Source: Hyphomonas beringensis
Lineage (GTDB): Bacteria; Pseudomonadota; Alphaproteobacteria; Caulobacterales; Hyphomonadaceae
Reading direction: 5' to 3'
Length of the DNA stretch: 64,000 bases
Assembly (NCBI RefSeq): GCF_000682755.1
Contig: NZ_AWFF01000054.1
Span: 62,001 to 126,000, forward strand
Below the pieces are notes generated by a model. The model had not been told where the DNA came from. It searched no databases and was given only the letters and a program-made list of their open reading frames with translations. Shown here one piece after another: positions 1 through 64,000 of this stretch (the first letter of the stretch is position 1; every line of letters starts with the position of its first letter). A program made the position numbers and the translations under genes.

Positions 1-684
1 ATGATGACAGGGGAGCCTGATGGCCCTCCGGTCCGCTCCGGCCTTTCAATGGTCGATTTCCATACAGGCAGCCATCTCGCGACATCGCTGCTGGCGGGTA
101 TAATCGGTGTGATGCGTACGGGAGAGGGGTGTGATGTAGATGTTTGTCTGTTCGATACGGCGCTGCATCAGACATCTTATCCGGCTACCTGGTACTTGAA
201 CGAAGCGCACAAAACAGAGCGCCTTACGCGTGGGGCGCATCCCTCAATAGCGCCCTCACAATTATTCAAGACAAAGGACGGCTGGGGGCTGCTGATGTGT
301 CAGACTCCGAAGTTCTGGAATGTCTTTTGCGCCATAACTGGCGATGAAGTTCTGACTTCGGACACCAGGTTCGCGACTGTCCATGCGCGTCGTGAAAACA
401 TTGAGGCACTGACAAAACGAATTGATGAAATTCTGTCGGAACGCACAACAGCTGAGTGGATGGAAATACTGGGTGGAAAGGTGCCATTCGCGCCTGTACT
501 GGATCTCGCGGGCGCGCTTGATAGTCCCTATGCAGAGGCAATCGGAATGATCGAAACGGTTGAGCATCCAAGTATGGCGAACGGGCTTAGGACGCTTGCG
601 TCTCCGTTTCGTGTGAACGGTGAACGTGCAAGATCCAGCCGCGCGCCCATGATGGGCGAGCATAATGATGAGTTGCTGAAGTGA
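1..684 (+). CDS. CaiB/BaiF (class III) CoA-transferase, 5' end outside window
   Basis: Cytoplasmic class III CoA-transferase that would move CoA between carboxylic acids. Only the last 227 codons are visible; the family is usually about 390 residues, so the ATG at base 1 is an internal methionine and the true start lies to the left. The visible part begins near the catalytic Asp region (the SMVDFHTG stretch), followed by the family pattern G.G.DVDV.LFDTALH. It overlaps the next CoA-transferase gene by 4 bases (GTGA), so the two are co-translated and could form a heteromer or act on successive substrates. The substrate cannot be told from sequence. Confidence 0.85.
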   Translation: MMTGEPDGPPVRSGLSMVDFHTGSHLATSLLAGIIGVMRTGEGCDVDVCLFDTALHQTSYPATWYLNEAHKTERLTRGAHPSIAPSQLFKTKDGWGLLMCQTPKFWNVFCAITGDEVLTSDTRFATVHARRENIEALTKRIDEILSERTTAEWMEILGGKVPFAPVLDLAGALDSPYAEAIGMIETVEHPSMANGLRTLASPFRVNGERARSSRAPMMGEHNDELLK

Positions 685-1847
685 AGTTAGACGGACTGAA
701 AGTTATCGATTTGTCCGCGTTTTTGCCCGGACCGCACATGACCATGACCATGGCTGATCATGGGGCTGACGTGATAATGGTTGAGCCCGCAAATGGTTTG
801 GGTGAGCCAGTGCGCGATATTGGGGAGAAGACGCCGGATGGCGTGTCTGTCTGGTTTCGCAACGTGGCTCGCGGGAAACGAAGCCTGAAGCTCAATCTAA
901 AGGACCCGGATGGGCTCGCCGTGCTGCATGCGCTCGCGCGTGAGGCAGATGTTTTCGTGGAGGCATTCCGGCCAGGTGTCGTAAAACGGCTCTGCGTTGA
1001 TTATGAAACTTTGTCTCGCATCAATCCGCGTCTTGTTTACTGTTCAATTTCCGCATTTGGGCAAGATGCTTCGCTGGCGCAGAAGCCAGCGCATGATGTG
1101 TCAGTTCAGGGGTTTGCGGGTTTGGTTGATCTCAATAGGGGCCAGGATAATCTGCCCGCCATGCCACATATTCCTTTTGCTGATGCAGCAGCCTCACTCA
1201 CGGCGCTGTCGGCAGTATTGATGGCACTTTATCGCCGCGAGAAAACAAATGCGGGTGAGTATATTGACCTTTCCATGTTTGATGCTGCGATTGCTTGGAC
1301 TCCCAATGTACTTGGGCCAACTTTTGCCGAAGGTCGCGCACCCTCCCCAAAGGATATGCGAAGCTTTGGTGGCAGTGCCATGTACAATCTCTACCGTACT
1401 TCCGATGACGAATATATTATTCTGGGTGGTAGTGAAGTGAAGTTTGCCGCAAATCTTCTCGCTGCCTTGCAAAGGGAAGATCTGCTGTCATACGCGAAAC
1501 TACCGCCAGGGCCTGCTCAGGCTCCTTTGCGGGACTTCTTCAGGGATACCTTTTCGGGTAGCACTTTGGCATACTGGAAAGAGTTTCTCGCCGATGTGGA
1601 TTGTTGCTGGAGTTGGGTGAGAAGCCTGATGGAGGCATTCGATGATCCGTTCACAGGGGAGCGGGGTATGGTGTGTACGGATGCGAATGGTAACCGCCAT
1701 ATAGGGCCGCCTATAAAGTTCAGGTTCGAGCCGGCTGAGCTTCGGCCTGTTACTCCAGAGTATGGTCAGCATTCTGAGCAAATAGTACAGAGTCTTGGCT
1801 TTACCGTGGAGCAGGTTTCGAGCTTGAAGGCCAAAGGAACGATCTAA
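681..1847 (+). CDS. CaiB/BaiF (class III) CoA-transferase
   Basis: Complete class III CoA-transferase of 388 residues, the normal family length. It starts at a GTG that overlaps the stop of the preceding CoA-transferase gene. The N-terminus (LDGLKVIDLSAFLPGPHMT, then DHGADVIMVEP) is the usual Rossmann-like entry of the family. The putative catalytic Asp is in PFADAAAS, followed by the conserved GEYIDLSMFDA segment. Its stop overlaps the next ATG (TAATG). Together with the upstream paralogue it probably activates a carboxylic acid intermediate by CoA transfer. The substrate is unknown; formate, carnitine, succinate and itaconate transferases all belong to this family. Confidence 0.85.
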   Translation: MKLDGLKVIDLSAFLPGPHMTMTMADHGADVIMVEPANGLGEPVRDIGEKTPDGVSVWFRNVARGKRSLKLNLKDPDGLAVLHALAREADVFVEAFRPGVVKRLCVDYETLSRINPRLVYCSISAFGQDASLAQKPAHDVSVQGFAGLVDLNRGQDNLPAMPHIPFADAAASLTALSAVLMALYRREKTNAGEYIDLSMFDAAIAWTPNVLGPTFAEGRAPSPKDMRSFGGSAMYNLYRTSDDEYIILGGSEVKFAANLLAALQREDLLSYAKLPPGPAQAPLRDFFRDTFSGSTLAYWKEFLADVDCCWSWVRSLMEAFDDPFTGERGMVCTDANGNRHIGPPIKFRFEPAELRPVTPEYGQHSEQIVQSLGFTVEQVSSLKAKGTI

Positions 1848-2284
1848 TGCAAGATATGTTTCAGGCGACGCGCGCTCATCAAGGCATATGGGAGGGGACA
1901 TACACACATCTCGATCTTGCAGCGCAAATTGTGGATGCGCATAAGTCTCGGGTGGTCTGTGAATTTCCCGAGAGTGGTGACGTTTTCTATAGGCAGCACA
2001 TCTTCTTCGAGTGGGATGACGGACATACAAGAGAAGATTCTTTTGAAGGCATCATAAGGGGGGATCGGATTTGGTATGATACGCCCACTTTTTCAGGGAG
2101 TAGCTGGGAGACCCATGATGGGTTACTTCTGTTAAACCTGCAGAGAAAGGACGAACCGGGCGCCCACTTCTTTGAAATCATCGCCATGGGGGCTACTGGA
2201 CGGCAGCGCGCTCGAACCTGGCATTGGTTTCGCGATGGTTCGCTTTTCCGGCGAACACTCTGTGATGAGAAGCGTGTAGATTAA
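1847..2284 (+). CDS. Small unknown protein, calycin-like (DUF3598-type?)
   Basis: A 145-residue protein, rich in Trp and aromatic residues, with no signal peptide or membrane segment. The pattern HQGIWEGTYTHLD near the start, with later alternating beta-strand-like stretches (FFEWDDGHTREDSFEGII, GLLLLNLQRK), resembles small calycin/lipocalin-like barrels such as DUF3598. This resemblance is recalled, not searched. The ATG overlaps the stop of the CoA-transferase gene (TAATG), so it is the last gene of that operon. It may bind or isomerise a pathway intermediate, but no catalytic motif is visible. It converges with the GntR gene, overlapping it by 4 bases. Confidence 0.6.
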   Translation: MQDMFQATRAHQGIWEGTYTHLDLAAQIVDAHKSRVVCEFPESGDVFYRQHIFFEWDDGHTREDSFEGIIRGDRIWYDTPTFSGSSWETHDGLLLLNLQRKDEPGAHFFEIIAMGATGRQRARTWHWFRDGSLFRRTLCDEKRVD

Positions 2285-2997
2285 GATCGGGTACGATCTA
2301 ACTGAAATTCATATACAAATCGGCCGGCTGGATGCAGGCTGTGAGAGTAGAGGATGACGCGTCCTGATGCGTCATGATACGTTCGCGTCGTAGCAAGGGC
2401 AGGGGAGCCTTTTTCTACTTTCAGCTTTTTTGCCTCGGTATTTCTTAGGGCGACGGCTTCCATACGCTGGGTAACTTTGTTGACGACAACAGAGTGTGTT
2501 CGCTCAATCCATTCCGATATTGACGTATCCAGTGCTTTTACTGTTGCAGCATCAGGGGCTAGTTTTGCGAGTGCAAAGATGACCGTGAGAGCAAGCGGGG
2601 GCGAGGCGGCTTGCCTTCTCAGGCCATCATAGCGGTAATATGACCCTTTCAGGCCTATATCTGCGATTTCCTTGCTAGTGGCAGGGCGGTTGGTGTCCAG
2701 TTCAAAATGCGCGTCGCGGGCATACTTAAGAATGGATTCGAAGTCGCCAATTGGTTGGGCAAAAGCTGGCGCGTTGATTTCTGCAACAATGGTGCCTGCC
2801 CCCCGGCGCCGAGCAATCAGGCCGTCTTCGGAGAGCAAGCGGAGGGCCTCGCGAGCTGTGTGCCTTGAGATGTCGTGAATCTCACAGAGCTCAAGTTCGG
2901 TATGAAGCTGATCTCCGGGCTTTAGCCGCCCTGACAAGATGTCATTCTTCAATTGTTTGGCAAGTATGCGGTAACGCGGGATTGATTGTTCGCTCAT
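2281..2997 (-). CDS. GntR-family regulator (HutC/UTRA type) 1
   Basis: A 238-residue transcriptional repressor-type protein. Residues about 5-75 form the GntR winged helix (PRYRILAKQLKNDILSGRLKPGDQLHTE, then DISRHTAREALRLLSEDGLI). The rest matches the UTRA ligand-binding domain, ending in YHDASGRVILYSHSLHPAGRF. It is read away from the MmgE/PrpD operon that begins at 3179 and converges with the CoA-transferase operon, so it most likely controls one or both. The effector is probably a pathway acid or CoA ester. I see no clear operator in the 181-bp divergent region. It is a paralogue of the GntR at 13069-13863. Confidence 0.85.
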   Translation of the reverse strand: MSEQSIPRYRILAKQLKNDILSGRLKPGDQLHTELELCEIHDISRHTAREALRLLSEDGLIARRRGAGTIVAEINAPAFAQPIGDFESILKYARDAHFELDTNRPATSKEIADIGLKGSYYRYDGLRRQAASPPLALTVIFALAKLAPDAATVKALDTSISEWIERTHSVVVNKVTQRMEAVALRNTEAKKLKVEKGSPALATTRTYHDASGRVILYSHSLHPAGRFVYEFQLDRTRS

Positions 2998-3178
2998 AAT
3001 TTTGGCTCCGGTCCTTGCTGGCTGAAGTATAGCATTTCTTTAAGTCGCAAAACCAAAACGATTTTTCTGATGTACAAAAAACATCCAGTAAAGAACCCTT
3101 TGCGAACAATTCCACAAACGCTGAGGTCAGTTTCAAATAGTGGCTTTTCTTATGCTGTCAAAATGCTAAACAGAGAAT

Positions 3179-4486
3179 ATGTCCGGACAAATGACCTCCC
3201 CTTTGTTGATTGAATCTCTGGCGGCTTTGCTTCTGAGAGATGTAGATGAGGCGACAACGGCAAGAGCAAGTTGCCATCTGGTCGATTGGATTGGATGTGC
3301 CGCAGCTGGCAGAAATGAGACTGCGGGCAGTATTGTGCGAAGTGTGGAGTTCCCGGGCGCGTCAGGCCTAGCTTTTCGCTGGGGCGCGTTCGGCAATATT
3401 CTTGAGATGGATGATGTCGATAAAAGGGCTATTCTCCATCCTGGGCCCACAATTATACCTGCCGCTCTTGCTCTTTGTGCAGATCAACCTAAACTTCTGC
3501 CTAAACTATTTGAGGCGATTGTCATTGGGTATGAAGCCACCATACGCTTGGGCCGTGCGACAGGTCCTGCCCATTATGGCATGTGGCACACGACCGGGAC
3601 GTGTGGCGCCATCGGTGCAGCGGCTGCATGCTCTCGTTTGCTGGGTTTGGATGATTTGAAGACGGCACATGCCCTTTCTCTTGCGATGAGCCAGGCTGCC
3701 GGCCTGTGGCAAACTCGCCACGAGCCGCAAAGCATGGGCAAGCAGTTGCATACATCTCATGCTGCAAGAGCTGGGCTTGATGCAGCGAGATTGGCAGCCT
3801 CTGGATTCAAGGGACCTTTGTCCGTGCTTGAAGGGGAGCAAGGCTTCTTTGCCGCTTGTGCCCCGGATGGAGACCCGTCTGTTATCCTGAAATCCTACGA
3901 TGTGGATTGGCTCATTCATCAGGTCAGCTTCAAGCCATGGCCTGCCTGCCGTCACGCTCATGCTGCAATAGACGCGGCGCTAGCTATTTATGAAAGTGGT
4001 TTCGATCTCGAGAAAGTAGATGAAATCAGGATCACGACTTATCCAGATGCGATTAAATTTTGCGACAAGCCAAACCCTGCCTCTACGATAGAAGCAAAAT
4101 TCTCCCTGCATCATAGTGTTAGCGTTGTGCTTGCCAAGGGGAAACCGGAAATTCAGGATTTTGACTCAACCGCGATTCAGAATCCGGATTTTAAAAGATA
4201 CCGGGATAAAGTTTCTGTTGTTTCTGGTGACCCTTTTGAATCCGACTATCCGCAGCGTTATGGTGCAGGAATTCAATTGTTTTCTCAAGGTAGTATGGTC
4301 GCCAGTGCTGAGGCTGCTGACGCGCTAGGTGATCCAGAAAATCCACTGAGCCCACAAGAAATTGACGAGAAGTCATGTGTACTGATGGTGCATGCTGGGA
4401 TCACTTTGGAAAATGCTCGTCAGATAGTTCAGCTTGCCGGTAGCCCAGTGCCTGAACTTCTCACGAACTTGCTGGAGATGCTGTAA
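3179..4486 (+). CDS. MmgE/PrpD family protein 1
   Basis: A 435-residue member of the MmgE/PrpD family, which includes 2-methylcitrate dehydratase and cis-aconitate decarboxylase. Family landmarks are present in order: MDDVDKRAILHPG, HYGMWHTTGTCGAIGAAAA, KQLHTSHAARAGLDAARLAA, and SFKPWPACRHAHAAIDA. First gene of a four-gene operon (two PrpD-like proteins, a CoA ligase, an amidase) with overlapping ends. No strong Shine-Dalgarno precedes the ATG. It probably dehydrates or decarboxylates a tricarboxylate-like or branched hydroxy-acid. Members often have unassigned substrates, so the reaction is not predicted. Confidence 0.85.
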   Translation: MSGQMTSPLLIESLAALLLRDVDEATTARASCHLVDWIGCAAAGRNETAGSIVRSVEFPGASGLAFRWGAFGNILEMDDVDKRAILHPGPTIIPAALALCADQPKLLPKLFEAIVIGYEATIRLGRATGPAHYGMWHTTGTCGAIGAAAACSRLLGLDDLKTAHALSLAMSQAAGLWQTRHEPQSMGKQLHTSHAARAGLDAARLAASGFKGPLSVLEGEQGFFAACAPDGDPSVILKSYDVDWLIHQVSFKPWPACRHAHAAIDAALAIYESGFDLEKVDEIRITTYPDAIKFCDKPNPASTIEAKFSLHHSVSVVLAKGKPEIQDFDSTAIQNPDFKRYRDKVSVVSGDPFESDYPQRYGAGIQLFSQGSMVASAEAADALGDPENPLSPQEIDEKSCVLMVHAGITLENARQIVQLAGSPVPELLTNLLEML

Positions 4487-5862
4487 TGGCCAGCAATATC
4501 GACCTAATTGTAAAACATGGCCTTCATACACAGTTTGGGGACATACCAGTAGACGTAGTTGAAAAGGTGAAAACCTTTCTACTGGACAGCTTTGGTGTAG
4601 GTATTGCCGGAGCAAGCGCATCAATCACCTCAATAGTCAGGAGCTGCGTCGGCGGGTGGGGTGTAGGTTATGATGCTCATACCTGGGGGCGCGGCGCGAG
4701 CTTGCAGAGTGCTGCGAATGCCGCCTTCGTGAATGCATTTCAAATACACTGCCAGGAATATGACTGTGTACACGAGCCAGCTGTAGTCCATCCGATGGCA
4801 GTGATATTGGCTGCCGTCATGGCTGAGATCGAGGCTTCGAAAAAATCAGTAAACGGTAAAGACCTTATAGTGGCAATTGTTATTGCTGTTGACCTTGCCG
4901 CAGGGTTGGGAGTTGCTGTTTCCAGCCCTATTCGATTTTTTCGGCCGGCCAATGCTGGCCTGTTTGGTGCGGTGCTGGCAATTTCCAGGCTGAGATCCTT
5001 CTCTCCTATCGAGACTAAAAGCGCGCTTGGGCATGCCTTGGCGTTCTGTTCAGGTACAATGCAGGCACATGTAGAAGGGCTTCCCTCTTTGGCTTTGCAA
5101 GTCGCCAATGGTGCACGCAGTGCCGTAATGGCAGCAGACTTGGCATCGGCAGGCATTCAGGGGGCGCAAGACAGCCTTGACGGACCATATGGATATCTGA
5201 CCCTTTTTGAAGAAGAGGCCGATCTTGGTCCGGTAGTCCAAACATTCCAGAAAGTGTGGCGCATTGCCGAGGTCAGCCATAAACCCTTCCCAACAGGGCG
5301 TGCTGCGCATGGCGGCATAGTCTTGATTCAAAAGCTGATGCAACAAGGTGTGACAGCGGAGAATCTTGAAACTCTCAAACTTGTCGCGCCCCCCATTATA
5401 CACCGCCTTGTTGGCCGCCCTATACAGAATGATATGAGTGTCAGCTATGCGCGTCTATGCTTCCAGTATCTAGGTGCTGTGACTCTGAAGAAGGGCAAGG
5501 TTGGGCTTGATGATTATAGCCGCCCCGCATTGTCTGACGCAGAAACCTTCGCACTTGCCAAACGCATATCGGTGATAGACGACGGGACACCTAACCCGGC
5601 GGCTTTCACTCCTCAAGTCGCAGAGGCTGTCCTGACGGACGGTCAACTGATCAACGCGGACATATCGTCTCTTTATGGCTCACCTGCCTCTCCCTTGGAT
5701 AGACAAGCCTGTCTTCTGAAGTTCAAGACCTGTTTGAAGTTCGGCATTGGGGAAGAAACAGCAGAAAGTGTGGCTGCAAAGCTGATTGAGCGGATCAGCA
5801 ATCTCGAAACCGTAAAAGATACTTCACAACTCTCTCGCCTCGCGGCTGGAAAGGATATTTAA
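4486..5862 (+). CDS. MmgE/PrpD family protein 2
   Basis: A 458-residue paralogue of the preceding gene, starting at an ATG that overlaps its stop (TAATG). It carries the family landmarks in altered form (QEYDCVHEPAVVHPMAVILAA, HVEGLPSLALQVANGARSAVMAADLASAGI, SHKPFPTGRAAHGG). In the last motif the usual P.CR..H reads PTGRAAHG. The landmark around residue 150 (FFRPANAGLFGAVLA) also differs from the HW.TG form in gene 1. The strict translational coupling suggests a heteromeric complex or consecutive steps on one substrate. Function beyond the family is unknown. Confidence 0.83.
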   Translation: MASNIDLIVKHGLHTQFGDIPVDVVEKVKTFLLDSFGVGIAGASASITSIVRSCVGGWGVGYDAHTWGRGASLQSAANAAFVNAFQIHCQEYDCVHEPAVVHPMAVILAAVMAEIEASKKSVNGKDLIVAIVIAVDLAAGLGVAVSSPIRFFRPANAGLFGAVLAISRLRSFSPIETKSALGHALAFCSGTMQAHVEGLPSLALQVANGARSAVMAADLASAGIQGAQDSLDGPYGYLTLFEEEADLGPVVQTFQKVWRIAEVSHKPFPTGRAAHGGIVLIQKLMQQGVTAENLETLKLVAPPIIHRLVGRPIQNDMSVSYARLCFQYLGAVTLKKGKVGLDDYSRPALSDAETFALAKRISVIDDGTPNPAAFTPQVAEAVLTDGQLINADISSLYGSPASPLDRQACLLKFKTCLKFGIGEETAESVAAKLIERISNLETVKDTSQLSRLAAGKDI

Positions 5863-5864
5863 TC

Positions 5865-7253
5865 ATGAAACATAACATGTACCACGAGGCTATAAACTGG
5901 GATCAGCTCCGTACAGAGCACCCAATTGGCGATGACTTCGTAAAGTTTGGCAAGAAAAGTCGAGATGAGATCAGAGCACACCAAGATAAACTCTTTGTAC
6001 GGTGTGTTGAGCGTGCCTGGCAGATCCCATTCTATCAGCGACTCTGGGGAAACGCAGGTATCGAGCCAGGGGATATCAGAGGATTGGACACACTTTCCGA
6101 ACTGCCTATGTTTGACAAGTCCGACATCATGGCATCGATTGATGCAAATCCTCCTTTTGGTGATTTCGGTGGTCTGGAAGGGACGGGCAGTGGCCGGCCT
6201 CCTGTCATTATGCACACGACTTCTGGAACAACTGGGAATCCGCAGGTTCTGCTCTTTGGGGCAAAATCGCGTGAGGTTCAAAATCTGATGCTTGGGCGCT
6301 TGTATCAATTTCAAGGGCTCCGACCTGATGACATCGTCCACTCAGTTTATGGCCATGGCATGATCAATGGCGGGCACTATGTACGTGAAGCGGTAACTCA
6401 TTGGACGAATGCCATTTTCATGTCTGCGGGCACTGGTGTTGAAACACGATCTGCACGACAGGTTGAACTTATGCGTGATTTTGGAGCCACTGTCATTGTA
6501 GGCTTCGCTGATTATATAAAGAAGCTGGCAAAAGTCGCCATTGAACAGGGCATCGATCCGGTAAAGGATCTTAATATCCGCATGATATCCGGCCATTTGG
6601 GAAGGGAAGACAAAGAAACCCTATCGCAATCATGGGGGGGCGTTGATTGCTATGATTGGTATGGAGTTGGGGATACAGGCATCATTGCCGGAGAAGGTCC
6701 GGATAGAGACGGTCTTTATGTAATGGAAGATGGGCAGTTTGTCGAAGTTTGTGACATCGACACAGGAAAGCCTGTTGCTGATGGAGAAGCTGGCGACATT
6801 GTCTGCACATGTATCCACAAGGATGATGTATACCCTATTATCCGTTTCAACACGCATGATGTTACTAAGGTCGTAACGGGTAAATCATCCATAGATATGA
6901 ATTTCACGCGTATAGAAGGGTTCCTTGGGCGTTCTGACAACATGGTAAAAATACGCGGGATCAATATCTTTCCGCAAGCTATGGGGCCGTTGCTTGAGGC
7001 TGACTCCAGCTTTGCCGGTGACTTTATCTGTAAAGCGGTTCGAGATGAGCAAGGGCGAGATGAATTCATTGTCTGCGCGGAGGTCAATGGCCCAAGAGAT
7101 CTGGAAACGGTCACTCGGTTCAAGGAAATACTGAAAAAGACTATTGGGATCGATTGTGGAGTGGAGCTTAACGCACCGGGCGAATTGGCTCCGCTGACAC
7201 AGACAGAGATTCGTCAAAAACCCATCCGCCTGCTTGATGAGCGATTCAAGTGA
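5865..7253 (+). CDS. Phenylacetate-CoA ligase-family (PaaK-like) AMP-forming ligase
   Basis: A 462-residue adenylate-forming acyl-CoA ligase of the PaaK family. The ATP-binding P-loop (HTTSGTTGNPQVLLFG) lies near residues 115-130. Further on are YDWYGVGDTG, the acyl-adenylate core ICTCIHKDDVYPIIRFNTHDV, and the C-terminal ligase domain (EGFLGRSDNMVKIRGINIFP). It would activate a carboxylic acid, often aryl- or arylacetic, to its CoA ester in the cytoplasm. It follows the second PrpD-like gene by two bases and overlaps the amidase gene (GTGA), so the four genes are one translational unit. The exact acid is unknown. Confidence 0.85.
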   Translation: MKHNMYHEAINWDQLRTEHPIGDDFVKFGKKSRDEIRAHQDKLFVRCVERAWQIPFYQRLWGNAGIEPGDIRGLDTLSELPMFDKSDIMASIDANPPFGDFGGLEGTGSGRPPVIMHTTSGTTGNPQVLLFGAKSREVQNLMLGRLYQFQGLRPDDIVHSVYGHGMINGGHYVREAVTHWTNAIFMSAGTGVETRSARQVELMRDFGATVIVGFADYIKKLAKVAIEQGIDPVKDLNIRMISGHLGREDKETLSQSWGGVDCYDWYGVGDTGIIAGEGPDRDGLYVMEDGQFVEVCDIDTGKPVADGEAGDIVCTCIHKDDVYPIIRFNTHDVTKVVTGKSSIDMNFTRIEGFLGRSDNMVKIRGINIFPQAMGPLLEADSSFAGDFICKAVRDEQGRDEFIVCAEVNGPRDLETVTRFKEILKKTIGIDCGVELNAPGELAPLTQTEIRQKPIRLLDERFK

Positions 7254-8488
7254 GCCGCGAGCGCACTTATAGAGACAGGATTGAGCAATACAATCCTGGG
7301 ATCAATGCTTTTCTAGATCTGTCGGAGTGTTCTGACGGTGATGGGCTTTGCTACGGCGTAAAGTCGAACATAGCAGTACAGGGGTTACCGTGGACGGCAG
7401 GCATTGGCGCATATGAAAAGCGTGTTGCGCAAAAGGACGCGACAGTCATAAGCCGTATACGTGCGAATGGCGGAGTAATTCTTGGCACCCTAAACATGCA
7501 CGAAGGTGCCTTGGGCGCCACAACGGATAATGAGTTCTATGGCCGAACGTATAATCCCTGGCGCGAAGGATTTACTCCAGGCGGCTCATCTGGCGGATCA
7601 GGTTCTGCCGTTTCTGCTGGACTCTGCGATATCGCTTTGGGGTCTGACACAATGGGAAGTGTGCGTATCCCCGCTGCGTATTGTGGAGTGCAGGGGCATA
7701 AGCCTAGTACAGGGATAGTTCCGAACGATGGTGTGGTTTACTTGTCTCATACATTGGATCATGTAGGTCCGCTCGCGCGATCGGTCGAATTTCTATGGCA
7801 ATCCATGCATGTTCTGGCTGATTGGGGCGATCCAACCGCTTTGTCATCCATGAATCTTTCCGGAGTGCGGATTGGAGTTTGGACAGGCAATAGCGACGTA
7901 GAGATGACTGCTGCAGTCAGAGCAGGGGTCGACGAAGCAATTAGAAAGCTTAAGGCTGCGGGCGCTATACTTATTGAAGGTATTACGCCCCCGTCTTACT
8001 ATTATGGAAAGTCGCGTCGGGCCGGTTTGTTGATAAGTGAAGTCGAAGCGATGAGTGTTCATTCCGACCAGATTGCCAAATACCCTGATGGGTTCAGTCG
8101 AGACTTCAAAAAACTTTTAAGCTGGGGGGCAGCGAGACCAACTGCTGAGCTTGAATGGGCCTATGAACACCTTCGTAATGTCAGGTCCGGCGCCAACAGC
8201 CTTTTCAATGACGTTGAGTTCGTTATTTCCCCTACAGCACCGCAGCAGGCATTTGCATTTGGTGCGAGCGTCCCCGCAAATCAAGCCGACTTTACTGCGT
8301 GGGCGGACTTTGCCGCACTTCCTGCAACGGCAGTTTATGCCGGACTGAGTGCAGAGAATGGCTTGCCGCTTTCCCTTCAGGTCATGGCGGCGGAGTCTAG
8401 GGATTGTGACACTCTGCAATTAGCCGCTGCCCTGGAGGAACTTTTCGGACCTCCTGCCAGTCCACCTGGGTATGAGTTCACTAGCTGA
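7250..8488 (+). CDS. Amidase signature-family hydrolase
   Basis: A 412-residue amidase-signature enzyme. The Ser-cisSer-Lys triad is complete: Lys38 (YGVKSNIAVQG), Ser113 (PGGSSGGSG) and Ser137 (GSDTMGSVRIPA), with the expected 24-residue spacing between the two serines. It would hydrolyse an amide C-N bond in the cytoplasm, releasing ammonia or an amine. It begins at a GTG overlapping the ligase stop and ends convergently, overlapping the enoyl-CoA hydratase gene by 8 bases. Its place in the operon suggests it deamidates an acid amide before or after ligation to CoA. The family also includes GatA and allophanate hydrolase, but no partner subunits are present here. Confidence 0.87.
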   Translation: MSRERTYRDRIEQYNPGINAFLDLSECSDGDGLCYGVKSNIAVQGLPWTAGIGAYEKRVAQKDATVISRIRANGGVILGTLNMHEGALGATTDNEFYGRTYNPWREGFTPGGSSGGSGSAVSAGLCDIALGSDTMGSVRIPAAYCGVQGHKPSTGIVPNDGVVYLSHTLDHVGPLARSVEFLWQSMHVLADWGDPTALSSMNLSGVRIGVWTGNSDVEMTAAVRAGVDEAIRKLKAAGAILIEGITPPSYYYGKSRRAGLLISEVEAMSVHSDQIAKYPDGFSRDFKKLLSWGAARPTAELEWAYEHLRNVRSGANSLFNDVEFVISPTAPQQAFAFGASVPANQADFTAWADFAALPATAVYAGLSAENGLPLSLQVMAAESRDCDTLQLAAALEELFGPPASPPGYEFTS

Positions 8489-9266
8489 AAGTGAACTTCG
8501 CTGGACGCTTTTCAAGAAATGCCTGGAAGCCCTCTGTGAAGTCCTCACCTGCGAAACCATCCAGAAAAAGTTTTTGGGCTTGAGGACTATTGTTCGTCCA
8601 CCCCTCTGACAAGCCATCAAAGACTTGTTTCGTCGCGCGAGTTGACCATTGAGATAGGGCACCAATAGTCTCGGCCATCTGGTGTGCGGCAGAGAGGCTG
8701 CTTCCCTTGGGGACAAGTCGATTGATCAGTCCCATTTGGAGAGCTTCATTGCTATCAATTAAACGGCCTGTGAGCAGCATGTCCTTTGCATTTGGTAGCC
8801 CTACGGTTTCTGAGAGCCGTCTTGTGTCGCCTACAGAATAAGCAAGTCCAAGTTTCCCGGGCGTTATCGCAAACTTTGCGCTTTGGTCGGCAATTCTGAG
8901 ATCCGCGGCCAGTGCGAGGCTGACCCCGCCCCCCACACAGGCGCCCTCAATCGCAGCGAGGACGGGCTTGGGACACTTCGTAATGCTCTCAATTGCGTCA
9001 GCAATTATCTTGCTAGAATGAACAGCTTTTTCGGGCGTCGCATATATGGTCTCGAATTCAGAGATATCGGCACCAGCTGCAAATGCGCCAGCAGAACCAC
9101 CATGTATGATAATTACTTTGGTGGTTTGATTCTGTACGGCTTCGTCAATCATGCCCGGTATGGACTGCCACATATCCGTAGAGAGCGCATTCCTCTTTTC
9201 CGGCTTGTTGAGGACAAGCTCAGCAATCTCATCATCCATGACCAGGCGTATTGCATTTGATCTCAT
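8481..9266 (-). CDS. Enoyl-CoA hydratase/isomerase
   Basis: A 261-residue crotonase-fold protein. The oxyanion-hole segments are visible: GSAGAFAAGADISEFE and EGACVGGGVSLALAADLRIA. Next comes the hydratase helix region (ITPGKLGLAYSVGDTRRLSETVG). It would add water across an enoyl-CoA double bond or isomerise it in the cytoplasm. It is the last gene of a reverse-strand operon (membrane protein, FAD oxidase, aldehyde dehydrogenase, hydratase) whose promoter carries a GntR-type palindrome. Its start overlaps the dehydrogenase stop by 4 bases. The sequence does not settle hydratase versus isomerase. Confidence 0.88.
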   Translation of the reverse strand: MRSNAIRLVMDDEIAELVLNKPEKRNALSTDMWQSIPGMIDEAVQNQTTKVIIIHGGSAGAFAAGADISEFETIYATPEKAVHSSKIIADAIESITKCPKPVLAAIEGACVGGGVSLALAADLRIADQSAKFAITPGKLGLAYSVGDTRRLSETVGLPNAKDMLLTGRLIDSNEALQMGLINRLVPKGSSLSAAHQMAETIGALSQWSTRATKQVFDGLSEGWTNNSPQAQKLFLDGFAGEDFTEGFQAFLEKRPAKFTFS

Positions 9267-10684
9267 AGTTTTTCCTCGGAAAATGCCGATATTGGCGTAG
9301 GCGTTCCCGTATTTGCGATGAGGGCTTTAGAGCGCAAGAACCGTTCCATGCTTACGAGACCCATTCGACTTCCGCCGAGGCCTGAATCTTTGAAAGATGT
9401 CTTTTCCGCTTCATGAAAAACTGACGTCAGCGCCGCATCATTAAGTGAGATGGCGCCGGCTTGCAGTTCCATACCAACGGCCTCGGATTCTTCCAGGCTT
9501 CCAGAGAAGACAGAAGCAGATAAGCCAAAATCACTGTCATTCGCTAAAGCGATGGCTTCTTCTGTAGTGCTGAATTTCATGACGGGGAGGATCGGTCCGA
9601 AAGTCTCTTCTGTCATTACACGCATGTTATGTGTTACACCGCTGAGTACCGTTGGCTGCATCCATAAGCCCCCGCCGATGTTTCGTATTTCACCACCGAT
9701 CAGAACTGCCGCACCTTTGTCCACAGCATCCCGGATGTGACTCTCAAGAAGCTTGGCTTGCTTCTCAAAAATGATGGGGCCAAGCTCTCCAGTAGAGATA
9801 TCATCGGCATTCAGGCGAACAGTTTTTGCCTTCTGGACCAGTCGCTGCAGAAATGCCTCGTATATGCTCTCTGCGACATAAATGCGCTCGATCGACTGAC
9901 ATGCCTGGCCCGTTGAAAGAACGCTGCCTCTTAAAGCGGCATCTGTTGAAAGCTCGATATCAGAAGATGCCAGAACTATCATGGGATCTTTTCCGCCAAG
10001 CTCAAGGAAGGCTGGAATTAATCGACTGGCGGCATGGAGAGCGACTTTTTTCCCTGTTTCTACTGACCCTGTAAAGCAGATGGCATCAACGCAATTGATG
10101 AGAGCTTTACCGGTTTCTCCATCACCAGTCACGAAGCCAAGAATATCTGACAGACCGGCTTCTTTAACCGCCTCTGCAAGAGGAGAAACAAAGCGCGGTG
10201 TAATCTCGCTAGGTTTTATCAGTACGCTGCAGCCTGCCAAAAGGGCTGGGATTGTATCAATCATGGATAAGACAAGCGGAAAATTCCACGGACTAATCAC
10301 GCCGACAAGCTGATATGGAACTTTTTGAGACCGGTACTTTAGTGCAGGATTACTTTTCCCCTTAGTCCAGGCTTGCTCCTGTGCTGTATTGGGCTGTGCC
10401 GTCCATGTTTCAAGGGATGCTATAACACCCTCAACTTCCATGCGAGCGATACGGCGTCTGCCAGTATCGAGCTCCAGCGCAGCAGAAATTGAATCCAGGT
10501 TTCGGTGAAGAGTTGTTGCCAATCTCTTCAGTCGAATGACACGTTCTTCAATACCGTACTTGTGCCAGTCGTCCTGATGCTGACGTAATCTATAAGAAAT
10601 GTCAAAAACATCCGGCTGGCTGAATGCCTCTACTTCATAGTCATTCCGGCCTGTTCTCGGATTGCGAACAGAAACTTTTGGCAT
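9263..10684 (-). CDS. NAD(P)-dependent aldehyde dehydrogenase
   Basis: A 473-residue aldehyde dehydrogenase. The Rossmann stretch GVISPWNFPLVLSM, the glycine motif CFTGSVETGKK, the general-base Glu in LELGGKDPMIVL and the nucleophilic Cys in GQACQSIERIYV are all in place. The C-terminal GLGGSRMGLVSMERFLRSK is also typical. It would oxidise an aldehyde to the acid in the cytoplasm. The preceding gene in the operon encodes a VAO-type flavin oxidase, and the simplest reading is alcohol (or methyl) to aldehyde to acid in sequence. The Cys context QACQSIERI is like benzaldehyde/coniferyl-aldehyde type enzymes, but this is only a hint. Confidence 0.88.
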   Translation of the reverse strand: MPKVSVRNPRTGRNDYEVEAFSQPDVFDISYRLRQHQDDWHKYGIEERVIRLKRLATTLHRNLDSISAALELDTGRRRIARMEVEGVIASLETWTAQPNTAQEQAWTKGKSNPALKYRSQKVPYQLVGVISPWNFPLVLSMIDTIPALLAGCSVLIKPSEITPRFVSPLAEAVKEAGLSDILGFVTGDGETGKALINCVDAICFTGSVETGKKVALHAASRLIPAFLELGGKDPMIVLASSDIELSTDAALRGSVLSTGQACQSIERIYVAESIYEAFLQRLVQKAKTVRLNADDISTGELGPIIFEKQAKLLESHIRDAVDKGAAVLIGGEIRNIGGGLWMQPTVLSGVTHNMRVMTEETFGPILPVMKFSTTEEAIALANDSDFGLSASVFSGSLEESEAVGMELQAGAISLNDAALTSVFHEAEKTSFKDSGLGGSRMGLVSMERFLRSKALIANTGTPTPISAFSEEKL

Positions 10685-10690
10685 CAGACC

Positions 10691-12283
10691 TCACCCTAGT
10701 CCTGCGGAGCCAGGGTTCAGGGTGAAGTTGCCATCGACAGCAGCTTTCACGCGGGCCAGTAATTCTGCTGTGCCTTCTTCACGAGTTTCTGCATACGGAT
10801 ATGTACGGCCGATCTGGAAGTGAGCTGCGCCATGGGACTTAAATATATCTAAAACACGCTGGCGGGCAGAAATAACCATTTCGGTAGCTTCTGGGTTCGG
10901 CTCGAAAGACTTGATTTTGGATAGGACGCTTGATTCGACGGTTTGTCTGTGAATCTCGTAAAGTTCTTCGGGCCAAATAAATACTGGCTCAATCAGAAAA
11001 CCTGTCGTTCCAAGAGACGTGAGCAGATAGCCGGTGAGAATGTCGTACTTTTCAAATTCTACATTTAGACTTTCGAACAAGGCGTCTATTTCTGCAATGC
11101 AGGCCGCCCCTTCAGAGACGGGTACGATGCCATGAATTGGCACCCAGCGTTCGCCAGATGGTCCCAGAATTGTATTCAGGGGACCAAATGGATTTGCCCG
11201 AATGATTTTGGGGATTGAGTTTTCAATCTGTTTTCCGCCATGGGACTCACAAATTTTGTTCAGGATAGAGATTTCTTCTTTCACGCCTACCTGAGAGCGC
11301 CCTTCTACCGTGTAATGAAGCGTGTAAGCTGCATCTGCCATAAAGCCACGACCGGCCATCGCAACCTTCGCGCCTTCTTTCAGGGCTTTCAGGAAACTGC
11401 CTTGCTTCTTCATGACATTTGTAAGTGTTTTCGCGTCTGACAACATTGAAGCGCGAGCCATCCGAACGCGTGTGAGGTTCGGGTCGAAGCCGAAGATCTC
11501 GGCTGCGATATCCTCGCGCATGAGGTCGGCCATGGCCTTGGCGCAATCATCCCGGGATTCAAATTCGTAGCTAGACCAGTCTTCTGTTTTCGGAGCAGGG
11601 ATGAGCCGAAGAGTAATCTCTGCCTTTATGCCCATTGTGCCGGCATCCCCGCAAAAAATCCCTGTCAGGTCGGGGCCAAAGTGACGCCAGAAAGGTTTGG
11701 CACCTTTCGTGCCTGACGTTCCTGTCTTCACAACAGTGCCGTCGGCAAGCACTACCGTAACGCAGAGGACGCTATCGCCTGTCGTGCCGTATTTGCCCGC
11801 GCCAAAGAAAGCATTGTTCTGGGACAGACCGCCGCCAATTGTGGATGTCAGGCCTGAAAGTGGGCCCCAGAAGGGAACGCGCAGGTTTTTCGCGGACACC
11901 GCAGAATGAAGCTCGCTCCAAGTACAGCCAGCTTCCACTGTCACATACATGTCCTCGGAATTCACCTCAATGACCCGGTCCATTTTGCTCATGTCAAGCA
12001 TGACAATGCCCTCGCGGTCGGGCGTATATCCTTTTGTGTATGACATACCGGCGCCGCGCGCATTAAGCTTTATACCGCGATCGTGTGCAGCCTGCACAAT
12101 CTTGACAAGATGATCGAGAGAGCGAGGAGCTGCGATTAATTCAGCAGTATTTCCTTTCGCCCAAATGTCCTGGCTCATCAGTTCGCGTTCTTTTAGGTCA
12201 TCGCGGATGGCATCTGGGCCAAGAGCTTGCACAAGTATGGATTTCAATTGATCCAATGCGTCTTTGTCGGTCTGGTCGAGCAT
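10691..12283 (-). CDS. FAD-binding oxidase/dehydrogenase of the VAO/4-cresol dehydrogenase type
   Basis: A 530-residue flavoprotein. The PCMH-type FAD domain occupies about residues 45-240 (LIAAPRSLDHLVKIVQAAHD, NARGAGMSYTKGY, TVEAGCTWSELH, STIGGGLSQN, FCGDAGTMGIKAEITLRL). The C-terminal cap ends in HFQIGRTYPYAE and FTLNPGSAGLG. This layout is that of vanillyl-alcohol oxidase, 4-cresol dehydrogenase and glycolate oxidase GlcD. It would oxidise an alcohol or activated methyl or hydroxy-acid, passing electrons to oxygen or a carrier. It sits between an integral membrane protein (10-base gap) and an aldehyde dehydrogenase (6-base gap). No covalent-flavin residue could be confirmed by eye. Confidence 0.82.
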   Translation of the reverse strand: MLDQTDKDALDQLKSILVQALGPDAIRDDLKERELMSQDIWAKGNTAELIAAPRSLDHLVKIVQAAHDRGIKLNARGAGMSYTKGYTPDREGIVMLDMSKMDRVIEVNSEDMYVTVEAGCTWSELHSAVSAKNLRVPFWGPLSGLTSTIGGGLSQNNAFFGAGKYGTTGDSVLCVTVVLADGTVVKTGTSGTKGAKPFWRHFGPDLTGIFCGDAGTMGIKAEITLRLIPAPKTEDWSSYEFESRDDCAKAMADLMREDIAAEIFGFDPNLTRVRMARASMLSDAKTLTNVMKKQGSFLKALKEGAKVAMAGRGFMADAAYTLHYTVEGRSQVGVKEEISILNKICESHGGKQIENSIPKIIRANPFGPLNTILGPSGERWVPIHGIVPVSEGAACIAEIDALFESLNVEFEKYDILTGYLLTSLGTTGFLIEPVFIWPEELYEIHRQTVESSVLSKIKSFEPNPEATEMVISARQRVLDIFKSHGAAHFQIGRTYPYAETREEGTAELLARVKAAVDGNFTLNPGSAGLG

Positions 12284-12293
12284 AATTGTACTC

Positions 12294-12959
12294 CTAAAAG
12301 AATGTTGGTTTTAGCAGGCCTGTGAAGGCGGCCAGGATGATGAAAAACCAGATCGCCATAACCAGAGGCTTTGCCTTGGTGAGGACGGCAGCGACATCTC
12401 GTTCGGCTTTATCAGAGGATGGTCCAGACAAATTGCCGAGGGCTGTGCCAAGAGGTTTCAAAACTACGCGGATAAGCAGCCCCATCAATATGGCGGCAGC
12501 AAGCAGGATAAGCTTGATCGCGATGAACTGCGGCATGCCTAGCATGCCAGCCAAACCGGCCAATCCAGAGAATATCAGTGCACTGCATAATGCCCATCGG
12601 ATAACCAGATCGATTCTGACGAGTAGCTTGGGCGCATTGCCGTGAGACAAGTGAAGATGCCAGGCAATCGCAAGCCACGCCACGCCGGCTATGATGCCTA
12701 ACCATGCCGTCCAGATGGGCGCCGCTAGCCATCCGCTGCTGACGGCGAGCATGTAGCCTGTAGGCAGTGCCAGAATGAGAGCGGTCCGTGGAGCCATGTC
12801 CACGTCATTTACAATCTTGGCCGCCATCAAGCGTTTTTCAGGACTTATATTTGGCGCTGTAAGGAAACGGCTAGTGTAGAAAGCGCCGAGATCGCCGCCT
12901 AGCCAGTATACAAATACCAAAACGTGGAGCAGGGTCCAGATCGCGATTTCAAATGTCAT
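12294..12959 (-). CDS. Integral membrane protein, copy 1 of a paralogous pair
   Basis: A 221-residue inner-membrane protein with about six hydrophobic segments and no signal peptide. The N-terminal helix carries LLHVLVFVYWLGGDLGAF, followed by APNISPEKR and a PRTALILALPTG segment; the end is FTGLLKPTFF. The same landmarks recur in 28931-29623 (LHIVAMVYWLGGEWGVF, PALSLEER, ARTGIISLLPLG, FFGAVKPF), so the two are paralogues. The conserved His next to YWLGG in a membrane helix could ligate haem and carry electrons from the flavoenzyme next door, but that is inference. First gene of the reverse operon, with a GntR-type palindrome 24 bases upstream. Confidence 0.75.
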   Translation of the reverse strand: MTFEIAIWTLLHVLVFVYWLGGDLGAFYTSRFLTAPNISPEKRLMAAKIVNDVDMAPRTALILALPTGYMLAVSSGWLAAPIWTAWLGIIAGVAWLAIAWHLHLSHGNAPKLLVRIDLVIRWALCSALIFSGLAGLAGMLGMPQFIAIKLILLAAAILMGLLIRVVLKPLGTALGNLSGPSSDKAERDVAAVLTKAKPLVMAIWFFIILAAFTGLLKPTFF

Positions 12960-12982
12960 AAGTCAAGCCTGTTGTCTCGACC

Positions 12983-12998
12983 TAATGATATATCATTT
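12983..12998. promoter_or_regulatory. GntR-type operator, site 1
   Basis: The stretch TAATGATATATCATTT contains a perfect 14-bp palindrome. It matches five other sites in the window (consensus AAATGRTATAYCATTT). It lies 24 bases upstream of the membrane-protein/flavin-oxidase operon start at 12959 and between that operon and the GntR 2 gene. The central GTATAC/GATATC core agrees with the HutC-subfamily GntR rule. Confidence 0.8.
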
Positions 12999-13068
12999 GT
13001 GATATCTGGCTAGAGGGCAATCATATTTGGCGTAACATTTATGATCTTCTGCTCGATCCTTAAGCAGA

Positions 13069-13863
13069 TTACTCTGCAGTCCAATCAGAATTTTTTTCAC
13101 GCGTCAGGCGCATCTCATACTGAAAGCGATCTGCTCTGTAAGTTGCCGTGATATCTTGAACCGGACGCCCTGTTGCGTCTCTCATAATCCTATGAATGCG
13201 TAACAAGGGGGAGCCGGTTGTGACGCCTAGGACCGCTGCAACCGCGGCTTCTGCGGGCACTGCTGTTATGGTTTGGGTTGCCTCGCAAGGCCGATGACCC
13301 GCTTTTTCAAGAAGCGAAATGAGGCTGGCTGTTGCCAGATCATCTTCGCTGTAGGCCTCTGCAATATCTTCAGGAACGTAGGTTACGAGATAGGAAAATG
13401 GCTCATCCGCAAGAATACGAAGCCTCACAATGCGTTGTACACTGGCGTTTCGGCTGAGTTCCAGAGCTTCTGCAATAGCTGGACTGGGACTGATCATTTC
13501 GCAATCAAGCAATTGAACTTGTGTTTCGATTCCCATTCGTTTCAAGCCATCAATGAGATTTTCGAAACTGCCTTTCACCGTTGGCGCGGTCGCATCATAG
13601 GTCACGACTGTGCCGCGGCCGCGATAGCGTCGTACCAGTCCCGCTATTGCCAACTCGTTGAAGGCTCGTTTGACCGTGATACGGGAAACGCCAAGACTCT
13701 GGACGAGTTCCTGCTCCGCAGGAAGCTTTGATTGCGCCGGCACCTTGCCGGAAATAATGGCCTCACGGATCTTTGTGTAGATTTGCTGATATAATGGCAA
13801 AGAGGATGTTTCATCCAGCTCGTCTGCTGTGAGTTCAAACGCCGTTTCTTCTTTCATATGCAT
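13069..13863 (-). CDS. GntR-family regulator (HutC/UTRA type) 2, likely master regulator of the 8.5-29.6 kb regulon
   Basis: A 264-residue regulator. The winged helix (LPLYQQIYTKIREAIISGKVPAQSKLPAEQELVQSLGVSRITVKRAFNELAIAGLV) spans about residues 23-80. It is followed by a UTRA domain ending in RIHRIMRDATGRPVQDITATYRADRFQYEM. The gene stands in the middle of the operons that carry the six palindromic sites, so it is the best candidate for their regulator. Two ATGs lie close together (13863 and 13857) and neither has a strong ribosome-binding site. No copy of the palindrome is found at its own 5' end, so autoregulation is not evident. GntR 1 at 2281-2997 is an alternative. Confidence 0.85.
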   Translation of the reverse strand: MHMKEETAFELTADELDETSSLPLYQQIYTKIREAIISGKVPAQSKLPAEQELVQSLGVSRITVKRAFNELAIAGLVRRYRGRGTVVTYDATAPTVKGSFENLIDGLKRMGIETQVQLLDCEMISPSPAIAEALELSRNASVQRIVRLRILADEPFSYLVTYVPEDIAEAYSEDDLATASLISLLEKAGHRPCEATQTITAVPAEAAVAAVLGVTTGSPLLRIHRIMRDATGRPVQDITATYRADRFQYEMRLTREKNSDWTAE

Positions 13864-13944
13864 AATCCATTGTTGAGCGAGGACATTGACTTGTCTTGCC
13901 TCATATCAGAAATGAGTTTCAGATATGGAAAAGATATAACCAAA

Positions 13945-14967
13945 ATGGCCTACACTGCTTTAGCGCTACAGATTGCCTGTCGCGCTGTAAACTCTCTCTC
14001 TATAACCGATGCTCGCGCTGCGATCCTGAACTCCATTGAAAGGATTTCTCTGCAGGTTGCAAATGCTAAGAGGTTTTTGGGGCAGGATCTCAAATTGGTC
14101 TCGCTCCCTGAGTATTCTGTGACAGGGTTTCCCTGGGGCGAAAGCGCCACTGAGTGGAAGGAGAAGGCGGCCTTCGCGCCAAATGGGCCTGAATATGATG
14201 CAATAGCGAAGTTGTGCCAGGATAGTCAGATTTTCCTCGCCAGTAATCACTATGAGACGGATGCGAATTTTCCCGAGTTATATTTCCAATGCTCCACCGT
14301 TTTTTCGCCTTCCGGAGATTTGGTGCTGCGATACCGCCGGCTGATTTCCATGTTTGCCCCTTCGCCTTTTGACGTTTGGGACAAGTACTTGGACACGTAT
14401 GGCCTGGATGCCCTGGTTCCCGTAGCGAATACGGAAATTGGCAAGCTTTCAGCAATTGCCTCGGAAGAAATTCTATATCCGGAAATTGCCCGCATCAGTG
14501 CCAGTAAAGGCGCGGAGATACTGCTTCACTCCAGTTCAGAAGTTTCAAGTCCGTTGCCAACGCCTAAGTCCATAACGCGACATGCGCGCGCTGTGGAAAA
14601 TATGGCCTATGTCGTATCCGCGAATTCGGGCGGACTGAGCGGCATTGCGATCCCAGAAAACTCGACGGATGGTGGGTCAGAAATTATCGACTATAAGGGG
14701 CGTGTACTTGCTCGGGCGGGGTCAGGCGAAACCATCAATGCGTGTGCAGATATTTCGCTTGAAAGTCTCCGAGAGTATCGCCGCCGTCCGGGTATGGCTA
14801 ATCTTTTGTCTCGTCATCCCATGCAAATGTGGGCCGAGGCCTATTCGGGGTTCGATGCTGCGGAGCAGGGCGGCTTGGGAGATGGGACGCAAGTGCCGGA
14901 GCGAGACTATTATCTCGCCCGGCAGAAGCGTGTTATTGAAAAGCTTGATAAAGCGGGCCTAATCTAA
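13945..14967 (+). CDS. Nitrilase-fold (carbon-nitrogen hydrolase) protein without the catalytic Cys
   Basis: A protein of 340 residues from the ATG at 13945; an open frame extends upstream to 13858 but overlaps the GntR start and lacks a ribosome-binding site. The nitrilase fold is recognisable: Glu56 in SLPEYSVTG, the region LRYRRLISMF where the catalytic Lys is expected, and GKLSAIASEEILYPEIARISASKGAEILLHSS. In the last motif normal members have I-C-x-D/E before FPE..R. Here the Cys is Ala172, followed by Ser173, and the Lys position reads Arg. It may be a non-hydrolytic relative, or may use another nucleophile. Converges with the unknown gene at 14968. Confidence 0.72.
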   Translation: MAYTALALQIACRAVNSLSITDARAAILNSIERISLQVANAKRFLGQDLKLVSLPEYSVTGFPWGESATEWKEKAAFAPNGPEYDAIAKLCQDSQIFLASNHYETDANFPELYFQCSTVFSPSGDLVLRYRRLISMFAPSPFDVWDKYLDTYGLDALVPVANTEIGKLSAIASEEILYPEIARISASKGAEILLHSSSEVSSPLPTPKSITRHARAVENMAYVVSANSGGLSGIAIPENSTDGGSEIIDYKGRVLARAGSGETINACADISLESLREYRRRPGMANLLSRHPMQMWAEAYSGFDAAEQGGLGDGTQVPERDYYLARQKRVIEKLDKAGLI

Positions 14968-15702
14968 TCAGGTTCCAGCACGTTCTTCATGGAGCTCCAT
15001 CAGCTCAAAAGACCAATTATATGGCTCGGCGACAGTGCCTTTGATAAACAAGAAGTCACCGTCTGCTGTGACCCAGAAGTCGTAGGGTGGATGATCGTTG
15101 CTGGTATTTACAAAGGCAAACCTGTGACATTCGAATGTCCCGGCGGGAACGTTTACTGTTTCTATGCCTGAGTATTTCAAGCTGCTGGTTGTTGTGCGCT
15201 CAAACGCTGGTCCTGTCGCGCCACGGTGATCAATCGAGGTGAGCAGATTGTTCTCGAAGGTCTGAATCCCTGGGCCTTTGGAAAAGTCGAACCTGGCCGT
15301 CAGCCAGGCGTCTGATCCTAGGTTATGCGTGCCAAAGCCTCTTATAGCGCGCGTAATATCGACTTTTTCGCTAACGCGCGCCTTCTCTGCAGAGTATCCT
15401 TGATACTCGCCCTCGGTATCGCTCCAATTGTACAATGCGTTGCCAAAGAATCTGTCGCTTTTCGTCAGGCGCACATAGGTGTCTAGTGGGTGGAAGTCTT
15501 TGTCGACTGCGGCGATCACATCCCGGATAAGTGGCTCATCATCATGGAGTTCGCAGTATGCGCGCATGACCCGGTCACCATTAGGGTGATGCGACATGCG
15601 CCAATATTCTACGCCCCAAAGCCCTTCCGGGAAATCGGGATGGCCATCGATCATGTAGTCGATACGGCCGCTCAATACGCGCTGCTTTGGATGTGACGTC
15701 AT
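14968..15702 (-). CDS. Unknown protein (DUF3108-like C-terminus?)
   Basis: A 244-residue cytoplasmic protein with no signal peptide, last gene of the isochorismatase operon (three-base gap from the YciI-like gene). The C-terminal half, with KYSGIETVNVPAGTFECHRFAF and later PPYDFWVTADGDFLFIKG, resembles the beta-rich repeats of DUF3108-type proteins. The N-terminus (DGHPDFPEGLWGVEYWRMSHHPNGDRVMRAYCELHDDEPLIRDV) reads like a lipocalin-like or ligand-binding barrel. I do not recognise a catalytic motif. Because it is co-transcribed with hydrolases acting on C-N bonds, a role with the same substrate is likely, but its function is unknown. Confidence 0.65.
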   Translation of the reverse strand: MTSHPKQRVLSGRIDYMIDGHPDFPEGLWGVEYWRMSHHPNGDRVMRAYCELHDDEPLIRDVIAAVDKDFHPLDTYVRLTKSDRFFGNALYNWSDTEGEYQGYSAEKARVSEKVDITRAIRGFGTHNLGSDAWLTARFDFSKGPGIQTFENNLLTSIDHRGATGPAFERTTTSSLKYSGIETVNVPAGTFECHRFAFVNTSNDHPPYDFWVTADGDFLFIKGTVAEPYNWSFELMELHEERAGT

Positions 15703-15705
15703 TTG

Positions 15706-16110
15706 CTATTGTTCTCCTTTGGAGAGCTTCGTTGGTCCGCCTGCGGCGCGTTCAGCCACAGCTTCGGCGCTTTCCCAGATTTTTCCGCCGATGAAGCGGC
15801 CAACTGAGTTGGTAAACTCGAGATACTCAATGGTCTCGTACATTCCGGACGCAATGTAGGGGTCTCCCTCCATAAGGGCCTTGGCTTCATTCAGTGTGTC
15901 TGCCAGTACAAGGAAGACTGAGCCTACAAGCGGCTCACTACCAGGTATGCGCACCGGGCCTGCCGTTACGTATTTCTCCCAATTCTTCTCAACGTGATCG
16001 AGATGCCCCTTCAGGAACTGGGTTCTTTTTTGCGCGGAGTTTTCGCCGTCACGACAGATTACGAGAAAGCAGGGCTGTTCTAGTCGTGGAGATGTCTTTG
16101 GTTCTGACAT
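15706..16110 (-). CDS. YciI-like protein
   Basis: A 134-residue protein with the YciI (ferredoxin-like, dimeric alpha/beta barrel) signature: a His-containing helix (KGHLDHVEKNWEKYVTAGPVRI), a strand (GSVFLVLADTLNEAKALMEGDPYIASGMYETIEYLEF), and the conserved DPY..aGmY motif. YciI-like proteins include a chloromuconolactone dehalogenase-like enzyme and small lyases or isomerases of catabolic pathways, with His/Asp as candidate catalytic residues. It lies 3 bases after the deacetylase-like gene, so it is part of the same operon. A lactone- or isomer-handling step is possible but not shown. Confidence 0.78.
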   Translation of the reverse strand: MSEPKTSPRLEQPCFLVICRDGENSAQKRTQFLKGHLDHVEKNWEKYVTAGPVRIPGSEPLVGSVFLVLADTLNEAKALMEGDPYIASGMYETIEYLEFTNSVGRFIGGKIWESAEAVAERAAGGPTKLSKGEQ

Positions 16111-16113
16111 GTC

Positions 16114-17016
16114 TTACTCTTTAAACATTGTTGGAATTTGTTGTGCCGTGGCGACTTCCAGGCCGTCCAGACGTGCAATGCCCTCTATAACGCGGCGAAG
16201 TGCGCGAATACGGAAGGGTTGTCCTACGACATAGGGTGTAAGAGTGAATCCAAAGCATTGTGCACCCGAGCGCTCATGGTCAGCTATGTGAAATTCCGCC
16301 GCCTCCAGTATCTGGTCAGCCCAATCATCAGCCTGTTGCCGATTGTCGACCATAAGCTTGAAGTCGGACAGCTCATGCATAAGGGGCAGGCAGGTGAGGT
16401 TGCCGCTCTCAGTTTTGAAAGGCAGGGGGCGTTGATCTGCCTCCCAGTCCAACAGGGTCTTAAACCCTAATTCGGCAATGATCCTGGGGGTGCGATAGCT
16501 TTCGTTACGTGCCGGGCTCATCCATGTCGTCGCATCCGGAAATATTGATCGGCACTCTGAAATCAAAGCGGTTTCTTGCTGCTCTGATAGAGCTTCATGA
16601 TGGATATGAGCCGTGGATACGCCATGGGCGGCAATCTCATGTCCTGCGTTGGAAATAGCATCTACCAGCGGTGGGTAGCGTTTCGCAATTTCCGCATTCA
16701 CGGCAAACGTCGCCTTGATACCGAATTCATTTAGAACCTTGAGAATACGATATACACCAATACGGTTACCATAATCTCTGGTCGTGTAATGTCTTAGATC
16801 CGGATACGGCGTTTTCATCGCGCCGGGGTGTTTAAAGGGTTCTGCGGGAGGATTTAGAGGAAAGAACTCCAACGGCACGACGATGAAGGCAGCTGCTTTG
16901 GCCCCCGATTTCAGTTGCAGTGGCGCGCGCTTGGTGTCTGGTGTCCAGGCAAAATGATCATGGTCAAAGCCATATTTTCTATGCGAATATTTCAAGTAAT
17001 TATCTGGAAGGGGCAA
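16114..17016 (-). CDS. PuuE-like polysaccharide-deacetylase-fold hydrolase 2
   Basis: A 300-residue NodB-fold protein of the group that includes PuuE allantoinase. After AAAFIVVPLEFFPL (where classical deacetylases have TFDD) come the conserved DYGNRIGVYRILKVLNEFGIKATF, GHEIAAHGVSTAHIHHE and WMSPARNESYRTPRIIAELGFKTLLDW. The usual metal-binding Asp pair is absent, as in metal-independent PuuE. Members known to me act on C-N bonds of ureides and cyclic imides rather than on sugars. The first 17 bases overlap the end of its paralogue. In this operon, next to an isochorismatase-type amidase, an imidase or ureide-hydrolase role is more likely than cell-wall deacetylation. Confidence 0.82.
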   Translation of the reverse strand: MPLPDNYLKYSHRKYGFDHDHFAWTPDTKRAPLQLKSGAKAAAFIVVPLEFFPLNPPAEPFKHPGAMKTPYPDLRHYTTRDYGNRIGVYRILKVLNEFGIKATFAVNAEIAKRYPPLVDAISNAGHEIAAHGVSTAHIHHEALSEQQETALISECRSIFPDATTWMSPARNESYRTPRIIAELGFKTLLDWEADQRPLPFKTESGNLTCLPLMHELSDFKLMVDNRQQADDWADQILEAAEFHIADHERSGAQCFGFTLTPYVVGQPFRIRALRRVIEGIARLDGLEVATAQQIPTMFKE

Positions 17017-17947
17017 AGCCGGTCCCTCCTGTTGTCACGCCACGGGTCTGAATGTCGGCGATGGATTGTTCCCAATAGTTCTCACGGAAATACTTGGCAA
17101 TTTCCTGTCCTGTCGTGATCCACACGTCGTCCGCATGTTCCGAGATGTGTTTCAGGGCCTCTTCGAAGATCCTCAGTCTATGTGGCTGGCTGACCAGATA
17201 GGCATGTAGTGGAATGCACATAACCGTGCCACTTTCTTCGCCTTCTTCCAGGAGCTGATCAAAATGTCGCTTCAGAATATCTGTGTACTGCTCAGGCGTA
17301 TACCCCATGACCGAGTATGTGATGACATCATTCACTTCGAGTGAGTATGGCATTGATACCAGCTGGCCGGTTTTGGTCTTTATTGGCTGGGGCTGATCAT
17401 CCTGAAAAAGATCGCAAGTATACCAGAAATCATGCTCTGCGATCAGGTCCAGGGTGGATTCAGTGTGTGTCAGGGCTGGCGCCAAATACCCCCGAATGCG
17501 TTCGCCCGTTGCGCGCTCAACGGTTCGGATGGAGTCTTCCAGAACAGCTCGTTCTTGCTCTGGGGTCATGCCGTAGGAAAACCGCGTATTGTAAATTCCG
17601 TGAGAGAAGAACTCCCACTTACGAGCAGCGCAGGCTTCAATGATTTCCGGATGGTGATCAACGAGTCCAATCGATAATGAAATGGAGCCACGCATGTCAT
17701 ACTTGTCCAGGAGTTCCATAAGGCGCCAGTGCCCAACAGTATTTCCCCACGCGCGTTGTGTGTAACCTTGGATGTCAGGATTACCACGTGGCCAGGGTTG
17801 GCGCTTCGGGTTTGGCGGGGGCTGAAACTCGTAATACTCGATGTTTGGCGCAATCCAGAAAGCAAGTTTCTTGTCGCCGGGCCACCGGATTTTTGGGCGA
17901 CCCGCATAGGGCCAATAATCGTAGAGATTAGGATCGGCGTGAGTCAT
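17000..17947 (-). CDS. PuuE-like polysaccharide-deacetylase-fold hydrolase 1
   Basis: A 315-residue PuuE-type protein. The N-terminus (YDYWPYAGRPKIRWPGDKK, then FWIAPNIEYYEF) is characteristic of this branch. It is followed by GYTQRAWGNTVGHWRLMELLDKYDMRGSIS, WEFFSHGIYNTRFSYGM and RGYLAPALTHTESTLDLIAEHDFWYTCD. Classical metal ligands (the TFDD Asp pair and the second His of H-x3-H) are missing. It starts at an ATG overlapping the isochorismatase stop by one base. Tandem with a diverged paralogue (16114-17016), which suggests two related ring-opening hydrolases or a heteromer. Likely substrate class is a cyclic imide, hydantoin or ureide (inference from family and neighbours). Confidence 0.83.
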   Translation of the reverse strand: MTHADPNLYDYWPYAGRPKIRWPGDKKLAFWIAPNIEYYEFQPPPNPKRQPWPRGNPDIQGYTQRAWGNTVGHWRLMELLDKYDMRGSISLSIGLVDHHPEIIEACAARKWEFFSHGIYNTRFSYGMTPEQERAVLEDSIRTVERATGERIRGYLAPALTHTESTLDLIAEHDFWYTCDLFQDDQPQPIKTKTGQLVSMPYSLEVNDVITYSVMGYTPEQYTDILKRHFDQLLEEGEESGTVMCIPLHAYLVSQPHRLRIFEEALKHISEHADDVWITTGQEIAKYFRENYWEQSIADIQTRGVTTGGTGFAPSR

Positions 17948-18645
17948 CAGACTGAGTACTCCTCAAGCCAGTCATAGACTTCCTGTACGTCCACTACGTC
18001 TGCATATTTCAGGAGCAGATCTGTTAGGTTGGCGAAATGATAACTTTCATGCTTATCCGCCACACATTCTATTGGCACGATTGTTCTGTACCCGTGGCTT
18101 AAAGAATCGACCGCTGTTGCGCGAATACAGCCACTCGTTGACCCGCCGGTTATCACGACTGTATCGATCTTGTGCCAAGTCAGAAAACTCGAAAGCCTGG
18201 TCTCAAAGAAAGCACTTGGCATCTTCTTCTCGTAGATGGCATCAACGGCTGGATCTATTTCCAGGCGGTCATCAAATTCATGCCGCACGCTGCCAGCTTT
18301 GATGTTTTGAAGGCTGTCGGGCGTATCAGTTCGGGTTCCCCAGATGCCAGCATCGGCTGCATTTTCCATATAGCAGACGCGCGTCCACACCACTGGAAGT
18401 CCCTTGCTGCGCGCCAGCTTAGACAATTTGTTTATATGATCTGCCTGCAGAGGGTCAGTGATATATGCTGTATTCGGAAACAAATCTGGACGGGTATACG
18501 CTTTTTGCGGATCGACATTCACTATGGCAACCCTCTTGCCAAAGCCGAAGCGTTTTCGCGCTGGATTGGCGCGGATATCCTCAAAGATCTGCCGCGCTGT
18601 CTTGTCAGATAATTGCATTGTCGGGGCACTGGATGCATCCGTCAT
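17947..18645 (-). CDS. Isochorismatase-superfamily amidohydrolase (maleamate/N-carbamoylsarcosine amidase-like)
   Basis: A 232-residue cysteine hydrolase. The Asp of IVNVDPQKAYT, the Lys of KKMPSAFFETRLSSFL and Cys173 in GGSTSGCIRATAVDS form the expected Asp-Lys-Cys triad. The TSGC(I/V)RAT context is that of N-carbamoylsarcosine amidase and maleamate amidohydrolase NicF rather than true isochorismatases. It would release ammonia from an open-chain half-amide. It leads the five-gene reverse operon (amidase, two PuuE-like hydrolases, YciI-like, unknown), 33 bases downstream of a GntR-type palindrome. Ring opening by a PuuE-like enzyme followed by this deamidation gives a plausible two-step imide hydrolysis. 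Confidence 0.87.
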   Translation of the reverse strand: MTDASSAPTMQLSDKTARQIFEDIRANPARKRFGFGKRVAIVNVDPQKAYTRPDLFPNTAYITDPLQADHINKLSKLARSKGLPVVWTRVCYMENAADAGIWGTRTDTPDSLQNIKAGSVRHEFDDRLEIDPAVDAIYEKKMPSAFFETRLSSFLTWHKIDTVVITGGSTSGCIRATAVDSLSHGYRTIVPIECVADKHESYHFANLTDLLLKYADVVDVQEVYDWLEEYSV

Positions 18646-18678
18646 GTGATCTGTCTCTCCTGTTCAGAGTTGACGCTT

Positions 18679-18694
18679 AAATGATATATCTTTT
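18679..18694. promoter_or_regulatory. GntR-type operator, site 2
   Basis: AAATGATATATCTTTT, one mismatch from the shared consensus (A to T in the right half). It lies 33 bases upstream of the isochorismatase gene start on the reverse strand and would control the five-gene imide/amide hydrolase operon. Confidence 0.75.
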
Positions 18695-18951
18695 GTGTGT
18701 TGTCTAGGCAACATTTGTATAGCCAGCGCGAAATCCTGCCTCTCAATAGTATGTCTCGCATCCAGCGGTAGCATTAGTTATGCCTTGTAATAAATAGAGA
18801 TAATAAACAGCATTCGAAGCGGTGCAGCATGCAGAAGCAGCGGTATCTTCCCAACAAGTGTGGCGCTCAATTGATGTGCACATGTGCCTAAAAAGGAGAT
18901 CGGTATAAATAGTCCGGACATTTTTTTAGCTGGATGATTGCTCATATTTCT

Positions 18952-18967
18952 AAATGGTATATCTTTT
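18952..18967. promoter_or_regulatory. GntR-type operator, site 3
   Basis: AAATGGTATATCTTTT, with the GTATATC core. It lies 56 bases upstream of the TonB-receptor ATG at 19024 and would control receptor plus leuCD-like genes. It shares an identical right half and the flank GTGT with site 2. Confidence 0.75.
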
Positions 18968-19023
18968 GTGTCAGGCGAGTGACTCAAGGGGGAGTACGGC
19001 TCGCGCACATAGAGGGTACTAAA

Positions 19024-21189
19024 ATGAACCATAGACTACTTGCCTCTGCAGCATGTATTGCCATCGTTTCTGGACTGTCCGCATCTCCGTCTTTTGCTCA
19101 AGAGCAAGAAGCAGGTGATCAGAATGATGCGCGCAGGCTTGATGCCATCACAGTTACAGCTCAGCGTACATCGGAGAGTATGCAGGATGTTCCTGTCGCT
19201 GTGACAGCGATTGACAGCGCTGCGCTTGAGGATCGCCAGGTTGGTGATGTCCTTGATCTTCAGTTTCAGGTTCCGAACATCAACATGGGAACCAATACGG
19301 GTACAGCGAACGCCGCACGAATCTTTCTGCGTGGTGTCGGCGAGGATGAAAGCCGGGGCATGGTGGACCAAGCCGTAGGTATTTATGTTGATGGCATTTA
19401 TGTGGGGCGCTCCGTAGGCTCCCTTTTTGATGTCGTTGATCTTGAATCAATTGAGGTTCTCAGAGGGCCGCAGGGTACTCTTTACGGTCGCAACACCATT
19501 GGTGGTGCCATCAAGCTCCAATCCGTAAGGCCTAAAATGGAAAATAGCGGAGAAGTCCGCACAACTATCGGCAATAATGGGCGCATAGACCTTCGTGGTA
19601 CAGGGAACATTCAGCTCGCAGACAATACCGCTTTTCGTTTTACGGCCTTAAAGCGTGAACGGGACGGATTTTTTTCGCTAAAGCCGAACGGTGCCAGGGC
19701 TGGTGAAGGACGTGATGTTGGCCGTGTTGACGTGTTCGCCATGCGTGCCAGCTTTTTAACTGAATTCAATGAGGACTGGAGTTTGTATATCGCGGCTGAC
19801 AGTACGTTGGACCGTTCTGACCCAACTCCGGACTCTATTGCGCCGGGTAGCGATGTTGATGGTGACGTGTTCACCATCGAGCCAGCCCCAGGTACTCAAT
19901 GCTCTCTCACGTCGACCACGACGGGGTGTTTTACCGCCTATGACCAGCGCTCTCAGTCACAAGGCGTTTCCGCTCAGATTGATGGTAAGCTTGGAACTTA
20001 TGATTTCATGTCCCTTACGGGGTACAGAACTCTGGAAGACGATCTTCATACGCGTATTGGATCTGAATACCAACAGCAGACAGACCAATCACAGTTTAGT
20101 CAGGAATTTACTCTGAGCTCAAATTATGAGGGGCCATTTAATTTTGTCGCCGGCCTCTTTTATTTTGAGGAAGACATCAAGCTAGACTCTGTTTTCATCT
20201 TTCCATTCTCTATCGATGGAAGCACAGAGTCGCTCGCTGCCTTTACGCAGGGAACCTATGACGTAACAGACAAGCTATCTCTGACTGGAGGAATTCGCTA
20301 CACGCAGGAAGATAAGGATTTTTACGGTATCAACCGCTCCTTTAATTTCTCCCGTCAGGATAGTGCAAGCTTTGACAATTTGAGTTATTCCGTCGGAGCA
20401 GACTACCGTCTCAATGATCAGGTGTTGACCTATGCGAAGTATGCGACCGGATTCAAATCCGGAGGTTGGTCTCCTGATGCATTCAGCTCAACAGCAGTCT
20501 TTCTTCCCGTAGAAGAAGAGAAATTGGATAGCTTTGAACTCGGTGCAAAGACGGATCTTTTTTCTAACACGGTAAGGCTGAACGCTGCTTATTTCTTTAA
20601 TACATATGAGGGACTACAAATCGGTGCGACTGTCCCGAATGTCGGCTTCACGCGGTTCAATGTTCCTGAGGCGCAAATTCAAGGTCTTGAGTTTGAATTA
20701 GCATGGCAGGCGACCGAGAATCTTCAGTTTAATGCCAATCTTGGTCTCCTCGATGCGGAGTACACGAAGCTGGATATGGCTTCTGCGGCAGGTTTGACTA
20801 ACCAAGGATCGACCCCGGCCTGTGGAGGTGTTGTTTCGCTTGAGTGTGCCTATGGATTGGACTTGAAGAATGCTCCTGATTACAAGGGGGCTATTGGTGT
20901 GCTCTATGAGTTGCCGGTCTCCTCAGGCACGCTAACCTTCTCGGGCGATGTCGGCTTTGAAGATGACAGCTGGTCCTTGGTAGCAAACGCTCCTGATCAT
21001 GTTCTGACTACGGTCGATCCAATCTTGAATGCCAGGATCAAATATCAGTCGGATGCGGGATGGTCTGCTGCGGTCTGGGCAAAGAATGTTGCCGATCAGA
21101 ACTACTGGCGTGCTGCAACGGCCGGTGCATCTAATGTCTTTGCATCTGATCCGCTCACATATGGTATCGATCTTGGATACAAATTTTAG
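19024..21189 (+). CDS. TonB-dependent outer-membrane receptor 1
   Basis: From the ATG at 19024, preceded by AGAGGG, the product is 721 residues with a clear signal peptide (MNHRLLASAACIAIVSGL, then SASPSFAQ). The upstream in-frame ATG at 18934 would destroy the signal peptide. The plug domain begins at LDAITVTAQRTSESMQDVPV and includes EVLRGPQGTLYGRNTIGG. The beta-barrel ends in the usual aromatic residue (LGYKF). It would import a specific substrate across the outer membrane using TonB energy; no tonB/exbBD genes are in the window. Placed under the GntR-type operator and in front of leuCD-like genes, it is likely the outer-membrane importer for the regulon's substrate. Confidence 0.88.
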   Translation: MNHRLLASAACIAIVSGLSASPSFAQEQEAGDQNDARRLDAITVTAQRTSESMQDVPVAVTAIDSAALEDRQVGDVLDLQFQVPNINMGTNTGTANAARIFLRGVGEDESRGMVDQAVGIYVDGIYVGRSVGSLFDVVDLESIEVLRGPQGTLYGRNTIGGAIKLQSVRPKMENSGEVRTTIGNNGRIDLRGTGNIQLADNTAFRFTALKRERDGFFSLKPNGARAGEGRDVGRVDVFAMRASFLTEFNEDWSLYIAADSTLDRSDPTPDSIAPGSDVDGDVFTIEPAPGTQCSLTSTTTGCFTAYDQRSQSQGVSAQIDGKLGTYDFMSLTGYRTLEDDLHTRIGSEYQQQTDQSQFSQEFTLSSNYEGPFNFVAGLFYFEEDIKLDSVFIFPFSIDGSTESLAAFTQGTYDVTDKLSLTGGIRYTQEDKDFYGINRSFNFSRQDSASFDNLSYSVGADYRLNDQVLTYAKYATGFKSGGWSPDAFSSTAVFLPVEEEKLDSFELGAKTDLFSNTVRLNAAYFFNTYEGLQIGATVPNVGFTRFNVPEAQIQGLEFELAWQATENLQFNANLGLLDAEYTKLDMASAAGLTNQGSTPACGGVVSLECAYGLDLKNAPDYKGAIGVLYELPVSSGTLTFSGDVGFEDDSWSLVANAPDHVLTTVDPILNARIKYQSDAGWSAAVWAKNVADQNYWRAATAGASNVFASDPLTYGIDLGYKF

Positions 21190-21226
21190 ACGCCTTGCAT
21201 CCTCCTGCTAGCGTTTAATACCCCGG

Positions 21227-21255
21227 CATCCTGGCGTCCTTTGGGCGCCAGGATG
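21227..21255 (+). terminator. Hairpin between TonB receptor 1 and leuC-like gene
   Basis: A 10-bp perfect stem, CATCCTGGCG / CGCCAGGATG, with a 9-base loop, 38 bases after the receptor stop. The downstream T-run is short (TTT), so it may be a weak terminator or a processing/stability hairpin that sets the ratio between receptor and leuCD-like mRNA. No GntR-type site lies between it and the leuC-like gene. Confidence 0.55.
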
Positions 21256-21295
21256 TTTGGCCTGTTGATCTGACTAAGGCAATTGGTAGAAATTT

Positions 21296-22699
21296 ATGGT
21301 CTTCAAGAAGGCGCAAACACTCTTTGACAAGCTTTGGGCGGCCCACCGTATAGCTGATGGTGGAGATGGCGCGGATTTGATCGCGATTGACAGGGTTTGC
21401 CTGCATGAGCGAACCGGAGCAGTCGCACTTAGAAGCCTCCGTGACGCTGGCCATGACGTGCAAAACCCCAAGCGTGTTTTTGCCATTATGGACCACATTG
21501 TCTCTTTTCGTGAGAATCGAGGTCCAGATGAATCTCGTTCCCCCGGGGGGGGTGTTTTCATCACTCAGACACGCAAGCTCGCTCTTGAGGCAGGTGTGAA
21601 TTTTATTGATACGAATGATCTGCGCCAAGGTATTGTGCATGTCATCGCTCCGGAACTTGGTATCGCGATTCCTGGCGTTTCCTTGATCTGTCCGGATAGT
21701 CACACTTGCAGTTTGGGAGCACTTGGGGCCCTGGCGTGGGGGGTGGGGTCGAGTGAGTCTGAGCATGCGATGGCGACCGGTTGCCTTCGTGTCACCAAGC
21801 CCAAGCAAATGCGTGTCACTGTAAACGGCGCGCTGGGGGAAGGCGTATCAGCAAAAGATCTTGCTCTTTACATCATCCATAAATTTGGCGCCAAGGGCGG
21901 TCAGCGCTGCGCTATTGAGTATTGTGGAAGTGCAATCTCTGAGCTCACGATAGAGGAACGTCTCACTCTATGTAATATGGCTGTCGAGTTTTCAGCTTTC
22001 ACGGCTCTTATCGCGCCTGACGAGAAAACCATATCATTTGTTCTGGGAAAGCCTTATGCGCCGAATGCTGACGAAATAGCGGACACGCGAGAGGACTGGC
22101 GCTCGCTTTTCACTGATGAGGATGCGATCTTTGATTATGAGATCGAAGTCAATGCAGCAGATGTCCAGCCCATAGTGAGTTGGGGCACCAGTCCGGAGCA
22201 AGCGTTACCGATCGGAGATGCTATTCCCATAGGGGCCGACCAAAAGGTTCTGGATTATATGGGACTGAGCGGTGGACAGCGCGTTGAGGGACTGGAAATA
22301 AGCGGCGCCTTTATCGGGTCGTGTACGAACGGGCGCCTGTCTGATTTGCGTTCAGCGGCGGCTTTCCTCCAAGGCCGAAAAGTAGCGGATGGCGTGCGCG
22401 CAGTTTGTGTCCCCGGGTCCCAGTCTGTACGCAGGCAGGCCGAAGAGGAAGGACTGGATGCAATCTTCAGGGAAGCCGGATTTGAGTGGGGCGCACCAGG
22501 GTGCGCAATGTGTTTCTTTGCAGGCGGTCAAACGTTTGCCCCTGGAGAGCGCGTTGTTTCCTCAACCAACCGTAACTTTGAGGGCAGACAGGGGCCAGGT
22601 GTGCGCACACACTTGGCCAGTCCTGCGACAGTCGCAGCATCAGCTGTGAAAGGTGCAATATCACGCGCTGACAAAATTAATGTGGGGGTGGATGAGTGA
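21296..22699 (+). CDS. 3-isopropylmalate dehydratase-type large subunit (LeuC-like hydro-lyase)
   Basis: A 467-residue aconitase-family large subunit. [4Fe-4S] ligands are Cys343 (GSCTNGR) and Cys403 and Cys406 (APGCAMC). Other LeuC landmarks are VFAIMDHIV, CPDSHTCSLGALGALAWGVGSSESEHAMAT and SSTNRNFEGRQG. The cluster has no other leucine-biosynthesis genes (leuA, leuB), and the gene sits with a CaiB transferase and an HMG-CoA-lyase-family enzyme. A catabolic hydratase for a substituted maleate (citraconate, dimethylmaleate or similar) is therefore more likely than leucine synthesis. It overlaps the small-subunit gene by 4 bases. Confidence 0.85.
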   Translation: MVFKKAQTLFDKLWAAHRIADGGDGADLIAIDRVCLHERTGAVALRSLRDAGHDVQNPKRVFAIMDHIVSFRENRGPDESRSPGGGVFITQTRKLALEAGVNFIDTNDLRQGIVHVIAPELGIAIPGVSLICPDSHTCSLGALGALAWGVGSSESEHAMATGCLRVTKPKQMRVTVNGALGEGVSAKDLALYIIHKFGAKGGQRCAIEYCGSAISELTIEERLTLCNMAVEFSAFTALIAPDEKTISFVLGKPYAPNADEIADTREDWRSLFTDEDAIFDYEIEVNAADVQPIVSWGTSPEQALPIGDAIPIGADQKVLDYMGLSGGQRVEGLEISGAFIGSCTNGRLSDLRSAAAFLQGRKVADGVRAVCVPGSQSVRRQAEEEGLDAIFREAGFEWGAPGCAMCFFAGGQTFAPGERVVSSTNRNFEGRQGPGVRTHLASPATVAASAVKGAISRADKINVGVDE

Positions 22700-23307
22700 T
22701 GCGGCAAACGTTTACACGCTTTTCAGGTGTCGCCGCGCCTTTGATGATTGATAATGTTGATACGGATCAAATCATACCATCGCGCGAGATGAAAACGACG
22801 AGCCGTAATGGCCTTGCTGAGGGACTGTTCGCAGGGTGGCGCTATGTGTCTGAAGGAAACAGAATACCTGACAAGGAGTTTATCCTGAACCGTGAAGGTT
22901 ACAGAGAGGCAAAAATCCTGGTGTCGGGCGAGAATTTTGGGTGCGGCTCCTCGCGCGAGCATGCTGTCTGGGCTTTGGAGGAGTACGGTATTCGGGCAAT
23001 CATAGCGCAATCATTTGGCGAGATTTTTTATAATAACTGCACCCGGAATGGGGTTCTGCCTATCCGTCTGCATTCTTCTGAAATCGCGGGTATTGTGGCG
23101 TCAAGCAGTCCGCAGCTCGTTACAATCGATTTGCCGATGCAAAAAGTGCTCGTCAATGATCGAGAGTATCACTTTGAAATAGGTGCTTATGCGAAGCGAC
23201 TGCTCCTGGAAGGCCTGGATCCAATCAGTATGACCAAGAAGGAATTGCCTGTTATCAGGACATTCCAGGAAGCTGATAAACTGAAGAGGCCCTGGTTGTA
23301 TAGGTAA
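22696..23307 (+). CDS. 3-isopropylmalate dehydratase-type small subunit (LeuD-like)
   Basis: A 203-residue small subunit, the usual LeuD length. It carries the swivel-domain landmarks NVDTDQIIPSREM, ILVSGENFGCGSSREHAVWALEEYGIRAIIAQSFGEIFYNNCTRNGVLPI. It begins at GTG 22696 (overlapping the large-subunit stop) or the ATG immediately after. It would pair with the LeuC-like subunit as a heterodimeric hydro-lyase in the cytoplasm. Substrate choice in this family depends on the loop between the first strands, which I cannot model; the catabolic neighbourhood argues against a leucine role. Confidence 0.86.
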   Translation: MMRQTFTRFSGVAAPLMIDNVDTDQIIPSREMKTTSRNGLAEGLFAGWRYVSEGNRIPDKEFILNREGYREAKILVSGENFGCGSSREHAVWALEEYGIRAIIAQSFGEIFYNNCTRNGVLPIRLHSSEIAGIVASSSPQLVTIDLPMQKVLVNDREYHFEIGAYAKRLLLEGLDPISMTKKELPVIRTFQEADKLKRPWLYR

Positions 23308-23360
23308 CCCTCTCCGGGGGGGCAAACGTCTGACTAAATCCTACCTTGATGGATGCATAT

Positions 23361-24530
23361 CTATCCATTGATGCGCTTATCGATGACCAGTCTTTCTATT
23401 TGCTCTTCTGAATATCCCAATTCATTCAGTATGGCGTGACTATGCTCTCCGATCTTGGGTGGGTTCAGCTGTAGTCCGCAGCGCTCCCCATCCATAGTGA
23501 TGGGCATTGAGGGAAGCTTTACATTGCCGCCATCCGGTAGCGTCATCTGCAGCAACCCGCCTTTTGCATTAAGGTGGGGATCATCAAACAGGTCTTCCGG
23601 CCGCGCAATCGGTGCGAACGGAAGCCCTATTTTTTCGAGTTTCGCAAGAAGGTCAGACTGTTCGTAGTCGCTCAGGAGTTCACGGATTCTCGGGATAATT
23701 TCTTCGCGCCGCATAACACGATCATTGTTCTCGGCCAGTGTCGCGTCCTCGGCCCAGTCATGCAGTTCGAATGCCTGGCAAAATGTTTTCCACTGACTAT
23801 CAGAGACAACGCCCAGAAAAACTTTTTGGTCGTCTTTCACGTCAAATACATCATACACGGCCCATGCTGAAATACGGGCTGGCATGGGCGCCGCAGGTGA
23901 TCCGGTGACGGCATATTGAGCCATATGCTGGCCGACGAGAAAGGCCGTGGTCTCAAAAAGGGAGGCAGAAACATGCTGACCTTTACCGGTCTCACTTCGA
24001 GCATTCAGTGCCGCGAGTATGGCGATTGCCCCGAACATTCCGCCGGTTACATCAATTACAGAAGCGCCTGCGCGTAGAGGACGACCGGGAGGGCCGGTCA
24101 TGTATGCGAGACCGCCCATCATTTGGGCAACTTCGTCCAATGCTGTGCGATTTTCGTAGGGGCCGGGAAGGAAGCCTTTTTCAGAACAGTAGATAAGTGC
24201 CGGATTCAGCTTGCGCATGCTGTCATAACCAAAGCCCAGTTTATCCAGTGCGCCTGGCCTGAAATTTTCAATAAAGACGTCGCTTTTCGCTATGAGCGCT
24301 TTGGCGATTGCCGCGCCTTCCTCGGATTTCAAGTCGACAGCAAGGCTCTTCTTGTTCCGGTTATACATTGAGAAATAGCCCGCACCCGAGCCTTTCAGGC
24401 GGCGCGTTTTGTCTCCATCGACGGGTTCAACCTTGACGACTTCGGCCCCAAGATCAGCGAGAATTAGACCCGCAGCGGGCCCCATCACCATGTGAGTGAA
24501 CTCTACGACTTTGAGACCTGAAAGCGGCAT
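23361..24530 (-). CDS. CaiB/BaiF (class III) CoA-transferase
   Basis: A 389-residue class III CoA-transferase, complete. The N-terminus reads LKVVEFTHMVMGPAAGLILADLGAEVVKVEPVDGD. The putative catalytic Asp is in GASVIDVTGG, followed by ARSETGKGQHVSASLFET and a C-terminal PKIGEHSHAILNELGYSEEQI. It would transfer CoA to a dicarboxylic or hydroxy-dicarboxylic acid. It is divergent from the HMG-CoA-lyase-family gene, with one GntR-type operator between them, so the two are probably co-regulated and consecutive: activation, then C-C cleavage. It is only distantly like the pair at the left edge of the window. Confidence 0.87.
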   Translation of the reverse strand: MPLSGLKVVEFTHMVMGPAAGLILADLGAEVVKVEPVDGDKTRRLKGSGAGYFSMYNRNKKSLAVDLKSEEGAAIAKALIAKSDVFIENFRPGALDKLGFGYDSMRKLNPALIYCSEKGFLPGPYENRTALDEVAQMMGGLAYMTGPPGRPLRAGASVIDVTGGMFGAIAILAALNARSETGKGQHVSASLFETTAFLVGQHMAQYAVTGSPAAPMPARISAWAVYDVFDVKDDQKVFLGVVSDSQWKTFCQAFELHDWAEDATLAENNDRVMRREEIIPRIRELLSDYEQSDLLAKLEKIGLPFAPIARPEDLFDDPHLNAKGGLLQMTLPDGGNVKLPSMPITMDGERCGLQLNPPKIGEHSHAILNELGYSEEQIERLVIDKRING

Positions 24531-24574
24531 TACAGAATTTCCCGTGAATATGATCCTTGGCTTATCATGCTTTT

Positions 24575-24590
24575 AAAGGATATATCATTT
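24575..24590. promoter_or_regulatory. GntR-type operator, site 4
   Basis: AAAGGATATATCATTT, one base off the consensus in the left half. It sits in the 124-bp divergent region between the CaiB gene (start 24530) and the HMG-CoA-lyase-family gene (start 24655), and could serve both directions. Confidence 0.72.
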
Positions 24591-24654
24591 AGGGCAATTC
24601 ATCTTCTGACGAATTCTGGTCGCCAGCGAAAATTAATAGGAAAGGGGGCTCGAT

Positions 24655-25605
24655 ATGTCCGCCAACGAAGTCTGTATAAGCGAGGTGGGGCCACGCGATG
24701 GCCTCCAGAATTGTACGACGATCATGTCCACGGCCGATAAGGTGCGATGGATTTCTGCGCTGGCAAAAGCCGGGTTGAGCGAGATCGAAGTCGGTTCATT
24801 CGTATCGCCCAAATTGTTGCCCCAGATGGCTGACACTGCAGAGATCGTTGCATCTTCGCGTGAACTGGAGAATTTGGAAGTTGCTGTCCTGGTTCCCAAT
24901 CTGAAGGGGGCTCAACTCGCTATCGAGGTCGGTGCAGACAAGATCACACTGCCTTTGTCGGTGAGCGAGACTCATTCGGTGCGGAATATTCGGCGAACAC
25001 ATGAGCAGGTAATCGAAGAAGCACGAAATATAGCCGATCTGATCTCTTCCCTTCCAGCGGAGAAGCGACCGCATTTTGAAGGATCTCTTTCCACGGCATT
25101 TGGTTGCACGCTGGAGGGGATGATTCCGGATCGAGTCATACTGAGATGTGCTGAGCAACTTATGGAGGCTGGATGCGATGAGGTCGGCCTGTCGGACACT
25201 ACGGGATATGGTGACCCGCGTTCAATCAAACGTTTGATTCGGTCAGTCCGAGGTGTTGTTGGAGCGGATGCCGTTAAAGGCGTGCACCTTCATAATACGC
25301 GTGGGCTGGGTCTGGCGAATGCGCTTGCCGCTCTGGAAGAAGGCATCACGACTTTTGATAGTTCCCTCGGTGGTCTCGGGGGCTGTCCGACCGCGCCAGG
25401 CGCAAGTGGAAATATCGTGACGGAAGACCTTGTCTTCATGTTTGAGTCTATGGGCATCAAAACCGGGATCAGCATTGATGCCTTGTTCGAAGCGCGCAAG
25501 ATCTTGGCAGAAGCACTTCCAGGTGAAGAATTGTACGGCTTTGTACCAAATGCAGGACTGCCCCTTGGGTTTGCATCAGACCCTGTTGCCGAAGTCACGG
25601 CTTAG
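24655..25605 (+). CDS. HMG-CoA lyase-family (retro-Claisen/aldol) enzyme
   Basis: A 316-residue TIM-barrel lyase of the hydroxymethylglutaryl-CoA lyase family. The metal-binding and active-site motifs SEVGPRDGLQN, DTTGYGDP, HLHNTRGLGLANALAALEEGI and FDSSLGGLGGCPTAPGASGN (catalytic Cys) are intact. It would cleave a 3-hydroxy-acyl-CoA to an acyl-CoA and an oxo-acid in the cytoplasm. With a LeuCD-type hydratase and a CaiB transferase in the same regulon, the natural substrate may be a malyl- or citramalyl-type CoA ester rather than HMG-CoA. True HMG-CoA lyase of leucine breakdown cannot be ruled out, but no other leucine-catabolic gene is here. A GGGGG ribosome-binding site precedes the ATG. 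Confidence 0.85.
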   Translation: MSANEVCISEVGPRDGLQNCTTIMSTADKVRWISALAKAGLSEIEVGSFVSPKLLPQMADTAEIVASSRELENLEVAVLVPNLKGAQLAIEVGADKITLPLSVSETHSVRNIRRTHEQVIEEARNIADLISSLPAEKRPHFEGSLSTAFGCTLEGMIPDRVILRCAEQLMEAGCDEVGLSDTTGYGDPRSIKRLIRSVRGVVGADAVKGVHLHNTRGLGLANALAALEEGITTFDSSLGGLGGCPTAPGASGNIVTEDLVFMFESMGIKTGISIDALFEARKILAEALPGEELYGFVPNAGLPLGFASDPVAEVTA

Positions 25606-25623
25606 AAGGCACGGGGGAACACG

Positions 25624-27045
25624 ATGGGAAATCTGCCAGCCCTCATAACGCTCATAGTTTACTCCGCCGGACTTATAGGCCTCAGCCTATGGGTGACGTC
25701 GCGTGCCAGAACCGAAGAGGGGTTCTTTCTTGGTGAGCGTAATTTGGGGCCTTGGGTCGCCGGCCTTGCCTATGCGGCTTCAAGCTCCAGTGCTTGGGTG
25801 CTGCTTGGCTTTTCCGGCTTCGTTTACCAGGTTGGTCTATCGGCTCTCTGGATGGTTCCAGGAATCCTGCTTGGTTATGCTGTTGTTTGGCTTTGGGCTG
25901 GGCCGCTTCTTCAAAAAACAAGCCGCGAACATGGGCATGTGACCCTTTCGGACTTTCTTACACAAGGGGCTGACCCCCATGTAGCAAGATTGATCCGCAT
26001 CGCGGCCTCCCTGATGATCGTTTTTTGTTACTCGTATTATATCGCATCCCAGTTCCAGGGGGCTGGCATAGCCTTTGATGGTGTCTTCGGCACAGGTCTC
26101 CAATCTGGCATCTTGTTGGGGGCCGGGATCATTTTGGCTTACACCTTGCTCGGTGGATTTCTTGCCGTCTCACTGATTGATACTATCCAAGGTCTGCTGA
26201 TCGGTGCTGTCGCCATAGTCGTGCCTGCTGTTGGTTTGCTGCATGCTGGCGGTATAGAAGGTGTTTCAATTGCGCTGAATATTGCCCCTTCCGAATTCAG
26301 GGCTCCTTTTGGAACGGCGGTCGGCTGGACCGCTCTAGGCTTTGTGATCGGCTCAATGGCGACGGGGTTCGGGGCCTTGGGCCAGCCACATCTTATTTCG
26401 TGGATCATGGCTGCCCGGGATAGGAAGGCCAGAGTGCGGGGGGCTGGTATTGCAATCGTCTGGGCAGGACTTGTCTATTCAGGCATGGCTGTTCTTGGTC
26501 TATCTGCCCGCTCTATTTTTGGTTCAGATGCGCCTGCTGAAGGCGTCTTTTTTGAGATCGCCTCCACAGCGCTTCCTGCAATTCTGGCAGGTGTCGTCGT
26601 TGCGGCAACCCTCTCCGCCATAATGTCTACTGTCGATAGCCAGCTACTTGTTGCTGGCGCCGCAATCAGTCACGACCTTGGAGTGGCGAAGATCTTCCCC
26701 GGTAAGGAGGTTATCGTGTCGCGTATGGCGGTGGCCTTTGTTTGCCTGGCTGCTGTCGTCGTTACTCTCCGTTTGCCCTCGACAATCTTTGAGCGGACTC
26801 TTTTTGCTTGGACAGCGCTTGGCGCGAGTTTTGGACCTGCGGTCATTGCCAGAGCTGCAGGCGTGCGTCTGTCTGGCATAGCCGTTTTGGCATCATTGCT
26901 GGCGGGGTTTGGCGCATCTGCAGCATATGAGTTCTTGCTGCCTTCAGGGCCTGGAGCTGTTTGGGCCAGAACCGTGCCATGGGCACTGGCTTTCATAGCT
27001 ATTGGCGTGTGTTCTGTTGTTCATTTGCGAAAGCGAGAAAAGTGA
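25624..27045 (+). CDS. Sodium:solute symporter (PutP-like SSS family)
   Basis: A 473-residue inner-membrane transporter with about 13 hydrophobic segments. Its N-terminus (EEGFFLGERNLGPWVAGLAYAASSSSAWVLLGFSGFVYQVGLSALWMVPG) is that of PutP-type sodium:solute symporters, and SAIMSTVDSQLLVAGAAISHDL, in the region of the conserved Na+-site helix, is present. It starts 18 bases after the lyase stop with a GGGGGAA ribosome-binding site, so it is in the same transcript under the GntR-type site 4. It would bring an organic acid, amino acid or related solute into the cytoplasm with Na+. The substrate is unknown. Confidence 0.85.
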   Translation: MGNLPALITLIVYSAGLIGLSLWVTSRARTEEGFFLGERNLGPWVAGLAYAASSSSAWVLLGFSGFVYQVGLSALWMVPGILLGYAVVWLWAGPLLQKTSREHGHVTLSDFLTQGADPHVARLIRIAASLMIVFCYSYYIASQFQGAGIAFDGVFGTGLQSGILLGAGIILAYTLLGGFLAVSLIDTIQGLLIGAVAIVVPAVGLLHAGGIEGVSIALNIAPSEFRAPFGTAVGWTALGFVIGSMATGFGALGQPHLISWIMAARDRKARVRGAGIAIVWAGLVYSGMAVLGLSARSIFGSDAPAEGVFFEIASTALPAILAGVVVAATLSAIMSTVDSQLLVAGAAISHDLGVAKIFPGKEVIVSRMAVAFVCLAAVVVTLRLPSTIFERTLFAWTALGASFGPAVIARAAGVRLSGIAVLASLLAGFGASAAYEFLLPSGPGAVWARTVPWALAFIAIGVCSVVHLRKREK

Positions 27046-27185
27046 GCCTGCTTGCTTTTCGTGATCTTTGACGGATGCGGGTGCTTCCTATTTGTGCAGC
27101 TTTTACCAACGGCCGGGCGATCGCAGTGCGCATGGCTGATTAGGCGATACGTATAATAGAAAGAGTGCATATTTTCTCTCGACGA

Positions 27186-27215
27186 AATGTTTAAATGGTA
27201 TACCATTTAAACATT
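27186..27215. promoter_or_regulatory. GntR-type operator, site 5 (30-bp perfect palindrome)
   Basis: The best site of the family: AAATGGTATACCATTT at its centre (27193-27208), with perfect symmetry extended to 30 bp (each half AATGTTTAAATGGTA). It lies 24 bases upstream of the MFS-transporter ATG at 27240. The GTATAC core agrees with the HutC-type GntR rule. Confidence 0.85.
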
Positions 27216-27239
27216 GTTGCTTGTGCAAGGAGTATTGAT

Positions 27240-28787
27240 ATGCGCGAAGAAGGTGAGTTTAAGCGCGGCTGGCCTGTACTTGCATCAGCATCTGTCGGGG
27301 TTGGCCTTGGGCTTTCACCTTTGCCATTCTATACCATCGGTGTTTTTATTCCGCCTATCTTGAAGGAGTTTGGTCCTCTGGGATGGGATTCCGGTTTTAT
27401 TATAAATGCCTTGGCGGTTTATACGTTTGGCTGTCTGGCTGCGGCGCCCATCATTGGTGTTCTCTCTGAAAAATTCGGCGCGCGTCGTGTCGCGCTGATT
27501 TCCATTGTTACTTTCTCGCTGGCACTCATGGCTATTGGACTCAATAATGGTTCAAAGGCCATGTATATTCTGCTCTGGCTCGTTCTCGCCTTTGCGGGTG
27601 CCGGCACCTTGCCGATCACTTTCACGCGTCCTGTTGCGAATTGGTTCAGCAAGAACCGGGGTGTGGCGTTGGGCATAGCGCTCATTTCGACGGGCGTGTT
27701 TGGAGCCCTTGCAAAGTATTTTACCCAGTTTGTTGTTAATCACTCCGATTGGCGAACAGCATATATTGCCTTGGGATGTCTGCCCTTGATGATATCCTTG
27801 CCGCTTTCGCTGCTGGCAATACGTGACGTCGAAGATGTTCCGGCCAAGAGCGCGAAGATCGTAAAAAGCAAGATACCGATCCTTCTGGTTAGCCTTCTCT
27901 CGGCGAGCATTTTTGTTTTGATTGTCCTCAAGGAGGTTCTTGAACTGATTGGCCGGAATGGCGTTCGGCTAGAGTACATCATTCCCTTTGCCTACGCGCC
28001 GCTTGTTCTGGCTCCAATCTTGGCAATGATCTTTTTACGCATCGGGACAGAGCCCCCAGTGGTTCAAAAAAATGCCAACAATGAAGCTATCATTTTGCCA
28101 GGCCTGACACTCAAAGAAGCTTTGATGAACTGGCGATTCTGGCTCCTGTCATTGTGCTTTGTTCCAATTTCCTATGCCGTCGGTTCGGTTATTCCAAATA
28201 TCGAACGTGTTCTAACGCATTCCGGTATGGCGATGGACGAGGCGGTTGGGCTGGCCACCTTGACCGGCCTGGCGGTTCTGGGCGGGCGTGTGATAGGCGG
28301 CTTCCTGATTGACCGGTTTTGGGCGCCAGCCGTTGCGTTTTGTTTCCTGGCTTCACCTGCCTTTGCTCTTTGGCTTCTCGGGCATCCAGAGGTCGATGCC
28401 AACACAGCAACCCTTGCAATCCTCATGATCGGGTTTGGCGCTGGCGTAGAATACGATTTCATGGCCTATATGGTGTCTAAGTATTTCGGCATGAGATCCT
28501 ATTCAGCTATCTATGGATCCATATACGGATTTTTTGCTCTGGGTGCAGGTTTGGGCCCCGGGCTAATGACAAACCTTGCCGAGGGCAGGGGCGTCAAAAT
28601 TATCGAGTGGGATACGGGGCTTCTATTGGGGCAGGACTGGCAGTTCACTCTGACGAGTGCCGGGGTAATTCTCTTCATTTCGACAGTGCCGCTCCTCTTC
28701 CTTGGACGGTATGTCTACGGACGAGAAGACGATGAAGGAGAAGCCTTAAGGGCCGCCGAAGAGACCGTTGAGGCTGCACATGCCTGA
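27240..28787 (+). CDS. MFS transporter (OxlT-like organic anion carrier)
   Basis: From the ATG at 27240 (AAGGAG seven bases upstream) the product is 515 residues with 12 predicted transmembrane helices; an in-frame ATG at 27195 lies inside the operator and has no ribosome-binding site. The N-terminal helix (WPVLASASVGVGLGLSPLPFYTIGVFIPP) and CLAAAPIIGVLSEKFGARRVALIS (MFS loop 2-3 motif) are clear. The layout resembles the monocarboxylate/oxalate-formate (OxlT-like) branch. There is a long loop between helices 6 and 7. It stands alone behind the 30-bp palindrome, which suggests an uptake or efflux role for the regulon's substrate or product. Confidence 0.83.
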   Translation: MREEGEFKRGWPVLASASVGVGLGLSPLPFYTIGVFIPPILKEFGPLGWDSGFIINALAVYTFGCLAAAPIIGVLSEKFGARRVALISIVTFSLALMAIGLNNGSKAMYILLWLVLAFAGAGTLPITFTRPVANWFSKNRGVALGIALISTGVFGALAKYFTQFVVNHSDWRTAYIALGCLPLMISLPLSLLAIRDVEDVPAKSAKIVKSKIPILLVSLLSASIFVLIVLKEVLELIGRNGVRLEYIIPFAYAPLVLAPILAMIFLRIGTEPPVVQKNANNEAIILPGLTLKEALMNWRFWLLSLCFVPISYAVGSVIPNIERVLTHSGMAMDEAVGLATLTGLAVLGGRVIGGFLIDRFWAPAVAFCFLASPAFALWLLGHPEVDANTATLAILMIGFGAGVEYDFMAYMVSKYFGMRSYSAIYGSIYGFFALGAGLGPGLMTNLAEGRGVKIIEWDTGLLLGQDWQFTLTSAGVILFISTVPLLFLGRYVYGREDDEGEALRAAEETVEAAHA

Positions 28788-28894
28788 TTTCTCTTGTGCC
28801 ATGAAATTAGTCATGCGGAGAGGGACGCTTTTCCGGTTAGGGAGCTGATTTTCCTGCTGAATTTATAAATTTTACTATCGCCAAATACCCGCTT

Positions 28895-28910
28895 AAATGG
28901 TATATCATTT
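28895..28910. promoter_or_regulatory. GntR-type operator, site 6
   Basis: AAATGGTATATCATTT, matching the consensus at every position, 20 bases upstream of the membrane-protein ATG at 28931. It marks the right edge of the regulon; no further copy was found to the right. Confidence 0.8.
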
Positions 28911-28930
28911 GTACGTTTATGGAGGCGGGT

Positions 28931-29623
28931 ATGTGGGATTTTTTTACAACGCATGAACTTTCAATTCTTCGATGGCTGCACATTGTGGCTATGGTGTATT
29001 GGCTTGGTGGTGAGTGGGGCGTTTTTCAAACCAGTTACAAGGTCGTGAACCCTGCGCTGTCCTTGGAAGAACGTTCGCGGCATATGGAAACGGCCTACCG
29101 CATAGATATTATGGCACGTACAGGGATTATCTCCCTACTGCCGTTAGGGCTGCATATGGGGCACATCTGGGGTATCCAGCCTTTGGGCGGGCCTTGGCTT
29201 GTCGCAATGTGGATTCTATGGGCGGTCTGGATGGTGATCACATGGGGGGCATTTGCCAAGCGTGGTACTCAGATTGGTATGCTGCTGTCCCATATTGAGG
29301 ACTGGACTCGCTACATTCTCATCCCTGTACTTATCTTTGTCTCGATCTCTTCGCTTCTCGGGCATGGCCCTTTTGCAGCAGGCGAGGGGCAGAGATGGTA
29401 TTCTGCCAAGATTCTCACATATGGTTTGCTTCTCATTCTGGGTGTTGTGCTTCGTCTCGTGATGCACGAATGGCGTGCCTTGTTTCCCATCCTTGCTCAG
29501 GGGCCGAACCCCGAGGCGGAGCACAAGCTGAAGATGTCCATTCGTTTTGCGCGCGGGATTGCTTATCTTTACTGGGTTGGAATTTTGACCACTGCATTCT
29601 TTGGTGCTGTGAAACCTTTCTAG
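28931..29623 (+). CDS. Integral membrane protein, copy 2 of a paralogous pair
   Basis: A 230-residue inner-membrane protein of about six helices. The ATG at 28931 is preceded by GGAGG; the ATG at 28919 would start inside that ribosome-binding site's leader. It shares the landmarks LHxxxxVYWLGG, G.F.T, PxLSxExR, (A/P)RTxxIxxLPxG and the ending GAVKPF with 12294-12959. It has additional His residues (GLHMGHIWG, LSHIEDW, LVMHEW) suitable for haem or metal binding. It is a single-gene unit behind GntR-type site 6. Unlike copy 1 it is not next to a flavin oxidase. Function is unknown; a redox-linked membrane role is inference. Confidence 0.75.
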   Translation: MWDFFTTHELSILRWLHIVAMVYWLGGEWGVFQTSYKVVNPALSLEERSRHMETAYRIDIMARTGIISLLPLGLHMGHIWGIQPLGGPWLVAMWILWAVWMVITWGAFAKRGTQIGMLLSHIEDWTRYILIPVLIFVSISSLLGHGPFAAGEGQRWYSAKILTYGLLLILGVVLRLVMHEWRALFPILAQGPNPEAEHKLKMSIRFARGIAYLYWVGILTTAFFGAVKPF

Positions 29624-29716
29624 GTGATGTCCGTCATCATGATGGGGGGAGCCAGGTTATCTCCTCGTGGGAGCCTGTTGCCCTGACCGCCCCCCTCATA
29701 GACTGGCCGCATCTGT

Positions 29717-32113
29717 CTAGGGGTGCTTGTAAGCGCTGGTGACTTTGCGCCATTGCAGATCGCCAGTATATTCCGATGCAAGCAGTCCTGATCTACCGAG
29801 AGCAAATAAGCGTAACCAGGCATTGTCGAACAAGGCCCTGACATTCTCGTGTTTTTCGAGGACATCATTGATCGCCTCGCAGGGTGCTTCGATACAAACT
29901 GTGAGGCGGGTGGGCTCGTGCACATATTTGGTGCCGTTATGGACCGACTGCCAAGGCAAGCCTGTGCGGAGACGCCCGCCATTACCTTCCAGAACGCCTA
30001 TGCCACCGACCACGTTGTGGAGAAGCTTATTGCCGCCACCGAATAGGTCCGGAGCGACAACAGAGCCATAATATTGCAGGCTAATCCAGCTTGCGACAAC
30101 GACCGGGGCTGTCAGGATGAGCTCCAGCGTTGAGAAGTCGGTATCCTTTTCCCAGTCGTATTCATGTAGAAATGCTGTGCCGGAGAGATCGCGATCCCGG
30201 GTCCTCTCTCTAGGGGCTGCGATAAAGGCGCTGCAGTTTGCGAGCCCCCATTCAGGGCGCGTCTCCGCCCAATCGCGGCTGCGCCGGATGACACCTTTGC
30301 CATTATCGGCACGGGGCAGGGTAAGAGATCTTTCCTGCCGTGATAGCTGTCCAGCTTCAGCAAGCCACGTCTTGATTTCCGAGATTGTTTTCTGAAGTGC
30401 GGGTTGGGCTCCCTCGTCATACACTTTGATTTCATCAGTGGTCGTTGAATGCAGTGCGCCAAGGAAATGCGTCTCATCCGGAATATGAATGTCATGGTCC
30501 GCAAGACCGGACCTTACGGCAGGCTCATTCAGGATCTGGGCGAGCAGTCTGGCGTTAACGTCTCCGGCATGGCCGCCGCAGGCCCCACATTGCAGTCCGC
30601 TTGCATGAGGATTGTTCGTGACTGTGGCACCATGTCCAACAAGCAGAACAACTGGCGCAAAGTCCTCGGTAAGCGACATGGCCGTCAAGACCGATTTGGC
30701 CAAGTCGATCCGGTCCTCGGTGCCGAATGATGAGTCGAGTTGTAGCGGGTGGTTTGAGGGCGCTTTCTTCCGTGCGCTGGCAATCCCGTCCTTCACGAGG
30801 CGCCAGGCATAGATCGGACCTGATGATTCCACGAATGCAAATGATGAAACCGCCGCCATCCGGAACCTGCCCCAGGCGCGGAATGCGCGCGCCCTATAAC
30901 GTTCAGGACGGTCGTCATGATCCCTGGTGGCGGAGACGGCTTTCGAATGAATGCCCGGCTTCAGAAGAACCGGAAGACGGTCCTCCGCTATATCGGATGC
31001 AAATCCGTGATGCCGCAGCGGAATTCCAAAGAACCCGGCAAAGCCCCGCGTTTCAGCGCGCGGCGTTACCTGTTCCAGCGCTCTGCGAAACACTTCAGAG
31101 CGCACATCGATACAAAATACCGCCTGAACCAGAGGATCGGTTTTCGCCTCGCGTACAGCCGGTGCCTGGAGGCTTTCTCCAAGTCGCCTGATCTTCGAGT
31201 ATTCAAATGCTGTATGAAGCAGGATTTCCTGTTCAAATGAAGCGGGCATAGGGCTTGATGGGGCGTAATCTTTCCAGGTTTCAGACCATGGCTTACCAAT
31301 GTCATTTTTGTACTGATTAAGAAGCGCAATATCCCAGACGAGCCGGATAGCGAGAAGATCGCGTAGGGTCTCATCAGAGTGACCTTCCGGTTCGGCTTGC
31401 CACAAGCGGTAGCGTGCAAGCTGGCTCCAGCCCCCAAGACTGAGCAGAAGATGAAGGAAATAGTCGCCAAGGTGGTCTGATGGCACTTTCAGGTATTCGC
31501 ACGCCTCAAGGATGAGAGCCTCCGGCGTTTCGGGCAAGGCCTGCACTTGCTTTGCGAAGTTTTTCAAACCGAAGATTTCCGGAGTCAGATCGTGCTGTGC
31601 CCAGCTTAGCCAGGATGACCAGGCACCTTTTCCGGCGGTCATTGGCCAGAGGGCCTGGCCTTCGTCGAAGTAGGCGCTAGCCCAGCTGGTAAATCTGTCA
31701 TCAATCACCTGACCCCAGTCGACCCCGCTATGGTCTGTTGCAAGGCTTGCGATTGACGCAATGCGTTGCTTCGTTGGATCAAATCCGGAGGAGTCAGTTT
31801 TCTGCAGTTCGGGGCAGTCGTTCGTGTCAGCAAGGTCAAGCTCCTGACGCGCTGCTGTCATGTCCGCGTTGGTGATCTTTCCTGAGCGCAGCTTTTCCAG
31901 ATACCAGGCTGCGGGCAAGGTAAGCTTTTGGCCGGAAAGCCAGGCAAGTTTTGCTGCGGCCTTTTGAAAGGGCATATGCGCCTGACCGAGAAATGGATTG
32001 ACGGCGACACTATGGGTTAGCGGCCACAGGGGAGGGACCTGGCGGATTGCCTGATCAATCGCGTTCTCAATGGAAGTGTATTCGGGCGTCGGAGTGCGGG
32101 TCATCTGTAGCAT
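29717..32113 (-). CDS. dabA: Inorganic-carbon transporter subunit DabA (DUF2309)
   Basis: A 798-residue DUF2309 protein. The beta-carbonic-anhydrase-like zinc site is complete: Cys334 and Asp336 (VFCIDVRSE), His494 (VGHGAT) and Cys509 (LQCGACGG). The Cys-x-Asp pair and the 15-residue His-Cys gap equal those of characterised DabA (C351, D353, H524, C539, from memory). DabA works with membrane subunit DabB to take up dissolved inorganic carbon. The ATG at 32113 has an AAGGAGA ribosome-binding site and lies 16 bases after dabB, so they form one operon. No RuBisCO or carboxysome gene is nearby, so the role is probably anaplerotic or pH-linked. Confidence 0.93.
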   Translation of the reverse strand: MLQMTRTPTPEYTSIENAIDQAIRQVPPLWPLTHSVAVNPFLGQAHMPFQKAAAKLAWLSGQKLTLPAAWYLEKLRSGKITNADMTAARQELDLADTNDCPELQKTDSSGFDPTKQRIASIASLATDHSGVDWGQVIDDRFTSWASAYFDEGQALWPMTAGKGAWSSWLSWAQHDLTPEIFGLKNFAKQVQALPETPEALILEACEYLKVPSDHLGDYFLHLLLSLGGWSQLARYRLWQAEPEGHSDETLRDLLAIRLVWDIALLNQYKNDIGKPWSETWKDYAPSSPMPASFEQEILLHTAFEYSKIRRLGESLQAPAVREAKTDPLVQAVFCIDVRSEVFRRALEQVTPRAETRGFAGFFGIPLRHHGFASDIAEDRLPVLLKPGIHSKAVSATRDHDDRPERYRARAFRAWGRFRMAAVSSFAFVESSGPIYAWRLVKDGIASARKKAPSNHPLQLDSSFGTEDRIDLAKSVLTAMSLTEDFAPVVLLVGHGATVTNNPHASGLQCGACGGHAGDVNARLLAQILNEPAVRSGLADHDIHIPDETHFLGALHSTTTDEIKVYDEGAQPALQKTISEIKTWLAEAGQLSRQERSLTLPRADNGKGVIRRSRDWAETRPEWGLANCSAFIAAPRERTRDRDLSGTAFLHEYDWEKDTDFSTLELILTAPVVVASWISLQYYGSVVAPDLFGGGNKLLHNVVGGIGVLEGNGGRLRTGLPWQSVHNGTKYVHEPTRLTVCIEAPCEAINDVLEKHENVRALFDNAWLRLFALGRSGLLASEYTGDLQWRKVTSAYKHP

Positions 32114-32129
32114 GAGTATCTCCTTGAAT

Positions 32130-33713
32130 TCAGTACTGTGCTTTTGTCGGAATTGCGGGGGTGCTTTGCGGCTTTGAGGCTAGCAGGCGGTCTGTCAGAG
32201 CATTGACATAGAACCCGTTCGCGAGATGAACCCGAAGGCCTGCAAATGCTGGATGAGATGACCAAAGCGGGAAACTTGCCTGGGCAAAGGCGGTGAGGCC
32301 AAAGCTGACCAAAGCAAGGATGATGATAGCCCATTCCAGTGGGCCTGGGGCTGGTGTTGCCGGCAGGTCTGCCTTAACCAGCACCTCGATCCCCCTTTGT
32401 AGGAAGAAATAGCTTACTGCGGCGCCTACAGAGAATATGACCGTGTAGGTTGTCAGCGCTCGTGGTGCCTTGTCTGCAAATCCCTGCGCAACAAGATAGG
32501 CGACGCCGAAGATCAGAATTGCTCCGAGAGCGATGGCCTGAATTGATTTGTGCTCAAATCCGAAGCCGGCGCCTATCAAAACATAAATGGCAATTGCGAG
32601 CAGAAAGGATCTTGTAATCGCCTTTACGTCGGGAATTGCGATTGGCCCCGGGCGACGGGTTTTTGCAACCTTCTCGACTGCCGATCCTGAACTGAGGAAG
32701 GCGTGCGCCTTGTAAAGCGAGTGAGCAAGTATATGCAACAGCGCAAGGGGAAACAGGGCAAGGCCGCATTGCAGGATCATGAAACCCATCTGAGCAATCG
32801 TCGACCAGGCAAGGGACGTTTTTACTGCAGGCTGGGTCAGCATGACCATGCTGGCAAAAATAGCGGTAAACCCACCGATCAGGACTAGAATGACGAGTAC
32901 GCCGGGCACAGCTATGAAGACATCTGCAAACCGGATTAGAAGGAATCCGCCAGCATTGATAACCCCGGCGTGCAGGAGGGCAGAGACCGGGGTAGGAGCT
33001 TCCATGACTTCAACGAGCCAGCCATGGAAAGGGAATTGCGCAGATTTCAGCATCGCAGATGCGGCGAGCAAAAGCGCGGCTGAGGTCATCCATGCAGATC
33101 CATCTCCTGTACGGGCGACCAAATTGATGCTCGTAATGTCAGCGGTGCCGGTTGTAATGAACAGGCAGGTCCCGCCGCCGATCAAGGTAAGATCACCCAA
33201 GCGTGCAAAGAGAAACTTCTTGTAGGCGGCCCGCCTTGCGCGAGGCCTGTCAGGATAGAATAGCAGTAGCTTATGTAAGAAGAGGCTGGTCGCGATCCAG
33301 GCCGCGGCGAGCACGACGAGGCTGTTCGAGAGTACCAGAAGGATGACCGAACCTAGCGTCAGGCTCATCCATGCGAGAAAGGGCCCCTGACGAGATTCCC
33401 CATCGAGGTATGTGCGCGCGTAATTGAGGACAATCGATCCGACAAAACTGACCATAACAAAGAGCAGTGCACTGACATAATCAAGGCGCAGGCTGAGGTT
33501 AGCTTTGTCCTGGATTGGCAAGGCCAGGGTTTGCGCCCCATTCAGGATGACAGTCCCAAGTGCGGCAAAAGACGTCGCCAACAAAACCAGCCCCAACAGA
33601 GGAACAAGCTTTCCAGAAAAGGGGCGTTGGCCGGGCCCAACAAAGGATATCACCGCAAAGCCGACAACAGAGACAGACATCAGGGCCAGAAGCGGCGCTA
33701 TCAAGTCATTCAT
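32130..33713 (-). CDS. dabB: Inorganic-carbon transporter membrane subunit DabB (NuoL/MrpA-like)
   Basis: From the ATG at 33713 (GGAGG upstream) the product is 527 residues with about 13-14 transmembrane helices. An open frame extends 69 codons further into the divergent regulatory region but lacks a start signal. The proton-channel landmarks of the NuoL/MrpA family are visible: VSFVGSIVLNYARTYLDGE, FHGWLVEVMEAPTPVSALLHAGVINAGGFLLIRF, and LAHSLYKAHAFLSSG. DabB anchors DabA and probably couples bicarbonate/CO2 capture to the ion gradient. It is divergent from an NhaR-like LysR gene. Confidence 0.92.
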   Translation of the reverse strand: MNDLIAPLLALMSVSVVGFAVISFVGPGQRPFSGKLVPLLGLVLLATSFAALGTVILNGAQTLALPIQDKANLSLRLDYVSALLFVMVSFVGSIVLNYARTYLDGESRQGPFLAWMSLTLGSVILLVLSNSLVVLAAAWIATSLFLHKLLLFYPDRPRARRAAYKKFLFARLGDLTLIGGGTCLFITTGTADITSINLVARTGDGSAWMTSAALLLAASAMLKSAQFPFHGWLVEVMEAPTPVSALLHAGVINAGGFLLIRFADVFIAVPGVLVILVLIGGFTAIFASMVMLTQPAVKTSLAWSTIAQMGFMILQCGLALFPLALLHILAHSLYKAHAFLSSGSAVEKVAKTRRPGPIAIPDVKAITRSFLLAIAIYVLIGAGFGFEHKSIQAIALGAILIFGVAYLVAQGFADKAPRALTTYTVIFSVGAAVSYFFLQRGIEVLVKADLPATPAPGPLEWAIIILALVSFGLTAFAQASFPLWSSHPAFAGLRVHLANGFYVNALTDRLLASKPQSTPAIPTKAQY

Positions 33714-33769
33714 GAGAACCTCCAGATATGATCTGGTGGTCGGATAGCAGCTTGCGAAAGTTCGAAAAA

Positions 33770-33797
33770 ATAGATTATATGGAACGTAATAATCTAT
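33770..33797. promoter_or_regulatory. Inverted repeat between dabB and LysR gene, probable LysR operator
   Basis: Perfect 9-bp arms ATAGATTAT (33770-33778) and ATAATCTAT (33789-33797) with a 10-bp spacer. It is centred in the 101-bp divergent region between dabB (start 33713) and the LysR gene (start 33815). The size and position fit a LysR-family binding site controlling dabBA and itself. Confidence 0.72.
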
Positions 33798-33814
33798 AAT
33801 ACAGAACGATTGAG

Positions 33815-34711
33815 ATGCTAAATTATAACCATCTGAGATACTTCTGGGTCGTTGCGCGGGAAGGGCATCTGACGCGTGCAGCCGAAATTCTTCACGTGTC
33901 GCAGTCATCTCTATCTGCACAGATCAGGAAGCTTGAGCACCAGATTGGTCATGATCTTTTCGAACGCAGAGGGCGCGGACTTGTCCTGACTGAAGCGGGA
34001 CAGATTGCACTTGATCATGCCAATGAGATTTTCTCGATAGGAGACGAGCTCCTCAGTCGACTGAGCAGAGATGCCGGAGATGTGCGACACGTATTGAGGG
34101 TAGGCGCTCTGGCGACGTTGTCGAGAAATTTCCAGATATCCTTTCTTCGACCAGTGCTTGGATCGAAAAATGTGGAAATCGTTGTGCGGTCCGGGAGTAT
34201 GGGAGAGCTGCTGGGGGCATTGGAGGCACACAGGCTCGACGTGATCCTTGTTAGCCAGGTTCCTTTAAGGGATACTGCAACAAAATGGACGGCTCACATT
34301 ATTGACCAGCAGGAAGTCAGTATCGTCGGTACAAAGGAGCGTATTGGTAGCAATCGGGATATGGTTAAGTTACTAAAGGAGCACCCGATTATTCTTCCGA
34401 CTGCGGATGTCGGCTTCAGAAATGGCTTTGATGCACTTGTGGAACGTTTGAGTATCCATCCCGAGATTATTGCGGAAGTGGACGATATGGCGATGATGCG
34501 CGTCCTGGCCCGCGAAGACATCGGTCTGGCTGTCTTGCCGCCGATTGTGGTCACCGACGAGTTGACTAACGGACGTCTTATAGAAGCCTGCAAACTGCCG
34601 AATATTCAGGAAAGCTTCGCGGCGCTCACTCTGAAGCAGAGATTTCCCAATCCTGTGCTCGGATCGCTTCTGGAAGGCCTCGGCAAGAAAAACGTTGATG
34701 AAAAGAGTTGA
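33815..34711 (+). CDS. LysR-family regulator, NhaR-like
   Basis: A 298-residue LysR regulator. The helix-turn-helix begins MLNYNHLRYFWVVAREGHL and continues LHVSQSSLSAQIRKLEHQIG and LFERRGRGLVLTEAG. The NYNHLRYFW opening is typical of NhaR, the Na+-responsive activator of nhaA, rather than CbbR. It is read away from dabBA across a 28-bp inverted repeat. It probably activates the bicarbonate transporter in response to ions, pH or inorganic carbon. A nhaA gene lies 2.2 kb to the right, so the regulator may also act there (inference). Confidence 0.83.
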   Translation: MLNYNHLRYFWVVAREGHLTRAAEILHVSQSSLSAQIRKLEHQIGHDLFERRGRGLVLTEAGQIALDHANEIFSIGDELLSRLSRDAGDVRHVLRVGALATLSRNFQISFLRPVLGSKNVEIVVRSGSMGELLGALEAHRLDVILVSQVPLRDTATKWTAHIIDQQEVSIVGTKERIGSNRDMVKLLKEHPIILPTADVGFRNGFDALVERLSIHPEIIAEVDDMAMMRVLAREDIGLAVLPPIVVTDELTNGRLIEACKLPNIQESFAALTLKQRFPNPVLGSLLEGLGKKNVDEKS

Positions 34712-34728
34712 GCCTTTTTTCGAGAGTT

Positions 34729-35094
34729 CTATCGCTGCTTCTTTGATTCATGGAAAGAATGAGTGCACGATTGAAAGGGCGGGAAACCTTCCATCAGTCC
34801 CCAGAAACTTGCCATGAGATGTGATTGTTCTGCGGCGGGTCCATAGTATTGCACTTGGCAACGGCAAAGCTCTTTATGAGTATCTTTCTCCCGCTCGCAT
34901 CGAATACTGAAAGGGCCCCAATCTACGCAGGAAGAGATGAGATCTTGCAATATAAATGGGTCGCCAGCCCAATTACAGTAGAATTGAAACGTCTTTGAGT
35001 CTATTGATACTACGCGATTTTCGAATGCCATGTTTGGGGCGTCTGTCGCCTTAGGTCTCAGTCGGGGGCTGATGCGAATAAGCGCAGCTTCCAT
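34729..35094 (-). CDS. Small unknown protein
   Basis: A 121-residue protein with no recognised domain. Translation is supported by an AAAGGAG ribosome-binding site eight bases before the ATG (35094) and a biased, foldable sequence. It has no signal peptide or membrane helix and contains six cysteines (FYCNW, SSCVDW, SIRCE, ELCRC, QSCTH), the middle four closely spaced. It lies in the convergent gap between the two LysR genes, on the reverse strand, 75 bases downstream of the OxyR-like gene, and may be its co-transcribed partner. The cysteines might bind metal or sense redox state, but that is speculation. Confidence 0.55.
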   Translation of the reverse strand: MEAALIRISPRLRPKATDAPNMAFENRVVSIDSKTFQFYCNWAGDPFILQDLISSCVDWGPFSIRCEREKDTHKELCRCQVQYYGPAAEQSHLMASFWGLMEGFPPFQSCTHSFHESKKQR

Positions 35095-35169
35095 CGCTAA
35101 TGCTCCTTTAAATATGATTTGTGATCGGAGCGTGCGCTAAGCGGATAGTCTCGTAAAATCGATTGTGGC

Positions 35170-36120
35170 TTACTTTCGCTTAGGTTTTTCCTTTCGCGGT
35201 CGATCTCCCGGTAATGGGGTCAGGAGGTCTGCAGCAACATCCCGGAATACAAGCCCTAGTTTCTGGATGTTCGCTTCAAGGGGAGACCCAGCGCGCCAGA
35301 CCAGGCTGATTTGTCTGCGGGCAAGAGGATGATTGATTGGGCGTACGACTTGGGAAGGGTCTTTCTTCGCTTCGACCAACGCGTAGAGGCTCGGCAGTAT
35401 GGCGACGCCTGCTCCCATGCCGGCCATTTGTCGAATGGCATCAAGCGAAGTGCCTTCATACTCGGTGGATATGTGCGCACCAGCAGCCTCTGCAAGTTTC
35501 TGCACGATCATGCTGAGTCTATGCCCGTATCCAAGGCTGAGGAATTCCTTGCCTTTCAGTTCTGATATTTCCACCGGACCGGTGCCATCCGATAAAGGGG
35601 CGTCTGCTGCTGCGCAAGCATACAGTTGCTCATCAAAAAGCTGCATCGTCTCAGAATGTATATGATCCTCTGCGGTGGAAATGACCATGTCCAGGCGGCC
35701 GTCATTTAGTTTCTCATCCAGATTGACCGTGCGTTCTTCCCGTACGCTCATGCGCAGATCGGGATACAATTTGTGGAGTTCACGAACGGCGCTCGGCAAC
35801 AAATAGGGGCCGATGGTAGGTAGTGTTCCCAGTCGATAACGGCCTGAAATGCCCTTTTCAGACTGACGTGCGACAGTCTTCAGGTCTTCAACCTGAGTCA
35901 GGATGATACGGGCACGGTGCACGATCTCTTTTCCAATAGGCGTGAGGACTGCACCAGTCCGGGCACGTTCAATCAGGGTGACGCCAAGCTGTGTTTCAGC
36001 ATCAGAGACCTGTTCAGATAGACTTGGCTGACTGACGCCGAGAAGTTCTGCTGCATCCCTGAACCTACCCAAGTCAGCCACAGCAACAATGTATTGGAGT
36101 TGTCTAAGTGTGGGGCGCAT
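35170..36120 (-). CDS. LysR-family regulator, OxyR-like but lacking redox cysteines
   Basis: A 316-residue LysR regulator with an OxyR-like layout (RPTLRQLQYIVAVADLGRFRDAAELLGVSQPSLSEQV). The effector domain includes GTLPTIGPYLLPSAV and LGYGHRLSMIVQKLAEAAGAH. In OxyR the equivalent of the latter carries the peroxide-sensing Cys pair (GHC...GFC); here those positions read Arg and Lys/Leu, and the domain has only one other Cys (LYACAAAD). Peroxide sensing by the OxyR disulfide is therefore unlikely. The C-terminal tail is unusually basic (RPRKEKPKRK). Its target may be the divergent small frame at 36224 or genes elsewhere. Confidence 0.85.
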   Translation of the reverse strand: MRPTLRQLQYIVAVADLGRFRDAAELLGVSQPSLSEQVSDAETQLGVTLIERARTGAVLTPIGKEIVHRARIILTQVEDLKTVARQSEKGISGRYRLGTLPTIGPYLLPSAVRELHKLYPDLRMSVREERTVNLDEKLNDGRLDMVISTAEDHIHSETMQLFDEQLYACAAADAPLSDGTGPVEISELKGKEFLSLGYGHRLSMIVQKLAEAAGAHISTEYEGTSLDAIRQMAGMGAGVAILPSLYALVEAKKDPSQVVRPINHPLARRQISLVWRAGSPLEANIQKLGLVFRDVAADLLTPLPGDRPRKEKPKRK

Positions 36121-36223
36121 AATTCGGAAAAACCTATCAGGATTGTCGTTACTTTCGATTTGAGCGAATTTGCATATGGCCTCATATCTTGCTCATCACA
36201 AGAGCAAAAAGGAGACCAAAGAA

Positions 36224-36406
36224 ATGTATCGCCTGACCGACAACGTCTGGACAGGAAGCCACTCAGGCTCAATGAGGGCGGACCATAGTAGCCGGGCCGT
36301 GGAGCCCGCAGCTAATAGTATGAGCCCAGAATACCCTGCGAGATGCGCAGGAGAGACGCCCTTTCTGTATCGTCGGCGCAGGCGACAGCAGCGTCGAGCG
36401 CTTTGA
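36224..36406 (+). CDS. Possible small protein, 60 residues
   Basis: A 60-codon frame whose ATG follows an AAGGAG by nine bases, giving a better translation start than most genes here. The product starts MYRLTDNVWTGSHSGSM and ends in an Arg-rich tail (YRRRRRQQRRAL). I recognise no domain. It is divergent from the OxyR-like gene. It could be a true small protein, a leader peptide, or the remnant of a truncated gene, and the low-complexity tail makes me doubtful. Confidence 0.3.
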   Translation: MYRLTDNVWTGSHSGSMRADHSSRAVEPAANSMSPEYPARCAGETPFLYRRRRRQQRRAL

Positions 36407-36520
36407 TGGAGCCGCGCCGACAGGTCTAGTTCCGTTTGACGCTTCAGATCGTCAAACCATTTAAAATGACTTTGTTACGAGGCAGATAACTCCCAGCTTA
36501 AGTCTGACAAAGTTGTTTCT

Positions 36521-36601
36521 ATCCCGCCGGCAATAAAGCTTGCTCGATTATTATAACCTGCTCCCAGAAACGCTTCGGGTGTGCCGGATTGCCGGCGGGA
36601 T
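36521..36601 (+). promoter_or_regulatory. Structured leader of ydcH-nhaA, candidate ion riboswitch
   Basis: A perfect 14-bp inverted repeat, ATCCCGCCGGCAAT (36521-36534) and its complement (36588-36601), encloses a 53-base loop and is followed by TTTT. It lies 77 bases before the ydcH ATG. Inside the loop is a short CCC/GGG hairpin. The position is where the known nhaA-associated RNA motifs, described as lithium/sodium-type riboswitches, occur in proteobacteria. I cannot confirm the conserved core without a covariance search. Confidence 0.5.
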
Positions 36602-36677
36602 TTTCGCTCAAAAGAGTATTCGAATTCCTGGCTTGAGTGTTTCCAGCTAGAGAAATTATGCGTGTAAGGAATTTATC

Positions 36678-36944
36678 ATGTCACTTATAGAGCCCTGTAC
36701 TCCTATCTTCTTTCATCAGTCGGCACATGTTCGTGCTATCCAATCTCGTATTGACGAAATCCGCAAGGAAATCAGGAGGGAGATGAAACGTCCTGCGCCA
36801 GACGTTTTTCGTTTGTCACAGCTCAAGCGCAAGAAGCTACATCTTAAGGACAAAGTGCGCCGCCTCATCAATGCACAGATAGCGAGAGCAGGCGGCCCTA
36901 AGCGGCCTGGTTCTCGGGTTCAAAAAAATGGATTACAAAAATGA
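36678..36944 (+). CDS. YdcH-family (DUF465) protein
   Basis: An 88-residue, very basic helical protein with the DUF465/YdcH pattern: an N-terminal helix with conserved His (FHQSAHVRAIQSRIDEIRKEIRREMKRPAPDVFRLSQLKRKKLHLKDKVRRLI). Such proteins are short helical hairpins of unknown function, common in proteobacteria. TAAGGA lies nine bases before the ATG. Its stop overlaps the nhaA start by four bases (ATGA), so nhaA translation is coupled to it. It may act as a regulator or assembly factor for the antiporter, but this is inference. Confidence 0.8.
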   Translation: MSLIEPCTPIFFHQSAHVRAIQSRIDEIRKEIRREMKRPAPDVFRLSQLKRKKLHLKDKVRRLINAQIARAGGPKRPGSRVQKNGLQK

Positions 36945-38152
36945 CGAAAGTTGTCTCAAAAATACAGGATTTTCTCAAACTCGAAAGCGCGGCCGGCCTC
37001 ATACTGATGCTGGCCGCAGCGCTTGCAATTGCCGCAAATAATACGTTTTTCAGCCATTGGTATGGCGGCCTGCTTTCGACGCCTATGGCGATCCAGGTGA
37101 GCACACTTGAGATCGCAAAGCCTTTACTCCTCTGGATCAATGATGGTCTGATGGCTGTCTTCTTCCTTCTGGTTGGGCTTGAAATCAAGCGAGAGGTGCT
37201 CGAAGGCGAACTTTCCTCCTTTGATAAGGCTGTTCTCCCCATGCTCGCGGCTATTGGTGGCATGGTCGGGCCAGCGCTGATTTATGTGGCGCTCAATGCG
37301 ACGGATCCCGTAAGCATTCGCGGTTGGGCTATTCCGGCTGCGACGGACATTGCTTTTGCGCTTGGCATTCTTGCTTTGCTTGGCACTCGCGCACCTGTGG
37401 CGCTCAAGATCTTTTTGCTCGCCATCGCTATCATTGATGACCTTGGCGCGATTCTGATTATCGCCATGTTCTATACTGAGCAACTTTCGGTGCAGGCACT
37501 GGGTTTGGCCGGTTTGGGTTTTGCGGGATTGGTAATCATGAACCGCATGGGGGTGAAACGCATTGCGCCCTACATCTTGGTCGGACTTTTCATATGGGTT
37601 TGCGTTCTTAAATCGGGTGTACACGCTACGCTTGCAGGTGTCCTCACAGCGCTTGCCATCCCGATCTTGCCGCGCAAAGAGACCGGGCAATCACCTCTTC
37701 ACAAACTGGAGCATGGGCTGCACCCTTGGGTCGCGTATATGATCCTGCCTGTGTTTGCCTTTGCAAATGCAGGCGTTGATCTACGCGGCATCAGTCTTGA
37801 TGCGCTGACAGGACCAGTGCCGCTTGGAATCGCACTAGGTCTCTTTCTTGGTAAGCAGTTGGGCGTTTTTGGCCTGACATTCGCCGCGGTAAAGTCCGGC
37901 ATTGCGCGTCTGCCTTCTGGCGTAAGTTGGCTCCAGGTTTATGGCGTAGCATGTCTGACAGGTGTAGGATTTACTATGAGCCTGTTTATTGGCGGCCTTG
38001 CGTTCAGCAGTGCGGCAGAGCTCGACCAGGTTCGCCTGGGTGTTCTGATGGGATCCATTGCATCTGGGCTTCTTGGGTACGCAGTGCTCAGGCTGGCGGG
38101 GCAGGAAAAGTCAAAGCTCTCCGAGGGGCAAACCGTGTCGGCTACAGGGTGA
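36941..38152 (+). CDS. nhaA: Na+/H+ antiporter NhaA
   Basis: A 403-residue NhaA-type antiporter with about 12 helices. Landmarks are FFSHWYGG, INDGLMAVFFLLVGLEIKREVLEGELSS, AIPAATDIAFALGILALLGTRAPVALKIFLLAIAIIDDLGAI (the Asp pair that binds Na+ and H+), and GVGFTMSLFIGGLAF. It expels Na+ (or Li+) in exchange for protons across the inner membrane, aiding pH and salt homeostasis. It is translationally coupled to ydcH, has a structured leader, and is followed by a strong terminator. The proximity to dabBA and an NhaR-like regulator suggests joint control of ions and bicarbonate. Confidence 0.95.
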   Translation: MTKVVSKIQDFLKLESAAGLILMLAAALAIAANNTFFSHWYGGLLSTPMAIQVSTLEIAKPLLLWINDGLMAVFFLLVGLEIKREVLEGELSSFDKAVLPMLAAIGGMVGPALIYVALNATDPVSIRGWAIPAATDIAFALGILALLGTRAPVALKIFLLAIAIIDDLGAILIIAMFYTEQLSVQALGLAGLGFAGLVIMNRMGVKRIAPYILVGLFIWVCVLKSGVHATLAGVLTALAIPILPRKETGQSPLHKLEHGLHPWVAYMILPVFAFANAGVDLRGISLDALTGPVPLGIALGLFLGKQLGVFGLTFAAVKSGIARLPSGVSWLQVYGVACLTGVGFTMSLFIGGLAFSSAAELDQVRLGVLMGSIASGLLGYAVLRLAGQEKSKLSEGQTVSATG

Positions 38153-38161
38153 ATATAACTG

Positions 38162-38194
38162 GCCCCCGCTCCATAGAGAGCGGGGGCTTCTTTT
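38162..38194 (+). terminator. Rho-independent terminator after nhaA
   Basis: GCCCCCGCT (38162-38170) pairs with AGCGGGGGC (38179-38187) across an 8-base loop. It is followed by TTCTTTT, a classical intrinsic terminator 10 bases after the nhaA stop. Confidence 0.9.
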
Positions 38195-38229
38195 ATCTGA
38201 ACAGTTGAGGCTGTGGGTAAGGCAATACC

Positions 38230-40560
38230 TTATCTTGTGTTCCCGAAGCGATATGTCAGGCTGATGCCGTATGTTCTGGGGTCTCCATATACGAGCTCGT
38301 CGAAACCGAAGTCAGACACGTCATAGGCATCCACGGTATACTCTTCATCCGTCAGGTTTTTGACGAACGCAGAAACTTCCCAACGGTCGCTTTCAGGTGT
38401 CAGGGCCAGTCTCGCGTTTGCGATCCAATATGCTTCCTGACCGAGACGCGCAGTGTTCTCTGTGTCGAAATACTGGTCACCTGTATAGGAGGCGTCCGCA
38501 CTGGCAACCAGCTTCAGATCGTTCCATATAGGCCCGGTCTCATACCGTCCACGCGCGACCAGGCTCCATTCGGGAGAGGCGACCATTGTGTTTCCGGAGA
38601 AGTTCTGCCCGATCGGTGTCACAAAATCTGTGTACTCTGCATCGAGATAGGTTCCGGCGAAAGTCAGCTGCAGCCCTGTGACAGGAATCGAGGTGACATC
38701 GAATTCGAAGCCCTTGATTTCAGCTTCATTAGCGTTGAACAGGGTTTGCGTCGGAACAGCGCCAGGGGCTAAGCCGAAGACCTGCAGGTCCGTATAGTCA
38801 TAGAAAAACGCAGCAGCATTGGCCCTCAAGGTGCGGTCGAACCATTCGGACTTGATACCCACCTCGTAAGCCATGAGCTTTTCGGGTTTCACGATTGACG
38901 CCTCGATCGGATCAGACGTGGCGCCGGTATTGAAACCACCACTTTTAAAGCCCCTTGAGACAGAGCCATACGCCATCACGTAATCCGTAACATCATAGGA
39001 CAGTGCCGCCCGGTATGTCGGCTCTTCAAATGTCAGAGTATCGGTTCCGAAGTTGGAGGTATCAAGCAGAGTTGCGTACACTGGCATGTCGCCATCAAGG
39101 CTTACGGCATCGACAGGGCCTGCATAAGCAACATGGTCAAGCTTGCGTTCTTCCCATGTAAAACGCGCGCCAAGTGTTGCCGTCAGCCTGTCAGTCAGTT
39201 CGTAGTCTGATTGCGCAAAGACTGCGAACGTGTCGGTTTTCTGAGTATAGAAGCGGTCTGTGCGAAGAATGAAGTTTACCGCATCGAAATATGGCGTCCC
39301 GGGTGTCGGGTTTGCATCTGCCAGAATTTCAAACGAGTCCTGCCCGGTCAATTCATCGGTCAGGTAAAATGCGCCCAGGATGAGACTCATCGGGCCTTCC
39401 CAGTCTGACGCCAGACGAATTTCCTGGCTGAACTGCTCGGAGCCGTCGTCGATATACTCTTCTATCAGGCGGTTGGGGGAAGCATCAACTTCAAGAATAG
39501 CTTCACGGCTCGTATCGAGATAGCCGGTTACGGAGGTTAGATCCCAATTTCCGAGATTCCACTCGATCTGGAGATTTGCCGTGAATGACTCGACGTTCTC
39601 TGGAGTGTCCTTCAAATTTTCGGCGCCGGAATAGGGGTCTTTGTCGTCGGCATAGCCGAAGGCATCAGCGCAAACACCGGCGCCTCTGCCGCCGCAGACC
39701 CCATCATAGTCCGTAAGACCATACTCAAATGTGGTATAGTTGATCAGTCCCTGGCTTTCATAAGACCGGGAGGTCGCGCTGCTTTTCCCATACTCCACCT
39801 TACCCAGAATGCTCAGATCACTATTCGGCTCGTACAGCATCTGCAGACGCGCAGCCTGAAAATCAACCGTGTTCTTTTCAGCGCTGGTTCCATCTGGGAA
39901 TGAGATGTCCCGTGTGCCATCGCGCGTATTCGATACGCCGGAAATACGGAATGAGAGTTTGTCGCTGACTGGAATATTCGCCGCGCCTTCCAGATCAAGT
40001 TGATTGAAGCGGCCATAGGTGGCGCTGACATATCCGCCCGGTTCAAACCCGGGCTTCTTGGTGTGGATGTTTAGAACGCCACCTGTTGTATTGCGCCCAT
40101 AAAGCGTTCCCTGGGGCCCTTTCAGAACTTCAATTCTGTCCAGATCGAACAATTGAAAGAGCTGACCGGTCGTCGAATTGTAGAACATGTCATCGACCAT
40201 GACACCGATCGCGCCGCTATTGGCGGGATTGAAGTCATTGATCCCCACGCCCCTGATGAAAATAGTCGGGTTGGAGGCAGAGAAGGATGATTTGATCTGA
40301 AGGCCAGGAACCTGCTGTGACAGGTCTTCCGTGCTGCGATAATCACCCTCGCTCAGCATGTCCCCCCCAATGGTTGTCACGGAAATCGGGACATCTTGCT
40401 GAGATTCAGTCCGGCGTTCTGCGGTGACTTCGATGGTCTGGAGTACACGGCTGCGGTCAGGGCTCGCTTCGGTCTCCTGCGCGAGCGCCGGCGTCGCGAT
40501 ACCAAGTGCGAATGTGGATGCGGCTCCCAGAATAAGGGGTGCATGGATATACTTCTTCAT
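38230..40560 (-). CDS. TonB-dependent outer-membrane receptor 2
   Basis: A 776-residue receptor with signal peptide (MKKYIHAPLILGAASTFALG, then IATPALAQ), preceded by GGGAGG. The plug is IEVTAERRTESQQDVPISVTT, with EVLKGPQGTLYGRNTTGGVLNI. The barrel ends TYGISLTYRFGNTR, so the usual terminal aromatic is followed by four extra residues, which is atypical for BAM recognition. It lies 51 bases downstream of a BetB-like aldehyde dehydrogenase on the same strand and is probably co-transcribed. It likely imports the substrate of that cluster. Unlike the first receptor, it is not under the GntR-type sites. Confidence 0.87.
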   Translation of the reverse strand: MKKYIHAPLILGAASTFALGIATPALAQETEASPDRSRVLQTIEVTAERRTESQQDVPISVTTIGGDMLSEGDYRSTEDLSQQVPGLQIKSSFSASNPTIFIRGVGINDFNPANSGAIGVMVDDMFYNSTTGQLFQLFDLDRIEVLKGPQGTLYGRNTTGGVLNIHTKKPGFEPGGYVSATYGRFNQLDLEGAANIPVSDKLSFRISGVSNTRDGTRDISFPDGTSAEKNTVDFQAARLQMLYEPNSDLSILGKVEYGKSSATSRSYESQGLINYTTFEYGLTDYDGVCGGRGAGVCADAFGYADDKDPYSGAENLKDTPENVESFTANLQIEWNLGNWDLTSVTGYLDTSREAILEVDASPNRLIEEYIDDGSEQFSQEIRLASDWEGPMSLILGAFYLTDELTGQDSFEILADANPTPGTPYFDAVNFILRTDRFYTQKTDTFAVFAQSDYELTDRLTATLGARFTWEERKLDHVAYAGPVDAVSLDGDMPVYATLLDTSNFGTDTLTFEEPTYRAALSYDVTDYVMAYGSVSRGFKSGGFNTGATSDPIEASIVKPEKLMAYEVGIKSEWFDRTLRANAAAFFYDYTDLQVFGLAPGAVPTQTLFNANEAEIKGFEFDVTSIPVTGLQLTFAGTYLDAEYTDFVTPIGQNFSGNTMVASPEWSLVARGRYETGPIWNDLKLVASADASYTGDQYFDTENTARLGQEAYWIANARLALTPESDRWEVSAFVKNLTDEEYTVDAYDVSDFGFDELVYGDPRTYGISLTYRFGNTR

Positions 40561-40611
40561 TATTTCCTCCCAAGGCCGCTTTGCGGATTTTCTATGTGTT
40601 GAATGGTGTTC

Positions 40612-42069
40612 TTAAAATGGAAGGTCTTCGGGCTTCATCTGCACAAAGACACTCTTTTTCTGAGTATATTCGTTGAGCACATCCCAGCCGTTCTCGCGTC
40701 CAATGCCGGATTGCTTGTAACCGCCAAAGGGAATTTGCATGGGTTGTGCTTGATAGGTGTTGATCCAGAACATACCGGTCTGGATATTGGCAGCCACGCG
40801 GTGTGCTCTGACGAGATCCTTTGTTACGACACCCCCGGCCAGGCCATAGTCGGACTTATTTGCCCGTTCTACGACTTCGTCTTCATTTTCAAACTTCAGA
40901 ACCGTCATCACGGGGCCAAAGATTTCCTCACGAACGTGTTCCATATCATCCGTGCTGTCCACGATGACCGTAGGTGCGTAAAAGGCGCCGCCATCGTGCC
41001 CCTCAACGCTCACAGCGCGACCACCGCATACCACCCTCGCTCCCGCTTCTCGGGCTCGGCTGACAAATCCGCTTACTACTCCAAGGTGGGCCTGCGAGAT
41101 CAGTGAACCAATCTGTGTGTCAGGATCAGAAGGTGCGCCGACTTTCAGCTTTTCGGTACGTTTAACGATCTCATTCACGACATCCTCATAGATGCTGGCG
41201 TGAACAAAGACGCGCGTTCCATTTGCGCAAATCTCGCCCTGCGTCAGGAAGTTCGCATACATAGCCAGGCGTGCAGCGTATTCTGGGTCTGCATCCTCGA
41301 AGATGATGAGCGGTGACTTCCCGCCCAGCTCCAGGGAGACTTCCTTCAGGCGGGGAGATGCCGCTTCCATGACTTTCCGACCTGTTGGTGCACTACCGGT
41401 CAGCGAGACTTTTTCAATAGCGGGATGCGCGGCCAAGGCCGCTCCCGGATTTCGCTCCCCCTGCAGGACGTTGAAAACGCCCGCTGGCATTCCCGCTTCG
41501 CAGTATATCTCTGCCAGGTGCACGGCATTGATGGGTGTGAGTTCGGAGGGTTTGAATATCATCGCGTTTCCTGCGGCCAGCGCAGGAGCGGACTTCCAGC
41601 AGGCAATCTGCAGGGGATAGTTCCAGGCTCCGAGGCCGGCGCAAACGCCAAGGGGCTCACGCCGCGTATAATAGAAGCCGTAGCCAAAATCCTGATACTC
41701 CCCGGCGATGCTGCCGGCGAGATTGGCATAGTGTTCAATCGCATCTGCGCCTGTCTGGATATCGACTGACAGCGCTTCCGAAATCGGTTTGCCTGTATCC
41801 TCAACTTCAATTTGCGCCAGTTCATCGTTCCGCTCACGCAGCAATTCGGCTGCCTTGCGAAGTATGCGTCCGCGGTCTTCCGCGGGCATGGCAGCCCAAA
41901 CTTTCTGGGCGCGGACTGCGGACTGAACTGCCGTCTCGATCTGGGCAGGGCTGGCTTCGCGAAATTTGCCGATCTCACGACCAGTTGCCGGATTACAGCA
42001 GATAAACTCTGCATTGCCTTCTCCAGGCACTCGTTTGCCGTCGATGAACAAGTCTATGGCGTAGCTCAC
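40612..42069 (-). CDS. Aldehyde dehydrogenase, betaine-aldehyde dehydrogenase (BetB)-like
   Basis: 485 residues from the GTG at 42069 (AAGGAAA upstream); the ATG at 42135 lies in the operator region and has no ribosome-binding site. Landmarks: AGLGAWNYPLQIACWKSAPALAAGNAMIFKPSE, SLTGSAPTGRKV, SLELGGKSPLIIFEDAD, and GEICANGTRVFV with the catalytic Cys in the context typical of betaine-aldehyde dehydrogenases. It would oxidise an (amino)aldehyde to its acid using NAD(P). It is divergent from a 3-hydroxyisobutyrate-dehydrogenase-family gene and near a choline-dehydrogenase-like gene and two BetI-like regulators, fitting a choline-like alcohol-to-acid route. Confidence 0.85.
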   Translation of the reverse strand: MSYAIDLFIDGKRVPGEGNAEFICCNPATGREIGKFREASPAQIETAVQSAVRAQKVWAAMPAEDRGRILRKAAELLRERNDELAQIEVEDTGKPISEALSVDIQTGADAIEHYANLAGSIAGEYQDFGYGFYYTRREPLGVCAGLGAWNYPLQIACWKSAPALAAGNAMIFKPSELTPINAVHLAEIYCEAGMPAGVFNVLQGERNPGAALAAHPAIEKVSLTGSAPTGRKVMEAASPRLKEVSLELGGKSPLIIFEDADPEYAARLAMYANFLTQGEICANGTRVFVHASIYEDVVNEIVKRTEKLKVGAPSDPDTQIGSLISQAHLGVVSGFVSRAREAGARVVCGGRAVSVEGHDGGAFYAPTVIVDSTDDMEHVREEIFGPVMTVLKFENEDEVVERANKSDYGLAGGVVTKDLVRAHRVAANIQTGMFWINTYQAQPMQIPFGGYKQSGIGRENGWDVLNEYTQKKSVFVQMKPEDLPF

Positions 42070-42129
42070 TTGGCGTTTCCTTTTCCCTTGCGGATTCGAG
42101 ACTGGTAGATTAGCTCTAAAAAAATAACT

Positions 42130-42159
42130 GCACAATCAATTACATTTTGTCAATTGTGC
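42130..42159. promoter_or_regulatory. Candidate TetR (BetI-like) operator A
   Basis: GCACAAT and ATTGTGC arms frame a 30-bp element in the divergent region between the BetB-like (42069) and HIBADH-like (42239) genes. On the reverse strand it contains AAATGTAATTGATTG, which recurs with one change at 44460-44474. A TetR-type site is the simplest reading. Confidence 0.55.
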
Positions 42160-42238
42160 TTTCAGACGATGTTCCGGTGTAGGGCTGGCTTCAAGGTGTG
42201 GGCAGCTGACCGGTGCTGAATGGCGGAAGAGAGGATTT

Positions 42239-43150
42239 ATGCGGATAGGATTTATTGGTCTCGGGAATATGGGATCCAACATGGCAATGGTGCTGTTGCG
42301 CTCAGGATTGGACCTAAAGGTTCACGACATCGAAAGAGCGAGAGCCGACAGCCATGTCGACGCGGGGGCGCACTGGGCGGAGACGCCCGCTGAATGTGCT
42401 CGCGATGTTGATCTCTTGATTACGTCTCTTCCCACTCCGAACGTCGTGGACAAGGTCATGCGCGGTGACACGGGTGTGTTTGAAGGTATCGGCAGTGGCA
42501 CGCTCTGGGTGGACACAACCACGAATGATGCCGATTTGGTCGCCGAGCTTGCGGAAATCGCGGCGAACATGGGGGTGAAGACGGTCGATTCACCGGTTAC
42601 CGGCGCAGTTGATGGAGCGCGGCGGGGCGAGCTTACTTTGTTCGCTGGAGGCGACACTGATGCGCTGGATACAGCTGAGCCGATCCTGTCGCGTATGGGC
42701 CGGGTCATTCGCTGTGGCGAGCTGGGAACTGGCAATGCCGTCAAATTGGTGACGAACTATCTTTGGTTCACACACGCCGCAGTGATTGGGGAGGGGCTTA
42801 TGCTCGGGCGCCGGGCCGGCGTGCCGCTGGATGTGCTCTGGGATGCCATCAAGGACAGTGTCGGCGACAGTTTCGTGGCCAGGCATGATGCTCCGTCTAT
42901 CTTTGCCGGTCACTATGATCCATCCTTTTCGCTCGACCTTTGCCTGAAGGATCTCCGCTTGTGTGCGGCTCTGGCGGAGCGTGGTGGTGTGCCGATCCCG
43001 ATCGGATCACGCGTGCATGAACGCTTTGCTGCCGCCGCGGAGGCCTATGGCGGCGGGTCTGGCGAGCTGCATGTTGCAAAACTAATAGAAGATGCCGTCG
43101 GTGACGATTTGCGTCTGGAAGGCGACTGGCCGCTACATTGGGAAGCCTGA
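42239..43150 (+). CDS. NAD(P)-dependent beta-hydroxyacid dehydrogenase (3-hydroxyisobutyrate dehydrogenase family)
   Basis: A 303-residue member of the 6-phosphogluconate/3-hydroxyisobutyrate dehydrogenase family. The dinucleotide-binding motif GFIGLGNMGSNMA is at the start, then VDSPVTGAVDGARRG and the catalytic-lysine helix GELGTGNAVKLVTNYLWFTHAA. It would oxidise or reduce a small beta-hydroxy-acid or related semialdehyde. It is divergent from the BetB-like gene and converges with the TetR pair. It may handle the product of the aldehyde/alcohol cluster, though the family is broad (tartronate semialdehyde reductase, succinic semialdehyde reductase and others). Confidence 0.85.
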   Translation: MRIGFIGLGNMGSNMAMVLLRSGLDLKVHDIERARADSHVDAGAHWAETPAECARDVDLLITSLPTPNVVDKVMRGDTGVFEGIGSGTLWVDTTTNDADLVAELAEIAANMGVKTVDSPVTGAVDGARRGELTLFAGGDTDALDTAEPILSRMGRVIRCGELGTGNAVKLVTNYLWFTHAAVIGEGLMLGRRAGVPLDVLWDAIKDSVGDSFVARHDAPSIFAGHYDPSFSLDLCLKDLRLCAALAERGGVPIPIGSRVHERFAAAAEAYGGGSGELHVAKLIEDAVGDDLRLEGDWPLHWEA

Positions 43151-43163
43151 AGAATTTGAGGGA

Positions 43164-43751
43164 TCAGCGCCCAAGTGTTGCTGCCAGGCAGCCTTGGGCG
43201 ACCTCATTGGCCGCTTCTGAGCTTAGCTCAGAGCCCCGCTGAGCATGAGCAATCCAGAGCCCATCTATGATCAGCGTAATTTCGCTAACATAATCAGCAG
43301 CTTGTGCGGCCGGCATCAGTCTCGATGCATAGCGCTGAAGACTGCGCCGCAGTAGACGGTCACTTAATTTTTCGATGCGTGTGAAGGCGGGGTCGGACTG
43401 GGCGTGTGCCCAGAAGTGTAGCCAGACTGTGCAGAATTCCGAGGTAAACAGAGAGGGCGCAAACTTCGAAGAGATAACTGCTTTCAAGCGGTTTGTGTCA
43501 TTTTCTGCTTTGCTGACAGCCTGGCGCTCTTCGTTCAGGACCAGTTTCAATAAGTAGCGCATTGTCGCTTCGAACAGGTCGCGTTTGTTATTAAAGTGGC
43601 GATAAATGGTGCCACCCGTCAGGCCAGCTTCAGCTGCGATGCGTTGCACGGTTGATTGGGCGTAGCCGTACTTGTTCACGCACGTGACCGTTGCCTCGAT
43701 CAGGCTTTGCTTCCGCAGGAGTTTCTTTTCAGCGCGTCCCATGCCGGTCAT
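43164..43751 (-). CDS. TetR-family regulator 1 (BetI-like)
   Basis: A 195-residue TetR regulator. The N-terminal helix-turn-helix (KYGYAQSTVQRIAAEAGLTGGTIYRHFNNKRDLFEATMRYLL) is clear, and the C-terminal domain (VWLHFWAHAQSDPAFTRIEKLSDRLLRR, IDGLWIAHAQRG) has the BetI C-terminal signature. Its start overlaps the end of a close paralogue by four bases. Together they probably form a heteromer or two layers of control over the choline-like cluster. It converges with the dehydrogenase at 42239. Confidence 0.85.
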   Translation of the reverse strand: MTGMGRAEKKLLRKQSLIEATVTCVNKYGYAQSTVQRIAAEAGLTGGTIYRHFNNKRDLFEATMRYLLKLVLNEERQAVSKAENDTNRLKAVISSKFAPSLFTSEFCTVWLHFWAHAQSDPAFTRIEKLSDRLLRRSLQRYASRLMPAAQAADYVSEITLIIDGLWIAHAQRGSELSSEAANEVAQGCLAATLGR

Positions 43752-44395
43752 CCTGTCTGTGCGGCCGATCCGAGGCGGCGATCAAGATAGGCGAAGACGA
43801 GGGTACGTGCAGCCTGGGGGGTAATGGACGCGTTGTCCTGAGCCTTGCGAATCCACAAACCATCCACCATTGCTACCAGCTCCTTAGCGACTTGCTCTGC
43901 CTCGTTCCGGGGCAAAAGCTTGCTCAAGGCATCAAGCAGATTGCGGTGAAAGCGTTGCGCATTGATCCGCTCCAGCCGGGCGAGTTCTTCTGACCGGGCC
44001 GTTTCTGACCAGAATTGCAGCCAGACGAAACAGTTGCGGTGGGAATAGAGACGCTCTGAAAGATTCGCGTGAATGATGGCATGCGCGCGGGCAAGAGGGG
44101 TGTCTGCTTTGCCGAGCTCATAGACGAGAGTGTCGCTTATGTCGGACATGAGTTGTCGCATTGCGGCCGCAAACAGCTCGTCCTTGGAACCAAAATGATA
44201 ATGGATGTTGCCTGCTGAGAGGCCGGCTTCCTCGGAAATGCGCTGCGCCGTGGCTTCATGGAAGCCGTGCTTGTAGATTGCCGAAATAGTGGCATCGATC
44301 AGATGCCGCTGGCTTTCATCACTATTGCGTCGTTGGCGTGGCAGTGTCTTCGCAGCCTCTGTTCGAGCTTCATGTAAGGGCCTAGTCTCTCGCAT
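43748..44395 (-). CDS. TetR-family regulator 2 (BetI-like)
   Basis: 215 residues from the ATG at 44395; an upstream ATG at 44479 lies inside the promoter motif without a ribosome-binding site. Helix-turn-helix: KHGFHEATAQRISEEAGLSAGNIHYHFGSKDELFAAAMRQLM. The C-terminal FVWLQFWSETARSEELARLERI and MVDGLWIRKAQD align with the downstream paralogue (43164-43751). Divergent from the PhyH-type dioxygenase gene. Shared motif 44460-44474 in the intervening region is a likely operator. BetI in E. coli is a choline-responsive repressor; whether choline is the effector here is unproven. Confidence 0.84.
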   Translation of the reverse strand: MRETRPLHEARTEAAKTLPRQRRNSDESQRHLIDATISAIYKHGFHEATAQRISEEAGLSAGNIHYHFGSKDELFAAAMRQLMSDISDTLVYELGKADTPLARAHAIIHANLSERLYSHRNCFVWLQFWSETARSEELARLERINAQRFHRNLLDALSKLLPRNEAEQVAKELVAMVDGLWIRKAQDNASITPQAARTLVFAYLDRRLGSAAQTG

Positions 44396-44459
44396 AGGTT
44401 GTTCAAGCCTCAAAGGGAAGTCCGCGTGCAATATGCGTGTCCGGTATAATGCCTTCCAT

Positions 44460-44474
44460 AAATGTAATTGCTTG
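44460..44474 (+). promoter_or_regulatory. Candidate TetR (BetI-like) operator B
   Basis: AAATGTAATTGCTTG, identical in 14 of 15 positions to the reverse strand of 42133-42147. It lies in the divergent region between the TetR 2 start (44395) and the PhyH-type gene (44543). Confidence 0.5.
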
Positions 44475-44542
44475 ACCATTTACTTATTTTTGCGCATTTT
44501 GCACCTAGCGTAAGCATAATGATGACATCTGGAGGAAACAGG

Positions 44543-45376
44543 ATGGGTGCGACAGTGCAGTGTTTGCCAGGCTCGTCTTCCGGCGAGGATATTTACACGG
44601 CGATTGAGGATGATGGGGTGGTCATTGTCGAAGACTTCCTGTCTCCGAGCGTCATAGAGGCTCTGAATGCAGAGCTTCAGCCGCATATTGATGCGTGCAA
44701 GCCGCGGGTCGTCAATAACATGTATGATGACTTTCTTGGGGGATATACTGTTCGGCTGCATGGTGTCACCGCAAAAGCCCCGAGCTTTCCAAATGTGATG
44801 ATTGACCCGCGGATCATGTCCGTGATGGATCAATTGCTAAAGCCAAACTGTACGGATTACCGGCTCAGTGCGGCTGAGCTGATCGAAATCCGCGGTGGGG
44901 AAACAGCGCAACCAATTCACCGTGATGATGACTCATGGCCCCGGGCTGCGCAGTCGGCGTCTCCGCTCGTTGTGAATGTCATGATCGCGCTGAGCGACTA
45001 CACGGCAGAGAACGGAGCAACCGTTGTCGTTCCAGGCAGTCACAAATGGGATTTGGAGCGTGAGCCTCAGCCAGAAGAGATTACTCAGGCGGTGATGTCG
45101 CCTGGCTCTGTTGCCATATTCACGGGACAGACCCTTCATGGAGGCGGAAAGAATGTCAGCGGTGTTCCGCGGCGCGGATTGTCCGTATCCTATTGCCATG
45201 GCTGGTTGGTTCCGGTGGAAAACAGCTGGCTGGGTGTTCCTCTGGACAAGGTCCGTATGCTTCCTGAGCGTGCCCAGAGCATGCTTGGTTATGATGTCTA
45301 TGACGGCACGAGCAGAGGCAGTGGCCAGATCAACATGTATGAAGTTGGCAGCCCGAGAGCACTTCTGGAAAACTGA
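44543..45376 (+). CDS. Phytanoyl-CoA dioxygenase (PhyH)-family Fe(II)/2-oxoglutarate oxygenase
   Basis: 277 residues from the ATG at 44543, which has a GGAGG seven bases upstream; an in-frame ATG at 44468 is less likely. Iron ligands are the His and Asp of PIHRDDDSW and the distal His of GQTLHGGGKNVS; the 2-oxoglutarate-binding Arg is probably in PRRGLSVSY. It would hydroxylate a substrate with oxygen and 2-oxoglutarate, possibly cleaving a C-N, C-O or C-P bond. It starts a three-gene operon with a BetA-like dehydrogenase two bases after its stop. The combination suggests hydroxylation or demethylation followed by alcohol oxidation. Confidence 0.84.
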   Translation: MGATVQCLPGSSSGEDIYTAIEDDGVVIVEDFLSPSVIEALNAELQPHIDACKPRVVNNMYDDFLGGYTVRLHGVTAKAPSFPNVMIDPRIMSVMDQLLKPNCTDYRLSAAELIEIRGGETAQPIHRDDDSWPRAAQSASPLVVNVMIALSDYTAENGATVVVPGSHKWDLEREPQPEEITQAVMSPGSVAIFTGQTLHGGGKNVSGVPRRGLSVSYCHGWLVPVENSWLGVPLDKVRMLPERAQSMLGYDVYDGTSRGSGQINMYEVGSPRALLEN

Positions 45377-45378
45377 AT

Positions 45379-47010
45379 ATGGCCAGTAAACTAGAAATCG
45401 GTACGGCGGACTATGTGATCGTCGGGGCGGGATCTGCTGGCTGCGTTCTGGCAAATCGCCTCTCTGAGTCCGGCGCGCATGATGTGGCCCTGCTTGAATA
45501 TGGCGGCACGGATATCGGGCCCTTTATTCAAATGCCGGCTGCCCTGTCATATCCCATGAACATGAAGCGCTACGATTGGGGGTATCGTAGTGAACCCGAA
45601 CCGCATCTGGGCGGTCGCCAACTCGCTGCGCCTCGGGGGAAGGTTCTGGGCGGATCCTCCTCGATCAATGGCCTTGTTTATATTCGGGGCAATGCGAAAG
45701 ACTTTGACGCGTGGGACGCCAAGGGGGCTGCGGGATGGAGTGGGCGACACGTGGCACCGTACTTCCGGCGACTGGAAAATGTCGAGGGCGGCGATCCTGA
45801 TATCCGTGGCACTGACGGCCCGATGCATGTGACAATTCCAGAGCAATCGCACCCATTGGATCAGGCATTCATGGCAGCGGCGCAGGAAGCCGGATTCCAG
45901 AAAACACAGGATTGTAATGGTCTCCATCAGGATGGATTTGGCCCCATGGACCAGACCATCTGGAAGGGGCGTAGGTGGTCTGCGGCGAACGCTTATCTCA
46001 AGCCCGCTTTGCATAGACAGAACCTCACACTTTATCGTGGGCTTGCGTGTAGAATACTCTGGGAAGGCAAAAAGGCCGTAGGGGTTGAGCTTGTTCGCAA
46101 AGGCAAGAAGCATATTCTTCGGGCACGTAAGGAAGTCATCCTAAGTGCCTCTGTTTTCAATTCTGCCAAACTGCTGATGTTGTCAGGCGTAGGGCCTGCT
46201 GACGAGTTGACCCCTCATGGAATTGATATCGTGAGTGATCGGTCGGGAGTTGGAAAGAATCTGCAGGATCATCTGGAGATCTATCTTCAAATGCGTTGCA
46301 ATCAGCCCATAACACTCCGCCGATACATGAATCCTGTCAGTAAGGGGATTGCGGGTTTGCAGTGGCTATTGAGCAAAACAGGTATTGGCGCCTCCAATCA
46401 TTTTGAAACGGCGGGATTTGTACGGCTTGATCACTCTGCTGACTATCCAGATGCCCAGTATCATTTTCTGCCGGCGGCCATTCGCTATGATGGCAGTCAG
46501 CCGGTTAGCGCCCACGGCTTCCAGGCGCATATTGGGCCAGGACGCACGACGGCGCGGGGGCAAGTGCGACTGGCATCTTCAGACCCGTCAGCTTCGCCAT
46601 CGATTCAATTCAATTACATGTCCAGCGATGCAGACTGGAAAGCTTTCCGTGCCTGTGTGAGGCTAACGCGAGAGATATTCTCTCAGCCCTCCCTCAAGGC
46701 CTATAGTGTCGGGGAAATTGCGCCAGGGTCTGATTGTCTCACAGATGATGACATCGATGCCTTCGTCAGACGAGAGGTCGAAAGCGCGTACCACCCTTGT
46801 GGCACGTGCCGGATGGGCGCTGAGGACGATCCGGGGGGCGTCGTTGATCCTGAATGCCGGGTTATCGGTGTTGAGGGGTTGCGCGTTGTGGATTCTTCCG
46901 TGTTTCCAAATATTACCAACGGGAACATTAATGCGCCTACCCTGATGTTGGCAGAGAAGGCCTCTGACCATATTCTGGGAAATGACATACTTCCCGCGGA
47001 TGCAGCCTGA
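45379..47010 (+). CDS. GMC-family FAD alcohol dehydrogenase, choline dehydrogenase (BetA)-like
   Basis: A 543-residue GMC oxidoreductase. The FAD-binding VIVGAGSAGCVLANRLSE at residues 14-31 and the signatures GKVLGGSSSINGLVYIRG, SGVGPADELTPHGI and the catalytic-His region YHPCGTCRMG are intact; the C-terminal NITNGNINAPTLMLAEKASD is also BetA-type. It would oxidise a primary alcohol to an aldehyde at the inner membrane, supplying the BetB-like enzyme. The residue after the E of the ADP-binding strand is unusual (LLEYGG where choline dehydrogenases have LLEAGG). The substrate could be choline or another polar alcohol. Middle gene of the operon. Confidence 0.88.
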   Translation: MASKLEIGTADYVIVGAGSAGCVLANRLSESGAHDVALLEYGGTDIGPFIQMPAALSYPMNMKRYDWGYRSEPEPHLGGRQLAAPRGKVLGGSSSINGLVYIRGNAKDFDAWDAKGAAGWSGRHVAPYFRRLENVEGGDPDIRGTDGPMHVTIPEQSHPLDQAFMAAAQEAGFQKTQDCNGLHQDGFGPMDQTIWKGRRWSAANAYLKPALHRQNLTLYRGLACRILWEGKKAVGVELVRKGKKHILRARKEVILSASVFNSAKLLMLSGVGPADELTPHGIDIVSDRSGVGKNLQDHLEIYLQMRCNQPITLRRYMNPVSKGIAGLQWLLSKTGIGASNHFETAGFVRLDHSADYPDAQYHFLPAAIRYDGSQPVSAHGFQAHIGPGRTTARGQVRLASSDPSASPSIQFNYMSSDADWKAFRACVRLTREIFSQPSLKAYSVGEIAPGSDCLTDDDIDAFVRREVESAYHPCGTCRMGAEDDPGGVVDPECRVIGVEGLRVVDSSVFPNITNGNINAPTLMLAEKASDHILGNDILPADAA

Positions 47011-48197
47011 TGACAAAATCGGCATCTACGAGCACAGCGTTCGAAGCCGGGCCTGGAAGGTGGGAGGTGATTGCCGCCATTCTAATGGGCGGACTGGCCG
47101 TTTCACAAGTTGTCGCGATGCCATTGCTCGCAACACTGGTCGCCAGTGCGTATGGAATGGGCGAGTCTGCGTCAGGCTTCATAGGCCTCGCTAACTTGCT
47201 GGGCACCGCGGCCGGGTCGCTAGCCGTAACAATATGTCTGCAGCGCCTGCCACTCCGGGGAAGCGCTGTCTCGGCGGCCTTCCTAGCGTGTGTCGCTCAG
47301 TTCGCTGTCGCCCTAATGCCAGGTTTCCAGAGCGCCCTGCTCATGGAAGCACTTGCAGGATTTGGGGCGGGGGTTTTGTTGGCCTTGTCAGCAGCGATTG
47401 TCGGCAGCTCAAATGATGCAGATCGCGGCTTCGCATTCATCCTGACTTTGCAGGCGATCGTGGCAGTGGCGCTTTTATTGGCCATTCCGGGGCTGTCGGC
47501 TGAGGGCAGTCTATTGCCGGTGATGGCATTTATGGCCTGTGTTCAGATACTCTTGATCCCCATTGGACTGGCATTGCGTGGCAAGCCTAAAGCCGCGGAA
47601 ATGGGCGGGCAGGGAGTCAAAGATGCCAAGTCTCTGCGGCCGGCCGTGTTACTAAAGGCGGCAGCGTATTTTACATTCTCCGCCGCCGTGGGTGTTCTGT
47701 GGGTGTTTGCCGGTGCGTTGGGATTATCGGCGGGACTACCTGATACCGTGATTGGCAAAGCGCTTGCGGTAGGCAATGTGGCTGCCATCGCTGGCTCGTT
47801 ATTGGCGGCAGTGATCACATCTCGTTTTGGCCGTATCGGCCCTGTCATAGTCACTGGACTGTTCATTATCTTGAGTGTGTTTTTGCTTACACCCGGGATG
47901 AGCGTGGGCACATTCTTTATCGCAAGCTGTCTGTATCTGTTTGCATGGGGCGGCGGCTTACCCCTGATGATGGCCGCTGTAGCAGATGTCGACACCAGTG
48001 ATCGTGTGACATCCTTGCTGCCTGTATTGGCATTTGCCGGTATGGGAGTTGGGCCTGCTCTCGTCAGCTTGGGGTCTGAGACGGGTAGCCTGTTTCACCA
48101 GGTCTCGCTTACAGCGACCATTCTCGTCGTGATCTCAATTATTTTGTTTGGTAGAGCCCATTCCATGTGGACGGACAGACCCGAGAACCAGACTTGA
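47010..48197 (+). CDS. MFS transporter
   Basis: A 395-residue major-facilitator protein with about 12 helices; its ATG overlaps the BetA-like stop (TGATG), giving tight coupling. The N-terminal helices (WEVIAAILMGGLAVSQVVAMPLLATLVASAYG) and the central cytoplasmic loop (RGKPKAAEMGGQGVKDAKSLRPAV) are typical. It lacks a strong MFS signature in the 2-3 loop, so assignment to a subfamily is not possible. Because it is last in a PhyH/GMC operon, it probably carries the same substrate or an end product. Converges with TonB receptor 3. Confidence 0.82.
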   Translation: MTKSASTSTAFEAGPGRWEVIAAILMGGLAVSQVVAMPLLATLVASAYGMGESASGFIGLANLLGTAAGSLAVTICLQRLPLRGSAVSAAFLACVAQFAVALMPGFQSALLMEALAGFGAGVLLALSAAIVGSSNDADRGFAFILTLQAIVAVALLLAIPGLSAEGSLLPVMAFMACVQILLIPIGLALRGKPKAAEMGGQGVKDAKSLRPAVLLKAAAYFTFSAAVGVLWVFAGALGLSAGLPDTVIGKALAVGNVAAIAGSLLAAVITSRFGRIGPVIVTGLFIILSVFLLTPGMSVGTFFIASCLYLFAWGGGLPLMMAAVADVDTSDRVTSLLPVLAFAGMGVGPALVSLGSETGSLFHQVSLTATILVVISIILFGRAHSMWTDRPENQT

Positions 48198-48270
48198 GAT
48201 ACGCTCTCTTCAGAGCGCCCTGACTGTCAGCATGATATGCGGGCGACCTTCTGTGAGGTTTCAGGAAGGT

Positions 48271-48314
48271 GGGGCGGGGTAGGCTTTGACGGGGGGCAAA
48301 TCCCTCCCCGCCCC
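48271..48314. terminator. GC-rich inverted repeat between convergent genes
   Basis: GGGGCGGGG (48271-48279) and CCCCGCCCC (48306-48314) form a 9-bp stem with a 26-base loop, between the MFS stop and the TonB receptor 3 stop. No flanking T-run is present, so it could block read-through from both sides as a strong hairpin rather than a classical terminator. Confidence 0.5.
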
Positions 48315-48328
48315 ATCCGCAAGGAGCC

Positions 48329-50674
48329 CTAAAACTCCCAGCTTAGCTTTGCTCTGACCCAGCGCGGCTTGCCGTAGTACTCTTCGATCATGCCAATCCA
48401 GTCGGACAGGTCGAAGGTCTGGACCAGATATTCCTCATTCGTCACGTTTTCGACGGACAGGCTGAATTTCCAGTCGGCATCTGCTGGTAGCCATGTCGCC
48501 GAAACATTGCCTACAATATAGCCGTTTTCAGTAGTCGCAGGCGTCACATCGAGTCCAAAATAATGCTCAGACTGATATTGGGCGTCTGCCTGCAGGGCGA
48601 GGTTTCCCCACGAGCTAACGGGGAATTCGTAGCGGACCAGGCCATTCACATTCCATTCCGGTGAGTTGACAGATGTCAGTGTCATTCCCTCAAAACCAAC
48701 GACGTCGGTGACCTTGATGTCTGCGTAGCCGATTCCAAGTTGCGTGCTCAGACCGTCAATTGGCGCAGCCTGGATTTCGATCTCTGCACCTTTGTTTGTG
48801 GCCTGAGCATTGATCGTTGCGCTTCCAAGACTGCCCGGAAAGCTCGTATAGGCCTGATAGTTTCCGTAATCATAGTAGTACACAGAGCTATTGATCCGGA
48901 AATATCCAGGGATGGCATCCCATTTCACGCCTACTTCGTACGCATCCAGTTCTTCCGGTTCGTAGGTCAGGTTTTCGGGAGACGTAAGAAGCGCGGATGT
49001 CGGGTCGTAAGGGGGTTGGCTAAAGCCACCTGATTTGACGCCACGATTGTAGCTTAGATAATACAACACGTCGTCATTCGGCTGGTAGTTCGCCTGGGCT
49101 CGCCATGCCCACATGTCGAACTCTCTCTCCGCAGGGTCGAAAGTGGAATACGTGTAGATAACGCTCGTGCGCGGATCCAGCCCACTGGTGGCATTTTCGT
49201 CGAAGTGCACATCCTGGCGCGTGGAAACGAAATCGCGCTTCTCGTTGATATAGCGCAGCCCCCCAATGAAGCTGAAATCCTTCCACTTGTATTCGCCCTG
49301 GGCGAAAATTGATGCAGATTTGGTTGACGACTCCGATGGTGTCCGATCACCATTCGCCAGAGTTGGGTCGGTCATGACATCTTCTTCAAAGATGCCATTG
49401 TCTGGGTCGGTGTACATGAGTGGCGCAATGCCGCCAGTGGAGTCCGAGCTACTTAGGTCCATATAATAAAGGCCTGTCACGAAATCGATTGGACCGATTT
49501 CAGTGGCTGCACGGAGTTCCTGAGAGAACTGCTCTGCATCATTCGTCTGAAAATACTCATATGCGCGAACCGGGGTTGCGTCTGTATCTTCAATATAGTC
49601 ACGGAAGTTCTTCTGATAATCCGTGATGGAGGTCAGGGTCCAGTTGCCTACATCCCAGTTGATTGTAGCCGTATAGCCTTCGGTATCAGAAATGTTGTGA
49701 CCACGTGTGTTATAGTCACCCGCCCAAACATCATCATCCGTATCTTCATAGTTTCCCAGAAATGGATTCAGCTCGCCAGGCGTGTATAGTCCGCCTCCGT
49801 TTACAGCTGACTTATATTCAAAGAAGCCTGTCCGGATTTCCTGCCCGCCAACGCGTGCATTCAGCAGGATACTAATATCGTCTGTTGGCTCCATCAGGAG
49901 CTGAAAGCGCAAACCGTAATCGTCATTATTATTGAGTTTTTCTTCCGGATGCTCTCGGTTGGTAATATATCCAGTAGACGTGTGCTGCGCGCCTGAGACA
50001 CGTGCAGAGATCCAGTCATTGATCGGGATATTGACTGCGGCTTCCAGCATCATGTCATTATACTGACCATAGGAAACGCTGCCATATCCTCCGAAGTCCT
50101 TACCAGGTTTTACGGTGGTGAACGAGACGAGACCACCTGTCGCATTGCGGCCGAAGAGGGTTCCTTGCGGACCGCGCAGGACTTCTGCCCGGTCGATGTC
50201 AAACAACAGAAAGCCTGTGGCAGACATTTGGCTGATGTAAACGTCGTCGATATAGACGGCGACCGGGCTCTCAACGTTTGTGCTGAGATCATTGTTGGCG
50301 ACACCTCGGATGGCGAAGGAATAGCTGCCTTCCCCGTTCGGCTGAACTGAAACAACACCTGGAGAGAAGGCCGCCACATCTTGGGCATTGGTGTAGCCGA
50401 GCGCTTCCAGTTGGTCGCCGCTCAGCGCGGTAATTGCGATACCGACATCCTGGGAATCCTGTTCCCGTTTTTGCGCGGTCACAGTGACTTTTTCGAACAT
50501 GAGGTTCTCATCGTCCGGGGCATCATCCGCATGGGCGGCTGGTGCCACCATTAGAGACAATGCCAGAACAAGTCCGGAAACCCCTAGCAAGTTTTTCTTT
50601 GCCCTCGGAACGGAGTTTTTCTTCAGTCCACACAATAATTGATCGCGCATTTCTTTTATCCCAATTTTGAACAC
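48329..50674 (-). CDS. TonB-dependent outer-membrane receptor 3
   Basis: A 781-residue receptor from the GTG at 50674 (AAGGGAAG upstream) or 773 from the ATG at 50650. Signal peptide: a basic N-terminus, then LLGVSGLVLALSLMVAPAAHA. Plug: EKVTVTAQKREQDSQDVGIAITALSG and EVLRGPQGTLFGRNATGG. The barrel ends RAKLSWEF. It is downstream of the mau/aau operon on the same strand (150-base gap), so it may be co-transcribed with amine oxidation or have its own promoter. Its leader carries a strong hairpin just upstream of the Shine-Dalgarno. The ligand is unknown. Confidence 0.87.
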   Translation of the reverse strand: MFKIGIKEMRDQLLCGLKKNSVPRAKKNLLGVSGLVLALSLMVAPAAHADDAPDDENLMFEKVTVTAQKREQDSQDVGIAITALSGDQLEALGYTNAQDVAAFSPGVVSVQPNGEGSYSFAIRGVANNDLSTNVESPVAVYIDDVYISQMSATGFLLFDIDRAEVLRGPQGTLFGRNATGGLVSFTTVKPGKDFGGYGSVSYGQYNDMMLEAAVNIPINDWISARVSGAQHTSTGYITNREHPEEKLNNNDDYGLRFQLLMEPTDDISILLNARVGGQEIRTGFFEYKSAVNGGGLYTPGELNPFLGNYEDTDDDVWAGDYNTRGHNISDTEGYTATINWDVGNWTLTSITDYQKNFRDYIEDTDATPVRAYEYFQTNDAEQFSQELRAATEIGPIDFVTGLYYMDLSSSDSTGGIAPLMYTDPDNGIFEEDVMTDPTLANGDRTPSESSTKSASIFAQGEYKWKDFSFIGGLRYINEKRDFVSTRQDVHFDENATSGLDPRTSVIYTYSTFDPAEREFDMWAWRAQANYQPNDDVLYYLSYNRGVKSGGFSQPPYDPTSALLTSPENLTYEPEELDAYEVGVKWDAIPGYFRINSSVYYYDYGNYQAYTSFPGSLGSATINAQATNKGAEIEIQAAPIDGLSTQLGIGYADIKVTDVVGFEGMTLTSVNSPEWNVNGLVRYEFPVSSWGNLALQADAQYQSEHYFGLDVTPATTENGYIVGNVSATWLPADADWKFSLSVENVTNEEYLVQTFDLSDWIGMIEEYYGKPRWVRAKLSWEF

Positions 50675-50685
50675 AACTTCCCTTT

Positions 50686-50708
50686 GCCCCTCCGCGTCGC
50701 GGAGGCGC
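50686..50708 (-). promoter_or_regulatory. Hairpin in the 5' leader of TonB receptor 3
   Basis: CCTCCGC (50689-50695) and GCGGAGG (50699-50705) form a 7-bp GC-only stem around a 3-base loop, with two further pairs outside. It ends a few bases before the ribosome-binding site of the receptor mRNA (reverse strand) and may influence its translation or stability. Confidence 0.5.
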
Positions 50709-50824
50709 TTGCTTACATTTTGGCTCCCTTTTTTGTTTTGACGTGCAGCTGGCCCTGGCGGCGCGCCATTTATTTTCCAGCCTTTTGTGACTGGAGAATT
50801 GTGTTTGCGAGATGTGTCGTCAGG

Positions 50825-51334
50825 TCATGGCCATGGATAATCAGCGACCGGATCTCCAGATTCGATCAGTTGGTTCACGACATCTCGTCTGTATTCTACA
50901 ATATTAGTGACCGGAATTTCTCGTAGGGCCGCGAGTTCCTCAACTGTGAACCGCGGTGTGTCAGATGCATCTTCGCCGGCCCACTCATCGATTACGTAAT
51001 TCAAGACGTCGGCGAGTTGTTCGTTTGAAAGCCTAGACCCCATGATACCTGGTACGTGAGAGATATAGACACGGCCGTCTTGGTTCCTTGCCAATGGAGC
51101 GATGAAACCCGGAAAAGGAGGAATGCCTGCCTCTGGTGCGCCTGTGCCATCAACCCTGTGGCATCCCGAACACTTCAACATGTATAGGGATTTCGCAGAT
51201 GTCATCTCACGGATGACCTTGTCGTGACCGTCAATGCCCGTGACCGCCTGTTCTTCAGCGGATGTAAACATGGGCAATACCACGCCCAGCAGTGTGACAA
51301 GGCATATACCAGAGGCAAGCGTTCGCGGCTTCAT
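50825..51334 (-). CDS. c-type cytochrome of the amine dehydrogenase operon
   Basis: A 169-residue exported mono-haem cytochrome, from the ATG at 51334 that overlaps the light-chain stop by one base. The signal peptide is MKPRTLASGICLVTLLGVV (then LPMFTSAEE). The haem motif CSGCH is in LYMLKCSGCHRVDGTG, with a likely axial Met in HVPGIMGSRLSNEQLADVLNYV. Last gene of the large chain-E-D-light chain operon. It would accept electrons in the periplasm from the TTQ light chain, directly or through a carrier. In Paracoccus the acceptor is amicyanin; no copper protein is visible here. Confidence 0.85.
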   Translation of the reverse strand: MKPRTLASGICLVTLLGVVLPMFTSAEEQAVTGIDGHDKVIREMTSAKSLYMLKCSGCHRVDGTGAPEAGIPPFPGFIAPLARNQDGRVYISHVPGIMGSRLSNEQLADVLNYVIDEWAGEDASDTPRFTVEELAALREIPVTNIVEYRRDVVNQLIESGDPVADYPWP

Positions 51335-51903
51335 TATTCGGCCACCCCAACTACAAGTGCTACGGTGCAGTGATAACCTTTGTTGGCATTGGACATGCAC
51401 CAGTTGATGTCGTTGTGGAGACCCATTGAGTAGGCGGGGCGCTCTCCCTCACTTCGCAGGCAGAATTGAGCGCCCGAAAAAGCCGTCTTCCCGCAGCAAT
51501 CATAGTAGGAGACCAGATAGTCCCTGTCGTCGGCCGGGTTGTGGCAGGTGCCCACCCATGAGACGAGGGATGCTTCGGCGCCGACAGGACAGCTTGATTT
51601 GCTGCCGCCTGCTGTGGTGCACAGGAAGCCATCCAGTGCGCAATATCGCCAGTAATCGCAGCTCTTGTCGTCATAGGTGCCATCGCCTGATGGCGTTGCC
51701 CCCCAGGCACGGTCAAATGGCAAAGCTGTGAATGCTGCACCACCCACCATTATACTGCCCATTCTGGCCAGGGCGCTGCGCCGTCCATATTGCCGGGCAC
51801 TTTGACGCGCTGAGGTTTCAACAAGGCCGCTCAGGGCACTCTGGATACGTTCAAAGATTTTCAACACTCTTGTCTCTCCTGAATTTAAAGGTCTTCGTTT
51901 CAA
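51334..51903 (-). CDS. mauA: TTQ amine dehydrogenase light (beta) chain, aromatic-amine-dehydrogenase-like
   Basis: A 189-residue light chain with a long Tat-type leader (YGRRSALARMG, then SIMVGGAAFTALPFDRAWG). The two tryptophans that make the TTQ cofactor are probably Trp116 (SWVGTCHNP) and Trp168 (HNDINWCMSN), 52 residues apart; the known enzymes have 51 (from memory). The active-site Asp is in SYYDCCGK. The motifs CHNPADDRDYL and LHNDINWCM are closer to aromatic amine dehydrogenase (AauA) than to methylamine dehydrogenase. The mature part has 10 cysteines, fewer than the 12 recalled for Paracoccus MauA. It oxidises primary amines to aldehydes in the periplasm. Confidence 0.88.
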   Translation of the reverse strand: MKRRPLNSGETRVLKIFERIQSALSGLVETSARQSARQYGRRSALARMGSIMVGGAAFTALPFDRAWGATPSGDGTYDDKSCDYWRYCALDGFLCTTAGGSKSSCPVGAEASLVSWVGTCHNPADDRDYLVSYYDCCGKTAFSGAQFCLRSEGERPAYSMGLHNDINWCMSNANKGYHCTVALVVGVAE

Positions 51904-51939
51904 AGCGGTCTTCGTTCATCTGCTATTCCGTCTGGGGCA

Positions 51940-52551
51940 TTATCCTGCCTCCCGGATGGATTTCAGTTGCTGGAAAGAGGCTACGCCGGCGTCCAGAGCA
52001 TTGAACAGGCTGTCCAGTTGCTCCCGGTTGTTGATCAGGCCTTTGGCCTTCACAGTTCCGGATTGATCGACCAGAACCGCAAAGGGTAGACGCTGCACTC
52101 TGTACGCCATGCCAAGGTCTGTTGAGAGGACGTAAGGAAAATTTGAAAGCTTCTGGCGATTGATGAATTCCAGATGCTTGTCCTGGCTACCATCACTGGC
52201 TAGCACCACATCCAGCCACTCTTTTTCAGAGGATTGGATTCCTGAAAGAGCGGGCAGAAGTTGTTTGCAGACCGGACACGTGGGCGACAGGAAGAAGACG
52301 AGCATTGCCCTTGCGCCAGAGGCCCCGACACGAACGTTGCCGCCTGTCAGACTTTGTAGCGGGAAGACAGGGCTTGCCTCGCCTACTTGCGGGCCAGCTT
52401 GGTCCATCAGGGCGCCTACGGGGGCTACACGTTCATACAGTACCCCGATCTGACGGAGCATCACCCACATCATTACGGCCATTGCCACGACGACCAGCCA
52501 GAGTGCGATTACAGTAAAGCTAAGGATGCTGATCATTGTGCTGTACTCCAT
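51940..52551 (-). CDS. mauD: MauD-like thiol-disulfide protein
   Basis: A 203-residue protein with an N-terminal membrane anchor (LSFTVIALWLVVVAMAVMMWVMLRQI) and a thioredoxin-like domain carrying the CPVC motif (VFFLSPTCPVCKQLLPAL). It matches MauD, which is needed for disulfide formation and stability of the amine dehydrogenase light chain. It overlaps the end of mauE by 19 bases and lies 36 bases before mauA, in the canonical B-E-D-A order. Acts on the periplasmic face of the membrane. Confidence 0.88.
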   Translation of the reverse strand: MEYSTMISILSFTVIALWLVVVAMAVMMWVMLRQIGVLYERVAPVGALMDQAGPQVGEASPVFPLQSLTGGNVRVGASGARAMLVFFLSPTCPVCKQLLPALSGIQSSEKEWLDVVLASDGSQDKHLEFINRQKLSNFPYVLSTDLGMAYRVQRLPFAVLVDQSGTVKAKGLINNREQLDSLFNALDAGVASFQQLKSIREAG

Positions 52552-53108
52552 GTTGTTGCTGGACCGGGAAGGTCCTCATTCATCCGCCGATCATTGGCGA
52601 GCATGGTCTCTGCCGTCATCCAGAGGAGCAAGACGAGCGTGCCAATACCAAGCGATGTCACATCAAGCGCAAGACTGGAGTCTATTGGGTCCGTCCAACC
52701 CATGGCAGTTGGTGCGATCAGTCCGACAAGGACAGCGTTTCGGACAACAAGTTTCCAGCTGATCGGCTCCGGTGCCCCGCCGCAGCCGCAATCTACCATG
52801 CGGTGATCGCGCACGAGATTTATTGCCATGGCTATGGCGTAGCCTGTTAGCAAACTAGCCGCGAGCGCCGCCCCGACAGGTCGGACTGATGGTATGATCA
52901 ACATCACGGCTGCCGCCAATTCAAGAATGGGTGCGGCAAAGACAATAAAGCTCAGCGCGGTCTCCGGGATAAGTCCGTAATCGGCCAATATGCCCTCAAA
53001 GCGATACCTGTCTCCCAACTTGTGAAGTGCGGCGCGCAAGAATAGCAAAGCCAGGAAAACGGCAGCAGTCATTTGTAAAAGAGTAAGCATGCTTTGGTCC
53101 ATGCTCAT
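52533..53108 (-). CDS. mauE: MauE-like membrane protein
   Basis: A 191-residue membrane protein with about five hydrophobic segments (TLLQMTAAVFLALLFLRAALHKL, IVFAAPILELAAAVMLIIP, ALAASLLTGYAIAMAINLV and others). The MauE CGCGG motif is present in MVDCGCGGAPEPISW. MauE is required for maturation of the light chain, probably as a partner of MauD. Its start overlaps the mauB stop by four bases (ATGA), so translation is coupled. Confidence 0.87.
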   Translation of the reverse strand: MSMDQSMLTLLQMTAAVFLALLFLRAALHKLGDRYRFEGILADYGLIPETALSFIVFAAPILELAAAVMLIIPSVRPVGAALAASLLTGYAIAMAINLVRDHRMVDCGCGGAPEPISWKLVVRNAVLVGLIAPTAMGWTDPIDSSLALDVTSLGIGTLVLLLWMTAETMLANDRRMNEDLPGPATTWSTAQ

Positions 53109-54262
53109 TCCACCACCAGATAGCCAGCGTCCTGGATTTCCAGAGAGCCTGTATACTTCGCAGCAAACTTCGCCGTGGGGTCGATGTCGTAGCGATAGAC
53201 CGAGCCGCCATGACTATTTACGCCGAATAGGACCGGTGCCTCCGCATCGTCTGTGACAACAATGTGAGTCATGTGCTCGACATGCGATCGATAGAGAACC
53301 TTTTTCTCTTTCATGTCGATGGCCCAAATTTCTTCTGCGCCAAACTTGTGGCTGCCGTCCTCGGCATCTGGATGCATCGGTACGAACATGATTCCGTTGG
53401 GTTCGTTATAGGCGAGGATCTCGTATCCGCCCGGTGCCCAATTGCCTTCAATACCATCCGTATAAGACCAGCTGTCCAGAAGTTTGGCCTTTTTGTCTTT
53501 ATCGGAAATCGTGACGAACTTGCCGTCATACGTCGAGAAGACAAGGTCTCCGTCTATCCTAACAGAATGGACAAACAGGGGCTCGCTCTCAACATCGAAT
53601 ACCTGATCGCTATATGCTTGGCTCTTCAGTTTGCCTTTGGACGTCAGCTGAACTGTCAGCATGCTTCCGTCCCCGCAAAGGCTGGAAAACTTCGATCCCT
53701 CTTCCGCAAGATAGATGCCCCAGCAGCCTGGGTTTGGAATTTCTGCAACCACTTCTCCAGCCGTGAGGTCTACGACAGAGACGGAAGTCGCTGGAGTCGC
53801 ATTTTGTACAAAAGCCCATTTGCTGTCTGCACTAATGGCTAGTGCCGGTTGTTGCGCAGCTGTTTGAGCCATCTGTGGGGGCAGCTCGATCTCCTGTGTC
53901 GTCTCCAGCGTCTTGACATCAAATTTCTGGAGGTAGGCTTTTATTGGCCCATATGTGATGCGCTCGGGAAACGCAGAGGATGAATAGCCAAACTTTTCAT
54001 CCGGCCCGAGTGCGAACTGTGAGGTCATTCCTGTCGCGAAGTTTCCCTTATAGGAAAGATCATCAGTGGAAAGAATAGTGATCGCGCCGGCACCGCCCCA
54101 CGAAGGTGATACGACAAAGAGGTTGGCGCCAGGCGATATTTCCGCCTCTACGGTAAGTTCCTCGGGTTCGATCGGGTCAGGTATGCTTGTCTCCTGGGCG
54201 TTGGCCCATGAGACAGAAAGAGACAACGCGAATAAGGATGCGCCGAACCAGTGTTTAGTCAT
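53105..54262 (-). CDS. mauB: Amine dehydrogenase large (alpha) chain
   Basis: A 385-residue exported protein (MTKHWFGASLFALSLSVSWANAQ) that should form a seven-bladed propeller, as in MauB/AauB. Landmarks are LFVVSPSWGGAGAITILSTDDLSYKGNFATGMTSQFALGPDEKFGY and YSSSAFPERITYGPIKAYLQKFDVKTLE. It is the structural partner of the TTQ light chain in a heterotetramer. GAGGAAG lies eight bases before the ATG. It is the first gene of the operon, and the 493 bases upstream carry its promoter plus a divergent cytochrome gene. Confidence 0.87.
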   Translation of the reverse strand: MTKHWFGASLFALSLSVSWANAQETSIPDPIEPEELTVEAEISPGANLFVVSPSWGGAGAITILSTDDLSYKGNFATGMTSQFALGPDEKFGYSSSAFPERITYGPIKAYLQKFDVKTLETTQEIELPPQMAQTAAQQPALAISADSKWAFVQNATPATSVSVVDLTAGEVVAEIPNPGCWGIYLAEEGSKFSSLCGDGSMLTVQLTSKGKLKSQAYSDQVFDVESEPLFVHSVRIDGDLVFSTYDGKFVTISDKDKKAKLLDSWSYTDGIEGNWAPGGYEILAYNEPNGIMFVPMHPDAEDGSHKFGAEEIWAIDMKEKKVLYRSHVEHMTHIVVTDDAEAPVLFGVNSHGGSVYRYDIDPTAKFAAKYTGSLEIQDAGYLVVE

Positions 54263-54755
54263 TTGAACTTCCTCGTTTAAGCGATCAAAAAAATTGCTCT
54301 TGCCCTGGAAGTCGTCACCGCCCTTTTTAGATTTCTTTGAATGTCAAACTGAATTCTTCCCTGCGACACCCTCTATGACATAATTGTTATTTTGATGGAT
54401 CGGTCTTTATCCAGACTTATTTTGGCGATTAAGCTGATCGGCCCCGTTACCGCACATGCATCGCGCAAAATCGTATTGGCAATGATTACTTTCGTGCCCT
54501 TCGTGGCTTTCCTGATGCCAAAACCCGCAAAGGTGGACGAGAAAATCCGTCTGGGTTTCCTTGCTTGCCTGAACAGCGAACAACCTTGCCTGTGGATCGT
54601 GCAGCAGAGCACGAAAGTACCGTGTGCGAAGAGGTGTGTGTGCAAAGAGACTGTGCACGCGATCCGTCATTTTTCATATCAAGTTCATCGGATGGTAGGT
54701 ATTTTAAAAAAATCTGCTGTCTGCAGAGTACCTAGATCAGCACGGAAACAGATAT
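54263..54755. other. Intergenic region between mauB and a divergent cytochrome c gene
   Basis: 493 bp of divergent promoter DNA. Short open frames on both strands lack ribosome-binding sites and show no recognisable domain. I do not see an operator palindrome or intact gene, and take it as regulatory DNA for the mau operon and for the cytochrome gene at 54756. Confidence 0.5.
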
Positions 54756-55148
54756 ATGAAAATGCCAATCACTCGCATGAAGTTCATCCCAAGCATGGTT
54801 GTGTGGGGTTTGGTCTGCGGAGTTGCTCTGGCCGATGAACCATCGGAAGGGGCGGCGCTCTTTAAAAGACAGTGTGCCGTTTGCCACTCGGTTGTGCCGG
54901 GGCAAACCTTGATGGGTCCTAGCCTCGCGGGGGTCGTGGGGCGTCCAGCCGGTTCTCTGGATGGCTTTCGGTATTCGCGCGCAATGCAAGATGCAGGCTT
55001 TGTGTGGAATGCCGAAGAGCTCGACGCCTTTATAGAGTCTCCACGCAAGCATGTGCGTGGAACCAATATGTCTTATCCAGGTGAGCGTCGGCCTGAAAAG
55101 CGGGCGGCGATTATCGAATATCTGACACAATTGAGCACCGCGGATTGA
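54756..55148 (+). CDS. Soluble class I cytochrome c (c2/c550-like)
   Basis: A 130-residue exported cytochrome with signal peptide (KFIPSMVVWGLVCGVALADE), haem motif CAVCH (QCAVCHSVVPGQTLMGPSLAGVVG) and axial Met in RGTNMSYPG. The fold length (about 100 mature residues) and the GPSLAGVVGR loop are those of cytochrome c2/c550 electron carriers. Divergent from mauB, so it may be the electron acceptor that links amine dehydrogenase to the terminal oxidase. The ATG at 54756 is chosen because it yields a complete basic-hydrophobic leader; the ATG at 54777 would give a shorter one. Confidence 0.85.
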   Translation: MKMPITRMKFIPSMVVWGLVCGVALADEPSEGAALFKRQCAVCHSVVPGQTLMGPSLAGVVGRPAGSLDGFRYSRAMQDAGFVWNAEELDAFIESPRKHVRGTNMSYPGERRPEKRAAIIEYLTQLSTAD

Positions 55149-56043
55149 TTGGTTCGTCTTGTATGAGAATGTATGTGGCGTTTGATGCCCGTCACAGGTG
55201 GCAGATTTTGGCGTTCAGTCCATCGAATTTGAAGGTACTGTCCTTGGGTATCTGTGGCCTTGGTAAATGCTCTCATGTCGAGCTTTCTGAGCCGTGTGAG
55301 TAAACTCATCTATGTTGGGCGCGATGGTGGGGCTGAAGTGGCCAATATTATATTGGTGCGGTGTATCTACAGCTGCGCTGCGTAGAAGCCAGCCGCCCAG
55401 GTCACTATAAATATAATGCAGGGCGGCAAAGATGCGGGGGCGATCACTAGCGAGTTGCCAGGCATGCAGCCAATTATCGGGTCGAACTCAGCAGTTGCGA
55501 GATATCTGATGATCGCAAGGGCCGATTTCAGGCCGCGCGTCTTATCGAGTTCGATGTTTAGGGCTGTAAAGTCGCGCATTCATCGCGCAGTAAGTACGTC
55601 GCCTTCGGGGAGATACTGAAGGAGTTCGAGGCAGGACGAAGCACGCTCCAACTCCACGCGATCCGGTTATTTAAAGTTCGAGAGTATTACGCCGTAAACA
55701 CAGTCTGGCTTTGCAGCCGTCAAGTGGGCCCCAATATAATCCCCTAAGGTCAATCGATTCAGTGAATTGATTATAATTGGTCTTAAGGACCTCTTTTGCG
55801 GTTCGTGTTCTCAAAAACCCGAGAAACCTTGGTCTTATTCATGTGCGTGTCGCGCTATCAGAAGATCTTTTAAGGTACTGTAACTAATGAGTTATTCATA
55901 CTTTAAATGCCCGCCCGCTGGAGCTGGTGCCGCTTCATGTAGAGGACGAAAACCCAAAAAGGGTCTTGACGACAACTATTAACGAGAGACATCTATAGGC
56001 AATAACAAAAAGCCCCTGCAACGTCGGGGGCAGGGAGGGAATA
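55149..56043. other. 895-bp stretch without a confident gene
   Basis: No frame has both a ribosome-binding site and recognisable product. Around 55303-55375 one forward frame reads KLIYVGRDGGAEVANI, faintly like the end of an IS66-type transposase; around 55600-55730 another reads FGEILKEFEAGRSTLQLHAI. Both are short, interrupted and unproven, and may be relics of decayed genes. The last 300 bases are AT-rich and probably promoter DNA for TonB receptor 4, whose leader hairpin begins at 56012. Confidence 0.4.
56012..56040 (+). promoter_or_regulatory. Leader hairpins overlapping the ribosome-binding site of TonB receptor 4
   Basis: CCCTGC (56014-56019) can pair with GCAGGG (56030-56035), which contains the start of the ribosome-binding site AGGGAGGGA (56032-56040). 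Alternatively GCCCC (56012-56016) pairs with GGGGC (56027-56031), leaving that site free. The two stems exclude each other and could control translation of the receptor at 56044. Confidence 0.45.
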
Positions 56044-58491
56044 ATGCTAAAACGCACTTTTGGTGCCACGGTCTCGGTGTGTGCTGTTGCCATAGCGATG
56101 AACTCAGCAATGGCGCAGGAGGTAGCAGGAAGTTCTGCGGAAGATACGGAGTCCCGTACACTGAGTACTGTGACAGTCACGGCTACGCGCCGCGAGCAGA
56201 GTATCCAGGACACAGGCGCATCCGTGTCGGCGCTCGATAGCGATGCGATGCGCATTCGGTCCGTCGAGTCCGTCGAGGATATTGCTGATCTTGTTCCCGG
56301 TCTTCAGGTGTCGAGCTATCAGGGGGACACATCCATTTTCATTCGCGGTATTGGTACGCCGGTTATTGTCGCAGGCGCCGATAGCTCCACTGCGACTTAT
56401 CTCGACGGAGTGTACCTTTCTCGGGCCGCAGCGATCGGCCCTGGTTTCTTTGATGTCGAGCGCGTTGAGGTTCTGCGCGGACCGCAAGGAACGCTCTATG
56501 GGCGTAATGCAACTGGCGGTGCAGTGAACATCATCACAAAACGTCCGACAGATGAGTTTTCTGGAGAGGCGCGTCTGATAGTTGGGAATTATGATCGCAC
56601 ACAAGTGTTTGCAGCTCTAAGCGGGCCGGTGACTGAAGGTGTGCGAGTGCGCCTGGCTGTCCAGAAAGAAGACCGTAGCGGATACACGACGGTTCATTTG
56701 CCGCGCGGCGCGCTTCCTCCATCCCAGCCGGATCGTACATTTGATGCCGAAGACAAGCATGACATTGTGGCGCGTGCCAAAGTTGAGTTTGATCTCACGC
56801 CCAGCGCCATGTTCACCCTAACAGGTGATTATTACGAAGCTGATGATCGGGCCAATGTGTTTCACTTCGCGAGCCTCGGCTATCAGGAGGAAGTGCCTAA
56901 TTGGCTTGGTACGCGAGAAGGCTCCCAAACGCTGCCTTATTTCGGTATCAAGAATAGTGGCCGAATTTCAGCTGTCGCATCGCGTGATATTTATTCCGCG
57001 GTTGATTATTTCAACAAAACCTCCGTGTGGGGCCTGACAGGACGTCTTGATTGGGCTGTCGGTGATTACGACCTTCAGGTCATCACCGGGTATAAAGATA
57101 CCGATCCCGACTTCCAAAACTCTTTTGACTTGGGAGATACTTTTAACACCTACATACATCGCAGCGAAGACCATCAGCAGTGGAATGCTGACTTTCAGAT
57201 ATCCTCTCCGTCGGAGAAACGGTTCAGCTGGATTGCGGGTGGTGGGTATTTTTCTGAAGAGAATGATGTCCAGAACAATATCTTTGGAGACTTTTGGGAG
57301 CCGATCCTGATCCAGGGCTTGCTTGACTTGCAGGCCGCTAACGTTCTGCCTGCTTTTCCGGTAGATATTCCTGAGAGTACATTATGTTGTGAGCTTCACC
57401 TGAATGGAAGTCAGGAAACAGAGGCCTTCAACATTTTTGTAGATACCAGTTTCGATCTGACAGATACGCTAACGCTGAAAGCGGGCTTGCGATATTCAGA
57501 GGAAGAGCGCGACGGCTTCCAGAATTTTGACCTTGCCTTCCTGCCGGCTGTGCCCGGCGGTGATCTTGTGCGCTTCGCACCAGAGGTCATGTTCTTTCCC
57601 AATGCTGTAAGCGATCAGCGCGATGGGGTTCAGCCAGACCCATTTGGGTTTGTGGTCGCGCCTGTGGAAGGGCCCGCAACATTTGATGCAACAACGCCGA
57701 AAATTGCTTTGGAGTGGGCGCCTACGGATGATCTTCTTGTATACGCGAGTGCTCAACGGGGCTTTAAAAGTGGCGGTTATAATATCGGCTCCAATCAGAG
57801 AACGCCTTACGAGCCGGAAGAAATTTGGGCATATGAAGGCGGCGTAAAGGCTGGTCTGCTTGAGGATCGCCTTCGCTTTAATGCGTCTGCGTTTGTGTAT
57901 GACTATACGAACTTGCAGGCGCAGGACTCAATTGCCAATCAACCCATCATTCGGAACGTCGGCAAGGCAGAGGTGAAGGGGGCCGAATTGGAGTTTGCCG
58001 CCTTGCTGAGCGATGTGTTCCAGATCGATGGCGCTGTAACGTATCTTGATGCGACCTTTACCGAGGGCGAGCTTACAGAGCCGCTTCGTCCTGCGCCGCT
58101 GAGCGAGCCTCCAGGTTCGACGGTTCGGAATCTGGATGGCTTGAGATTGCCCCGTGCCCCGGAGTGGAAAGCTAGTTTTGGGGGGCAAGCTGACTTCTCT
58201 GCCTTTCGTGGAGATGTCACTCTCCGGGCAGATTATACGTGGCAGGATGAAATATACTTCACCGTTTTCAATATAAAGGCTGCCTCACAGGATAGCTATG
58301 GTGTGGCTCGGGCAAGGGCAGCTTATACACCCGCGAATGGACGCTACACAGTCGCTTTGTTCGGGGAGAATTTGTTCGATGAAACGTACTTCACAAATCA
58401 GATTCTGACCGGAACAACGTATGGCGCTGAATTTGTTGGCACGCTTGGGGCACCGCGTACTTTCGGCATAGAGCTTTCCACCCAGTTTTAG
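56044..58491 (+). CDS. TonB-dependent outer-membrane receptor 4
   Basis: An 815-residue receptor with signal peptide (MLKRTFGATVSVCAVAIAMN, then SAMAQ). The plug is TVTVTATRREQSIQDTGASVSALD and EVLRGPQGTLYGRNATGGAVNI; the barrel ends TFGIELSTQF. It is 23 bases upstream of an NTF2-like gene (probably one transcript) and 1.2 kb from a P450, so it may import the P450's substrate. It belongs to the same hydrophobic-nutrient type of receptor as the other four but is clearly diverged. No local TonB or ExbBD. Confidence 0.87.
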   Translation: MLKRTFGATVSVCAVAIAMNSAMAQEVAGSSAEDTESRTLSTVTVTATRREQSIQDTGASVSALDSDAMRIRSVESVEDIADLVPGLQVSSYQGDTSIFIRGIGTPVIVAGADSSTATYLDGVYLSRAAAIGPGFFDVERVEVLRGPQGTLYGRNATGGAVNIITKRPTDEFSGEARLIVGNYDRTQVFAALSGPVTEGVRVRLAVQKEDRSGYTTVHLPRGALPPSQPDRTFDAEDKHDIVARAKVEFDLTPSAMFTLTGDYYEADDRANVFHFASLGYQEEVPNWLGTREGSQTLPYFGIKNSGRISAVASRDIYSAVDYFNKTSVWGLTGRLDWAVGDYDLQVITGYKDTDPDFQNSFDLGDTFNTYIHRSEDHQQWNADFQISSPSEKRFSWIAGGGYFSEENDVQNNIFGDFWEPILIQGLLDLQAANVLPAFPVDIPESTLCCELHLNGSQETEAFNIFVDTSFDLTDTLTLKAGLRYSEEERDGFQNFDLAFLPAVPGGDLVRFAPEVMFFPNAVSDQRDGVQPDPFGFVVAPVEGPATFDATTPKIALEWAPTDDLLVYASAQRGFKSGGYNIGSNQRTPYEPEEIWAYEGGVKAGLLEDRLRFNASAFVYDYTNLQAQDSIANQPIIRNVGKAEVKGAELEFAALLSDVFQIDGAVTYLDATFTEGELTEPLRPAPLSEPPGSTVRNLDGLRLPRAPEWKASFGGQADFSAFRGDVTLRADYTWQDEIYFTVFNIKAASQDSYGVARARAAYTPANGRYTVALFGENLFDETYFTNQILTGTTYGAEFVGTLGAPRTFGIELSTQF

Positions 58492-58514
58492 GGATAACGC
58501 AGAAGGACAAAGAG

Positions 58515-58931
58515 ATGACAAAGACATCACTAAGCGTGGCTGAGGATTGGTACGCTGCTGTACATGAGAATGATTTTGAAAAGTTGTTTAATGTGATGGC
58601 GGATGATTGCACGATCGAATTCTACGGACCAAGTGTAATACCCTTTGCGGGCATTTTTCGGGGTAAGGAAAAGTGCGCATTATTCTTTGGTCATGTTGGC
58701 AACGACGTGGACATTGAAGAGTTCCGCCAAGACGAATTTATCTGCGAGCGAGACAAAGTGGCGGTGACAGGGCACTTGCGCATGGTGCTGAAGGCTACCG
58801 GACGTCTCTATTCCGCAGATTATGCTCACATACTCACAATACGTGATGGCCAGGTCGTCAGGTTTCGAGACTTTCAGGATACGGCGCAAGCCGCGCATGT
58901 TGCTTTCGCTCTGGCGACGCCAGAACGCTAG
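58515..58931 (+). CDS. NTF2/SnoaL-like protein
   Basis: A 138-residue cone-shaped NTF2-fold protein: AEDWYAAVHENDFEKLFNVMADDCTIEFYGPSVIPFAGIFRGKEKCALFFGHVGN and VVRFRDFQDTAQAAHVAFA. This fold is found in delta5-ketosteroid isomerase, SnoaL cyclases, dehydratases and ligand-binding proteins. The downstream neighbour on the same strand is a P450, and the upstream one a TonB receptor, so it may act on a terpenoid-, steroid- or polyketide-like compound. No catalytic dyad is certain. Spacing of 23 bases indicates co-transcription with the receptor. Confidence 0.75.
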   Translation: MTKTSLSVAEDWYAAVHENDFEKLFNVMADDCTIEFYGPSVIPFAGIFRGKEKCALFFGHVGNDVDIEEFRQDEFICERDKVAVTGHLRMVLKATGRLYSADYAHILTIRDGQVVRFRDFQDTAQAAHVAFALATPER

Positions 58932-58973
58932 GGTGTGAGAGTTGTGGCAATGGTCAGGTGTGGCGGGGTAAAA

Positions 58974-59513
58974 TCAAGCCGGTTCTTTAGGCTTTGCCGA
59001 ACGGCGTCGCTTGGGTTTTTGCCTGGCCGCTGCTTCGGCGGCCAGTTCGTGATGGATTTCTGTCACGCGAGCCAGAAAGTGAACGCCGGATCTGATTTCA
59101 TCCTCACTAAGCCGATCAACCATCGTATCCAGAAATGCGCTGCCATTGCGCATCATGCTTTCGACAAACTGGACGCCGCGAGGTGTCAGCGTCACAAATT
59201 TCTCACGCCCGTTTTCAGGATCTTCCGTCATCGTTATCAGGTTGAGGGGAGCCTTGGACAGCGCGCGCAGGGATTTGGAAATCGCCGAACTGGTGACTTC
59301 ATACCAGGACGCAAGCGCACCCGCGATTTCCTTTCGGCGCATTTTCCGCCCATCCGTGCCTCGCGTGTGAATGGTCCAGAGAATGCAGGATTGCTGCCGG
59401 GTGAGAACACCGCACTTCAGTGCGTCTTCGATCTGCATTCCCACCAGATAATGGATGGGAAAAAACAAATCGAGGAAGTCATTACTCGCCTGTTTGCGCT
59501 TCGAGAGGTCCAT
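58974..59513 (-). CDS. MarR-family regulator
   Basis: A 179-residue MarR regulator. The winged helix reads LTRQQSCILWTIHTRGTDGRKMRRKEIAGALASWYEVTSSAISKSLRALSKAPLNLITMTEDPENGREKFVTLTPRGVQFVE. The C-terminal tail is highly basic (RQKPKRRRSAKPKEPA). Divergent from the cytochrome P450 gene (218-base gap) and convergent with the NTF2-like gene, it probably responds to a small aromatic or lipophilic ligand handled by these proteins. Confidence 0.83.
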   Translation of the reverse strand: MDLSKRKQASNDFLDLFFPIHYLVGMQIEDALKCGVLTRQQSCILWTIHTRGTDGRKMRRKEIAGALASWYEVTSSAISKSLRALSKAPLNLITMTEDPENGREKFVTLTPRGVQFVESMMRNGSAFLDTMVDRLSEDEIRSGVHFLARVTEIHHELAAEAAARQKPKRRRSAKPKEPA

Positions 59514-59629
59514 ATGGTCTCCGGTTCATCGTTACTTTTCAAACATTAAACGAATTCGGGGCGGCCTTCAAATCCCTATGGGGCCTAGCCTCACGAGAAA
59601 GGTCCGCCCCATAGTAAATGGGTCCTAAA

Positions 59630-59640
59630 GACATAATGTC
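59630..59640. promoter_or_regulatory. Short palindrome between MarR and P450 genes
   Basis: GACAT-A-ATGTC, an 11-bp odd palindrome in the divergent region between the MarR start (59513) and the P450 start (59731). Small for a MarR operator, but the position is right. Weak candidate. Confidence 0.25.
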
Positions 59641-59730
59641 CTCATGGAAAACAAGATAGTCCCCTCATAACACCAGATTTCCACCGGCCACGAGCAGCAT
59701 GCTGGGCCGTTTAACCCGGGAGAAGACCAC

Positions 59731-60978
59731 ATGGCCGATGCTATGACCAAACCTACAATACCAGACGATTTTCATGTTCGTGATCTTTATTCCCCGGACG
59801 TGATGGCTAATCCCTATCCATATTATGAGCATTTGCGTGACAAGCCGATCCAGTTCGGCCTGGAGGACTATCCGCCCGGGACAATCCCGGGCGTAGACAA
59901 ACCATTTCCGGCTTGGGTTGTCCTCAAACACGCTGATGTCCAGGAGGTGTGTCGCCGCGCTGATGTGTTCTCATCACGTGACATCATGCAGGAAGAATCC
60001 GAGGCACCAACACTCATGCTGGTCAATCATGATGACCCTCGGCATGCAGAGCTCCGTAAAATCGCGCAAATGGCTTTCTCTCCCAAGAGGGTGATGACTG
60101 ATCTGGCCCCTTGGATGGAAAGCACGGTTGAGGCGCAACTTGATGCGGTTGGCGGCGGGAAGGTCGATTTCATGCGGGATCTGGCGCCTAACCTGCCGGC
60201 GCTTGTGATGACCAAACTGATTGGGACACCACAGGAGGATTATGTCCTGCTGCGGCGATGGGCGAATGCATTTATGGTCACGTCCGACTTTACAATTGCT
60301 GAGCGTCAGCAATGCAATGTTGAGCTTTGGAACTACTATCAGGCTGCGGTCGACCAGCGTTGTGCAGATATCAAGGCTGGTAAGCCGGTTCCTGACGATC
60401 TTATGTCTGCTTTTATTCAGGCTGAAGCAGATGGCAATAAGCTGACCAAGGAAGAGGTTGTCCGTTTCTGTCTTACATTGGTTGTCGCAGGGGCTGAAAC
60501 GACAGGGTACCTTCTTGGCAATTTGATTGATGTCCTGGTAGATCAGCCTGACCTCTATGGCAGTCTTCGTGAAGACCGTTCATTGGTGCGTGCCTTTATC
60601 GAGGAAAGCCTGCGTCGTGATGGACCGGTCCAGAGGCTTCATCGTGTCTGCACAGAAGATTATGAGCTCAGCGGCGCCCAGATAAAGGCAGGCGATTGGG
60701 TGGCGATCTTTCATGCATCCGCCAACCGGGACCCTGCGGTATTTGATAGGCCGGATAAGTTTATCCTGAAGCGTCCAAATATGATCAAGCAGGCTACGTT
60801 CGGTCACGGTGTTCATCACTGTATGGGGGCAGGAATCGCGCGCAATGAAGCGGCTCAGATGATCAACAGTCTATTGAACAGATACAGCCGTCTGGAACCT
60901 GCTGGCGACCGGGTGCGTCAGCGCGGCGGCCTTCTTAATTATGGCCTGGAGACGTGTCCCGTAAATCTGGTTGAGTAA
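59731..60978 (+). CDS. Cytochrome P450
   Basis: A 415-residue soluble bacterial P450. The proton-relay motif VAGAETTGYL, the ExxR of IEESLRRDGP, and the haem-ligand loop FGHGVHHCMGAGIARNE (Cys364) are in place. The gene has GGGAGAAG upstream and no membrane anchor. It needs a ferredoxin and reductase, neither of which is in the window. It probably hydroxylates a lipophilic compound such as a terpenoid, fatty acid or steroid. It stands between two TonB receptors and opposite a MarR regulator. Its family number cannot be told by eye. Confidence 0.9.
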   Translation: MADAMTKPTIPDDFHVRDLYSPDVMANPYPYYEHLRDKPIQFGLEDYPPGTIPGVDKPFPAWVVLKHADVQEVCRRADVFSSRDIMQEESEAPTLMLVNHDDPRHAELRKIAQMAFSPKRVMTDLAPWMESTVEAQLDAVGGGKVDFMRDLAPNLPALVMTKLIGTPQEDYVLLRRWANAFMVTSDFTIAERQQCNVELWNYYQAAVDQRCADIKAGKPVPDDLMSAFIQAEADGNKLTKEEVVRFCLTLVVAGAETTGYLLGNLIDVLVDQPDLYGSLREDRSLVRAFIEESLRRDGPVQRLHRVCTEDYELSGAQIKAGDWVAIFHASANRDPAVFDRPDKFILKRPNMIKQATFGHGVHHCMGAGIARNEAAQMINSLLNRYSRLEPAGDRVRQRGGLLNYGLETCPVNLVE

Positions 60979-61028
60979 GCGCAGGCGAGGGGGCACTTAC
61001 AATTTACCTTTCTCTGGCATCGTTTTAG

Positions 61029-61214
61029 TCAAATGGTGACAAGGACGGGGCCTTCGGTCATTCCGGTTGGGGCGGGTCATTTGCCTTTACTGATCCTGAG
61101 CGCAGGCTTTCGACATCCTATGTGATGAACCGAATGGGGCAAAACCTGATTGGGGACCCTCGCGGCCTGGCTCTCATCCAGGCGACTCTGAAAAGCATTG
61201 ATGCCATTCTCTGA
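61029..61214 (+). pseudogene. C-terminal relic of a beta-lactamase-fold serine hydrolase
   Basis: A 61-codon frame, starting directly after a TAG and without any start codon. It encodes GAFGHSGWGGSFAFTDPERR, then STSYVMNRMGQNLIGDPRG and IQATLKSIDAIL before a TGA. The GHSGWGGS box and the following strand and helix are typical of the C-terminal end of EstB/class C beta-lactamase-like hydrolases. The N-terminal four-fifths, including the Ser-x-x-Lys box, are gone. It follows the P450 gene on the same strand and shows that a hydrolase once stood in this operon. Confidence 0.7.
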
Positions 61215-61653
61215 ACGTCTGAGTTCAGCCTCACTCATGGCTAAGCTGCCTGACCCTGCCTATAGTCGCAGTGGTCAGGCACATTTAGTTGATCTCGATC
61301 AGGCTCGCGACATCCTTTGTGACCAGACTTCCGCAAAATGAGCGATATCGTGATCGACCCAATTGGAAACGCTGCGAGATAGCGTCGGCTACTTTCCGAT
61401 TCTATCGATGACTTCATCAACATCGCAAATAGAATCCTGCTTTGGATCTTTTGGAAGGACCTGGGGGAGTGCTGCCATATTTGGCGATATGTCGTTTTAA
61501 ATGCACAATAATCGTCATATTTTCACATAATGCAGCAATAATGCCTTTTAAAATAAAAATAATGCTGCATTAATCCAAGAAAGAGGGCGCCGCGCACATC
61601 AACACAGTGTGCATGAGGGAAAAGCGGCTCGAGCTTGGAGGACGAATAAGCAA
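61215..61653. other. Non-coding region upstream of TonB receptor 5
   Basis: 439 bp between the hydrolase relic and TonB receptor 5. The first half shows only short, interrupted frames on both strands and may be more decayed sequence. The second half (from about 61480) is strongly AT-rich and contains the inverted repeat at 61528-61572 and the presumed receptor promoter. Confidence 0.5.
61528..61572. repeat. Inverted repeat upstream of TonB receptor 5
   Basis: TAATGCAGCA (61528-61537) and its exact complement TGCTGCATTA (61563-61572), separated by a 25-base AT-rich spacer. The element lies 81 bases before the receptor ATG. It could be a dimeric operator for a distant regulator, or a leader hairpin. 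Confidence 0.55.
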
Positions 61654-63900
61654 ATGAAACAGATGAAGCTGACCACAGCGATAGCCATGATCATGCCGCT
61701 GATGGCGGGACCGGCTTTCGCGCAGGATGCATCCGAAACAGTGGATGAAGAGTATGTTGCCGAAACGATCGTGGTGACGGCATCTCGGCGGGAAGAAAAT
61801 CTGCAAGATGTGCCGGCATCCGTCAGTAGTACGGATCCTCAAGTACTTATTGAGGCTGGTAAAACAAGCATCAAGGATATCGTCGAACTGACGCCAGGTG
61901 TATATGCCGAAGACCTTGGTCGGCCGGGTGCGACACGTTTCTCAGCGCGCGGCATCCCGCAGATCGGCAATACGGCCGTGTTCGGAATTTACCTCGACGA
62001 TACCCCTCTGACGAGCAGCAGTTCCTTTACGGCTGGCACGACATTCATGCTGGACGGATTGTTGCTGGACTTGGAACGCGTCGAAGTCATCAAAGGCCCA
62101 CAAGGTACACTTTTTGGGGCATCTGCCCTTTCTGGCATTGCGCGTTATATCACCAAGGAGCCAGCGCTTCAGGAGGTACGCGGCTCTGTTTCAGCGGATG
62201 TAAGCTGGACCAATGAAGGCGAGATGAGCAATGTTTTGAGCGCGCGCGTCAGCGCCCCGCTTATCAAGGACAAGCTTGGTATTACGCTGTCCGGGTACCG
62301 CCAGGACTTTGGCGGCTATATCGACCAGTATGATAACGCCGGAACTCTGTTGGCGGAGGACATTGATTCCTCAGAGGTCGAGGCCTACGCCGCGGACATG
62401 TTGTTTCGTGCGAATGACAGGTTGGATTTCCGTCTGAAATACATCCATCAGAAAACAACCGTTGATGCTGGCTCCCGTGTGAGACTGGAGTCGCTCACGT
62501 CTGACAAATCGCCTTTCGGAACATTCGGGACAAGTGCGCAACCCGAACCAATGAATCTCGAATATGATATTGTGTCGGGCACATTCGATTATGATTTCGA
62601 TTTTGCGACATTTACCTCTACAACCAGCCGGTCTGAATATGATGTAGAAACGCGATCAGATGAATCCGCTTCGGCACTTCAGGTCGATTTTATCTTTGGT
62701 CTGCCTCTTGGGACGACACAATCGCTGACCAACGTCATTGGGATTTCCTCAGAGCGGTTCACTCAGGAATTCAAGCTGACGTCAGCTTCCAACAAGAAGC
62801 TTGAATGGATTCTTGGCGCTTTCTACGTGAAGGAAGAAGGCACCAACAGCCAGGATCTGGTGGTCGTACCGGATACGCCAATCAAGCTTTTCCAGAGCTA
62901 CTTCCCGAACGACTATGAAGAATATGCGGTCTTCGGTGACGTCACCTACTATTTGACGGATCAGTTTGATGTGACGGTCGGTGCACGCCTCAGCGAGAAC
63001 GAAGTTGGACTCGTTTTTGATGGCGAAGGCTTATTGGTTGTAGGGCCAAATCCGCCCATTTCCATTAATGATAGCGTGAAGGACACCGTAGACACCTATC
63101 TCTTCACGGGACGCTACAGACCGACAGATGATCTGTCTCTCTATGCTCGCATTGCCAATGGGTATCGTCCCGCCTCTCCGAACATTCCCCTGGCGGACCA
63201 GTCGACCGGTGAAGTCATCACGTTCCCGGTCGTCGAGTCGGATTCGGGCTGGAGCTACGAAGCAGGAGCTAAGGGCAGGCTGCTGAATGGGCGCGTGAAT
63301 TACGATGCTGCGATATGGACGCTGGAACTGGACAAGGTTCAATCCCCGCTCATTGCCAACGGCATCAACACGCTGCAAAACGCCAAGAGTGGTCTGGAGG
63401 CGTATGGTGTTGATGCCGCCATGCAATTCAAACCGACCACTGACTTTGAAGTTGGTGCAACGTTCTCATACGCCCAGAGTGAGCTTAAGGAGGATGAGCC
63501 CGGATTCGGCGGAGTAAAAGGCGAGCAATTGCCAATGGTGCCTGAGTACAAGGCCGGGGTGCAATGGCAATATACTCACGACCTAACGCCTGACTGGACT
63601 GGCAGCTTCAGTGGCAGTGTAGTGTACACGGGTGAGCAAACCTCTCGGTTTGCTGTGCCGCGGGCGACATTCGCCGGAAAGCTCGATGCGAGAACGATCA
63701 CGGATTTGAGCCTTAATGCCACAAACGGATCAGTGCGCGTGGGTCTCTATGTCAAGAACCTCTTTGATGAGCGCGCTCTATCAACCCGGACAGACACGGA
63801 TGTGAACTTCGACAATATCTACACCGCCGGGCTGGACAGCTCGACGGGTATCTATGTTCGCCCACGTACGATTGGTGTGAACGTCGGATATACGTTCTGA
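61654..63900 (+). CDS. TonB-dependent outer-membrane receptor 5
   Basis: 748 residues from the ATG at 61654, with GGAGGA eleven bases upstream; an in-frame ATG at 61609 would mask the signal peptide (MKQMKLTTAIAMIMPLMAGP, then AFAQ). The plug is ETIVVTASRREENLQDVPASVSS and EVIKGPQGTLFGASALSGIARYI, in which the usual YGRN.TGG is FGASALSG, a variant seen in a receptor subgroup. The barrel ends GVNVGYTF. It follows the P450 and hydrolase relic and probably serves the same substrate class. Single-gene unit ended by a clear terminator. Confidence 0.88.
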   Translation: MKQMKLTTAIAMIMPLMAGPAFAQDASETVDEEYVAETIVVTASRREENLQDVPASVSSTDPQVLIEAGKTSIKDIVELTPGVYAEDLGRPGATRFSARGIPQIGNTAVFGIYLDDTPLTSSSSFTAGTTFMLDGLLLDLERVEVIKGPQGTLFGASALSGIARYITKEPALQEVRGSVSADVSWTNEGEMSNVLSARVSAPLIKDKLGITLSGYRQDFGGYIDQYDNAGTLLAEDIDSSEVEAYAADMLFRANDRLDFRLKYIHQKTTVDAGSRVRLESLTSDKSPFGTFGTSAQPEPMNLEYDIVSGTFDYDFDFATFTSTTSRSEYDVETRSDESASALQVDFIFGLPLGTTQSLTNVIGISSERFTQEFKLTSASNKKLEWILGAFYVKEEGTNSQDLVVVPDTPIKLFQSYFPNDYEEYAVFGDVTYYLTDQFDVTVGARLSENEVGLVFDGEGLLVVGPNPPISINDSVKDTVDTYLFTGRYRPTDDLSLYARIANGYRPASPNIPLADQSTGEVITFPVVESDSGWSYEAGAKGRLLNGRVNYDAAIWTLELDKVQSPLIANGINTLQNAKSGLEAYGVDAAMQFKPTTDFEVGATFSYAQSELKEDEPGFGGVKGEQLPMVPEYKAGVQWQYTHDLTPDWTGSFSGSVVYTGEQTSRFAVPRATFAGKLDARTITDLSLNATNGSVRVGLYVKNLFDERALSTRTDTDVNFDNIYTAGLDSSTGIYVRPRTIGVNVGYTF

Positions 63901-63908
63901 TCCGTTTC

Positions 63909-63940
63909 AAAGTGGCGATCCACACGGGTCGCCACTTTTT
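63909..63940 (+). terminator. Rho-independent terminator after TonB receptor 5
   Basis: AAAGTGGCGA (63909-63918) pairs with TCGCCACTTT (63929-63938) over a 10-base loop; the stem runs straight into five Ts. It lies 9 bases after the receptor stop. Confidence 0.9.
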
Positions 63941-64000
63941 GATCCATGTGGTTCTCGCATTGTCATGCCTGAGGACATAAACTCTTGATGAATTGGATAT

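Follow-up and report, generated by a model that had tools for sequence, protein, structure and literature searches.

A two-hairpin element with terminator-like features upstream of nhaA in Hyphomonas beringensis and its relatives: a putative leader

Introduction

Among genes for Na+/H+ antiporters, nhaA is the classic example. In Hyphomonas beringensis it is preceded by ydcH and, further upstream, by a perfect, G+C-rich inverted repeat, which raises the question of whether the repeat belongs to an RNA that controls antiporter expression and, if so, of what kind. A preliminary description, made from the sequence, took the region to be a leader RNA and suggested one of the alkali-ion riboswitches associated with nhaA, or a new variant of these. 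The whole 64,000-nt stretch of DNA analysed here is called the window, and positions are numbered within it.

White et al. (2022, PMC9646797) suppose that the Li+-I and Li+-II riboswitches act mostly at the ribosome binding site, and report terminator-bearing Li+-I variants from Deltaproteobacteria only. Literature searches found no paper linking Hyphomonas with nhaA, and none on attenuation or a terminator of nhaA in Alphaproteobacteria. As judged from titles or the opening lines of abstracts, none of the matches listed by a wider search dealt with the element described below, and the one match for riboswitches of Hyphomonadaceae concerns methionine.

A perfect stem and a second hairpin upstream of ydcH-nhaA

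The arms of the stem (ATCCCGCCGGCAAT and ATTGCCGGCGGGAT; helix P1 in Table 1) are complementary at 14 of 14 positions, with 53 nt between them, and the last base of the 3′ arm lies 77 nt from the ATG of ydcH. The stem runs out in TTTT, the first T of which doubles as the last base of the 3′ arm, and the stop codon of ydcH overlaps the start codon of nhaA (ATGA). On all of these points (stem, interior, T run, distance and coupled genes) the preliminary description was correct, apart from the T shared with the arm. Within the whole window this is the single perfect inverted repeat with arms of at least 14 nt and a loop of 3–120 nt; when the window was shuffled 100 times with dinucleotides preserved, at least one such repeat arose in 4 of the sequences. 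The RNA fold of 36518–36606 has an energy of −37.9 kcal/mol (z −3.94), equalled by none of 200 shuffles. A second full match to a 191-base query around the stem was not found in the 3.8-Mb genome.

The stem forms the outer helix of the second of two consecutive hairpins, A and B. Hairpin A is weak by itself in the window (z −2.10). The inner helix of hairpin B (P2) pairs 36538–36539 and 36542–36547 with 36575–36580 and 36583–36584 in the minimum free energy (MFE) fold. The small hairpin in the tail is CCGG/CCGG in the related genome G016, a single two-sided change relative to the window as judged by eye. The 8-bp inverted repeat upstream of hairpin A may be an operator.

Table 1. Features of the ydcH-nhaA upstream region (positions in the window)
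Feature	Position	Strand	Basis or remark
Divergent LysR-type regulator, OxyR-like	35170–36120	−	OxyR is the best NCBIfam model, 201 bits; cut-off of 329 not reached
ORF1, 60 aa, Arg-rich end, SD-like AGGAG	36224–36406	+	Present in the 12 of 105 genomes that carry the element
8-bp inverted repeat, GTTTGACG-N8-CGTCAAAC	36434–36457	+	7 bp kept in G016
Hairpin A (in the window, its 14-bp outer helix is A+T-rich)	36464–36518	+	MFE folds of the window and 11 relatives
Hairpin B, helix P1, 5′ arm	36521–36534	+	Inverted repeat and fold
Hairpin B, inner helix P2 and apical loop	36538–36584	+	MFE fold; inner helix in relatives too
Hairpin B, helix P1, 3′ arm	36588–36601	+	Inverted repeat and fold
Short terminator-like T run ending P1	36601–36604	+	Read from the sequence
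Small tail hairpin, CTGG 36628–36631 / CCAG 36643–36646	36628–36646	+	By eye
Likely Shine-Dalgarno sequence of ydcH, AAGGA	36666–36670	+	By eye
ydcH (DUF465), 88 aa	36678–36944	+	Pfam DUF465, 33.9 bits
nhaA, Na+/H+ antiporter, 403 aa	36941–38152	+	Na_H_antiport_1, 497.5 bits; TIGR00773, 491.4 bits

Comparison with known RNA families

When the window and 19 related loci were scanned with cmscan against 4227 Rfam families, no match reached the gathering score. Below gathering, the Rfam scans returned only eukaryotic miRNA or snoRNA families, including a mir-341 match in locus L158 (27.7 bits, cut-off 90) that falls on the element itself, on the opposite strand. One TPP riboswitch was found when 19 named NhaA loci were scanned.

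The models of nhaA-I (Li+-I, RF03057; gathering score 37 bits) and nhaA-II (Li+-II, RF03038; 70.4 bits) put none of the 105 family genomes over either cut-off under stricter filters, and neither model gave a match at E ≤ 1 in the window genome or in 10 related loci. Among 14 control genomes, nhaA-I exceeded its cut-off in one and nhaA-II in none, which leaves the nhaA-II search without a positive control. Matches below the cut-offs occur elsewhere, in 44 of the 105 genomes for nhaA-I and 24 for nhaA-II, and none of the 88 weak matches printed lies within 80 kb of any of the 40 places in the family where an NhaA gene was located. The suggestion of a known nhaA-associated ion riboswitch is not borne out by these searches, whereas 'leader RNA' is still a fair reading, since a structured element before nhaA or ydcH-nhaA is kept by 11 relatives. 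The element resembles the nhaA-I and nhaA-II motifs in its place before nhaA, but gives no match over the cut-off of either. A likeness can also be drawn to the Na+-I riboswitch (DUF1646 motif; PMC9337991), which controls sodium-related genes, but the element matched no family among the 4227 of the all-Rfam scans.

Distribution among relatives

NhaA was detected at E ≤ 1e-60 in 34 of the 105 Hyphomonadaceae genomes (40 places), and the upstream DNA was compared at 25 NhaA loci (L111–L135) and in the window. Twelve of the 105 genomes carry the element, in each case before nhaA and behind ORF1. These are the genome of the window and 11 further genomes of its genus, all with the two-hairpin layout before nhaA. 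One of them, G016, has an NhaA 95% identical to that of the window and the same order of ORF1, leader, ydcH and nhaA. The other ten species (G006, G004, G007, G027, G031, G032, G041, G035, G036 and G018; NhaA 86–89%) show the order ORF1, ORF2, leader and nhaA, with no ydcH, and with no detected ORF2 in G004. ORF2 (69 aa, MSxLKDLI..FLEEMADFAEPR...) lies between ORF1 and the leader in L112 and L114–L121, about 200–430 nt before nhaA, and was not found in the window, G016 or G004. The element is therefore kept where ORF2 was not found (these three) and also where ydcH precedes nhaA (the window and G016). The sequence pattern of the stem itself occurs in 2 of the 105 genomes, those of the window and G016. 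The family is identified as Hyphomonadaceae because the leader of Hyphomonadaceae bacterium BRH_c29 (L020) is identical, letter for letter, to that of the same-genus genome G031.

A covariance model (R1) was built from the ten species, leaving out the window and G016 (effective sequence number 1.64). Its best match in the 64-kb window, at 36464–36619 (+), was full length (20.2 bits, E 0.011), and the second, on the minus strand, fell on this very region (14.1 bits), so that the score partly reflects a palindrome. Across 16 loci the G016 element scored best (21.7 bits, E 0.0054). In whole-genome mode R1 matched 10 of the 105 family genomes, namely the seeds, with one match each, and missed the elements of the window and G016 under the stricter filters of that mode. 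A search of 398 genomes of the order returned the same ten and two weak matches in other families (E 0.04–0.06). Among 80 named NhaA loci, R1 found L020, together with L048 (Defluviimonas; 19.3 bits, E 0.12) and L033 (15.6 bits, E 0.7). The L048 match lies 358 nt before nhaA and may be background or a relative of the element; given its score, 20 bits in R1 is not far above background.

Judged by these searches, the element appears to be restricted to one genus of Hyphomonadaceae, with two weak matches in other genera. Genome G028 (L122) retains ydcH and a relative of ORF2, yet R1 found no element there. In G019, a member of the same genus, nhaA is preceded by a different small ORF and R1 gave no match. 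Weak BLAST matches near the start of ydcH in G071 and G025 proved on inspection to be other genes; the same search gave additional weak matches in G034 and G002.

Conservation of structure and covariation

When folded one by one, all 12 leaders gave two consecutive hairpins in their MFE structures: hairpin A of about 44–57 nt, and hairpin B of about 80–93 nt with an outer helix P1 and an inner helix P2. The z values of hairpin B range from −1.80 to −7.03 across the 12, the weakest being G031 (−1.80) and the identical pair G041/G035 (−2.39). Taken alone, hairpin A had z values of −1.57 to −3.95 in 8 of the 12 leaders, and was weak in G016 (−1.57) and G006 (−1.60) as in the window. In the window and G016 it is rich in A+T, whereas the hairpin at this place in the ten more distant relatives is rich in G+C; almost all of its letters differ between the window and the ten, showing that its shape is kept while its sequence is not.

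Between the window and G016, 13 of the 14 P1 pairs are kept; one C-G pair is replaced by U-G and one G-C pair by G-U, and the pair at the end no longer forms. The two G-U changes would not pair on the other strand. In alignment A8 (12 rows), which is fitted to the model and leans towards the structure for that reason, 92.9% of the cells of 34 pairs are paired, against at most 53.7% in slid versions; 14 pairs show two-sided changes compared with 6.1 in shuffles, and the score is 0.275 compared with 0.178, each reached by 0 of 500 shuffles. An unfitted MAFFT alignment of 10 rows (A7) has 91.2% of cells paired (1/500 shuffles), 16 two-sided cells against 6.9 in shuffles (0/500) and a score reached by 1 of 500, and the remaining two of the five measures, pairs with a two-sided change (43/500) and further pair types (144/500), fall within the shuffles. 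A slide of −3 gives A7 seven double-change pairs, against six in the true register. MAFFT misplaces the P1 gap in G006 and G004 and the P1 end in the rows with an extra G, making the A7 counts for P1 unreliable in those rows. Cells with G-U outnumber those with A-C by 27 to 12 in A7 and by 35 to 12 in A8; subject to the caution on fitting given above, this speaks for a + strand RNA rather than a DNA palindrome. Conservation of the predicted structure is well supported by these comparisons and covariation moderately so; the compensatory changes for which the preliminary description had looked to relatives are present in the 12 rows of the fitted A8 and, to a moderate degree, in the 10 rows of A7.

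Terminator features and the tail of the leader

Hairpins were taken as terminator candidates if at least 5 T occurred in the 8 nt following, and were compared with the best of 10 shuffles of their own region. By this rule hairpin B is the best candidate in 10 of the 12 leaders and beats the best of its shuffles, narrowly so in G035. The T run of the window is short (TTTTCGCT) and satisfies the rule, that of G016 (TTTTCCCC) fails it, and the leading candidate in G004 is an overlapping hairpin with its closing pair beyond P1. In the 11 leaders with a candidate, 50–77 nt separate the beginning of the T run from the start codon that follows. A terminator scan restricted to loops of 3–8 nt did not report hairpin B. 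Like intrinsic terminators and attenuators, the element has a G+C-rich stem, with a T run immediately after it in most of the leaders, and it separates an ORF from the gene downstream. It differs from them in its long stem, its inner helix and an interior of 53 nt instead of a short loop, in keeping a second hairpin just upstream and, in the window, in having a run of only four T.

The tails of 60–84 nt between the element and the next gene were searched for sigma-70-like promoters. The best sites matched 4–8 of 12 letters, and in each of the 12 tails the best site was equalled or bettered by between 57 and 188 of the 200 dinucleotide shuffles, although alphaproteobacterial promoters may escape the sigma-70 consensus. 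Against plain shuffles, 4 of the 12 tails exceeded the mean of the shuffles by a little, that of the window by 0.7. The best sigma-70-like match in the tail of the window overlaps the start of ydcH. MFE folds of the 12 leaders, stopped before the 3′ arm, showed no common alternative partner for the 5′ arm and hence no visible antiterminator, as judged by eye, a method that a pseudoknot or a protein would escape. Hairpin A persists in 11 of these 12 shortened folds and is rearranged in G027.

Five of six loci of genus g3 of the same family (L130–L134), which has another upstream gene, carry a terminator-like hairpin, GCGAGAC...GTCTCGC, with a T run starting 20–23 nt before nhaA, a distance that leaves no room for a promoter between the two. 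None of these g3 hairpins scores above the best of 10 shuffles, so that they are a lead only to the idea that terminator-type leaders of nhaA may be more widespread. No shared terminator-like candidate was found before nhaA in genus g4.

Interpretation of the element

The stem, the conserved structure, the fixed place between ORF1 and nhaA and the T run of most relatives are features of the DNA as it stands. From them we infer that transcription arrives from upstream and is terminated at the element, and that this termination is regulated. The reading that we put forward, giving it about an even chance, is that of a genus-specific, two-hairpin leader of nhaA acting as a terminator-type attenuator. 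The transcript would run from ORF1, and through ORF2 where present, into nhaA or ydcH-nhaA. Hairpin B, with its inner helix and T run, would serve as an attenuator of the intrinsic-terminator type, at which part of the RNA polymerases would stop while the rest would continue into ydcH-nhaA, and the output of antiporter would thereby be lowered or regulated relative to the small genes upstream. In this putative role the hairpin probably helps to set the amount of Na+ pump made. A terminator-type leader, if this is true, would be a concrete regulatory element of nhaA and a testable alternative to Li+ riboswitches, which matters in a family whose 105 searched genomes hold no Li+ riboswitch over the cut-off.

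A serious rival, possible but less probable than the attenuator, is that hairpin B is the ordinary intrinsic terminator of the ORF1 or ORF1-ORF2 transcript and that nhaA or ydcH-nhaA is transcribed from a promoter of its own in the 50–77 nt that follow, which would make this an ordinary finding. It accords with the anatomy of stem and T run in most of the 12 leaders, with the position behind ORF1 or ORF2 in all 12, with a tail long enough for a promoter and with the lack of a visible antiterminator alternative. Because ORF1 is never found apart from the element, nor the element apart from ORF1, distribution does not distinguish a terminator of ORF1 from a leader of nhaA. However, the sigma-70-like sites of the tails do not exceed chance, and conservation extends to hairpin A and the inner helix, which goes beyond what a terminator needs. 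The T runs of g3 are too close to nhaA for a promoter (5 of 6 loci, with shuffles not beaten). We therefore favour an attenuator within an ORF1-ORF2-nhaA transcript over a plain terminator followed by an nhaA promoter.

A conserved two-domain RNA before a Na+/H+ antiporter gene also recalls a riboswitch, and Li+/Na+ riboswitches with terminators are known (PMC9646797). A new, genus-restricted class responsive to ions or pH and unrelated to nhaA-I and nhaA-II, in which hairpin A and/or P2 would sense the ligand and hairpin B would be the termination switch, is nevertheless unlikely: no strongly conserved unpaired core is evident, the letters of hairpin A diverge, no mutually exclusive pairing is shared, Rfam gave no match and the element occurs in one genus, apart from the two weak matches. 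More doubtful still is a regulatory small RNA derived from the 3′ end of a terminated upstream transcript, the C-rich loop of which (for example CUCUCCGACCCC in relatives) would pair with other messages; the apical loop is C-rich and G-poor in the ten species and the end is terminator-like, but the window does not share this loop, and both target and transcript would be conjectural. Membership of nhaA-I or nhaA-II has the place before nhaA in its favour and is scarcely credible in view of the searches of the 105 genomes, the window genome and the 19 loci. We give equally little weight to a chance or mobile repeat; stems as long did appear in 4 of the 100 shuffled windows, but the element is single in its genome and recurs with this layout and position in 11 others. 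A repeat element was rejected for lack of a second genomic copy, R1 having given one match per seed genome.

Neighbouring genes and other features

The product of ORF1 (MYRLTD..WTG..., with an Arg-rich end) is 60 codons long in all 12 genomes (the window and L142–L152), and gave no NCBIfam match for the copy of the window and no Pfam match for that of one relative. Differences among the 12 copies are about 1.8 times as frequent at third as at first or second codon positions, and changed codons comprise 1170 non-synonymous and 654 synonymous cases. ORF1 is probably a gene under mild constraint, as the excess of third-position differences suggests, even though non-synonymous changes outnumber synonymous ones.

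In 24 of the 26 loci examined, a relative of the divergent LysR-type regulator of Table 1 is encoded no more than 1.5 kb from nhaA. Such relatives are found near nhaA in other genera too, and in genus g4 they are on the same strand as nhaA. A second LysR-type regulator near nhaA (33815–34711) has NhaR as its best NCBIfam model, with 117 bits, under the cut-off of 219. In g4 another small protein (MNWLMEMFSEFSDKVMGE...) is encoded directly before nhaA in L124, L125, L127 and L128, and similar starts are seen in L126 and L129.

A minus-strand promoter-like site at 36655–36684 (GTGACA-18-CATAAT, 10 of 12 letters) faces into the leader; the chance expectation is 0.6 per region. Elsewhere in the window, at 27186–27215, there is a perfect 13-bp inverted repeat with a 4-nt loop (AATGTTTAAATGG).
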